A DNA stretch of 40,752 nucleotides, taken from Spirulina sp. CS-785/01 (GTDB taxonomy: Bacteria; Cyanobacteriota; Cyanobacteriia; Cyanobacteriales; Spirulinaceae). The notes under the pieces were generated by a model. It had not been told where the DNA came from and ran no database searches. It saw nothing but the letters and a program-made list of their open reading frames with translations. A program made the translations under genes and the position numbers. This document shows, piece after piece, positions 1-40,752 of this stretch (position 1 is its first letter; every line of letters begins with the position of its first letter). The stretch lies in NCBI RefSeq assembly GCF_028330525.1, contig NZ_JAQMSD010000331.1:1-40752 (forward strand). Direction: 5' to 3'.

Positions 1-93
1 GTTTTTTGGACAGGCTCGTACTTTGTGGCTAGTTGCGGAGGGGTGACAATTGAGACATTAAAACAGTATGTCGAGAATCAAACTGCCCCCTGA
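1..93 (+). pseudogene. IS200/IS605 TnpA transposase, C-terminal remnant cut by the contig edge
   Basis: An open frame of 30 codons runs from base 1 to a TGA at 91-93 and ends ETLKQYVENQTAP. The pattern W-x-G-S-Y-F-V...T-x-E-T-L-K-Q-Y-V-E-N-Q is the C-terminal signature of Y1 (HUH single-strand) transposases of the IS200/IS605 family. In these enzymes the Tyr of the Y-(V/I)-E-x-Q motif is the DNA-attacking nucleophile, and it is present here. The N-terminal HUH half lies off the contig, so an intact gene may exist in the genome. A bulged hairpin follows directly (99-118), as expected for the right end of such an element. Contigs commonly break in multi-copy insertion sequences, which would explain the edge. 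Confidence 0.72.
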
Positions 94-98
94 TTCAT

Positions 99-118
99 CC
101 CATCGCCGGAGGCGAGGG
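99..118 (+). mobile_element. Bulged hairpin, probable right-end structure of the IS200/IS605 element
   Basis: Arms CCC-(A)-TCGCC and GGCGA-GGG close on a GGA loop, with one unpaired A (102) on the left arm. IS200/IS605 elements carry imperfect subterminal hairpins with an extrahelical base that TnpA recognises, and this one lies 6 bases after the tnpA stop. The cleavage site itself cannot be assigned from this fragment. Confidence 0.5.
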
Positions 119-144
119 TCTTCTCAGGGTTAAAGATAAAACCT

Positions 145-187
145 GCACTGTCCTACCAATAAGGTGGGACAGTGCTTTCTTTTTGCT
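145..187 (+). terminator. Rho-independent terminator
   Basis: A 13-bp stem (145-157 with 163-175, one T-G wobble) closes on an AATAA loop and is followed by TTTCTTTTT. It can end transcription from the transposase side. It also lies just beyond the stop of the convergent minus-strand gene at 204, so it may serve both directions, though the T-run is stronger on the plus side. Confidence 0.72.
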
Positions 188-203
188 CAATGGTGCAACC
201 AGT

Positions 204-1484
204 CTAGGCGCGATACCGGGGAAAGGTCGGTAAGTCTAACCCGGCCAGGGATTGACGCTTTTTGAGGGTTTTTTTCGGGGGTGGGGTGGTTTTCTCTACG
301 GGGGGGTTAGCCGTCGGTTTTACCGCCGGAGGGGAGGGGTTTAATTGTTTGCGGGGATGGGAAAAGGAGGGTAAGGAGACGTTTTTGTATTTCCCTGGGG
401 GGGCGGATTGACCCATGACGGGTTCAGGAGAGGGGGATGGCTCATCCTGTGGGGGGTCTGGGGTGTAGTCTGGAGCAGTATCGGGACTGTCTTGGGGATA
501 CTGCTCTGGCGGGGTCTCCAGACTGGAGGGTTGAGCATAGTCTGGGATGTTGTTTTGGGGGTTTTCCAGACTGGAGGGTTGAGAATAGTCTGGGGTGTCG
601 TCGGGGGTGGGTTGGGGAGACGGTGGGGGGGTTGTGGGCTGTTGTTCCATTAAGCGAGAGACCCAACTGGGGGGTTCTCCTAGTCCTGACTGTTGATTCC
701 GAAATTGTAAGGACCAGGGTTGAATGGGTTGTCGTTTGTCCCCTGGGTTGGGTTGTACGGGTTTGGCTTTGGGGGGTTCAGCTTTGGGAGGGGTTTGGGG
801 TTGCGGTTGTGGGGTGGGGGTTGCGTGAAGGCTGGAGGGGTCGCTTTTTAAGACTTCATCGGCGGGGGTTAAATAGCGATCCAGTACGGCTTTAAACTGT
901 TGGGTGTGGTGTTGTTGTCGGGTTAAGCGATCGCGCAATTCCTGAGAATTATCCGCCGCTTGAGACAACAGTTGCACCTGGTCTTGATACCGTTGATGGG
1001 CGAGGGCGCATTCTCGTTCCAGTTGCACAATCTGGGTTTGGGCGGTTTCTAACTGTTTGGTGAGGGTTTCGATCAACTGATGTTGACGTTGCGCCACCTG
1101 GTGAGAGGCTTCTAATTCTTGAAACAGTAAACCAATCTGGGCCTGTGCGTCTTGGAGTTCTTGGGACTCTCCGGACGCGACTCCCCCTTGGGTTTGAGTC
1201 CGTCTGCGTTGGGCGGCTTCTTCTTGTAACTTATTGAGAGCTTGTTCTAGGGTTGCCACTTTACGCAACAATTCCCGATTCCGTTGGCGGAGAGTCCGCG
1301 CCAACCCAAACCAGTCCGCCTCTTGAATAGAGGAAGTCCCAAAGAGTTCCTCCATCTGTTCCGGGGTTTCGGGGATGGGTTTCGCCCCTTCGGGATTGGG
1401 CGATGAAGAATAGTCCTCACTCGCAGAGGAAAACCAAGGATGTTCGGGCGGTTGGGGTTGGTTGGGGTTGTCTGCTTCGCTCAT
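204..1484 (-). CDS. Coiled-coil, proline-rich protein of unknown function
   Basis: 426 aa, no signal peptide or membrane segment seen. About residues 1-50 are acidic and Pro-rich. Residues about 50-205 (from EELFGTSSIQEADWFG onward) form a long heptad-like coiled coil rich in Q, E, R and L. The remainder is low-complexity Pro/Gln/Ser/Thr sequence ending in a basic tail (KKTLKKRQSLAGLDLPTFPRYRA). Two 16-residue repeats (PDYSQPSSLENPQ... and PDYAQPSSLETPP...) sit in the Pro-rich part. The ATG at 1482-1484 gives the longest frame; no clear Shine-Dalgarno precedes it. I do not recognise a family with a known job. The architecture would fit a scaffold or septum/cytoskeleton-type protein, but that is a guess. 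It is transcribed divergently from the PPTase gene. Confidence 0.75.
   Translation of the reverse strand: MSEADNPNQPQPPEHPWFSSASEDYSSSPNPEGAKPIPETPEQMEELFGTSSIQEADWFGLARTLRQRNRELLRKVATLEQALNKLQEEAAQRRRTQTQGGVASGESQELQDAQAQIGLLFQELEASHQVAQRQHQLIETLTKQLETAQTQIVQLERECALAHQRYQDQVQLLSQAADNSQELRDRLTRQQHHTQQFKAVLDRYLTPADEVLKSDPSSLHATPTPQPQPQTPPKAEPPKAKPVQPNPGDKRQPIQPWSLQFRNQQSGLGEPPSWVSRLMEQQPTTPPPSPQPTPDDTPDYSQPSSLENPQNNIPDYAQPSSLETPPEQYPQDSPDTAPDYTPDPPQDEPSPSPEPVMGQSAPPGKYKNVSLPSFSHPRKQLNPSPPAVKPTANPPVEKTTPPPKKTLKKRQSLAGLDLPTFPRYRA
518..594. repeat. Two 29-bp direct repeats within the Pro-rich coding region
   Basis: Segments 518-546 and 566-594 differ at one base and are 48 bp apart, encoding a 16-residue repeat in frame. 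A degenerate third unit lies nearby on the low-coordinate side. Repeat-number variation is likely but not testable here. Confidence 0.7.
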
Positions 1485-1646
1485 AGGTTAGGTTTACGCT
1501 TGGCGATAATGGATAAGGACACACGGGTGGGGTTCAAGGTTAGGCGAGGAAGTTGGAAGACTTTGACCGCCAACTATTGGGGTTTATTTTAACGTTAGAT
1601 TAGATTGGAGGAAACTCGATGAAGACGGGACATTATTTTAGCAGGT

Positions 1647-2390
1647 ATGGAATGGTTGCGGGTCAGTGAGTTAGAGGATTGGCGGTTGCCTCCGGATACG
1701 TTACATTTATGGCTGGTGGATCGTCGGGAATGGGAGACCGAGGAGGCTCGGTTTTGGGGGATTTTATCGGATTTGGAGAGGAGACGGGCGAATCGGTTTT
1801 TACAAAAGCGCGATCGCAGGGCCTTTATCCTCGGACGGGGATTACTCCGCCTTTTCCTCAGCCATTACCTCCACCACCCCCCCCAAACCCTCACCTTTAC
1901 CTACAGTGACCAAGGGAAACCCGCCCTAGTCTCCTCTCCCCTCCAGTTTAACCTGTCCCACTCCGGAGAGTTTGCCCTCTACGGATTCACCCGCCAAACC
2001 CCCCTAGGCGTTGATCTCGAAAAAATCCGCCCCCTCCCCCATCTCAAACTCGCCCAACGGTTTTTTCAACCCCAAGAATATCAAGCCTTATCCCGCTTAC
2101 CCCCCAGAGACCAAGAATTGGCATTTTTCCGCATCTGGACCCGCAAAGAAGCCTATCTCAAAGCCACGGGAGAAGGCATAGCCGCCTTAAACACCGTCCA
2201 AGTCTCCGTCACTCCGGAACATCCCCCCTCCCTCCTGCGCCTGGATGCCCAATCAACAGATACCTCGGCTTGGGTGTTGGGGGATTTACCCCCCCTATCC
2301 GGTTATGTCGGGGCTTTCGCGCTCATGGAGTCTCTGGCTTACTGGACCTTTACTCTTTCTCCAACAAAAAAAATTTGGGGTGGGGGGTGA
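1647..2390 (+). CDS. Sfp/HetI-type 4'-phosphopantetheinyl transferase
   Basis: 247 aa, typical length for the Sfp group. It transfers the phosphopantetheine arm of CoA to a serine of acyl- or peptidyl-carrier domains. Family motifs are visible: FNLSHSGEFAL (about 101-111), GVDLEK (121-126; metal-binding acidic residues) and WTRKEAYLKATGEG (164-177), all intact. Cyanobacteria often use one broad-specificity enzyme of this type (HetI in heterocyst formers) for fatty-acid, polyketide and peptide synthases. The carrier domain of the A-PCP-R enzyme at 14102-17158 is a plausible client, but the genes are 12 kb apart and linkage is an inference. The ATG at 1647 is used because an upstream ATG at 1619 is in another frame. 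The stop lies inside the left arm of a terminator-like hairpin. Confidence 0.9.
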   Translation: MEWLRVSELEDWRLPPDTLHLWLVDRREWETEEARFWGILSDLERRRANRFLQKRDRRAFILGRGLLRLFLSHYLHHPPQTLTFTYSDQGKPALVSSPLQFNLSHSGEFALYGFTRQTPLGVDLEKIRPLPHLKLAQRFFQPQEYQALSRLPPRDQELAFFRIWTRKEAYLKATGEGIAALNTVQVSVTPEHPPSLLRLDAQSTDTSAWVLGDLPPLSGYVGAFALMESLAYWTFTLSPTKKIWGGG

Positions 2391-2458
2391 CACCCCTCCC
2401 CCAATTTGTTATATTAAATCTAGTAGATGCACCCTGATGATTGGGGGGGTCACTTTTT
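2387..2458 (+). terminator. Terminator-like long hairpin after the PPTase gene
   Basis: The left arm (2387-2405, GTGACA then C-rich, ending CCCCCAAT) pairs imperfectly with ATTGGGGGGGTCAC (2440-2453), which is followed by TTTTT. The left arm overlaps the PPTase stop codon. Bulges and a 34-base loop make it weaker than a classic terminator. Confidence 0.45.
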
Positions 2459-2517
2459 AATAAAGGTGGCTCTCTTTTTTTTTGTCTATTTTTGAGATAT
2501 AGCGTTTTTCAGTTTAG

Positions 2518-2537
2518 GGTGCAGGACGGCTTGCACC
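2518..2537. repeat. Short palindrome of the GGTGCA/TGCACC REP type
   Basis: GGTGCA (2518-2523) pairs with TGCACC (2532-2537) across GGACGGCT. It resembles the REP-like palindromes seen around the transposase at 4311-4808. It sits about 80 bases upstream of ribBA. Confidence 0.4.
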
Positions 2538-2568
2538 ATCCCCTTCCCCGAACAACCGCCCAAACAAG

Positions 2569-2591
2569 TTACAATCAATAAAGAATTGTAA
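2569..2591. promoter_or_regulatory. Inverted repeat upstream of ribBA
   Basis: TTACAAT (2569-2575) and ATTGTAA (2585-2591) form a 7-bp inverted repeat with a 9-base gap, ending 23 bases before the start codon. It could be an operator or part of a promoter. There is no sign of the conserved boxes of an FMN riboswitch in this leader. Confidence 0.3.
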
Positions 2592-2614
2592 TGTAAGAAA
2601 ACGTAACAAAATCC

Positions 2615-4285
2615 GTGTTGGACTCGCCCCATTATCCCTGTCACTTTGATTCCATTGATGCCGCCCTAGCCGACTATAAAGCAGGCCGGCCCATCGTTGT
2701 CGTGGACGACGAACACCGGGAAAACGAAGGCGACTTAATTTGTGCTGCCCAGTTTGCCACCCCGGATATGATTAATTTTATGGCAGTGGAAGCAAGGGGG
2801 TTAATCTGTCTGGCCATGACAGGGGAACGTTTGGATCAACTGGATCTGCCCCTGATGGTGACAAAAAACACCGATCCCAACCAAACGGCCTTCACCGTCA
2901 GCATTGATGCGGCCCCTCGTTGGGGAGTCACCACAGGCATTTCCGCCGATGATCGGGCCAAAACCATTCAAGTGGCCATCAACCCCACCGCGACACCGGA
3001 AGATTTACGACGACCTGGGCATATTTTCCCCCTGCGGGCAAAAACAGGGGGAGTCCTCAAACGGGCAGGCCATACGGAAGCGGCCGTGGATTTATCCCGC
3101 TTATCGGGATTGTATCCTGCTGGGGTCATTTGCGAAATTCAAAACCCCGATGGGTCGATGGCCCGCTTGCCAGAATTGGATAAGTATGCCCAGAAACACG
3201 ATCTGAAACTGATTACCATTGCCGATTTAATCAGTTATCGCCTCGAACACGATCGCTTTGTCTATCGAGAAGCCGTGAGTCGCTTCCCCAGCCAGTTTGG
3301 GGAGTTTACCCTCTATGCCTATCGCAATGTCTTGGATAATTCCGAACATATTGCCATTGTCAAGGGGGATTTAAAGGAATTTCCAGATAATCCCGTCATG
3401 GTGCGGATGCACTCGGAATGTTTAACTGGGGATGCGTTGGGATCATTACGCTGTGACTGTCGGATGCAGTTACAGACAGCCTTAAAAATGATTGATAATC
3501 ATGGGTTAGGGGTTGTGGTGTATTTGCGTCAGGAAGGCCGGGGAATTGGTTTAGTCAATAAATTAAAAGCCTATTCCCTACAAGATATGGGGTTAGATAC
3601 CGTAGAAGCCAATGAACGGTTAGGGTTTCCGGCCGATTTACGGGAATATGGCATGGGGGCGCAAATGTTGAATGATTTAGGGGTGAATAAAATTCGCCTG
3701 ATCACCAATAATCCCCGCAAAATTGCAGGATTGAAGGGGTATGGGTTAGAAATTGCCGACCGTGTTCCCCTGTTAATTGAAGCTACCGATTATAATTCGG
3801 AATATTTAGCCACCAAAGCGGAAAAATTGGGTCATCTCCTGTTGCAAACTTATTTAATTACCGTTGGGGTGCAATGGGATGAGACGGTGCAAACGGTGAA
3901 ACAACGGTATGAGTTATTAGAACAGTTGCGGGAGTTGTCAGAGTCGGAGAATTTAGTGTTACAGGAAGAAGCGAGGCCAGTTGCGATCGCGCTTTTCAGC
4001 AAACCCAGTTTAGTCATTCATTTAGGTTTTGATCAAGCCAATTTAGCCAGTCCTGACTGGTACAAAGATCAAAATCATCCGTATAGTGAGGCCATTACGC
4101 GCATTCTGGACACCCTCACCACTTGGCCTCAAGTAAACCGTTTAGAGTTTCTCCTGTCCCAAGGTCATGATCCCATGACGACATTACGAGTGCATTTATC
4201 TCGAACCCATTATCCCTTAGATAAAAAACCATCTTCCGTTGCCTCTCATTGGGAAACCCAAACCATTTATAGTTTTGTCCGATAA
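2615..4285 (+). CDS. ribBA: Bifunctional DHBP synthase / GTP cyclohydrolase II (riboflavin synthesis)
   Basis: 556 aa. The N-terminal half (about 10-210) is 3,4-dihydroxy-2-butanone 4-phosphate synthase (RibB), with DDEHRENEGDL and RPGHIFPLRAKTGGV motifs. The second half (about 215-410) is GTP cyclohydrolase II (RibA), with Zn ligands C269, C280 and C282 and RQEGRGIGL for phosphate binding. Together they supply both precursors of lumazine synthase from ribulose 5-phosphate and GTP. About 145 further residues follow the RibA core; I recall long C-terminal extensions in cyanobacterial RibBA, but its role is not evident. The start is GTG at 2615 (or TTG at 2618), with no strong ribosome site. 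Both catalytic cores look intact. Confidence 0.95.
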   Translation: MLDSPHYPCHFDSIDAALADYKAGRPIVVVDDEHRENEGDLICAAQFATPDMINFMAVEARGLICLAMTGERLDQLDLPLMVTKNTDPNQTAFTVSIDAAPRWGVTTGISADDRAKTIQVAINPTATPEDLRRPGHIFPLRAKTGGVLKRAGHTEAAVDLSRLSGLYPAGVICEIQNPDGSMARLPELDKYAQKHDLKLITIADLISYRLEHDRFVYREAVSRFPSQFGEFTLYAYRNVLDNSEHIAIVKGDLKEFPDNPVMVRMHSECLTGDALGSLRCDCRMQLQTALKMIDNHGLGVVVYLRQEGRGIGLVNKLKAYSLQDMGLDTVEANERLGFPADLREYGMGAQMLNDLGVNKIRLITNNPRKIAGLKGYGLEIADRVPLLIEATDYNSEYLATKAEKLGHLLLQTYLITVGVQWDETVQTVKQRYELLEQLRELSESENLVLQEEARPVAIALFSKPSLVIHLGFDQANLASPDWYKDQNHPYSEAITRILDTLTTWPQVNRLEFLLSQGHDPMTTLRVHLSRTHYPLDKKPSSVASHWETQTIYSFVR

Positions 4286-4304
4286 CAACCCCAATCCCCC
4301 GTAG

Positions 4305-4330
4305 GGTGCGTTAACGAAGTGTAACGCACC
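4305..4330. repeat. REP-type palindrome spanning the transposase stop codon
   Basis: GGTGCGTTA (4305-4313) and TAACGCACC (4322-4330) form a perfect 9-bp stem with an 8-base loop. The TAA stop of the minus-strand RAYT gene is 4311-4313, inside the left arm, so the last RAYT codons are encoded by the palindrome. The flanking GTAGGG matches other palindromes of this type in the window. Confidence 0.75.
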
Positions 4331-4808
4331 AATCAATAAGATAAATCCTAGAATATGGCCAATCTTGAGGATGTTTACATAATCCATGGCGAACTGGATT
4401 ATCATGAATATAATCACAATGCAAGGCATAATCTCGCTCATTCCGGATTAAATGTTCCCAAAAACGACGTTGCCAGAGATTCTTTTCGTTTCGCTTTTTT
4501 CGGGATTGAGATATTTCTCGATTAATGCCTAATTCTTGTCCATAATGTTTGGTGACATAGGTTTTAATTAATCGCAATCTCACGGAGAAGTCAAAATCAT
4601 TTGGGGGTAAAGTCCACAAACAATGGAAATGATCGGGTAATAAAATAAACGCATCTATCGAAAATGGATATTTTTCTCTGACTTTTTCAATTGCCTCTCG
4701 GAGTGCTTTTCTGCCCATGGGCCAACAAAGCCAAGAGATTCTTTGATACGTGACTTGGGTGATAAAGTAGGTTGCTCCCGCAAGATAAGGTCTTCTATAA
4801 TTCGGCAT
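4311..4808 (-). CDS. REP-associated tyrosine transposase (RAYT, Y1/HUH family)
   Basis: 165 aa. It starts MPNYRRPYLAGATYFIT, typical of RAYT proteins. The HUH metal-binding motif appears as DHFHCLW (about 59-65). The C-terminal catalytic Tyr lies in CDYIHDNPVRHGL, followed by the family's WPYSR motif. RAYTs are single-copy, domesticated relatives of IS200 TnpA that act on repetitive extragenic palindromes (REPs). Here a REP-like palindrome overlaps the stop codon, and a degenerate GGTGCGTTACGC half-palindrome lies about 50 bases upstream of the start, so the gene is flanked as expected. All key residues are present and the frame is unbroken, so it may be active. Confidence 0.9.
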   Translation of the reverse strand: MPNYRRPYLAGATYFITQVTYQRISWLCWPMGRKALREAIEKVREKYPFSIDAFILLPDHFHCLWTLPPNDFDFSVRLRLIKTYVTKHYGQELGINREISQSRKKRNEKNLWQRRFWEHLIRNERDYALHCDYIHDNPVRHGLCKHPQDWPYSRIYLIDWCVTLR

Positions 4809-4862
4809 TGAGCTTTTATGCGGTTGGAAATGCTGTAATATAGCATTGTTTGGGTGGGTTGG

Positions 4863-4889
4863 GGTGCGTTACGCTGTCGCGCTTCACGG
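4863..4889. repeat. Degenerate half REP upstream of the RAYT gene
   Basis: The stretch beginning GGTGCGTTACGCTGTCGCGC has the left arm of the GGTGCGTTA palindrome but no matching right arm. It is read as a decayed second REP of the RAYT locus. Confidence 0.35.
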
Positions 4890-4931
4890 CCTACGACCTA
4901 CGACCAATCATTCCTACTGTATGCCAAAACT

Positions 4932-7364
4932 ATGAAAACTAACGCCTTTTCTCTTTTGTTGTCTTTGGTGGTTTTGGGAAGTTCGGCTTTGCCGGGAGTT
5001 ACCCAAGGTGCAGAGATTCGCCGCAGTTATGAGCAGGTGCTTGAGGGTTTTCCTACAATGCTTGAACAAGCGGAGGAAAGTGGGAATCGTAAGGCGGTGT
5101 CTCAAGCTCTTTATTCGGCAGCGATCGCATATCAGTATTTTGGAGAATTTGAAAAGGCTCTCCCTCTCTATGAGGAGGCGTTGCAGATAGCGAGGGAGGT
5201 GAATGATCTGGCTTGGGAACGCAGTATTTTACATAGTTTCAGCAGTTTAAAATCGAAGTTAGGCGATCTGCATGGGATTAATTTTCTGGAGGAACAATTA
5301 GCCCAAGCTCGTACTCCAGAACGGCGTAAAATGTTGCTTCATGTGCTGGGGTATTCTTACACGACGGACTTAAATTCTGTGCGAGCGTTGGAGGTTTGGC
5401 AAGAGTATTTAACGCTGGTTGATCCCCGTGAAGCTCCCCAAGACTATCTGGCGGCGGTTTATTCTCTGGCTTCGGTGTATCAAATTAATCGACAGTTTGG
5501 CAAGGGGATTGCGGTGATAGAGGAGGCGATTCCGGTTATTCAAAATAGTGAGATTCGTGAGCAAGTTTCTGGTCTCCATCTGATGTTAGGGATTATCCGC
5601 TATCAACGCCGCCAACCGGAGGCGGCTTTGGTTGATCTGCAAAATGCGGTTGCTCTGGCTTCGGATAATTACCAAAAAGTGGCTTATTTGGAGGCGGTGG
5701 CGGAATTCTATAATGCTGAACAGGAGTATGAAAAAGCTCTTGCGGTGCAGCAGCAACGGTGGGAATTGGTTCAGGAGTTTGAGGCGTTGAATCAAGGGAT
5801 GGTTTTGGATGACTTGAGTGCGTCCTATTTTGGGTTGGGGGATTTGGCGCAAGCCTTGGAGTGGCAAAAACAAGCCTTGGCGAAGTATAAGGCGGAGAAT
5901 CATTCTCTTGCGGTGGCTTCGGAGAGGGTGGGGTATCTGTTGTGGCGTATGGGCCGGGCAAAGCAGGCTGAACCTTATCTGAGAGAAGCGATTGAGGCGT
6001 ATGAGCAAGACCGACAAGCGAGTTTACAGAATACTAATATTTTACCGATGAGCCGCGATCGCCTCAATCAAATTCAATTTGAAAGTTCGGTTGATGCCTA
6101 TCGACTCTTGCAACGAGTTTTGATTGAGCAAAATCGGTTTCAGGATGCGCTAGAAGTCTCTGAACAAGGACGAACGAAGGCTTTAACGGAGTTGATGGTG
6201 TCTCGCTTTGCGTTAAACCCAGAGGAGGTTCAAGCAACGGCGTTAAGTTGGTCGGAAATGCAGCAAATTGCTCAACGGGAGAAAACGACGTTGGTGCAAT
6301 ATACGATTGTGTATGAGTATGGTCGTCTCTACCGTTATAACTTTTTTCCTAAGCCGCCTCCGCCTTCCCAAGAGCTTTTAATTTGGGTGGTTCACCCGGA
6401 TGGGACGATGGATTTTCGCCAAGTGACGGTGGAGCAACCGATTGAGGAGTTGGTGAAAGAGGCCCGTCAGGGGATTTATTTGGCGAGTCGTCGTCCTAAT
6501 GCAGAGGTTGCTCCGCTTCAAGCGTTACACGGGGTTCTCATTGAACCGATCGCAGATTTATTACCTACTGATCCCAATGCAACGGTGACTTTTATTCCCC
6601 AAGATATGCTGTTTCTTGTTCCTTTTCCGGCTTTACTGGATGCTCAGGGAACGGCTTTTATTGAACAGCATACGCCGATTACTGTTCCGTCGATACAAGT
6701 TCTCGGTTTAGCACGACAGGTGCGCGAGATGCTGACTCCCCAGGAGGAGATGTTGATTGTGGGGAATCCAACGATGCCGACGGTTTCGTTGATTCCTGGA
6801 CAACCTCCGGAGCAGTTGGAAACGCTATCGGGGGCGGAAAAAGAGGCAAATGCGATCGCGCAACTCCTCAACACCCAACCCCTTTTAGGTTCAGATGCGA
6901 CGAAACCCCAAGTGAAGCAACGGATGGAGGAGGCCAAGTATATTCATTTTGCCACCCACGGGTTACTGGATGAGTTTTCGGGGTATTTAAGTGCTTTGGC
7001 TTTTGCTCCGACTGCAAATGATAATGGTTTGTTGTCCACTAGAGAGGTGTTTCAGTTGGACTTAAATGCTGAGTTAGCGGTATTGAGTGCCTGTGATACG
7101 GGACGGGGATCAAAGACGTTATTTGGGGATGGGGTTGTGGGGTTTTCTCGCTCTTTTATTGGGGCCGGTGTTCCTAGTTTGGTGGTTTCGTTATGGGCGA
7201 TTCCCGATCAACCAACGGCAACGTTAATGGTGGAATTTTATCAGAATTTAGAGCAAGGCCAGAATAAGGCGCAGGCTTTACGAGAAGCGATGTTAACCAC
7301 GCGCCAACAATATCCTAGTCCGAGGGATTGGGCTGCATTTACATTAATGGGAGTGGCGGAGTAA
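4932..7364 (+). CDS. Secreted TPR-CHAT domain protein
   Basis: 810 aa from the ATG at 4932. The frame stays open 26 codons further upstream, but only the later ATG places a signal peptide (MKTNAFSLLLSLVVLGSSAL...) at the N-terminus. Residues about 30-390 are helical tetratricopeptide repeats (e.g. YQYFGEFEKALPLYEEAL). The C-terminal third is a CHAT domain, a caspase-like fold, with the catalytic pair H676 (FATHG) and C721 (LSACDTG) in place. CHAT proteins in cyanobacteria are numerous; some bacterial ones are proteases that cut a partner. Here the predicted location is periplasmic or extracellular. No obvious substrate is encoded next to it: the upstream gene is a divergent RAYT and the downstream gene converges with 1 bp between the stops. 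Confidence 0.88.
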   Translation: MKTNAFSLLLSLVVLGSSALPGVTQGAEIRRSYEQVLEGFPTMLEQAEESGNRKAVSQALYSAAIAYQYFGEFEKALPLYEEALQIAREVNDLAWERSILHSFSSLKSKLGDLHGINFLEEQLAQARTPERRKMLLHVLGYSYTTDLNSVRALEVWQEYLTLVDPREAPQDYLAAVYSLASVYQINRQFGKGIAVIEEAIPVIQNSEIREQVSGLHLMLGIIRYQRRQPEAALVDLQNAVALASDNYQKVAYLEAVAEFYNAEQEYEKALAVQQQRWELVQEFEALNQGMVLDDLSASYFGLGDLAQALEWQKQALAKYKAENHSLAVASERVGYLLWRMGRAKQAEPYLREAIEAYEQDRQASLQNTNILPMSRDRLNQIQFESSVDAYRLLQRVLIEQNRFQDALEVSEQGRTKALTELMVSRFALNPEEVQATALSWSEMQQIAQREKTTLVQYTIVYEYGRLYRYNFFPKPPPPSQELLIWVVHPDGTMDFRQVTVEQPIEELVKEARQGIYLASRRPNAEVAPLQALHGVLIEPIADLLPTDPNATVTFIPQDMLFLVPFPALLDAQGTAFIEQHTPITVPSIQVLGLARQVREMLTPQEEMLIVGNPTMPTVSLIPGQPPEQLETLSGAEKEANAIAQLLNTQPLLGSDATKPQVKQRMEEAKYIHFATHGLLDEFSGYLSALAFAPTANDNGLLSTREVFQLDLNAELAVLSACDTGRGSKTLFGDGVVGFSRSFIGAGVPSLVVSLWAIPDQPTATLMVEFYQNLEQGQNKAQALREAMLTTRQQYPSPRDWAAFTLMGVAE

Positions 7365-7365
7365 G

Positions 7366-7665
7366 TCATTTCGTTGAATTTTTTAAAGCAATTTCATAGG
7401 CTTGTTTCAAAATAGAAAAACTTCTAGAATTTCCTCCTGTATCTGGATAAAACTGTTTGGCTTCTTTGCGATAAGCCTGTTTTACTGTATCAAGGTAAAA
7501 TTCAACAAAATAAACTTTCTGCCACGCTGTTATGCGTTGTACACATCTTCGCTGACTTTGAGTATAAGCATTTTGGAAGTCAAGATAAATGAGAGCAGAA
7601 GCACTGTCGAATTGTGCTTTAGTCACTCTAAATAACTTTATAAACGATCGCACCGTCCGAATCAC
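7366..7665 (-). CDS. Small J-domain-like protein with YPD in place of HPD
   Basis: 99 aa from ATG 7665, which overlaps the upstream gene by 38 bases. A GTG at 7626, one base past that gene's stop, would give 86 aa and tighter coupling. The C-terminal half reads VKQAYRKEAKQFYPDTGGNS then SFSILKQAYEIAL. This matches helix II, the loop and helix III of DnaJ J-domains, including the PDTGG form. The loop His needed to stimulate Hsp70 ATPase is Tyr here, as in J-like proteins. The N-terminal part has no recognisable match. It is probably co-transcribed with the membrane/winged-helix gene before it, suggesting a linked role, unknown. Confidence 0.65.
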   Translation of the reverse strand: MIRTVRSFIKLFRVTKAQFDSASALIYLDFQNAYTQSQRRCVQRITAWQKVYFVEFYLDTVKQAYRKEAKQFYPDTGGNSRSFSILKQAYEIALKNSTK

Positions 7666-8134
7666 GATTATAAGACCGAATTAAATCTTCTCGTTCCATT
7701 TCTAATAATAGGGGTTTAACTCGTTCTGGAGATAATTCCGTCATCACTACAATATCCGAAACTGTAAACTCTGACTGTTGTTTCCCAGCTTTCAAAATTT
7801 GTACTTTAGCATTGGGTAAAGAGGCTTGGGGAGTAGAGTCCAATTGTAACCCTTTTTCTTGTGCCTTATCTCTTGCTTTTTTGACCGCTAGAGAATTTTC
7901 GATCGCTACTCCAAAGATGAAAAAACCATACAAGGTATCCGACGGATCTTCCCCGATGACATCTTCAGCAGAAATGAGTAGCATCATGGCTATAAAAGCC
8001 AGCAGAGATGCGGTATAACGTAAGGTGTAGAGATATCCCCCAAACGGGACAAAGAACGTGAGAATCGCGGTTATCCAGATTTTTTTCTTGGCCTGCTTCT
8101 GGATTTTTTGTAAGGTTTGTTCAGTGTCAGACAT
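7628..8134 (-). CDS. Two-TM membrane protein with a C-terminal winged-helix-like domain
   Basis: 168 aa. A basic N-terminal helix (QKIQKQAKKK) leads into two hydrophobic segments (about 19-38 and 42-54) with FFVPFGGYLYTLRY between, reminiscent of TM2-like small membrane proteins. A weaker hydrophobic stretch (YGFFIFGVAI) follows. Residues about 105-168 look like a small winged helix: FTVSDIVVMTELSPERVKPLLLEM, then a short wing ending GAIVYKVI. This would place a nucleic-acid- or protein-binding domain at the inner membrane face. No named family is claimed. It lies upstream of, and overlaps, the J-domain-like gene. Confidence 0.65.
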   Translation of the reverse strand: MSDTEQTLQKIQKQAKKKIWITAILTFFVPFGGYLYTLRYTASLLAFIAMMLLISAEDVIGEDPSDTLYGFFIFGVAIENSLAVKKARDKAQEKGLQLDSTPQASLPNAKVQILKAGKQQSEFTVSDIVVMTELSPERVKPLLLEMEREDLIRSYNRDSDGAIVYKVI

Positions 8135-8307
8135 GATCAGTTCAATCCAAGTATGCGGAACAGTAGGGTTATTTCCTAGGATACTCGGAAAAATTAAGGA
8201 CGGTGTTCAATTTAGTCTTTTTTCACACTTTCTCCCCTAGATCGGTTTGCTATCCTGATGGAGTTGGTACAATCATGTTTAACTGATAAGACCTGACGGA
8301 TAGACGC

Positions 8308-10140
8308 ATGAGTGATACGGTTCTCGATGTTCGCAATTTACAAGTTCAGTTTTCCTTGGAAGACCAAACGCAACCTTTAGTTGCAGTGGATGAGATTAGT
8401 TTTCAGTTACAACGAGGGGAAACCCTGGGAATCGTGGGAGAATCCGGTTCGGGGAAGTCAGTGACTGCGTTAGCATTGATGGGGTTGGTCCCGCAACCGG
8501 GGAAGGTTGCAGGGGGGGAGATTTGGTTTACTCCGGAGAGGGGGGAAGATGCGGTGGACTTGCGATCGCTCCATGAAGAAAAACGACGCAAGTTCCGAGG
8601 GGGACGGGTGGCAATGATTTTCCAAGAACCTATGTCCTCTCTCAACCCAGTGTATAATATCGGGTTTCAGCTAACTGAGGCGATTCGCTTACATCAAAAT
8701 GTCTCTCCTCCCGAAGCAAGACGAAAAGCGATTTTATCCTTACAAGAAGTCCGTCTTTTATCCAGTGATGAGGAGTTACGAGAAAAGGCAGTCCAGGAAT
8801 TAGAGGGAAACCCCACAGAACGGGAAATTATTCGCCACATTAACGAACAAAAACGGGCCATGTTGAAACGCTATCCCCACGAGTTATCTGGGGGACAGTT
8901 GCAACGGGTGATGATTGCCATGGCGATTTCTTGTAATCCGACGCTGTTAATTGCTGATGAACCGACTACAGCGTTAGATGTGACGGTACAGGCCACCATT
9001 TTACAGTTACTCAATGACCTCTGTAAGGCGCGAGAAATGTCCTTAATTTTCATTACCCATGATTTAGGGGTCATTGCGGAAATTGCTGATCAAGTGGCGG
9101 TGATGTACAAGGGAGAAATTGTTGAGACAGGGAGTTTAGAGAAACTTTTTGCTCATCCTGAACATCCCTACACAAAAGGTTTATTAGCTTGTCGGCCTCG
9201 CTTAGACCAAAAATTAGCTATTCTCCCCACGATTGAAGACTTTATGGAATTTAAAACCACGGAAAGCGGGGAGGAAGTGGTGCAAGAAAAAGTAGCTGTT
9301 CAAACTACAGCGAAGGAGTCTTTAGATCGCAATGTAGAAAAGAATAAAGTATTACTTTCGGTGGAAAAATTAAGTGTGGGGTTTCCCATTAAGGGAGTTT
9401 TAGGTTTTACCCAACGGTATTTTATGGCCGTGAATGACATTTCTTTCGAGGTTTACGAAGGGGAAACGTTGGGATTGGTGGGTGAGTCGGGGTGTGGAAA
9501 GTCCACGTTAGCAAGGACGTTGTTACGCTTAACTCCAGAGTTACATGGCAAAATTAAGTTTGATGGGAAACAAATTACTCAACTGTCGAAGACTCGTTTG
9601 CAACGCTTGAGACGGGAGATGCAAATTGTCTTTCAAAACCCTTATAATTCTCTCAATCCTCGTTTGAGTGTCGGCAAAACCATTACTGAACCGTTACGGG
9701 TGCATAATATGGGAATAAGTGAGAAAAAGCGGAAGGAACGCGCTGCTTATTTGTTAGAAAAAGTTGGCTTAAATGCCGATGCGATGAAACGCTATCCCCA
9801 CGAGTTTTCCGGAGGTCAACGACAACGGGTTTGTATTGCTCGCGCTTTAGCGTTAAATCCTCGCTTTATTATTTGTGATGAATCGGTATCGGCATTAGAT
9901 GTTTCGGTACAAGCGCAGGTGTTAAATTTATTGAAGGAATTGCAAGGGGAATTTGGCCTCACTTATATTTTTATTTCCCATGATTTAAGTGTGGTTCAAT
10001 TTATGAGCGATCGCATCATGGTTATGAACCAAGGAAAAATCGAAGAAATCGACAGTGCCGCCGAAATTTATCACAACCCCAAAACCGATTATACTCGTCA
10101 ACTCATTGAATCGATCCCCACGGGAGAATTAGTGCAGTAA
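8308..10140 (+). CDS. ABC transporter, fused double ATP-binding protein (oligopeptide/nickel family)
   Basis: 610 aa with two complete nucleotide-binding domains. Domain 1 has Walker A GESGSGKS (44-51), signature LSGGQLQR and Walker B LLIADEPTTALD. Domain 2 has GESGCGKS, FSGGQRQR and FIICDESVSALD. The HPYTKGLLAC and DYTRQLIESIP C-terminal segments after each domain are typical of DppD/DppF-type ATPases, here fused as in GsiA/YejF. It would power import of peptides, glutathione-like solutes or nickel. No permease or binding-protein gene is adjacent, so the substrate is open. An insertion (about residues 150-185, EEKAVQELEGNPTERE region) precedes the first signature motif. All catalytic motifs are intact. 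Confidence 0.93.
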   Translation: MSDTVLDVRNLQVQFSLEDQTQPLVAVDEISFQLQRGETLGIVGESGSGKSVTALALMGLVPQPGKVAGGEIWFTPERGEDAVDLRSLHEEKRRKFRGGRVAMIFQEPMSSLNPVYNIGFQLTEAIRLHQNVSPPEARRKAILSLQEVRLLSSDEELREKAVQELEGNPTEREIIRHINEQKRAMLKRYPHELSGGQLQRVMIAMAISCNPTLLIADEPTTALDVTVQATILQLLNDLCKAREMSLIFITHDLGVIAEIADQVAVMYKGEIVETGSLEKLFAHPEHPYTKGLLACRPRLDQKLAILPTIEDFMEFKTTESGEEVVQEKVAVQTTAKESLDRNVEKNKVLLSVEKLSVGFPIKGVLGFTQRYFMAVNDISFEVYEGETLGLVGESGCGKSTLARTLLRLTPELHGKIKFDGKQITQLSKTRLQRLRREMQIVFQNPYNSLNPRLSVGKTITEPLRVHNMGISEKKRKERAAYLLEKVGLNADAMKRYPHEFSGGQRQRVCIARALALNPRFIICDESVSALDVSVQAQVLNLLKELQGEFGLTYIFISHDLSVVQFMSDRIMVMNQGKIEEIDSAAEIYHNPKTDYTRQLIESIPTGELVQ

Positions 10141-10263
10141 ATCGTCAAGATGTTACAATAGTTAAAGACGGAGGTTTCAACCAATTGTAAATTGTCAGAA
10201 GAATTGATTTAGGAAAGAAGAAAAGAGACTGTTAGTGAGTGAAGTAGTGATGGATGCTTCTGA

Positions 10264-10288
10264 TTGGGTGAAGCAAAGCATAACCCAA
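10264..10288. repeat. TTGGGT/ACCCAA palindrome
   Basis: TTGGGT (10264-10269) and ACCCAA (10283-10288) flank GAAGCAAAGCATA. This is a common cyanobacterial intergenic palindrome type. It lies between the ABC and Uma2 genes. Confidence 0.4.
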
Positions 10289-10300
10289 CAAAACGTTAAA

Positions 10301-10342
10301 TCGACCCAAAAATAAATTGACCCAAAAATAAATTGACCCAAA
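10301..10342 (+). repeat. Three short tandem repeats in the leader of the Uma2 gene
   Basis: The unit GACCCAAAAATAAATT recurs about 2.7 times at a 16-bp period and ends 14 bases before the ATG. It is probably slippage-prone and could alter leader spacing. Confidence 0.6.
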
Positions 10343-10355
10343 AACCACCGATAAA

Positions 10356-10913
10356 ATGACTCAAACCATAAATCCCTCTCTCACCTTAGACGACTTCCTG
10401 AAGCGGCCAGAAACCAAACCGGCCTCAGAATATCTTAACGGAAAAATTATTCAAAAACCCATGCCACAAGGAGAACATAGTTTACTACAAGGGGAATTAT
10501 GCGAAACAATTAATAAAGTGACTAGAACGCAAAAAATTGCGAGAGCATTCCCCGAATTACGCTGTACCTTTGGAGGACGTTCCCTTGTCCCCGATATTAC
10601 TGTATTTTACTGGGACAGAATCCCCGTCACTCCTCAAGGCAAAATTGCCAATCGCTTTGAAATTTATCCCGATTGGTCAATTGAAATTTTATCTCCCGAT
10701 CAAGGGATGATGCAAGTGTTAGATAAATTATTACATTGTTCTCAACAAGGAACAAAACTAGGTTGGTTAATTAATCCTGAAGAAGAAAGTATTGCGGTAA
10801 TTGGTGAAAACCAACGGATTGATTTATTTCGAGGAGAAAATACACTCCCTGTATTAGAGGGAATTGAGTTAGAGTTAAGCGTTGCAGAAATTGTCAGTTG
10901 GTTAAACCTTTGA
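10356..10913 (+). CDS. Uma2 family putative endonuclease (DUF820)
   Basis: 185 aa. It has the PD-(D/E)xK-like arrangement of the Uma2 family: LTLDDFLKRPE and YLNGKIIQKPMP near the N-terminus, VPDI (D80), then WSIEILSPDQ (E110) and later GTKLGWLINPEEESIAVI. These proteins are highly expanded in cyanobacteria; their biological role is poorly defined, with nuclease activity inferred from fold. It stands alone between the ABC gene and convergent kinase. Length is normal and no key motif is missing. Confidence 0.85.
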   Translation: MTQTINPSLTLDDFLKRPETKPASEYLNGKIIQKPMPQGEHSLLQGELCETINKVTRTQKIARAFPELRCTFGGRSLVPDITVFYWDRIPVTPQGKIANRFEIYPDWSIEILSPDQGMMQVLDKLLHCSQQGTKLGWLINPEEESIAVIGENQRIDLFRGENTLPVLEGIELELSVAEIVSWLNL

Positions 10914-10957
10914 TTGTGGATTTTATTGTATATTTTGTCAGTATTCAGGTTGACTAG

Positions 10958-10993
10958 ACGATCCCCCTCTTATCCGTCTTAAAAAAGGGGGAA
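10958..10993. repeat. CCCCCT...AGGGGG imperfect hairpin downstream of uma2
   Basis: TCCCCCTCTTATCC and AAAAAAGGGGGAAG can pair around a short loop. This is a frequent intergenic hairpin type in cyanobacteria and may end the Uma2 transcript. Confidence 0.4.
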
Positions 10994-11012
10994 GCCAAAT
11001 GATTATTGCATT

Positions 11013-11062
11013 AACCCGTTTTTAACGGGTTTCAGCTATTAGCCTTGGGTTTTAACCCAAGG
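11013..11062 (+). repeat. Double-hairpin repeat, copy A
   Basis: Hairpin 1 is AACCCGTT/AACGGGTT (11013-11031, loop TTT). Hairpin 2 is CCTTGGGTT/AACCCAAGG (11043-11062, loop TT). The spacer TCAGCTATTAG is 11 nt. Both stems are perfect. It belongs to a five-copy family in this window. Confidence 0.85.
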
Positions 11063-11122
11063 ATTACTAATGATTATTATATTATCTGAAATCCGCTTGA
11101 TTTCTATTAAATCAATTTATTG

Positions 11123-11140
11123 TAAGCCCTTTAGGGCTTA
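11123..11140. repeat. Perfect palindrome TAAGCCCT-TT-AGGGCTTA
   Basis: An 8-bp perfect stem with a 2-base loop lies between double-hairpin copies A and B. It has the same compact design but a different stem sequence. Confidence 0.6.
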
Positions 11141-11175
11141 CTACGAACTGATAAGGATTAACCGGATGTCATATC

Positions 11176-11223
11176 AACCCGTTTTTAACGGGTTTCAGCT
11201 ATTAGCCTTGGGTTTTAACCCAA
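11176..11223 (+). repeat. Double-hairpin repeat, copy B
   Basis: Hairpin 1 is 11176-11194 (identical to copy A), the spacer TCAGCTATTAG is 11195-11205, and hairpin 2 core TTGGGTT/AACCCAA is 11208-11223. The outer CC/GG pairs of hairpin 2 are lost. It ends 6 bases from the stop codon of the minus-strand kinase. Confidence 0.85.
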
Positions 11224-11229
11224 AAATTA

Positions 11230-13902
11230 CTAATGTTCATTCAAGAATTGACGGATTTTTTGGATATTAAACGTTTGCAATAACTGCTCTAATTCATCCA
11301 CAAAGGTTTTATACTGATCATCTAAAATGGCAAGACGTTTTAATTCAGATTTCAGACCACTCATTTGTCCCTTTTCTGCATATTCTCTCAAGGTTTCTAA
11401 CTCGGAGGGAGGAGGGATAGTTAGGGTATCGTTTGCAACAACTAAAGTATCCTTTACTACCAAGTTTTCATTTTCATAAATCCAATCAAAATTGAGATAT
11501 TTTTGTAGCATTTGATAGAGATTATCAGCTTCTACGGGTTTCGCTAAGAAATCATCTCCTCCTGCATCGAGACTTTTTTGTTGATCTGCTTCAAATACAC
11601 TGGCCGAAGACACAATAATTAAAGTATTTTTTAAATCGGGATGTTGTCGGATTAATTCTAAAAATCTCCAACCATCCATAACAGGCATTTTTAAATCTGT
11701 AATAATTAAATCGGGGTAATATTGGCTGGCTTTTTCTAGTCCTTCTTGACCATTTTCAGCCTCTATAAGGTCAAACCCAACGGGTTTTAATAAGTTCACT
11801 AAAACCGAACGATTTTCCCAGCGATCATCGACAATTAAAATAAGACGACTTTCTCCACTATATCCTTGAATAACTCCTTTTTTGGTGAGACTATTTTTAA
11901 TAATCCAATCATTGGATAAGGGACATTCAATAGAGAAAGAAAAAACACTCCCGACTCCTAATTGACTCTCTACCTGAATTGTTCCCCCCATCATTTCAAT
12001 GATTTTTTGACTAATGGATAATCCTAGTCCTGTTCCTTCTGCTTTTTTATCACTGTCTCCTACCTGTTCAAAGGGGTTAAAAATCTTTTGTTGTTGTTCG
12101 GAAGTCATCCCAACCCCTGTATCTTCTACAGTGAAAGATAAACGGACTTGTTGGGGGGTTAAATTCTCAATTTGCACATCAAAGATAATGTGACCTGTAT
12201 CGGTAAATTTAGTAGCATTACTAATTAAATTAATTAAAACTTGTCTGAGGCGTTTTTCATCGGTTTTGATGCCTTCCGGTAGCTGTTCGGGGGGATGATA
12301 AATAAAGTTAACTCCTTTCTTTTCTGCGCGAATTTGGCACATTTCCACGACACTCTGGAGGAAAGAGGGTAAATGAAAATCTTGGGGATTTAACTCCAGT
12401 TTGCGGGCTTCAATTTTAGAAATATCGAGGACATCATTAATGAGGGTCAGCAGGTGAGACCCACATTGTTGAATGACGGTTAAGCCATGTTTTTCCTGTT
12501 CATTGAAATTGGCAGAACGCTGTAAGACTTGGGTATAACCTAAAACCCCATTGAGAGGGGTTCTTAATTCATGACTCATGTTGGCCAAAAACTCACTTTT
12601 GGCCCGGTTGGCATTATCGGCGATTTTTTTGGCTTTTTCTAATTCTGCGGTGCGTTCTTTTACCCGGTCTTCGAGGTCATCAAAGGAGGTTTTTAACTGT
12701 TCTGTCATGCGGGTAAAGGCATTTTTGAGAATGTCTAATTCATCTCCTTGTTCGAGGTTGAAGGGAGAGAGAGAAGTCCCATTGTTTGAGGCATTTTTGG
12801 CGTTATTTAAACGACGAGACCGTTCTACGTCAGCTTGGGCTATTTTAAAACATTCTTCTAAAATGGGCTTTAAGCGTTGATTGAGTCGCCGCACAAACAA
12901 CGCCACTACCCCTGCTAAAATGATACCAGCCCCGATCGCACCTCCTGCGGCAATCAGAATCACAGGTTGCAACACCACTCCCTGGGGAACAGATGCAAGC
13001 ATCACCCAGTTAGTCCCCTCAATACGTTGATAGGCCCAAAAACGGCCATTTCGTTCCAACCATCCCACTGTCTCTTGAGACTCCCGATTAATTTGTTGCC
13101 ACAGAAACTGCAAGTCGGGAATATCTGCATAGGTTTCTAAGTTCACCGCTTTTTGGGGGTTCGGTGGATAAGCCAGTAAATTGCCCTCCTGACTTAAAAT
13201 AGCAAAATACCCATCTTGCCAATTCTCAGGAACTTGAACCTGTTTATTCAGTTCCGTGACATTAATATCTAAGCCAGAAATGCCTATAATTTCCCCATTT
13301 TCATCAAAAATTGGCCTCGTTACCGTGGTCATTGTCACCCCTGTCCAGCGATAGGGTTCTAACCAAAGGGTTTCTCCTGCATTATACGGTCGTAAATAAT
13401 ATTCCTGTTCCAAACAATCCTGATCAACGGAACAAGCATCAACATAGCGAATATGTTCATAAGGTGGGGCTAATGTTTCCCCTTCTTGACCTGGAACATC
13501 TTGATCTAAAAAATAAAATAACCAATAGGCTTCTCGGTCTGGAAAAATTTTTTGAGGAAATTGCCCAAACCCCAACGCCATAGTTAAAGAAGACCGTTCT
13601 TGAAACAGATCAAAGACGGTTTGTTGATAAGTTTCTAAATCTTCGATCCCATAACGGTGCATGGATTTGACTACGGCGGTCAGATTTTCCATAGTGTTTC
13701 TCGCTACCGCTAATTCCCCTTCAATGATCTCTACTTGGGTACTGAGTTGCCCTTGAATATCTTCCTTAGCCCGATGCTCTAACACTTCATAAAACAAATA
13801 AGCGATACTACTAAAGCCAACTAACGCGCCGCCTAAAACATAGATAAATAATCTCGCTCCAATCGACTGACGCAGGGATTTTTTTTTCTGCTTTACAAGC
13901 AT
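11230..13902 (-). CDS. Hybrid sensor histidine kinase (dCache-HAMP-HisKA-HATPase-REC)
   Basis: 890 aa. TM1 is about residues 17-42. A periplasmic double-Cache-like sensor (about 45-315) follows, including [20 protein letters not shown] and [10 protein letters not shown]2 is about 317-345, then a HAMP-like region and a coiled coil ([18 protein letters not shown]). The HisKA phosphoacceptor is H444 in [12 protein letters not shown]. The HATPase domain has GVGMTSEQQ and [13 protein letters not shown] receiver domain carries D736 in [12 protein letters not shown] and a conserved Lys in FLAKPVE. The last about 65 residues are helical and unassigned. It likely senses a small extracellular ligand and relays phosphate through its own receiver to an unlinked partner. 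It reads in the same direction as the synthetase and kinase genes before it, but with a 199-bp gap. Confidence 0.93.
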
Positions 13903-14065
13903 GAGTTTTCCGGAAGGTGAAGGACAATATTAGCGATTTCCTGTAACTCTGTATGATAAATTAATCTGCCATCAAAAACAGCAATTGCAATAAAAATTTA
14001 AACTATTTGAAGCTGATGGCTGAATGCTGACGATTAATGACAAAAATTTTCAAGATTTCTGCTCT

Positions 14066-14091
14066 CAGTCTTGGGTTTCCACCCAAGACTG
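14066..14091. repeat. Single hairpin related to the double-hairpin repeat (copy C)
   Basis: CAGTCTTGGGT (14066-14076) and ACCCAAGACTG (14081-14091) form a perfect 11-bp stem with loop TTCC. It matches hairpin 2 of the double-hairpin family but lacks hairpin 1. It lies 10 bases beyond the stop of the A-PCP-R gene. Confidence 0.65.
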
Positions 14092-14101
14092 AACAAGGGA
14101 G

Positions 14102-17100
14102 TTAAGACGGAGAATTAGACATTAAACGACGAGTCAGAAAACCTGGGTCGATAAAGGCTTGTAAATACCGCTTGAGTAATGCCTCATTACAGGGAGGACA
14201 AACTAAACCTTGACGAGCGAGATATTGAAAAAGAGGATCACAAGCAAAGTCAAATTGACCGAGTAAATACTGAACTGTTCCATAATTTTTCAGATGGGCC
14301 ACCAAGGAGATCAATGGGTTATCGGGGGTGGGGAGGGTGTCGTCGAGATGAGAGCGAGCAATGTCGAGTAATTGACTGTACCAACGGTCATAGGACACCA
14401 TTGGCAGGGGATACCCTAAATTATGGAGAGATTGTACAAAATCCTGCCACGGTAAAGACTGAGGATTGACAATATAATAGGCAGCCCCGCAGGGTTGTTG
14501 GCTGTGGGATAACTGGACAATGGTTTGGGCTGCATAATCCACGGGAATGAGGTTTAACAGGGCGTTCATATCTGGGGCCATGCCCATTTGAATGCACCCT
14601 TTGATCAGAGTGGCCATAAAACTTCCGGTATCCGATCGCCCGCTTTGACTAGCCCCCATAATATTACTAGGGCGATAAATCGACACGGGAATGCCGCGAG
14701 CATAGGCGATTTGTAGGAATTGTTCGGCCACGTATTTGGTTTGTCCGTACCCACTCTCTAGAGCGTCTAGGGGTCCAATAGACTGGGTTTCGGTGATAGT
14801 TTGCAGAGTCTGATCAGCAGAGGGGGCTAAGACATCAATGGTAGAAATAAAATGAACCGGTTTAATTTTAGTTTGACTCGCTAACCGGAGGATTTCTTGA
14901 GTCCCGTAAACATTAACCGCTTCCAGGGCAGAATAGGGATAGACCACATTCACCCAGGCCCCACAATGGTAGATGAGGTCAATTTTTTCTGCGAGACGGT
15001 GGAATTGGTAGTCGGGGAGGGCGAGTTGGGGTTGGCTCAAGTCACCGACAATGGGGATTACGCGATCGCGCTGTTCATCATGCCCCTCCTGATTCCATAA
15101 CTGATACTGCTGCATCTGCCGTTGCAGTTTCGCCCAGGCTTCCCTAGAGTTAGTGGCCCGCACCAAACAATAAATATCCGCCCGGGTATTCTCCAATAAT
15201 TCTTGCAAAAGAAACGCCCCTAAAAACCCCGTCGCCCCCGTTAATAACACCGTCGGCAAAGGGCCATTCAGTTCACTGTGGGGATAGATCGAGTCATCCA
15301 ATTCAATGGGGAAATCCCGATGATGATGGGCTGCCTTTAAAGCCGCCCCTTCCTGTAACGCTGTAATCACCAGAGAAGAGGCCGCAATAGTAGGATTGGC
15401 CAAAAATTCCTCTAGGGGAAACTCAACGTCAAAGACATGATTAATTTGAGACAAAAGTTGCACGGCCAACAGAGAATTCCCCCCTAAATCGGCAAAGCGA
15501 TCGTTAATGCCAATCTCCTCCACTTTCAGCACTTTCGTCCAAATCTTCGCCAGTTGCTGTTCCAAGGGCGTGCGGGGGGCCACATACACTTCCGTATCCA
15601 TGCGATGCCATTGGGGGGCCGGAAACGCCCGACGGTCCACTTTGCCACTAGGCGTAAGGGGAAATTCATCAAGGATAATAAACGCACTCGGAATCATATA
15701 GGCGGGCAATTCACTCCCTAAAGCGCGATAGAGTTCCTTGGCCGAGAGAGTCACTTTCCTCCCCGTAGCAGCCCGTTGGGGGACGACATAGGCAGCCAAA
15801 CGTTGGTCTTGGGGAGAGACTTCCCGCACCATCACCATGGCCTCCCGGACTTTGGGATGGTTTTCTAACAGGGCTTCCACTTCTCCAGGTTCAATGCGAA
15901 ACCCGTGGAGTTTCACCTGGGAGTCCATTCGCCCTAAAAATTCTATATTGCCATCGGGGCGAATGCGGGCTAAATCCCCGGTTTTATAGAGTTTTTGTCC
16001 CCCTTGGGGGGTAAAGGGATTCACGATAAATCGCTCGGCGGTTAAGTCGGGGCGGTTGAGATAGCCTTGGGCTAAACTGACTCCACCGAGGTACAGTTCA
16101 CCGGGGATGCCTTGGCTGACCGGTTGTTTGCGGGTGTTGAGGATGTAAATTTGGGCATTGGCGATGGGGCGGCCAATGGGGGGGAGAACCGCCCAGTCTT
16201 GGGGATCATCGGGGAGACGGTAGGCGGTGACAACGTGGGTTTCTGAGGGCCCGTAATGGTTGAATAGGCGACAATGGGGGAGTTGGCTGAACCAGTCGCG
16301 CATGGGGTGGGTAATGCGTAACTGTTCTCCGGCGGTGATCACTTCTTGGAGGTGGGGGGGGAAGATTTGCTGATCTTGCCCCACTTCTGCCAGTTGTCGG
16401 AGGGCTACAAAGGGGAGAAAGAGTCGCGCAATTTGATTTTCTTCTAGAAAATGTAACAGGTGGTTGGGATCATGTCGGGTGGGTTCAGAAATTAGCACTA
16501 AAGTTCCTTGGGTGGTTAGGGTGCTAAAGATTTCTTGAAAGGAGACATCAAAGCTAATGGGAGTGAATTGTAATGTCCTAGCTTGGGGGGGTAGATTGGA
16601 CTGTTGCTCTTGCCATTGAATTAAATTGACGAGAGGCCGATGGGGCATGGCTACCCCTTTGGGTTTGCCTGTTGAACCGGATGTGTAAATGACATAGGCT
16701 AAATGAGCGGGGGTTACGTCACTAACGGGGTTTTCTCGGCTTTCTTGGGCAAAACGGTCTCCGTCGGTGTCCATACAGAGGACATGGGCCTGGGAGTCGG
16801 GTAATTGGGGGAGGAGGTGTTTTTGGGTGAGGAGGAGAGAGGGTTGGGCATCCTCGATCATTAAACTGAGGCGATGGGCCGGATAGGTGGGATCAAGGGG
16901 AACATAGGCCCCGCCCGCTTTGAGGATGGCCAGGAGGGCGATGATCAAATCTGGGGTGCGATCGATACACACTCCCACCAAAACATCCGGTTTCACCCCC
17001 AAAGATTGCAAATAATGGGCCAGTTGGTTGGCCTGTTCATTGAGTTGTTGATAGGTCAGGGGGTGATGTTGATAGAGAATGGCAGGAGAATCGGGGGTTT

Positions 17101-17158
17101 GCGCCACTTGGGCTTCAATGAGTTGCGGAATACAGAGATTTGCGGGATCAACTGACAT
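14102..17158 (-). CDS. A-PCP-thioester reductase synthetase (NRPS-like, carboxylic acid reductase type)
   Basis: 1018 aa. The adenylation domain (about 10-510) has YIYTSGSTGKPKG, NHYGPSETHVV, YKTGD and GKVDRRA motifs. The carrier domain (about 530-600) has the phosphopantetheine Ser562 in DLGGNSLL. The reductase (about 635-1000) has the NADPH-binding LTGATGFLG (from T640) and the catalytic Tyr804/Lys808 in YGQTKYVAEQ. There is no condensation domain. Such enzymes activate one carboxylic or amino acid, load it on the carrier and release it reductively as an aldehyde or alcohol. The pocket starts D-V-x-x-Q at the A4 core (FDVSFQEIF); I cannot read the full specificity code safely. A PPTase at 1647 could activate it. 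No tailoring enzyme is adjacent, and two sensor kinases flank it on the same strand. Confidence 0.92.
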   Translation of the reverse strand: MSVDPANLCIPQLIEAQVAQTPDSPAILYQHHPLTYQQLNEQANQLAHYLQSLGVKPDVLVGVCIDRTPDLIIALLAILKAGGAYVPLDPTYPAHRLSLMIEDAQPSLLLTQKHLLPQLPDSQAHVLCMDTDGDRFAQESRENPVSDVTPAHLAYVIYTSGSTGKPKGVAMPHRPLVNLIQWQEQQSNLPPQARTLQFTPISFDVSFQEIFSTLTTQGTLVLISEPTRHDPNHLLHFLEENQIARLFLPFVALRQLAEVGQDQQIFPPHLQEVITAGEQLRITHPMRDWFSQLPHCRLFNHYGPSETHVVTAYRLPDDPQDWAVLPPIGRPIANAQIYILNTRKQPVSQGIPGELYLGGVSLAQGYLNRPDLTAERFIVNPFTPQGGQKLYKTGDLARIRPDGNIEFLGRMDSQVKLHGFRIEPGEVEALLENHPKVREAMVMVREVSPQDQRLAAYVVPQRAATGRKVTLSAKELYRALGSELPAYMIPSAFIILDEFPLTPSGKVDRRAFPAPQWHRMDTEVYVAPRTPLEQQLAKIWTKVLKVEEIGINDRFADLGGNSLLAVQLLSQINHVFDVEFPLEEFLANPTIAASSLVITALQEGAALKAAHHHRDFPIELDDSIYPHSELNGPLPTVLLTGATGFLGAFLLQELLENTRADIYCLVRATNSREAWAKLQRQMQQYQLWNQEGHDEQRDRVIPIVGDLSQPQLALPDYQFHRLAEKIDLIYHCGAWVNVVYPYSALEAVNVYGTQEILRLASQTKIKPVHFISTIDVLAPSADQTLQTITETQSIGPLDALESGYGQTKYVAEQFLQIAYARGIPVSIYRPSNIMGASQSGRSDTGSFMATLIKGCIQMGMAPDMNALLNLIPVDYAAQTIVQLSHSQQPCGAAYYIVNPQSLPWQDFVQSLHNLGYPLPMVSYDRWYSQLLDIARSHLDDTLPTPDNPLISLVAHLKNYGTVQYLLGQFDFACDPLFQYLARQGLVCPPCNEALLKRYLQAFIDPGFLTRRLMSNSPS

Positions 17159-17282
17159 GGGTGTATAAAATCAAAGTGGGATGAGAAGGTTTGATTGAAT
17201 CAATTGGATTTAATTCAAGAGTGATTGAGGAGGGGACAAGACTCCTCGTTTCGTTCTACGGCTTCGATGGGGGGATGTCCGG

Positions 17283-18626
17283 TTAGGTTGGTGTTTTCAA
17301 GTCTGACGGTGGCGACAAGGGAGTGAGTTGTGCATCCGTAGCAGGGGGACGTTTGATAGGTAGGGTGATGGTAAATTCTGTCCCTAGATCGGATTCTGAC
17401 ACATAGGACAACCGCCCCTGATGCCCTTGTTTCACAATATTGTAGCTAATAGACAAGCCTAACCCGGTTCCCCGTCCAATGGGTTTAGTGGTGAAAAAGG
17501 GATCGAAAATTTGGTTTTGACTCTCTGGGGGAATACCACAGCCATTATCTTTAATTTTAATAGTAATTTGCTCCTCATCGAGTTGTTCGGTGCTGATGGT
17601 GATTTGCCCGTGATACGTTGGATCAATGCCTTGACTTTCGATGGCATCAATGGCATTCATTAAAAGATTGACAAAGACTTGGTTTAGTTGTTTCGCATTA
17701 CATTCTACTTCCGGTAGTGAACCATAGGCTTTACTGACCTCGATTTGGGCGGCTTGTAGGCGATAATTGAGCAAGACAAGGCTATTTTCTAACCCTTGGT
17801 GAATATTGACGGGTTTGACTTCAGACTCATCTAACCGGGCAAAATTGCGCAGATCGAAAACCATTTGCCGAATGCGCTCAACTCCTGTCTTCATCGAGGT
17901 TAACAGTTGGGGCATATCCTCCCGGAGAAAGGAGATTTCTAATTCTTCCTGTAGCTGTTGTACCGTGTCTTGGATGTTCGCGGCGGTGGAAAGTTTGCCT
18001 TCTTGAATCTGGTCTAGAAAGGCTATTAATTTTTGGACACAAGTCTCTAAATAAGATAGATTCCCATAAATGTAATTTACCGGATTATTAATTTCGTGGG
18101 CAATCCCTGCGACTAACCGCCCTAACCCCATCATTTTCTCATTTTGGACTAATTGGATTTGGGTTTCTTTTAAATCCCGCAGAGCTTGGGCTAGTTGTCC
18201 ATTTTTTCGCTCTAACTCTAGGCTCATTTGCCGCAAGTGAACATGGGTTTTGACACGGGCTAAAACTTCTTCTTTTTGAAAGGGTTTTGTGATATAATCA
18301 ACGGCATCGAGTTGTAAGCCTTTCACCTTATTATCTAAATCAGATAACGCCGTTAAAAAGATAATGGGGATATCTTGGGTTTTGGGGTCATTTTTTAAAC
18401 GGCGGCAAGCCTCAAACCCTCCAATGCCGGGCATCATGACATCAAGAATGATTAAGTCAGGGAGGTTTTCTTGGGCTTGTTTAATTCCTCTTTCTCCATT
18501 CATCTCTAAAAGAATTTCATAGCCATGACCGTCTAAAGTAACGTATAATACCTCTAAGTTCGTCGGATTATCATCAACAACTAGAATTGTTCCTCGTTTA
18601 GGTGCTTGATTCATGTTTTTCTCCAA
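17283..18626 (-). CDS. Response regulator-histidine kinase fusion
   Basis: 447 aa, cytoplasmic. An N-terminal receiver (about 13-130) has phosphoacceptor D62 in LIILDVMMPGIGG and Lys in YITKPF. A coiled coil (about 135-165) precedes the kinase, whose H177 is in GIAHEINNPVNYIYGN. The HATPase domain has NQVFVNLLMNAIDAI, IKDNGCGIPPE and [16 protein letters not shown]. This arrangement is very common in cyanobacteria and usually takes phosphate from another kinase. The A-PCP-R gene starts 124 bp downstream in the same direction, so they may be co-transcribed. All catalytic residues are present. Confidence 0.93.
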   Translation of the reverse strand: MEKNMNQAPKRGTILVVDDNPTNLEVLYVTLDGHGYEILLEMNGERGIKQAQENLPDLIILDVMMPGIGGFEACRRLKNDPKTQDIPIIFLTALSDLDNKVKGLQLDAVDYITKPFQKEEVLARVKTHVHLRQMSLELERKNGQLAQALRDLKETQIQLVQNEKMMGLGRLVAGIAHEINNPVNYIYGNLSYLETCVQKLIAFLDQIQEGKLSTAANIQDTVQQLQEELEISFLREDMPQLLTSMKTGVERIRQMVFDLRNFARLDESEVKPVNIHQGLENSLVLLNYRLQAAQIEVSKAYGSLPEVECNAKQLNQVFVNLLMNAIDAIESQGIDPTYHGQITISTEQLDEEQITIKIKDNGCGIPPESQNQIFDPFFTTKPIGRGTGLGLSISYNIVKQGHQGRLSYVSESDLGTEFTITLPIKRPPATDAQLTPLSPPSDLKTPT

Positions 18627-19200
18627 AGACTAACTTACAAAAGCTAGAGATATCAAACCTTACCATAAAAAGAGAAAATGAGCCGTTGAGGACAGATTAT
18701 CTTAATTGTCTAACCGGGAATTTTTAAAGGTTCTCTATTCAGACCCAATATCTAGACAAAAAACTGTAGATTAAAAGAAGATAGTGCTAGACAAGATTCA
18801 TCTTTTAGACCCAGAATTTAATAATCTTTGGAAGACTGTCCAATTCCTAGTAAGTTCTTTTGGGCTGTCGATACAGTAATTCTCGGAAATTATCGGAGTA
18901 AGGCAAATTGACACCTCCCTAACCTTAACTCATTCTCCCACAATTCATTTCTAAATATGAATAGATATTAACTGGAGTTAATCTCCCAGTGACAAAATGT
19001 CATAACATCCCAAATTCTCTCCCATCCTAACGTAACGTAAATTCAAAGCATTAGTTGCCCTCTCCGTATTCTTACTTAATTTCATCAGTACACCCCCAAA
19101 ACACAATCCTAAAAATCACCCGATTGTAGGAAGAATAGTTGGACAAAAAAATGATTTACTGTTCCCGATTCCTCCAAGCCCAAAAATGGAGTTAACGCCG
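18627..19200. other. Gene-free stretch of about 570 bases
   Basis: No convincing reading frame, tRNA or structured RNA is visible. It is AT-rich, with scattered stops in all frames. It probably contains the promoter of the minus-strand kinase near 18630-18700, but I cannot assign one. Confidence 0.5.
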
Positions 19201-19370
19201 CTATCTACAAGACAAAATCCTCCAAACCCTTGCGGTCTCATCATCAGAGTAGGTCAGCAAAGACTCCCCATCTGGACTAAATTCTCCCCTCCACACCCAG
19301 TCCTCATGGCCGCATCAGGTCGGGTCCCCTCCCTCTCCCACAGTCGGACGGTTTCATCCCAAGAGGCCAT
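19201..19370 (-). pseudogene. WD40 repeat protein remnant, frameshifted
   Basis: On the minus strand one frame gives ASWDETVRLW (just after a possible ATG at 19368-19370). A second frame gives GHEDWVWRGEFSPDGESLL followed by TYSDDETARVW and a stop at 19201-19203. Together these are the end of one WD40 blade and one full blade (GH...W-D/x-W). A frameshift separates them and the rest of the propeller is missing. WD40 proteins with many repeats are common in cyanobacteria and prone to deletion between repeats. A GTAGGGTGG/CCACCCTAC palindrome lies at its upstream edge. Confidence 0.6.
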
Positions 19371-19373
19371 TGC

Positions 19374-19397
19374 GTAGGGTGGGCATTGCCACCCTAC
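19374..19397. repeat. GTAGGGTGG/CCACCCTAC palindrome
   Basis: A perfect 9-bp stem (19374-19382 with 19389-19397) closes on GCATTG. It shares the GTAGGGTG start with the REP-like palindromes at 4301-4330 and 28487-28643. Confidence 0.6.
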
Positions 19398-19579
19398 AGC
19401 TACTCGCTTAGACGCTAGGAGGGGGAGGGATACAGGGATGTTTTACCCTTCTCCTCCTCTCAACTCTCATCCTCTATCTAGACGACTCTCAGGAAAATTT
19501 CAGTTATATCCCGTTCAATACAGAAGTAAGCAAGGTTAACTCATCCCAGTGGGGGGCTATCTTTCCCCTGAGACTCTCC

Positions 19580-19585
19580 TATAAT
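19580..19585 (+). promoter_or_regulatory. Candidate -10 element for arsS
   Basis: A perfect TATAAT lies 36 bases before the arsS ATG. No good -35 box stands at the expected distance, so this is a weak call. Confidence 0.35.
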
Positions 19586-19621
19586 GTCGTAAACTTTCTT
19601 GGATTCATTTAATTTATTGTC

Positions 19622-20629
19622 ATGGTAACGTCTTCAATGCAAACACAAACGGCAATTACTCCGTTTACTCAAAAACTCAATGGTGCTTTAAGCAAACAAG
19701 AGATTACGGTTTTACAAATTAATTTGGGGCGACGGTGTAACCTTGCTTGTACCCATTGTCATGTGGAAGCGGGACCGAAACGGACGGAGGAATTATCCCC
19801 AGAAGTTTGCGAGCAGTTAGTGGATTTGATTCACCGTTTCCCGCAAATTCAAACGGTGGATTTAACGGGGGGTGCGCCGGAAATGAATTATGGGTTTAAG
19901 CCTATTGTGGAAGCGGCACGGGCAACCGGAAAAGAGGTGATTGTTCGGTCAAATTTAACGATTTTTTTTGAGCCGGGGTTTGAAGATTTGCCGGAGTATT
20001 TAGCCCAACATCAAGCCCGGGTTGTGGCTTCGCTTCCTTGTTATTTGGAGGCGAATGTGGATCGACAACGAGGGGCGGGGGTTTATAATCATTCAATCCA
20101 TGCTTTACAACGGTTAAATGGGTTGGGGTATGGTCATAATCCTAATTTAATTTTGGATTTAGTTTATAATCCTCCGTTGCCGACGCAAGAAAGGTTTAAT
20201 TTGCCGCCCAATCAGCAAAAGTTAGAGAAGGATTATAAAGCCTATCTCGATGAACATTTTGATATTCAGTTTAATCATCTGTTTACGATTACGAATTTAC
20301 CGATTGGGCGAACTAAGCAATATCTAGAAAGACGGGAGTTGGTTGAGCCTTATACCCAATTTCTAGAGGAGAATTACAACCCGGCTACAGTTGACCATTT
20401 GATGTGTCGCAATGAGCTTTCTATTGATTATTTAGGAAATGTGTATGATTGCGATTTCAATCAAATGGAGGGGATTCCGGCAAAACTCTCTAATGGTGAG
20501 GTTTTAACGGTTGGTTATTTGTTGGAAAAGAACAATCTGGATGTCATCCAAGAGGTACAAACAGCAAAATATTGTTATGGCTGTACCGCAGGTTGTGGGT
20601 CTAGCTGTGGTGGGTCATTACTAGAGTGA
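19622..20629 (+). CDS. arsS: Arsenosugar biosynthesis radical SAM protein ArsS (DUF3641)
   Basis: 335 aa. The radical-SAM cluster motif is C39, C43 and C46 in CNLACTHCHVEAGP, followed by VDLTGGAPEMN. The C-terminal DUF3641 part carries ELSIDYLGNVYDCDFNQM and the Cys-rich end YCYGCTAGCGSSCGGS, likely a further metal site. ArsS joins a 5'-deoxyadenosyl group to methylated arsenic on the way to arsenosugars. No arsM methyltransferase is in the window. Two TVP38/TMEM64 membrane proteins follow in the same direction, separated from arsS and from each other by 56-57 bp gaps that contain hairpins. Start ATG 19622; M6 is an alternative. Confidence 0.9.
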   Translation: MVTSSMQTQTAITPFTQKLNGALSKQEITVLQINLGRRCNLACTHCHVEAGPKRTEELSPEVCEQLVDLIHRFPQIQTVDLTGGAPEMNYGFKPIVEAARATGKEVIVRSNLTIFFEPGFEDLPEYLAQHQARVVASLPCYLEANVDRQRGAGVYNHSIHALQRLNGLGYGHNPNLILDLVYNPPLPTQERFNLPPNQQKLEKDYKAYLDEHFDIQFNHLFTITNLPIGRTKQYLERRELVEPYTQFLEENYNPATVDHLMCRNELSIDYLGNVYDCDFNQMEGIPAKLSNGEVLTVGYLLEKNNLDVIQEVQTAKYCYGCTAGCGSSCGGSLLE

Positions 20630-20636
20630 AAATAAG

Positions 20637-20661
20637 AGCAGGGGGCGTGTTGTCCCCTGCT
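20637..20661 (+). terminator. Intercistronic hairpin after arsS
   Basis: AGCAGGGG (20637-20644) pairs with CCCCTGCT (20654-20661) in a perfect 8-bp stem. There is no T-run behind it, so it may be an attenuating or mRNA-stability hairpin and not a full terminator. Confidence 0.45.
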
Positions 20662-20686
20662 AAGTACATCTATTCAGGAGAGACTG

Positions 20687-21466
20687 ATGACTCAGCAAAC
20701 AAATAGTAAAAAGAAGAATTTACTCAAATATGGAGGGATTGTAATTACGGTGGCTGTTTTACTTATTGTTGCCAATCAATTAGGGGTTACAGATTATATT
20801 AATCAAGGGATGCAAGCGACTTTAAGATGGATTGATAGTTTAGGGATTTGGGGGCCAATTGCGTTTATTGCAATTTATGCGACAGCAGCCGTGTTTTTGG
20901 TTTCTGGAGGACTGTTAACTTTAGGGGCTGGGGTTCTTTTTCAACCTGTTTGGTATGGGTTTATTATTGTTTCTCTTGCTTCTACGGTTGCGGCTGCGAT
21001 CGCATTTTTGATTGGTCGCTATATTGCACGGGATTGGGTATCGAAAAAAATTGAACAACAGCCTAAGTTTAAGGCTATTGATAAGGCAGTAGCTAGGGAA
21101 GGTTGGAAAATTGTTGGCTTAACTCGTCTTTCTCCTATTTTTCCTTTTGTGTTTTTAAATTATGCTTTTGGAGTCACGAAAGTCTCTTTACGAGATTATG
21201 TGATTGCGTCTTGGATTGGGATGATGCCAGGGACGGTGATGTATGTGTATTTAGGCTCATTGGCGGGTAATATTGCCACTCTGGGGGCAGGGGAAACCCC
21301 AGAAAATGCGATGGTGCAATGGGTTTTACGAATTGTTGGTTTTATTGCTACGGTTGCGGTTACGGTTTATGTGACGAAAATTGCCCGCAAAGCTCTCAAT
21401 GAGGAAATTGAGGAGGATATTGAGGAAGTCGATCCAGCCAAGGCAGAAGATCAAGTGCAAGCATGA
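20687..21466 (+). CDS. TVP38/TMEM64 family membrane protein (first copy)
   Basis: 259 aa with an N-terminal TM (about 16-34), then the SNARE-associated/DedA-like core. Features are FLVSGGLLTLGAGVLFQP, a re-entrant-like hydrophobic region, FLIGRYIARDW, and GLTRLSPIFPFVFLNYAFGVTKVSLRDYVIASWIGMMPGT. The C-terminus is acidic (EEIEEDIEEVDPAKAED). The family acts in lipid scrambling or small-molecule transport across membranes; the substrate is unknown here. The position after arsS hints at a role with arsenic-containing lipids or sugars, which is an inference. Confidence 0.85.
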   Translation: MTQQTNSKKKNLLKYGGIVITVAVLLIVANQLGVTDYINQGMQATLRWIDSLGIWGPIAFIAIYATAAVFLVSGGLLTLGAGVLFQPVWYGFIIVSLASTVAAAIAFLIGRYIARDWVSKKIEQQPKFKAIDKAVAREGWKIVGLTRLSPIFPFVFLNYAFGVTKVSLRDYVIASWIGMMPGTVMYVYLGSLAGNIATLGAGETPENAMVQWVLRIVGFIATVAVTVYVTKIARKALNEEIEEDIEEVDPAKAEDQVQA

Positions 21467-21477
21467 GGAAATGCACA

Positions 21478-21501
21478 CCAGTCGGGACTGTTTCCGACTG
21501 G
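21478..21501 (+). terminator. Intercistronic hairpin between the two TVP38/TMEM64 genes
   Basis: CCAGTCGG (21478-21485) pairs perfectly with CCGACTGG (21494-21501). No T-run follows. It ends 22 bases before the next ATG. Confidence 0.45.
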
Positions 21502-21523
21502 GGATGATGACGGGGGAAGTCCA

Positions 21524-22210
21524 ATGATCGGTAAATATTGGCAAAAGTATCAAGGGAAGTTACTGCGGGGGATAGGATTCTTTTTACTGGGAGGGTTGCT
21601 GTTTGCGGTTTTTTTAACTCCTCTCAAACGATTGGTGTTTGATCACGGGTTTTGGATTGAGACGCTACAAGGTCATCCAGAATGGTCTGTGCCTTTGTTT
21701 CTCGGTGCTTATGTGTTATTAACCCTATTGGGGATTCCAGGGACAATTCTCACGGTGACAGGAGGGGTGGTTTTTGGGGTATGGTGGGGAACATTGTGGT
21801 CTGTGTTTGGGGCAACATTAGGGGCAATTTCTGCGTTTTTGCTGGCCCGTTATCTCTTTCGCCACTGGATGAAGGATAAATTTGCTCAACACCCTTTTCT
21901 GCGACGGTGTGAGGCCGCTGTGCAAAAAATGCCTTTAAATTTTATTCTCGCTCTCCGTTTTACCCCCATTTCTCCTTTTAATGTGGTGAATTTTCTTTTA
22001 GGACTTACTCCCATTTCTCTGAGTGTTTATACGTTGGGGACGTTTTTCGGGATTATTCCTGGCACTTTCGTTTATACTTGGTTAGGTGCAAGCGGTAAAA
22101 TGGCTTTGACTCAAGGAGAATTTGTTCCTTTCTGCCTTGCCTTGGGTCTGCTAATGGTATTATCTTTACTGCCTTGGTGTGCTAAAACAGGTCAACCCTC
22201 TGAAAACTAA
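21524..22210 (+). CDS. TVP38/TMEM64 family membrane protein (second copy)
   Basis: 228 aa. It has an N-terminal TM (about 15-33), LLGIPGTILTVTGGVVFGVWWGTLWSVFGATLGAISAFLLARYLFR, and the conserved FILALRFTPISPFNVVNFLLGLTPISLSVYTLGTFFGIIPGTFVYTWLG block. It is clearly diverged from the preceding copy (shorter tail, different N-terminus), so this is not a recent duplication. The two may work as a pair. The stop codon is the first part of a 14-bp tandem repeat. Confidence 0.85.
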   Translation: MIGKYWQKYQGKLLRGIGFFLLGGLLFAVFLTPLKRLVFDHGFWIETLQGHPEWSVPLFLGAYVLLTLLGIPGTILTVTGGVVFGVWWGTLWSVFGATLGAISAFLLARYLFRHWMKDKFAQHPFLRRCEAAVQKMPLNFILALRFTPISPFNVVNFLLGLTPISLSVYTLGTFFGIIPGTFVYTWLGASGKMALTQGEFVPFCLALGLLMVLSLLPWCAKTGQPSEN

Positions 22211-22245
22211 GTGCAAGAAACTAAGTGCAAGAAACTAAGTGCAAG
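22204..22245 (+). repeat. Three tandem copies of a 14-bp unit
   Basis: AAACTAAGTGCAAG is repeated three times exactly. The first copy contains the stop codon of the preceding gene, so repeat number does not change the protein. Confidence 0.8.
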
Positions 22246-22440
22246 TCATTGTCAAGAATTTTTTTAGCCTTGAGCTTAACGGCCTTGAGCTTCATAAGGT
22301 GTAACAGTTGGTCAAGATTTATCACATTACTTCATAATAAAGGATAAAACCGACTGTCCTTATCTCTTGTATTGGTAAGATAAAGTAACTCTATACCCTT
22401 ATCGAGCCTTGTGGGAAGTTCCTTACCCCAAATATAAAGC

Positions 22441-24072
22441 ATGAAAGTGCAAGAAAAAACCGTGTGGGAAATAGCTTCTCCACTTCCCCTAACTGAAATT
22501 CGTGAGAAAAAGCGTGATATCCTGAATTGTTTGCAGCGTGTTGCCGATGATCGAGATTTGCAAATTATTGATATTAATTCTCGGTCTGAGACGGATAATT
22601 GTCTCGTAGTGCAAAGTAGAGCGTCCGGATATCAGCGCATTCGCACGTTGTGGAAGACGATGCAACTGACGAATATTTTGGGCATTCCTCTCACAGAAGT
22701 TGGTAAAGCGACTCCGCACCAAACTCAACACTATCATGCATCTCTCGAAGGAGTGTTTCTGAAAACGGATGAGGGGACAGCTAGCGATCGCGCGAAACAC
22801 GAAGAACAAATTTACAATCATCTGATTGATTGTGTCCATAAAGAAGCTCCAGAAGCGATTTTAGACCGTTTTCGCCATCTCTTTATTGAGGGGAGCGATT
22901 ACCCGGATGCTTCCATTCAACGAGCGTTAGAGCGTGTGGCCAATGCGAAAGATATTGAAGATCATTTTAATGGCTTTCTCTATCACTGTTGTCATCTGTT
23001 AATTGATTATTGGCAACGGGATAAACACTGCTATTTTGCGATTAACAAATTATTAGACTTTTTTAGTCATTTACCCAATCCCGGATTTAAACAAGCGCGA
23101 GGGGTGCGACGACTTCGCCAACTGGTGCATGATTTCCCAGAGAGTAAGGATTATCAATGTTTACAGCAGTTGATCCATGTGATTATCCCGCCTAAAATTG
23201 AGGGAGATCCAAAGCAATTTACGCTGAAATTATTGCTCCGTCGCTATCCGTTTTTGTATAAAACGGCATTACTCCATGAAGGGAGTAATCTGGTGCAACG
23301 ACAAACGGTTACTCACCTCTACGAGAAACAGCAACATAAGTTTGAATTCCGCTTACAACGGTTTGTTGCTTACCAAGTTAATTTAGCGCGAATTGCCCAA
23401 GCGCGACAACTTTCGTCGGGAGCAGGCCGGATTATTCGTCGAGAAAAAAATCCGACTTTATTGCGCGATCGCAAGTTAGCCATTATTCTCCGCACCTTCT
23501 GCACCAAGCCAGAAGACAATTATAGTTATAGAAAACTAGCCCAACGCTTAATGGCACGGACGGAGGATTTAGCTTATGGAGAATTCAAAAACCACCTTTA
23601 TCTTTATTTAGTGAATTCCCTAGATTCCGATTATGCAAAAAGCAAATTTAAACCCCAATTAGAGGAGTATCTACAAAACACCCTTTCTCGCTACGATACC
23701 AAACCCACCAGCGAATCTTTAGTGATGCGTACCGTTAAGAAACTCTTGGATTTCTTGGTGGTAGATAGTCCCACAATGGATCACTATTTCTTTATAGATA
23801 TGGTGACAGGAATGGGATCATCTTCGGTGTTGGTGGTCTTACTCAAATTAATTTTACTACACCCGGCTATGGTGTCGGAGTTAGAAAAACGGTTTGCTCT
23901 CTTATATACCCATTACGAGAATGTCCCCCAAAATGAGGTTAAATGGTTCATTAAGGTATTAGAAGTGTATAAAGTGGTCTATAGTATCCATTTCGGCCAT
24001 GCAGATTTATCAGCGTTAAAGGCTTTATTTAAAGAGCAAATTGATGAAGATACGTTGAAACAAGAGGGATAA
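22441..24072 (+). CDS. Conserved-looking helical protein of unknown function
   Basis: 543 aa. No motif of a known enzyme family, signal peptide or clear membrane span is seen. The N-terminal 85 residues look like a small alpha/beta domain (LPLTEIREKKRDILNCLQ...DLQIIDINSRSE). The rest is strongly helical with many aromatic/basic helices (e.g. FRLQRFVAYQVNLARIAQAR), resembling helical-repeat architecture. One hydrophobic helix (SSVLVVLLKLILL) is near 450. The codon pattern resembles its neighbours, so recent acquisition is not suggested. I cannot assign a function. Confidence 0.75.
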   Translation: MKVQEKTVWEIASPLPLTEIREKKRDILNCLQRVADDRDLQIIDINSRSETDNCLVVQSRASGYQRIRTLWKTMQLTNILGIPLTEVGKATPHQTQHYHASLEGVFLKTDEGTASDRAKHEEQIYNHLIDCVHKEAPEAILDRFRHLFIEGSDYPDASIQRALERVANAKDIEDHFNGFLYHCCHLLIDYWQRDKHCYFAINKLLDFFSHLPNPGFKQARGVRRLRQLVHDFPESKDYQCLQQLIHVIIPPKIEGDPKQFTLKLLLRRYPFLYKTALLHEGSNLVQRQTVTHLYEKQQHKFEFRLQRFVAYQVNLARIAQARQLSSGAGRIIRREKNPTLLRDRKLAIILRTFCTKPEDNYSYRKLAQRLMARTEDLAYGEFKNHLYLYLVNSLDSDYAKSKFKPQLEEYLQNTLSRYDTKPTSESLVMRTVKKLLDFLVVDSPTMDHYFFIDMVTGMGSSSVLVVLLKLILLHPAMVSELEKRFALLYTHYENVPQNEVKWFIKVLEVYKVVYSIHFGHADLSALKALFKEQIDEDTLKQEG

Positions 24073-24221
24073 ATAATTGACAATTGCTAATTGCTAATGG
24101 CTAATTGACAAGGGATAATCAACAATTGGCAATTGCCAGTTATCCTTGTTGACTAACGACAAACAACCAACAACCAACAACCAACAACAACGAACCCTTA
24201 TTAATTATTAATTATTAATTG
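24073..24221. repeat. Low-complexity AT-rich spacer with short direct repeats
   Basis: Runs of AATTGC/TAATTG, then AACAACC repeated several times, then AATTATT repeated. This is typical cyanobacterial intergenic simple sequence between convergent genes; no hairpin terminator stands out. Confidence 0.5.
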
Positions 24222-25160
24222 CTAATTGCTCACCATTCCCCGATCAAAAACCTGATGATTTGTGCCAATGCCTTGAATTTCAATGCGGTTGGCATAGACT
24301 TCATAGGCCGCAAAACTGAGGCGTTGGGCCACAAATTCCGTCCACGGAGACCGTCCCACAGGACGAGTCCCGGCCCCTCCCCCACAGGTCAGGTAGGTAA
24401 TGCCGTTAATGGGTTCAGTGCGCTCATAATGGTGTTCGTGACCGTTAATATATAACTTCACCCCGTATTGCTTCATTAAGTCCTTCACAGGTTGCACCCA
24501 GGCCGCATTATTAGGCCCATATACCCCCGATGCGTAAATCTGATGATGGCCAAAGACAATTTTCCACAGAGCATTACTATTGGCTAAGGCTTGTTTTAAC
24601 CACGGCAGTTGTTGGGCCCAGTCGGCATTGTGGTTGGTATCGAGGGCAAAAAACTGCACTGGCCCTTGTTGAAAGGTGTAATAACGCCGTCCTTGCATAT
24701 GAAACCCCGGATAGTGTACTTGGGGAGTGCCGTTGTCTGTGCGGATGTCGTGGTTGCCTAGGCAGGCATGGAATTGTACGCCATGTTGTAAGAGGGGAGC
24801 ATAGGGTTCTTCAAAGACTTCATCCACTTTTTCAATTTCCCCTTCGTTGTAAATGTTGTCCCCGGCTAAAATAACGAGGGGATAGGGGTTTTGTCGGTAG
24901 TGATGGGTCATGGCATTGGCGACTTCATATTGGCCCGATGCTCCGGTCCCTGTGTCGGCCACGGAGACAAAGCGTAAGAGCAGGTTGTCGGAGTCTTGGG
25001 GAGGAGAGGGGGAGGAGTCGGGGTTTTTGTTGAGGGGGGAGGCAAGGGTGGGGTTGGAGGATGAGGCAAAATGAGAGAAAATTTTATCCAGTCCGATGAG
25101 GCTGAATGTCCCTAAAATCCCTTGGATTAGCAGTTGGCGGCGTTTGATTTTGCGGCTCAT
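24222..25160 (-). CDS. Exported metallophosphoesterase (acid phosphatase-like)
   Basis: 312 aa. The N-terminus MSRKIKRRQLLIQGILGTFSLIG has twin arginines before a hydrophobic stretch, so Tat export is possible. Metallophosphatase motifs follow in order: SVADTG (D69), AGDNIY (100-105), GNHD (135-138), FGHHQIY (about 208) and NGHEHHYER (about 245). These ligands bind a dinuclear metal centre in the purple acid phosphatase/calcineurin-like superfamily. It probably releases phosphate from organic esters in the periplasm. No Pho box was recognised. It is transcribed divergently from the prenyl synthase gene. Confidence 0.88.
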   Translation of the reverse strand: MSRKIKRRQLLIQGILGTFSLIGLDKIFSHFASSSNPTLASPLNKNPDSSPSPPQDSDNLLLRFVSVADTGTGASGQYEVANAMTHHYRQNPYPLVILAGDNIYNEGEIEKVDEVFEEPYAPLLQHGVQFHACLGNHDIRTDNGTPQVHYPGFHMQGRRYYTFQQGPVQFFALDTNHNADWAQQLPWLKQALANSNALWKIVFGHHQIYASGVYGPNNAAWVQPVKDLMKQYGVKLYINGHEHHYERTEPINGITYLTCGGGAGTRPVGRSPWTEFVAQRLSFAAYEVYANRIEIQGIGTNHQVFDRGMVSN

Positions 25161-25277
25161 GGGTGAGTTTTTCCTAAAATTTCTACAAGAAAGTGGCTCA
25201 GGTCTGGGTGGGTTGTCTTAAAATAAATTAAAAGATATGTAAACTTTCTTAACTATTGTGCCAGATTTGGCTTACCA

Positions 25278-26249
25278 ATGACCTCAGCAACATCTATATT
25301 TTCACCTGTTGATGCCGACCTTGGCATTCTCGCCAGTAACTTAAAGCAACTGATTGGCGCACGTCACCCTATTCTCAGTGCGGCGGCTGAACATTTGTTC
25401 GGTGCAGGGGGTAAACGATTACGGCCTGCGATCGTGCTGCTTGTTTCACGGGGGACTATGTTAAATCAGGAGATTACACCCCGCCATCGTCGTTTAGCCG
25501 AGATTACGGAAATGATCCACACGGCGAGTTTAGTCCATGATGATGTGGTAGATGAGTCGGAGATTCGGCGCAATGTGGCGACGGTTAACACGCTGTTTGG
25601 GAATCGGGTGGCGGTGTTAGCGGGGGATTTTTTGTTTGCGCAGTCCTCTTGGTATTTGGCAAATTTGGATAACCTTGAGGTGGTGAAGCTGCTGTCGGAA
25701 GTGATTCGTGATTTTGCGGAGGGAGAAATCCGTCAGGGGTTAAACCGTTTTGATACGGAGTTAACCATTGAGCAGTATTTGGAGAAAAGTTATTATAAGA
25801 CGGCTTCGCTGATGGCGAATAGTGCGAAGGCCGCCGGGGTTTTGAGTGGGGTTTCCGAGGAGTTGGCGGAACAGATTTATCAGTTTGGCCGCCATTTTGG
25901 TCTAGCGTTTCAGATTGTGGATGATATTCTCGATTATACGGCTTCGAGCGAGGTGTTAGGGAAGCCGGCGGGGTCTGATTTGGTGAGTGGGAATCTAACG
26001 GCCCCGGTGTTGTATGCGTTGGAGGAGAAGCCGTATATTAAGACGATTATTGAACGGGAGTTTAGTGAGGAGGGGGATTTGGAGGAGGCGATGTCGTTGG
26101 TGGCCGAGAGTGAGGGAATTGCGCGATCGCAAAAATTAGCCACCTACCATTCCCAACAAGCCACAGAATACCTCAAACATTTAAAACCCTCCGACTGTTC
26201 TCAAGCATTGCTAGATTTATCAGAGTACGTGCTAACTCGGTTGTATTAG
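25278..26249 (+). CDS. sds: Solanesyl-type all-trans polyprenyl diphosphate synthase
   Basis: 323 aa. The first Asp-rich motif DDVVD is 88-92 and the second DDILD is 215-219. GGKRLRP near 44-50 and the FQIVDD block are typical of long-chain trans-prenyltransferases. In cyanobacteria this enzyme adds isopentenyl units to make the nonaprenyl tail of plastoquinone. The residues just before the first motif (ASLVHDD) have small side chains, consistent with a long product. Gene name is by family resemblance; exact chain length is inferred. Confidence 0.9.
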   Translation: MTSATSIFSPVDADLGILASNLKQLIGARHPILSAAAEHLFGAGGKRLRPAIVLLVSRGTMLNQEITPRHRRLAEITEMIHTASLVHDDVVDESEIRRNVATVNTLFGNRVAVLAGDFLFAQSSWYLANLDNLEVVKLLSEVIRDFAEGEIRQGLNRFDTELTIEQYLEKSYYKTASLMANSAKAAGVLSGVSEELAEQIYQFGRHFGLAFQIVDDILDYTASSEVLGKPAGSDLVSGNLTAPVLYALEEKPYIKTIIEREFSEEGDLEEAMSLVAESEGIARSQKLATYHSQQATEYLKHLKPSDCSQALLDLSEYVLTRLY

Positions 26250-26337
26250 TCTAGAATTGGGAATCTCAACTTAACTAAATCTCTCCTTCTCTTAATAAGC
26301 CACACGCTCTAAGCTCTAGTTAGAGGTTAGCCATTCC

Positions 26338-26371
26338 GTTGAGGTGTTAGGCATTTTGCTACCGCCTCAAC
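26338..26371 (+). repeat. Hairpin downstream of the prenyl synthase gene
   Basis: GTTGAGGTG (26338-26346) pairs with CGCCTCAAC (26363-26371) with one wobble, and TAG/CTA can extend the stem. No T-run follows. It may be an mRNA 3'-end structure. Confidence 0.35.
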
Positions 26372-26533
26372 TTAGCCTATTTCACATCACCTGACTCAGT
26401 TAGTGGTCACTATTCCGACTCCAGTTTACGACCCTTCTCGCCCATGTAAGCTGTTGTGCATTTCAATTGGGATGATTGAGGGACTTATAAGGCTTTGTTA
26501 TGATAATTGGGACAATAAAACGGAGGGAGAAAT

Positions 26534-27643
26534 ATGGACAAACCATTCGATAATTTCACAATTAGTGGTTTTCGTGCTTTTAAAACAATTGAGCTAAATA
26601 AGTTAGGTCAAATTAATATTATCGTTGGTGATAATAACTCCGGTAAAACCAGTTTACTAGAAGCGATTTTTCTGTTCTGTAGTCCCCTTGACCCTCGACA
26701 TTGGTTTGAAGTCTCAAAACGGAGTATTTCTTCGAGTCGCTTTTTAAGTAATTTAAGTTCTTTTCGCCCTGACATCGAATCTATAAGATGGATTTTTCAT
26801 CATCATAATAATAACTATGAAAATATTTTAATAAAATCCAATGGTAAGACCCCTATTACTCAATTAAATGTAGAACTATCAGATTTATATGTTTTTGACG
26901 AGAATGATGGACAACAACTTTCTTTTCCTTTTGGTTCTGAAGAATTGGATGATGAAGTAACTTTAACAAACACCGAAAAAGAAGGTTTAGAAATGGCAAT
27001 CCAAGTTAAATCATTATCTGACTCCTTAGAGAAAACGCAAGTTTTACAGTTTGTAGAAGGAGAACGCTTTATTTATCGAAAAAAGCATCAACCTTTCATT
27101 GAAACTAATATTATTTCTCCAGCCTATTATCACTCTATTTCGACTAAATTATCGCGTTTAATTCTTAGCAATAAACAAAACAAAAAAGAACTCTTAAACT
27201 TGCTGCAAATTTTTGACCCTAACATTAATGACATTATGCTTCTTAGTCCTAATAAACGATCTGAAATTTATATTGAACATCAACAATTAGGAATTACACC
27301 ATTAGATATCTTTGGAGATGGTATGAAAAAAACATTGACCCTTGCATTAGCCATACTATCTACCCAAAAAGGGGTATTACTGATTGATGAAATTGAAACC
27401 TCTATACATATTTCAGCATTAAAAGAGGTATTTTCTTGGCTTGTTAAAAGTTGTTTTCAGAACAATATACAAATTTTTTTAACGACTCATAGTTTAGAAG
27501 CGGTTGACACCATGATTCAATCCACAGAAAATATTGATGATATCGTGGCTTTTCAGTTTAATGATCAAGACAACACTAACAAACGATTATCCGGTGATCT
27601 TCTGAGTAGAATACGTTTAAATCGAGGCTTAGACATTCGTTAA
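26534..27643 (+). CDS. AAA ATPase of the OLD/AAA_15-21 group (first ATPase pair)
   Basis: 369 aa. Walker A is GDNNSGKTS (32-40), preceded by FTISGFRAFKTIEL as in RecF/SMC-like ATPases. The second half has DIFGDGMKKTLTLALAIL (signature region), Walker B GVLLIDEIE and the LTTHSLEAVD His-loop. An insertion of about 200 residues lies between the halves. A strong GGAGGGAG ribosome site precedes the ATG. The next gene begins 6 bp after the stop and encodes a TOPRIM-like protein, giving a two-gene ATPase/effector unit similar in logic to OLD, Gabija or PARIS anti-phage systems. The gene is much richer in A/T than sds and acnB around it, pointing to transfer. Confidence 0.85.
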   Translation: MDKPFDNFTISGFRAFKTIELNKLGQINIIVGDNNSGKTSLLEAIFLFCSPLDPRHWFEVSKRSISSSRFLSNLSSFRPDIESIRWIFHHHNNNYENILIKSNGKTPITQLNVELSDLYVFDENDGQQLSFPFGSEELDDEVTLTNTEKEGLEMAIQVKSLSDSLEKTQVLQFVEGERFIYRKKHQPFIETNIISPAYYHSISTKLSRLILSNKQNKKELLNLLQIFDPNINDIMLLSPNKRSEIYIEHQQLGITPLDIFGDGMKKTLTLALAILSTQKGVLLIDEIETSIHISALKEVFSWLVKSCFQNNIQIFLTTHSLEAVDTMIQSTENIDDIVAFQFNDQDNTNKRLSGDLLSRIRLNRGLDIR

Positions 27644-27649
27644 GATATT

Positions 27650-28432
27650 ATGAAATATTGTTATATTGTTGTAGAAGGGCAACATGATATTGAAGTTTTA
27701 ATTAAACTCATCAAAAAACTAAATCTATCCGTCATAAAGCAACGTTCCTTAGTTGATTCATTTTGGGATGCTTTAATCCCTAATATTTTTCCTATCAACG
27801 ATGATTTATTAAAGCGTGTTCCCGTCCCCAGATTTTTACAAAATGATGAATATTCTATTGCAATACATAGTGCGAGAGGAATTGAAAATATTGCTCAGAC
27901 CTTAGAAGAAAGTCTATTTGTCTTAGAAGTTACTCAATTATACAGTATTGGTCTAATTTTAGATGCTGATGACACAGAGCTACCCTCCAAACGCTTTCAG
28001 CAATTAAAAGATTTACTCTCCAATAAATTGAGTTTTATGGATGTTGAGTTAGCTCAATTAGGAGCAGTGAAAACTGTTAATCAAAACCAACAAAAATTGG
28101 GAGTTTTTATTATTCCCAATAATCAAGACTCAGGAACTTTAGAAGATATTTTAATTGAATGTGCAAAATGCAACTATAATAACTTATTTGAATTAGCAGA
28201 AAAATATATAAGAGATATGAATAGAGATGACTTAAAGAAGTCGGATTTAAAAGAACTCAAAAAACCTGCGGGAGAAAAAAAAGCAAAAATTTCAATCATC
28301 AGTAGTGTATTAAAACCCGGAAAGACCATACAAGTCTCAATCCAAGATAATCGGTGGATTGATGAAAAGAGTCTTCAACTACCAATGCTGATCAATCTTC
28401 GAGATTTTATTGCCGATCTTTTAGGAGTTTAA
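27650..28432 (+). CDS. TOPRIM-like DUF3226-type protein, partner of the upstream ATPase
   Basis: 260 aa. It starts MKYCYIVVEGQHDIEVL, where E9 fits the TOPRIM acidic residue, and has SIGLILDADDTE (about 103-114), matching the DxD motif. IIPNNQDSGTLEDIL resembles the region after the DxD in DUF3226 proteins (GTLEDLL). TOPRIM domains in ATPase-coupled systems usually act as nucleases. The last 60 residues are basic and Lys-rich. AT-rich like its partner and translated right after it, so a complex is likely. DUF3226 assignment is from motif pattern only. Confidence 0.75.
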   Translation: MKYCYIVVEGQHDIEVLIKLIKKLNLSVIKQRSLVDSFWDALIPNIFPINDDLLKRVPVPRFLQNDEYSIAIHSARGIENIAQTLEESLFVLEVTQLYSIGLILDADDTELPSKRFQQLKDLLSNKLSFMDVELAQLGAVKTVNQNQQKLGVFIIPNNQDSGTLEDILIECAKCNYNNLFELAEKYIRDMNRDDLKKSDLKELKKPAGEKKAKISIISSVLKPGKTIQVSIQDNRWIDEKSLQLPMLINLRDFIADLLGV

Positions 28433-28486
28433 GCATTCATCTAATTTTATTTTATTTCTTTTTTCTGATACTGTCTTAGTCAAACC

Positions 28487-28556
28487 GTAGGGTGTGTTCA
28501 ACGCTAAATAATTTGAATTTACCCCATCAACTGAACATTCGTTGAACGCACCCCAC
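28487..28556. repeat. REP-like long inverted repeat 1
   Basis: The arms (28487-28503, GTAGGGTGTGTTCAACG; 28540-28556, CGTTGAACGCACCCCAC) pair at 15 of 17 positions. They match the GTAGGGTGCGTT palindrome at the RAYT gene, with a longer loop. Confidence 0.7.
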
Positions 28557-28579
28557 CCTCTTTGCTTTTATACCGATAT

Positions 28580-28643
28580 GGTGTGTTGAGTGAATTGCAT
28601 TCTTGAGAATTTATCTAACCTATTATCCACTCAACGCACCCTA
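28580..28643. repeat. REP-like long inverted repeat 2
   Basis: GGTGTGTTGAGTG (28580-28592) pairs with CACTCAACGCACC (28628-28640) at 12 of 13 positions, and CTAC follows. It is of the same family as the element just upstream; the two form a REP pair. The TAG stop of the duplicated gene tail falls on its right edge. Confidence 0.7.
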
Positions 28644-28751
28644 CAAATGAGACTGATGACTCACATCTCTCCCAAAACTTTGTCCAACTTGAATCGAAAA
28701 ATCTTCCGGAGCATCAATTTCAAACTGCTGGAGTTGAGACAGTAAACTTTT
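28641..28751 (-). pseudogene. Duplicated C-terminal fragment of the neighbouring small gene
   Basis: The minus strand reads KSLLSQLQQFEIDAPEDF then SIQVGQSFGRDVSHQSHL and a stop. It repeats the last third of the 87-residue gene at 28778-29041 almost exactly. 56 bases (28684-28739) are identical to 28860-28915. It has no start codon of its own and lies behind the stop of the intact copy. It may be the original tail displaced by a duplication. Confidence 0.7.
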
Positions 28752-28777
28752 AGATTTTTAAGTTCATCCTTGGTTTC

Positions 28778-29041
28778 TTAACCCGTTTTTAACGGGTTTA
28801 AGCTCTTAGCCTTGGGTTTCAACCCAAGGATTATTAAAGTGACTCTCCCCAAACGCTGCCCAACTTGAATCGAAAAATCTTCCGGAGCATCAATTTCAAA
28901 CTGCTGGAGTTGAGAGAGGAAACTCGACTTCTGAGGAGGGTACTCTGTCTCACGGAATTGCTCAATTACAGCATATACCTGAGCCAGTTGTTCCTCTGTT
29001 AAATCCCCTAACTTCTCTTGAATAAGTTGCTTTTGGTTCAT
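28778..29041 (-). CDS. Small protein of unknown function with tail rewritten by a repeat
   Basis: 87 aa. MNQKQLIQEKLGDLTEEQ and FEIDAPEDFSIQVGQ resemble the style of short cyanobacterial antitoxin-like proteins, but no named family is claimed and no toxin is adjacent. The final 20 or so residues (VTLIILGLKPKAKSLNPLKTG) are encoded by the double-hairpin repeat copy D, so the natural C-terminus seems replaced. A GAGAAG lies at ribosome-site distance before the ATG. Confidence 0.55.
   Translation of the reverse strand: MNQKQLIQEKLGDLTEEQLAQVYAVIEQFRETEYPPQKSSFLSQLQQFEIDAPEDFSIQVGQRLGRVTLIILGLKPKAKSLNPLKTG
28780..28829 (+). repeat. Double-hairpin repeat, copy D
   Basis: Hairpin 1 is 28780-28798, the spacer TAAGCTCTTAG is 28799-28809 (11 nt) and hairpin 2 CCTTGGGTT/AACCCAAGG is 28810-28829 with loop TC. 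It lies within the coding end of the 87-residue gene, between two copies of its tail. Confidence 0.88.
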
Positions 29042-29177
29042 CGTTGCTTCTCGAACATCATCCTACTATTCAGATCATAAACGATAAAGCCACTCTCCCC
29101 CATGACGTTCCCCAGTAACTCCTGTAACTTGGCCTTTACAATAAACTAATACAGAAGACGTAACCTACAAGACACCC

Positions 29178-31784
29178 ATGCTAGAAGAATATCGCCAACA
29201 CAGCGCAGAACGAGCCAAACTCGGCATTCCCCCCTTACCCCTCACCGCCGAGCAAACCTCGGAACTCTGTGAACTGCTGAAAAACCCCCCAGAAGAAGAC
29301 AAAGAAGACCTCCTCATGCTACTCCGGGACCGCATTCCCCCCGGTGTGGATGAAGCGGCCTACGTGAAAGCCGGCTTCCTCACGGCGGTGGCTAAAGGGG
29401 AAATTGACTGTCCTCTCCTCTCCCATCAAGGGGCCGTGGACTTACTAGGGACCATGGTGGGCGGTTATAACGTCCAATCTCTCGTTGACTTTCTCAAGTC
29501 CAGAGATAGTAACCTGGCGGCGGAAGCAGCCAACGCCCTCAGTAAAATGACCTTGGTGTTTGATGCCTTTAACGACGTTTTAAACCTCTCCGACGTTAAC
29601 CCCTACGCCAAACAAGTCATCGACGCTTGGGCCGAAGGCGACTGGTTTCTCGATAAACACCCTGTCCCCGAAACCATCACCGTTACCGTCTTCAAAGTCC
29701 CCGGTGAAACGAACACCGATGACCTTTCCCCGGCGACTCACGCTACCACCCGCCCCGATATTCCCCTCCACGCTCTCGCTATGCTAGAGTCGAGAATGCC
29801 GGAAGGGATCGAAACCATTGCCAAACTGAAAGAAAAAGGCCATCCGGTGGCTTATGTGGGTGATGTTGTCGGGACAGGTTCATCCCGGAAATCGGCCATT
29901 AACTCCCTCATCTGGCACATTGGCCACGATATTCCCTACATCCCCAACAAACGGGCTGGCGGTTACATTCTCGGTGGGAAAATTGCCCCCATTTTCTTTA
30001 ATACCGCCGAAGACTCTGGGGGTTTCCCTATTGAGTGCGATGTCACTAAAATGCAGACTGGGGATGTGATCACTATTCATCCCTATAAAGGGGAAATTAC
30101 CAATGAAGCAGGGGAAGTTATTTCTACATTTACCCTGAAACCAGAGACTATTCTCGATGAAGTTCGGGCTGGTGGCCGCATTCCCCTCCTCATTGGTCGC
30201 AGTTTAACCGATAAAACCCGTGAAGCCCTAGGGATGGAAACCAGCACTCTCTTTACGCGGCCGTCTCTCCCCGAAGATGATGGCAAAGGGTTCACCTTGG
30301 CACAGAAAATGGTGGGGAAAGCCTGTGGCCTGCCGGGGGTGCGTCCGGGGACTTCCTGTGAACCGATGATGACTACGGTGGGGTCCCAGGATACTACTGG
30401 CCCGATGACTCAGGATGAGTTGAAGGAATTGGCTTGTCTGGGTTTTAGTGCTGATTTAGTGATGCAAAGTTTCTGCCATACGGCGGCTTATCCGAAACCT
30501 GTGGATGTGAAAACCCATCAAACGCTCCCGGACTTCTTCTCCAACCGGGGCGGAGTGGCATTGAAACCTGGTGATGGTATTATTCACTCTTGGCTGAACC
30601 GGATGTTATTACCGGATACGGTAGGGACGGGGGGCGACTCCCACACCCGTTTCCCTCTGGGCATTTCCTTCCCGGCGGGGTCTGGTTTAGTGGCGTTTGC
30701 GGCAGCGTTAGGGGTGATGCCTCTGGATATGCCGGAGTCGGTGTTAGTCCGTTTTACGGGGGAATTACAGCCCGGTGTGACCTTGCGGGATATTGTTAAT
30801 GCTATTCCTTGGGTGGCTATGCAGCAAGGAAAACTCACCGTCGGCACGGAGAATAAGCAAAATGTGTTTAGTGGTCGCATTATGGAGATGGAAGGGTTGC
30901 CGGACTTGAAGTTGGAGCAAGCCTTTGAGTTGACGGATGCGACGGCGGAACGCTCTTGTGCAGGGTGTACGATTAAGTTGAGTAAGGATACTATTGCTGA
31001 ATATCTACGGTCTAATGTGGTCTTGTTACGCAATATGGTGGCGCGGGGGTATCAAGATGCTCGCACTATTATGCGTCGGGTGGCCAAGATGGAGGAATGG
31101 CTGGAAAATCCGGAGTTAATGGAGGCCGATGAGAATGCGGACTATAAGGATGTCATTGAGGTGAATTTGAATGAGATCAAAGAACCGATTGTGGCTGCAC
31201 CGAATGACCCGGATAATGTGAAGTTAATGAGCGAATGTGCCGGAGATAAGGTTGATGAGGTGTTTATTGGGTCTTGTATGACCAATATTGGCCATTATCG
31301 GGCGGCTGCGAAGGTGTTGGAGGATGCCGGAGTGGTGAAGACTCGTCTGTGGATTTGTCCGCCAACGCGCATGGATGAGAAGCAGTTGCGCGAGGAGGGC
31401 GTTTATGGTGTCTTTGCGGCGGCTGGCGCACGGACGGAGATGCCGGGATGTTCTCTTTGTATGGGCAACCAAGCGCGGGTTGAGGATGAGGCGACGGTGT
31501 TTTCGACTTCGACGCGGAATTTCAATAACCGTATGGGTAAAGGTGCGCGGGTGTATCTTGGCTCTGCGGAGTTGGCGGCGGTTTGTGCGCTGTTGGGTTA
31601 TATTCCGACGGTTGAGGAATATAATGCGATCGTGGCTGAGAAGATTAATCCGTTTGCGGCGGAGTTATACCGTTATCTCAATTTCAATGAGATTGAAGGG
31701 TTTGAGGATGAAGGCCGGGTTGTTCCCTTAGAGGAGATGCCGAAGATTGAGGATATTTTAGGCATTCCTGCTGGGGCGAAGTAG
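29178..31784 (+). CDS. acnB: Aconitate hydratase B (bifunctional 2-methylisocitrate dehydratase)
   Basis: 868 aa, the usual length of AcnB. It interconverts citrate and isocitrate in the TCA cycle using a 4Fe-4S cluster. The cluster ligands are visible as C700 ([11 protein letters not shown]), C758 and C761 (GCSLCMGN), with the spacing of the E. coli enzyme. The HEAT-like N-terminal domain (about 1-160) precedes the swivel domain (about 165-375, [13 protein letters not shown]) and the catalytic domains. The frame is complete. The double-hairpin repeat 31 bases downstream may help form its mRNA end. Confidence 0.97.
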
Positions 31785-31814
31785 GTCGTGTTTCGGGTGA
31801 GTCTTTGAGTTTTT

Positions 31815-31866
31815 GAGCCTTGGGTTTAAACCCAAGGCTCATAGCTCAAACCCGTTAAAACGGGTT
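31815..31866 (-). repeat. Double-hairpin repeat, copy E (inverted)
   Basis: Read on the minus strand: hairpin 1 AACCCGTT/AACGGGTT (31849-31866), an 11-nt spacer TGAGCTATGAG, then hairpin 2 as a perfect 26-nt palindrome (31815-31840). It follows the acnB stop by 31 bases. Confidence 0.88.
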
Positions 31867-32011
31867 GAGATGTTATTGGGATAGGCGACAATTTAGTATT
31901 TTATTTCAACATTTAAAATAGTTCGTCTAATTATCTAATTATGGGACTGAAATCTACCCTTAAATTATTAGAATAACTAATATAGATTATACATTAGGAA
32001 AATTGAAAATT

Positions 32012-32125
32012 ATGGATTTTGATACAGCACTAAAAATAATACAAATAGTAGTACTTGGCACAGTTGGTTCTTGTATTGCTTATCTGCTTAATAAATTAAC
32101 TTGGGTGGGTCTTTTTAATATTTGA
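32012..32125 (+). CDS. Possible 37-residue single-TM peptide
   Basis: ATG at 32012 opens MDFDTALKIIQIVVLGTVGSCI then AYLLNKLTWVGLFNI and a TGA. The middle is one hydrophobic helix. An AGGAAA lies about 10 bases upstream. Such peptides occur by chance, and it may be the start of a truncated membrane-anchored protein. No homologue is recognised. Confidence 0.3.
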   Translation: MDFDTALKIIQIVVLGTVGSCIAYLLNKLTWVGLFNI

Positions 32126-32213
32126 ATGTGCAAAATGCTCATTTTATTTATTATCTTTTAGAGGAAAGTGTGAAAAATTATTTAAAGACTGAATCCAGTG
32201 TATAAAGGAGAAT

Positions 32214-32480
32214 TTGACGGAGGAGGAAGCACCGAAGGAGGATATTGTTTTGGCGTTTCATGATCCGGAGAGTTGGAAGTTTACGGAGTTTGCGATAGCC
32301 TCCGGCTGTGCGAAGCGATCGCGTAACTCAAAAATATTTTTTAAATATCTTCTTCAGTTAATCCTGCATCTTTCAGAATACAATTCAAAGTGCCAATCGG
32401 TAAATCTCTATTGCCATGTACAGGAATTACAAGAATTGTCGAAGTATCTTCTTTTGTATAAATATGATGACTTCCTTTGA
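32214..32480 (+). CDS. Doubtful reading frame, possible gene remnant antisense to hicA
   Basis: A TTG with a good AAAGGAG in front opens an acidic N-terminus (TEEEAPKEDIVLAFHDPESW then KFTEFAIASG), which looks protein-like. After about 37 codons it runs through a GCGATCGC-containing repeat and then antisense to hicA, where it turns into low-quality sequence. The first part may be the stub of a truncated gene. Confidence 0.2.
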   Translation: MTEEEAPKEDIVLAFHDPESWKFTEFAIASGCAKRSRNSKIFFKYLLQLILHLSEYNSKCQSVNLYCHVQELQELSKYLLLYKYDDFL

Positions 32481-32547
32481 TTCTTGCTAATGTCCAGCCC
32501 GTTTTTTCTAGGATTTTACAGAGTTTTTTACCGGAAATGGATTTCAT
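32341..32547 (-). CDS. hicA: HicA-type mRNA interferase toxin
   Basis: 68 aa with the compact double-stranded-RNA-binding-like fold of HicA/YcfA. MKSISGKKLCKILEKTGW and KGSHHIYTK (catalytic His about 27) are family signatures, followed by VIPVHGNRDLPIGTLNCIL. HicA cleaves mRNA when free of its antitoxin. The ATG overlaps the hicB stop by 4 bases (ATGA-type), so translation is coupled and the antitoxin comes first. Confidence 0.9.
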   Translation of the reverse strand: MKSISGKKLCKILEKTGWTLARIKGSHHIYTKEDTSTILVIPVHGNRDLPIGTLNCILKDAGLTEEDI

Positions 32548-32744
32548 ATAGAAATTTCTACCAATTGTTGATTTTTAGCAGGTACTTCTTTTTCATTAGC
32601 CACTTCTAACCATCCTTCTACTGCTTCTTTTACCCTGGCCATTAAATCTTCATAACTTTCCCCATAAGTGTGACAACCGGGTAAAGCGGGAACACTAGCA
32701 CACCAAACATCTTCTTCTTGCCAAACAATTACCTTGAGCTTCAT
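32544..32744 (-). CDS. hicB: HicB-type antitoxin, short form
   Basis: 66 aa: MKLKVIVWQEEDVWCASVPA then LPGCHTYGESYEDL and VKEAVEGWLE. This is the partly degraded RNase-H-like HicB fold. The C-terminal DNA-binding domain of longer HicB proteins is missing, so autoregulation may depend on another factor or be lost. It forms an overlapping operon with hicA. Confidence 0.88.
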   Translation of the reverse strand: MKLKVIVWQEEDVWCASVPALPGCHTYGESYEDLMARVKEAVEGWLEVANEKEVPAKNQQLVEISI

Positions 32745-32972
32745 AGAGCGTTTTGAGCTTGGGTTATCACGTTTTTTGCTTACTGTTCAGGATAGATTCT
32801 AGCATGATAAGACGCGATCGCACCCTCTCCTATCAACCCGCACATCCCCCAACCCCCCACACCATCCCAACTCTAGGGAAAACGTCAGCATTTCCTGAAA
32901 ATTCCGTTATTTCACGCAACCGAAAATGTAAAAAGTTTCTTAAAATTAGAGAAGATATGAGAAATCTGTATC

Positions 32973-33275
32973 ATGAAAATCGAAATTGATAGCCGGGATT
33001 TTGAAGAAAGATGCTATTGCCACCTCTGTGGTAATTTATTTGTTCCCCGTGATGCGATCGCCAGGGCCTATAATGACAGAGGAGACTGGGTGAGTGACGT
33101 TTGTCCCACTTGCCTCGCCACAGGAGTCGAAGGCATTTCTGAGCGAATGCAGCAACGGGCCAACTATCTCCGGTTAGCCGCAGCAGAGTTGGAACGACTG
33201 GCCCACAGCGATATCAATGCTCCCAGTCTAGAGGAGTTAACCGTCATGAATCAAGTTATTCAAGCCTTACATTAA
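32973..33275 (+). CDS. Small zinc-ribbon-like protein of unknown function
   Basis: 100 aa. Two CxxC pairs (CHLC at about 16-19 and CPTC at about 44-47) flank a 24-residue loop and could bind one zinc. The rest is a helix with RMQQRANYLRLAAAELERL. No DNA-binding or enzyme motif is recognised. Start ATG at 32973. Codon use is similar to the housekeeping genes. Confidence 0.6.
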   Translation: MKIEIDSRDFEERCYCHLCGNLFVPRDAIARAYNDRGDWVSDVCPTCLATGVEGISERMQQRANYLRLAAAELERLAHSDINAPSLEELTVMNQVIQALH

Positions 33276-33292
33276 GGGTAGAATAGAGAGTA

Positions 33293-33421
33293 AAAATGCT
33301 ATAGCTAAATGCTTACATTAAAATTTTAATTTTCTGATTAGTCTATCAACCCGTTGGAACGGGTTTCAGCTATTGGCCTTGGGTTGAAACCCAAGACAGA
33401 TTTAGGTAGCTATAGCATTTT
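33293..33421. mobile_element. 129-bp MITE-like element with perfect 15-bp terminal inverted repeats
   Basis: AAAATGCTATAGCTA (33293-33307) is exactly reverse-complementary to 33407-33421. The interior is non-coding and contains double-hairpin copy F. No target-site duplication is evident. Size, TIRs and lack of genes fit a miniature inverted-repeat element moved in trans, family unknown. It lies between the zinc-ribbon gene and the Ca2+-ATPase. Confidence 0.65.
33348..33396 (+). repeat. Double-hairpin repeat, copy F
   Basis: Hairpin 1 is AACCCGTT-GG-AACGGGTT (33348-33365), the spacer TCAGCTATTGG is 33366-33376, and hairpin 2 core is CTTGGGTT/AACCCAAG (33378-33395, loop GA). The loop differs from other copies while the stems stay perfect. 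Confidence 0.88.
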
Positions 33422-33710
33422 CAAATGAAACATAAAACCCGCTCAGGGGTTGCACTGAACACAAAAAAGTCCTGTATGCCGGATTTTCTGTTCCCAGTTC
33501 CGTAATTCCCTGTTCCCAATGCCTTACAAGTTAGTTTACAACTCTGATGAAAACGCGATACCCCGAAATATATGTGAGACCCAGCCCCCCCCAAACCTAA
33601 CACCTTCCCTCACACCTGCCTTAACCTGCCTTTTCCCCTCTCGTCTTTTCCCACCCCCTTCGCCAAGATAGAGACAGTGAGTTTCGCAAACACTCACCTC
33701 GTCTTGTCAC

Positions 33711-33716
33711 AGGAGG
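33711..33716 (+). promoter_or_regulatory. Ribosome binding site that sets the Ca2+-ATPase start
   Basis: A perfect AGGAGG lies 5 bases before the ATG at 33722. The frame stays open back to a GTG at 33677, but that start has no such site. Confidence 0.75.
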
Positions 33717-33721
33717 AACAG

Positions 33722-36610
33722 ATGACCCTCACCTATGAAAAAGAAAAACAAAACTTACGCATCCGAGGACTCACCCCAGAACAAGTCCTCAGCCACCGTC
33801 AGCAACATGGGGAAAATGTCCTCACTCCCCCCGAACGGGACCCTTGGTGGTCGTTATACTTAGAAAAGTACGAAGACCCCATTATTCGTATTTTAGTTGT
33901 AGCTGCGATCGCGTCAATCAGCATCGGAGTCGTCAACGGACAATACATCGAAGGCATTGGCATTATCGTCGCCATCCTCATTGCCACCACCGTAGGGTTT
34001 CTCAACGAATACAAAGCCAGTCAAGAATTTGACATCCTCAACCAAGTCAACAACGAAACCCCCGTCAAAGTCGTCCGAGACGGCAAATATACCACCATCC
34101 CCAAACAAGAAGTCGTCGTCGGGGATATCGTCCTCATCGAAGCAGGAGATGAAATACCCGCAGACGGACAACTCTTTGGCGCAGTCTCCCTAAAAGTTAA
34201 CGAGTCCAGCTTAACCGGAGAAAGCACCCCCGTCCCCAAAGTCCACCGCAATGCCATCCTAGCAGACCACAACACCCCCTATACTGCCGATAAAGTCCTA
34301 CGCGGCACAAGTGTTGTCGATGGACACGGCACAGTAAAAATTACCGCCGTCGGGGATGATACCGAAATCGGCAAAACCGCCCAAGCAGCCATCGCAGACA
34401 CCGAGGAAGACACCCCCCTCAACCAACAACTGGATCAACTCAGTAAACTGATCGGCGTGCTAGGATTAGCCATTGCCGTCCTCTTAGACCTTGCCCTGAT
34501 AGTCCGAGGAATAATAACCGGAGAATTCAGCCTCACCGGACAACAATGGTACTTCACCAGCATCCTTGCAATGGGCATTCTCACCGCCCTAGTCCGGGTT
34601 TGGCTTCCCATCGTCTATGATGGGTTAGAACTGGCCGGAAGCCCCCTTAAAGCCCCCGCATGGCTCAAAAATAACAGCCTCACCGCCTGGTTAAAAACCC
34701 TTGGCCTCGGTATCTCCGTCTTTGGTTATCCCCTCCTCTTTGGCTGGTTAATGGGCTGGCTACCGGAAACCCCCAGTCAATGGCTACCCACCGATGAAGC
34801 CACTGCCCTGTTAACCTATTTTATGATCGCCGTTGCCGTCATTGTCGTGGCGGTCCCCGAAGGACTGGCCTTGAGTGTGGTTCTCAGCTTAGGCTACAGT
34901 ATGCGGAAAATGACCCAACAAAACACCCTAGTGCGACAAATGCACGCTTGCGAAACCATTGGGGCCGCAACGGTGATCTGTTCCGATAAAACGGGGACTA
35001 TCACCCTCAACGAAATGCGCGTCAATACGGCACAATTCCCCAATACCCTGCCTTTTGTGGCCGAAGCGATGGCTGCAAACAGCACCGCTAACTTACAACG
35101 AAATGGCGAAACCCGTCCCATTGGCGACCCCACCGAAGGCGCGTTACTCCTCTGGTTGGAGGAACAAGGGATTAATTATGAAACCGTCCGCGACCAATTT
35201 AACGAGATTGATCAATGGGCGTTTTCGTCTCAACGCAAGTATATGGCCACCTTGGGCGTTTCTAACCAAGGTAAATCTATCTTACACCTAAAAGGCGCAC
35301 CAGAAATTGTGCTGGATCAATGCACCCAAATGCTCACTAATTCAGGCATTGAACCCATCCCCAATAAAGCCTTATTAGAGGAGGAAATGCGGTCCTATGA
35401 AGCAGCAGGAATGCGGTTACTGGGGTTTGCTTACTGTGAAGACCCGGACTATACTGAGGGTGCAAAGATTGAAGACTTAGCGCATCATTTGGTTTGGTTA
35501 GGTTTTGTCGCCATTGCGGACCCCATTCGCAGTGATGCACCTGCCGCCATTACGGCCTGTAAAAATGCCCAAGTGCAAGTTAAGTTAGTCACGGGGGATA
35601 ATCCCATCACAGCGCGAGAAATTGCCCGACAAATTGGCTTAGTGACGGATACTGACGGGGAAAATTGTTTCTTAACCGGACAAGAATTTGCCCAGTTGGA
35701 CGATGAACAAGCAAAAGTAGTCGCCCAACAGTTAAAAGTCCTCTCCCGTGCGCGTCCTAGCGATAAACAGCGTTTGGTGCAACTGTTACAGGATGCGGGA
35801 GAAGTGGTGGCAGTCACGGGAGATGGAACGAACGATGCACCCGCTTTAAACCAAGCACAAGTCGGGTTAGCGATGGGGCAAACTAGCTCCTCGGTGGCGA
35901 AGGAAGCCAGTGATATGATTATTCTGGATCACTCTTTTAAGAGTATTGAAAATGCAGTGATGTGGGGTCGTTCCCTATACCAAAATATCCAGAAATTCAT
36001 CCTCTTTCAGCTTACAATCAACGTGGCGGCTTGTGGGATTGCTCTGTTGGGGCCGTTTCTGGGGGTAGATTTGCCCTTGACGGTGACGCAGTTACTCTGG
36101 GTTAATCTGATTATGGACACTTTTGCCGCCTTAGCGTTGGCCACTGAACCCCCCAATGAGAAGGTGATGGACAACCCCCCACGGGATGCCGATGCGTTCA
36201 TTATTTCTCAACCTATGGCGGTTAATATTTTCACGGTTGCACCGCTTTTCTTGGCCTTTTTTATCGGCTTTCTGCTGTATATTCAGCAAGATGGGGTGGT
36301 TACTGGCTATGAGTTGTCTCTCTTTTTTACTACCTTTGTGATGTTGCAATTCTGGAATTTATTTAATGCCAAATGTTTCGGGTTGCAGGAGTCGGCCTTG
36401 GTTCACCTTTGGAATAATAAAGGGTTTGTGGCTATTGCCTCGGTGATTTTTCTGGGACAGGTTCTCATGGTACAGTTTGGCGGCGACTTTTTCCGCACTG
36501 TTCCCCTTTCGTTCCCTGACTGGTTAGTGATTATTGGTGGAACGTCTGTTGTGTTGTGGGTGGGTGAAATCAGCCGTTTTCTGGCGCGGTTAAAAACCAA
36601 AGTGGTATAA
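33722..36610 (+). CDS. P-type Ca2+-transporting ATPase (type II, PMCA/SERCA-like)
   Basis: 962 aa from ATG 33722. The actuator domain has SSLTGESTPVPK. TM4 has VAVPEGLALSVVLSLGYS, the ion-site motif PEGL of type IIB pumps. The phosphorylated Asp is D422 in CSDKTGTITLNEM. The nucleotide domain has KGAPEIVLDQC, and the hinge has VTGDGTNDAPALNQAQVGLAMG. About ten TM segments are recognisable, with NLIMDTFAALALATEPP in TM6 and its following loop. It exports Ca2+ (or possibly Mn2+) from the cytoplasm. An insertion (about residues 290-345) sits between TM3 and TM4, longer than in SERCA. It is followed by a strong terminator. Confidence 0.92.
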   Translation: MTLTYEKEKQNLRIRGLTPEQVLSHRQQHGENVLTPPERDPWWSLYLEKYEDPIIRILVVAAIASISIGVVNGQYIEGIGIIVAILIATTVGFLNEYKASQEFDILNQVNNETPVKVVRDGKYTTIPKQEVVVGDIVLIEAGDEIPADGQLFGAVSLKVNESSLTGESTPVPKVHRNAILADHNTPYTADKVLRGTSVVDGHGTVKITAVGDDTEIGKTAQAAIADTEEDTPLNQQLDQLSKLIGVLGLAIAVLLDLALIVRGIITGEFSLTGQQWYFTSILAMGILTALVRVWLPIVYDGLELAGSPLKAPAWLKNNSLTAWLKTLGLGISVFGYPLLFGWLMGWLPETPSQWLPTDEATALLTYFMIAVAVIVVAVPEGLALSVVLSLGYSMRKMTQQNTLVRQMHACETIGAATVICSDKTGTITLNEMRVNTAQFPNTLPFVAEAMAANSTANLQRNGETRPIGDPTEGALLLWLEEQGINYETVRDQFNEIDQWAFSSQRKYMATLGVSNQGKSILHLKGAPEIVLDQCTQMLTNSGIEPIPNKALLEEEMRSYEAAGMRLLGFAYCEDPDYTEGAKIEDLAHHLVWLGFVAIADPIRSDAPAAITACKNAQVQVKLVTGDNPITAREIARQIGLVTDTDGENCFLTGQEFAQLDDEQAKVVAQQLKVLSRARPSDKQRLVQLLQDAGEVVAVTGDGTNDAPALNQAQVGLAMGQTSSSVAKEASDMIILDHSFKSIENAVMWGRSLYQNIQKFILFQLTINVAACGIALLGPFLGVDLPLTVTQLLWVNLIMDTFAALALATEPPNEKVMDNPPRDADAFIISQPMAVNIFTVAPLFLAFFIGFLLYIQQDGVVTGYELSLFFTTFVMLQFWNLFNAKCFGLQESALVHLWNNKGFVAIASVIFLGQVLMVQFGGDFFRTVPLSFPDWLVIIGGTSVVLWVGEISRFLARLKTKVV

Positions 36611-36617
36611 TTGACTT

Positions 36618-36643
36618 AAAGTGGGCTAAGTCCCACTTTTTTT
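36618..36643 (+). terminator. Rho-independent terminator after the Ca2+-ATPase
   Basis: AAAGTGGG (36618-36625) pairs with CCCACTTT (36632-36639) and the right arm runs into TTTTTTT. It separates the ATPase transcript from the rloAB pair. Confidence 0.85.
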
Positions 36644-36669
36644 AATTTTGAGAGGATGTTGAGGATACT

Positions 36670-38034
36670 TTGATCAAATATTTCACAGTAAAAAATTTTC
36701 GTTCTATTAAAGAAGAAGTTATTTTAGAAGGTGACTTAAAAATCAAAAAAGAGTCTCCTTTTACGGTTAATCCTATTATTGGTATTGTGGGGGCGAATGC
36801 GTCTGGTAAAACCTGTCTGCTGCAAGCCTTAACCTTTGTTTTATGGTTTATGCAAAACTCTTTCTTTCGCCTAGAAGAACATGACAATATTCCTTGCGAT
36901 CCTTTTATTACCCAACCTGATTTACCCATAGAGTTTCATTTAATTTTTACTAAGAGAGTTAATTTTGAACGTTTCAAGCAATTAGGGATTAATGGTGAAG
37001 CATTCAAAAAAGCTATAGACTTTGAATACAAGTTAATTATCGTTGCTGAAAAAGTAATCAAAGAAGAATTGTATTATTATCCTAAAAATAGACAACGAGA
37101 AGTCTATATTCGTCAAGACAATGAAATAAAGTTTGGTAATTCTATTAAACCTTTAGATAAGGAGTCATTACAGAATTTAAGGAAAAATAGTTCTTTGATC
37201 TCTTTTGCTTCTTTATATTCTACACAAATCATAGCCCAAGAATGTAAAAATTATTCGTTTCAATCAAATATAAATTATCGGGGATTAACTGAATATAAAT
37301 TCAATTCTGCTATCAGGGAATATTTAGCAGAAAACATAGATAGAGAAAAGATTAAAAACTTGTTAAATATCGCAGATATTGGAATTGAAGATTTTACGCT
37401 AGTTGAGCAAAGTCAAGAACTTATGCAAAATGCACAAGAGTTAGTGAGTGATCTTAGTGATCTTGATGAAGCAGAAAAAACCATTCCTTTACAAGAAGAA
37501 GAAAAGGAATTACAAGAAATTAGAGAAATGGCAAATAAACTCACTGAAAAACTTAAAAACTTAACCCCCAGTGAGTTGGTAAAGAAATCTAAAAGTCATA
37601 CCTCTAAAAAAATATTATTTAATCACAAAATTGAGCAAACAACAAGAGCTTTAGAAGCAGAAAACGAAAGTTCTGGGACTTTACAATTTTTAATTGTCTT
37701 AAATCAAGTTTTATCGGCCTTAAAAAATGGTACTGTTTTAATTCTTGATGAGGTAGAAATTAAATTGCATCAAAATTTAATTGCTTACCTTTTGGGATTA
37801 TTTCAAAATCCCATTGAAAACCCCTATAATGCACAAATTATATGTTCTTTTCATAATACGGCTCTCATCAAGTTATTGCAACCTCAGCAGTTATGGTTTA
37901 CAGAAAAAAATGAACAGGGATTTACAGAGCTTTTTTCTGCTACCGATTTTACAGATATTAAAAAATTATATGAACGAGATTTAGAGGAACTTTATCGTAT
38001 CGGAAGATTTGGTGCAAAACCACGCGGAATTTAA
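36670..38034 (+). CDS. RloA-like AAA ATPase (second ATPase pair)
   Basis: 454 aa. Start TTG at 36670, preceded by GAGG at 5-base spacing, so it is a credible non-ATG start. Walker A is GANASGKTC (about 40-48), after YFTVKNFRSIKEEV. The C-terminal third has ENESSGTLQFLIVLNQVLSAL (signature), VLILDEVEIKLH (Walker B) and ICSFHNTALIKLLQ (His loop). A coiled-coil middle (about 230-305) is Glu/Gln-rich. These are features of the AAA_15 ATPases of RloA/AbiL type. It pairs with rloB 9 bp downstream. The gene is strongly AT-rich against the Ca2+-ATPase before it. Confidence 0.87.
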   Translation: MIKYFTVKNFRSIKEEVILEGDLKIKKESPFTVNPIIGIVGANASGKTCLLQALTFVLWFMQNSFFRLEEHDNIPCDPFITQPDLPIEFHLIFTKRVNFERFKQLGINGEAFKKAIDFEYKLIIVAEKVIKEELYYYPKNRQREVYIRQDNEIKFGNSIKPLDKESLQNLRKNSSLISFASLYSTQIIAQECKNYSFQSNINYRGLTEYKFNSAIREYLAENIDREKIKNLLNIADIGIEDFTLVEQSQELMQNAQELVSDLSDLDEAEKTIPLQEEEKELQEIREMANKLTEKLKNLTPSELVKKSKSHTSKKILFNHKIEQTTRALEAENESSGTLQFLIVLNQVLSALKNGTVLILDEVEIKLHQNLIAYLLGLFQNPIENPYNAQIICSFHNTALIKLLQPQQLWFTEKNEQGFTELFSATDFTDIKKLYERDLEELYRIGRFGAKPRGI

Positions 38035-38043
38035 TTTTAGCTG

Positions 38044-38568
38044 ATGGCAAAACGTAAATCTAGACCAAAACGAAAAAGTAAAAAAATATACTATTTTATC
38101 GTCGAAGGGTGTACAGAAGAGAATTACATTAACCATTTAAAGAAACTATATAAAACAGATGCGAAAATTAAGAATTGTAATGGAGGAAGTGCTGCTAATG
38201 TTTTAAAAAACGCAAAAAAAGAAATACAAAAAGGTAATGATGATTACGTAGGATATATTATTTGGTTTGATCAAGATAGATTTGAACCTAGAAAAGATAC
38301 TAACCTCAAGCAATCCTTAGAGGCAAAACCAATAGTCCAACTTTATATCAGTTCACCTTGTATTGAAAATTGGATTTTGGCTCATTTTACGACTATTGAT
38401 TTAGATGAACCAACTTGTAAAACCTGTGAAAATAAATTAAAAAAATATATTCCCGAATATGATAAAAATGATTGTTATATTTTGGATAAATATATTACTT
38501 TAGAAGGGATTGAGCAAGCTATAAATAATTACTACGCTCTCAGTGGTATTCCTAAGTTATTTCATTAA
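38044..38568 (+). CDS. rloB: RloB family protein (TOPRIM-like), partner of the RloA-like ATPase
   Basis: 174 aa. KKIYYFIVEGCTEENYI (about 14-30) fits the acidic TOPRIM start, and GYIIWFDQDRFEP the following DxD. CNGGSAANVLKNA and SPCIENWILAHF are typical of RloB proteins. It resembles AbiLii-type effectors that are paired with an ATPase in abortive infection. rlo genes were named as restriction-linked ORFs, and a type I restriction gene lies 350 bases downstream here, across a tRNA. The N-terminus is very basic (MAKRKSRPKRKSKK). Confidence 0.85.
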   Translation: MAKRKSRPKRKSKKIYYFIVEGCTEENYINHLKKLYKTDAKIKNCNGGSAANVLKNAKKEIQKGNDDYVGYIIWFDQDRFEPRKDTNLKQSLEAKPIVQLYISSPCIENWILAHFTTIDLDEPTCKTCENKLKKYIPEYDKNDCYILDKYITLEGIEQAINNYYALSGIPKLFH

Positions 38569-38761
38569 TTATTGTCTGACCTCAATTCAATCCCCACAAT
38601 AACTGACGGAAAATTTCAGCATCTTCTGGAGGGGGGACATTTGAGGAGGGAGGAATGATTCACAGAGTCCCGAATTGGGTCTTTATAGCGGGTTTTGGTA
38701 ATTTCTCCTACTGCGATCGCGCGATCGCCAAACCCGTTCACCAATAATTTTCAAAAAAAAC

Positions 38762-38790
38762 TTGCACAGTCTATGTGAGTTTGCTATAGT
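38762..38790 (+). promoter_or_regulatory. Candidate promoter of tRNA-Leu
   Basis: TTGCAC (38762-38767) and TATAGT (38785-38790) are separated by 17 bases, 20 bases before the tRNA 5' end. The -10 matches at 5 of 6 positions, the -35 at 3 of 6. Confidence 0.5.
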
Positions 38791-38810
38791 AAGAAATTGT
38801 CACCCAATTT

Positions 38811-38895
38811 GGGGGTGTGGCGGAATGGTAGACGCTACGGACTTAAAATCCGTTGAGGTTCACCCCTCGTGTGGGTTCAAGTCCCACCACCCCCA
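38811..38895 (+). tRNA. tRNA-Leu (anticodon UAA), no intron
   Basis: The acceptor stem GGGGGTG (38811-38817) pairs with CACCCCC (38888-38894), with discriminator A at 38895. The anticodon stem ACGGA/TCCGT (38837-38841, 38849-38853) encloses loop CTTAAAA, giving UAA. A long variable arm (class II) and GGTTCAAGTCC T-arm are present. No CCA is encoded. In many cyanobacteria this tRNA is split by a group I intron after the wobble U; here the loop is continuous. Confidence 0.96.
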
Positions 38896-38918
38896 CTCAA
38901 ATTAATGGCACTTAATGG

Positions 38919-40672
38919 TTAACTGGCTTGGTTCTGCTCAAGATAGAGCCATTCTTGAAAGTTAATGAAGACATCCCGAATTTGCTGTACATCTCCGAGG
39001 GTGGCGATCGCGTCATTAATACTACGATACTTGAGTTCGAGGAGTTGGGGTAATTTCTCTTGGTTGAGTTCCCCTACTCCCTCACGAATATATTGATCTA
39101 ACACAAAATCGAGAAACTCTTGCTGTTTCCCGGTATAACGGGAGAAAATTAGACTCTTGTGGGCCATGACTCGCTCTCGACGGCTGATGGGTGGCTTATC
39201 ATAGGCGAGGAAGGTGAGAACGTCAAAGACATCACTATTCTCAGCATCGGCGATTTTCTGGACGGCTGCAAGTTGGTCTTCGCCATAGCCTTTCTCGGCT
39301 AGTCCTTCGAGGAGGGTGGCGCGGGTATCAGGGCGACTCCACAGTTGACGCAGTTGGGCTTCATCTTGGAAAAGATTGGGCAATTCTCCGTAAAGGCGTT
39401 GGACAAATTCGGTAGCGGAAATGGGTTTACCCTCTGGACTCCAGTAGGTGGTCCGGGTTAGGTGCTGAATGCTGCGCTTTTTGCCATCGGGAAGGTCGAT
39501 GATGATTTTTTCAGGACGTTGGCGGGGTTCATCGGAGGTGGGGAGTTGGTCTGGTTCGGATGGAGTCCGGTGCTGTTGTGGGGTAATGCCTGTGGGCGGT
39601 TCTTGGGGAGGGCCATCCCATTCCGGGTCGTTAAATTTTTCGTGGGCGCGAACGAAGTCGTAGATGGTGAAGTAGTCTTTGTCTTGGAAGATGCGCGTAC
39701 CCCGACCGATAATTTGTTTAAATTCAATCATGGAGTTGATGGGACGCAAGAGGACGATGTTCCGCACGTTTCTGGCGTTGACTCCGGTGGAGAGCTTCTG
39801 GGAGGTGGTGAGGATGGTGGGGATGGTTTTCTCGTTGTCTTGGAAGGTACGGAGGTTTTGTTCCCCTAATGTGCCATCATCGGCGGTGACGCGGACACAA
39901 TAGTTAGGGTCGGGGCTGGCTTTCATTTGGTTGATCAGGTCGCGTACCATCAGGGCGTGTTGTTGGGTGGCGCAGAAAACTAGGGTTTTCTCGTTGGGGT
40001 TGATGGCTTCCATGAAGGTTTTGACCCGATAGGCTTCACGGGGGCGCATTTCGATGATACGGTTGAAGTCGGCTTCGGTGTAGAGGCGATCGCGCTCAAT
40101 GGTTCCAGCTTCGATAATGTCTTCATCGCTATAGACATATTCATCGAGGTTGGTTTGGATTTGGTGAACTTTGAAGGGGGTGAGGTAGCCGTCTTCGATG
40201 CCTTGGGCGAGGGAGTATTCGTAAACGGGTTCGCCAAAGTAGTTGTAGGTATCGACATTATCATCACGGCGGGGGGTGGCGGTTAGTCCCAGTTGGACAG
40301 CGGGGGAGAAATATTCGAGGATACCCCGCCAGGTGCTTTCGTTTCTCGCACCGCCTCGGTGACACTCATCCACGATTACGAGGTCAAAGAAGTCGGGGGG
40401 GTATTCACTAAATTGGAAGTTGGGTTCGTTGTCTTCCTCTGTATCGTCGGAAGTCGAGGTGCTTGCACTGAGCGAAGTCGAAGTGCTTTCGGTCATGAAG
40501 GTTTGAAAAATGGTGAAAAAGATGCTCCCATTTTTGGGGACTTTACCTTTTTTGCGAATCGTGTCGGGGTCAATGCGGACTAACGCCCCAGCAGGAAAGG
40601 CGGTGAATTCGATGAAGGCTTGGTCTGCGAGGTTATTGCGGTCAGCTAGGAAGAGGATGCGGGGAGTCCGGG
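38919..40672 (-). CDS. hsdR: Type I restriction enzyme, R subunit (HsdR), 5'-truncated
   Basis: The reading frame is open from the stop to 40672, where genomic sequence ends, so the N-terminal PD-(D/E)xK nuclease and Walker A are missing from the contig. What is present: motif Ia-like RILFLADRNNLADQAF, DEAD/DEAH motif II DECHRGG, GLTATP (III), then LVFCATQQHAL, QIIGRGTRIF (VI) and an EcoEI-type C-terminal domain (GKQQEFLDFVLDQYIREGVGEL). HsdR translocates DNA and cuts it in complex with HsdM/HsdS, which should lie beyond the right edge. A Ser/Thr repeat (STSTSLSASTSTS) interrupts the helicase between motifs Ia and II. The ATG at 40496 is internal and not the start. Confidence 0.92.
40450..40487 (-). 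repeat. In-frame direct repeat within hsdR
   Basis: Two 14-bp copies (40450-40463 and 40474-40487), differing at one base, encode STSTS-LSA-STSTS on the minus strand. A GCACT/AGTGC palindrome lies across the right half. It resembles a repeat-type insertion tolerated in a surface loop. Confidence 0.6.
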
Positions 40673-40752
40673 CTGTCTCTTATACCACATCTGACGCTGC
40701 CGACGATATCGGACCGGTGTAGATCTCGGTGGTCGCCGTATCATTAAAAAAA
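40673..40752. other. Illumina/Nextera adapter, not genomic
   Basis: 40673-40692 is the transposon mosaic end (CTGTCTCTTATA, then an extra C, ACATCT). 40693-40706 is GACGCTGCCGACGA. 40707-40716 is a 10-base index. 40717-40745 is the reverse complement of the P5 arm, from GTGTAGATCTCGG to GTATCATT. Seven A follow. This is the standard order of an i5-side read-through. Confidence 0.98.

Follow-up and report, generated by a model that had tools for sequence, protein, structure and literature searches.

The final 80 bases of the window (the whole contig C325, positions 1-40752) are, with a probability of about 0.99, untrimmed adapter from a short tagmented fragment that was read through, with which the assembler extended the contig past position 40672. 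Aligned to the adapter, bases 40673-40752 resolve into its parts in order, on the Nextera read-1 side and in reverse complement. On the plus strand, the Tn5/Nextera mosaic end occupies 40673-40692 (19/19 bases, with one inserted C) and adjoins the insert. It is followed by the read-1 adapter tail at 40693-40706 (exact, 14/14 bases), a 10-base i5 index as read, that is, the reverse complement of the oligo, at 40707-40716, placed by its position between the read-1 tail and P5, the Illumina P5 sequence at 40717-40745 (exact, 29/29 bases) and seven A at 40746-40752. The adapter is terminal, its last base being the last base of the contig, and this is the arrangement of untrimmed Nextera read-through. 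We take the letters of the mosaic end, read-1 tail and P5 to be the standard Illumina/Nextera sequences. The alignment scores 133 at the contig end; other stretches of 102 bases, taken at 25-base steps along either strand of bases 1-40660, score 19 at best. P7, the read-2 tail and the TruSeq stem have no exact match in the window. The initial annotation had read these bases from the letters alone as mosaic end, read-1 tail, 10-base index, P5 and poly-A, with an additional C in the mosaic end, and both its coordinates and the inserted base agree exactly with the alignment.

The adapter is unique within the genome. We searched the whole assembly (5,395,290 bases in 351 contigs) and, with up to 3 mismatches allowed, P5 was found at a single place, exactly and at this contig end. 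The read-1 tail has five places at no more than 1 mismatch, of which only that at the contig end is exact, and CTGTCTCTTATA, the 12 bases with which the mosaic end begins, has its one exact copy there too. The read-2 tail is absent from the genome at no more than 1 mismatch. An ungapped scan for the mosaic end with 3 mismatches returned one unrelated place, on C105, and missed the contig end because of the extra C.

Across 388 genomes including this one, the read-1 tail followed by ten bases and P5 occurred in 0 of the 387 others at no more than 1 mismatch; since the pattern demands an index of ten bases, adapters with 8-base indexes would escape it. The 33 bases of mosaic end plus read-1 tail were found in at least 120 stretches of genome_contigs and at least 120 of viral_contigs, and the titles of the genome_contigs records among the matches listed span Streptomyces to Flavobacteriales and Bathyarchaeota. 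Among the matches listed (246 places in 240 stretches), no more than 100 bases separate the adapter from the stretch end at 240 places, and 136 to 2,153 bases do so at the remaining six; for some viral records the searched stretch was shorter than the contig, so a stretch end is not always a contig end. Matches to all or part of the 80 bases also occur in phages (64 of 50,697 records), plasmids (11 of 72,556 records) and E. coli (4 of 5,426 genomes). This joint occurrence in unrelated public records supports the identity of the adapter letters.

A 10-base index is rare in this comparison set. Among the matches listed, 83 of the 246 places have a readable index before the start of P5: 81 of these indexes have 8 bases, one has 6 and one has 10. 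The index of the contig with its flanks has 0 matches in viral_contigs, the exact 26-base form of the mosaic end with the extra C has no match there either, and literature searches for the 10-base index sequence and for the peptide encoded by P5 in the hsdR frame found no paper in the library searched. The library type claimed initially therefore holds as far as Nextera-style tagmentation using an index of 10 bases and does not extend to a named kit. The seven A after P5 would fit the poly-T spacer of the flow-cell oligo. The last bases of P5 are followed by at least 3 A within 60 bases at 6 of the 246 listed places, and of five such places inspected, one (L181) has ten A and then G and three carry A runs longer than ten. 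As the length of the run varies between records, its length here is no proof of such a spacer.

The genomic sequence abutting the adapter belongs to hsdR. On the minus strand, positions 38919..40672 carry the C-terminal 583 residues of the type I restriction subunit HsdR with its EcoEI_R_C domain, encoded by a frame that is open over 38919-40670; the 5' part is missing. The product gives profile matches to ResIII (from profile position 55), SWI2_SNF2, Helicase_C and EcoEI_R_C, and shares 87% identity with a portion of the HsdR of G045, a genome of the same order in which the hsdR ORF is whole (L249, 827 aa). In the plasmid collection, the nearest DNA matches to hsdR are cyanobacterial, at 66-70% identity in the first seven, and so point to a cyanobacterium. 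In an ungapped comparison with G045 hsdR, 60 of the 71 genomic bases adjoining the border agree, compared with 6 of the 20 adapter bases adjoining it and 27 of 80 over all adapter bases. Judged from this alignment, homology to the intact gene reaches 40672 and drops to chance in the adapter, in keeping with the earlier estimate of 40672 bases for the genomic part.

The adapter also creates false gene calls. A TAA at 40680-40682 on the minus strand, supplied by the mosaic end, falls in the frame of hsdR, and because of this stop the mechanical ORF list begins the gene at an internal ATG at 40496, giving 525 aa. A gene finder may likewise start hsdR at that ATG. On the plus strand, the list contains a spurious 70-aa ORF at 40510..40722, antisense to hsdR and running into the adapter. 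The initial warning that plus-strand calls past 40672 are artefactual applies to this ORF; it was too narrow in that minus-strand calls are affected as well. The false in-frame stop is an addition to what had been noted before, as is a repeat, described below, that may have caused the break.

The missing N-terminal portion of hsdR sits at the end of another contig. The N-terminal 247 residues of G045 HsdR match one place in the genome, C97 11833-12492, at 89% identity over query residues 1-228, and the last base of C97 is 12501. The hsdR part on C97 comprises 223 residues without a stop, with HSDR_N and ResIII profile positions 3-57, adjoining the ResIII positions 55-164 of the window part. 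The gene directly upstream of hsdR in G045 is also directly upstream on C97. Over the last 303 bases of C97, hsdR stays in frame to the final base and the mosaic end is absent. Taken jointly, the two contig parts hold the complete domain set of a type I R subunit (HSDR_N, helicase motor and R C-terminal domain), all of which are present in the whole HsdR of G045. Since the N-terminal part sits at the end of C97 with adjoining ResIII positions, this is one hsdR gene split over two contigs by assembly, and the artificial cut asserted initially is borne out both by C97 and by the whole gene in an 87%-identical relative. We infer that C97 and the window adjoin across a short gap, within which a frameshift may conceivably lie.

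C97 ends in GGAGGGTTGAGC (12490-12501), a motif that matches a repeat of the relatives. At the same place, the hsdR of G008 carries an 18-bp unit containing GGGTTGAGC in 7.1 perfect copies (L255 602-728), that of G045 has two imperfect repeat copies and that of G014 a different short duplication; no repeat is visible there in the hsdR of G017, G026 and G002. The comparison was scripted for seven relatives, and G010 (L251) gave no line, the search motif having no match. In the protein, this position falls in the loop that directly follows the Walker A helix of HsdR. One repeat form of the relative, TTGAGCGCAGTCGAAA, has 0 places in the genome of the window at no more than 1 mismatch, which argues against a copy in precisely this form. 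The assembly break probably lies at an in-frame repeat of the kind present at this position in some relatives. Whether it marks an in-frame repeat of the HsdR motor domain whose copy number varies among relatives and might tune or switch restriction is a doubtful proposition. The match to the HsdR of G008 (L255, G008:C16 99436-101117) falls into two segments that lie in separate frames, the second of which contains one TGA, and so this bearer of the 18-bp array may be broken. A separate observation concerns TTCGRCTNCGCTCAG, a dispersed element with 14 exact places in the genome compared with 0 for the reversed control. Copies lie in both parts of hsdR with the frame intact (window 40468-40482 on the minus strand; C97 12467-12481), and that on C97 is flanked by bases which by eye are able to pair, GTTGTC and GACAAC.

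These results bear on three other accounts of the contig end. The gene might be truly broken or truncated here, the adapter being merely incidental; a start at the first ATG past the in-frame stop gives only 525 aa, though that stop is within the adapter. However, the frame is open to 40670 and encodes a protein 87% identical to that of G045, where the gene is whole, and the N-terminal part and the next upstream gene stand at the end of C97 in the order seen in G045. We consider a true truncation improbable, and natural truncation of hsdR was rejected on the open frame and the rest of the gene on C97. Rather less probable still is a chimeric library molecule in which adapter was joined to genomic DNA by some route other than plain read-through. 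The extra C in the mosaic end could signal such an unusual molecule, but the order and orientation of the parts are those of short-insert read-through, and the same order recurs in other records.

A real Tn5-type insertion in the cell, with the mosaic end as one terminus of a transposon, whether natural or engineered, would account for a mosaic end adjoining an interrupted gene. Against this, the read-1 tail, index and P5 come directly after the mosaic end, and these are library parts that no natural transposon is known to carry. Moreover, on the other side of the interruption, the last 303 bases of C97 lack the mosaic end and hsdR runs in frame to the last base. Such an insertion has a vanishingly small probability. 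A natural Tn5/IS50 insertion was rejected as a candidate, as the adapter continues to the contig end with no transposon body and there is no other exact CTGTCTCTTATA in the genome.

Read-through of a short library fragment is thus the account we prefer. A short tagmented fragment from this site would have been read through into the read-1/i5/P5 adapter, and by the usual library geometry the adapter-bearing read would be read 2. The adapter was presumably left by a failure of trimming, and the assembler would then have used this read to extend the contig beyond the last real base at 40672. The repeat may have stopped both contigs, the short adapter-bearing read being the last extension. The true sequence would run on over a short unread gap, probably the repeat, into C97. 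One feature, the extra C in the mosaic end, is not predicted by plain read-through; sequencing, oligo and assembly errors are candidates for its origin. The lack of a viral_contigs match to the exact 26-base form with that C and the rarity of 10-base indexes among the records compared also count against this account.

The contig end is a laboratory artefact of a known and ordinary kind. For curation, the 80 bases should be deleted from the contig, hsdR flagged as partial owing to assembly and linked to C97, and gene calls touching the adapter dropped. Moeller et al. 2024 (PMC11536531) report that, in databases of published microbial genomes, adapter contamination is found chiefly at the ends of contigs, which they consider consistent with adapters having broken contigs. 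The present contig is one further case of the database problem described there (PMC11536531), with the adapter at the contig end as in the cases of Moeller et al. 2024 (PMC11536531); the relevant passages of that article concern Illumina universal adapters, and its main text has 0 occurrences of "Nextera". Compared with the Nextera/Tn5 tagmentation adapter with Illumina P5, all fixed parts are present here in the same order, and the mosaic end differs from that of Nextera by one extra C. Compared with EcoEI_R_C-type HsdR proteins, C97 carries HSDR_N and the start of ResIII and the window the rest of ResIII, Helicase_C and EcoEI_R_C; unlike the usual member of this type, the present HsdR is divided between two contigs, which an unread gap separates.
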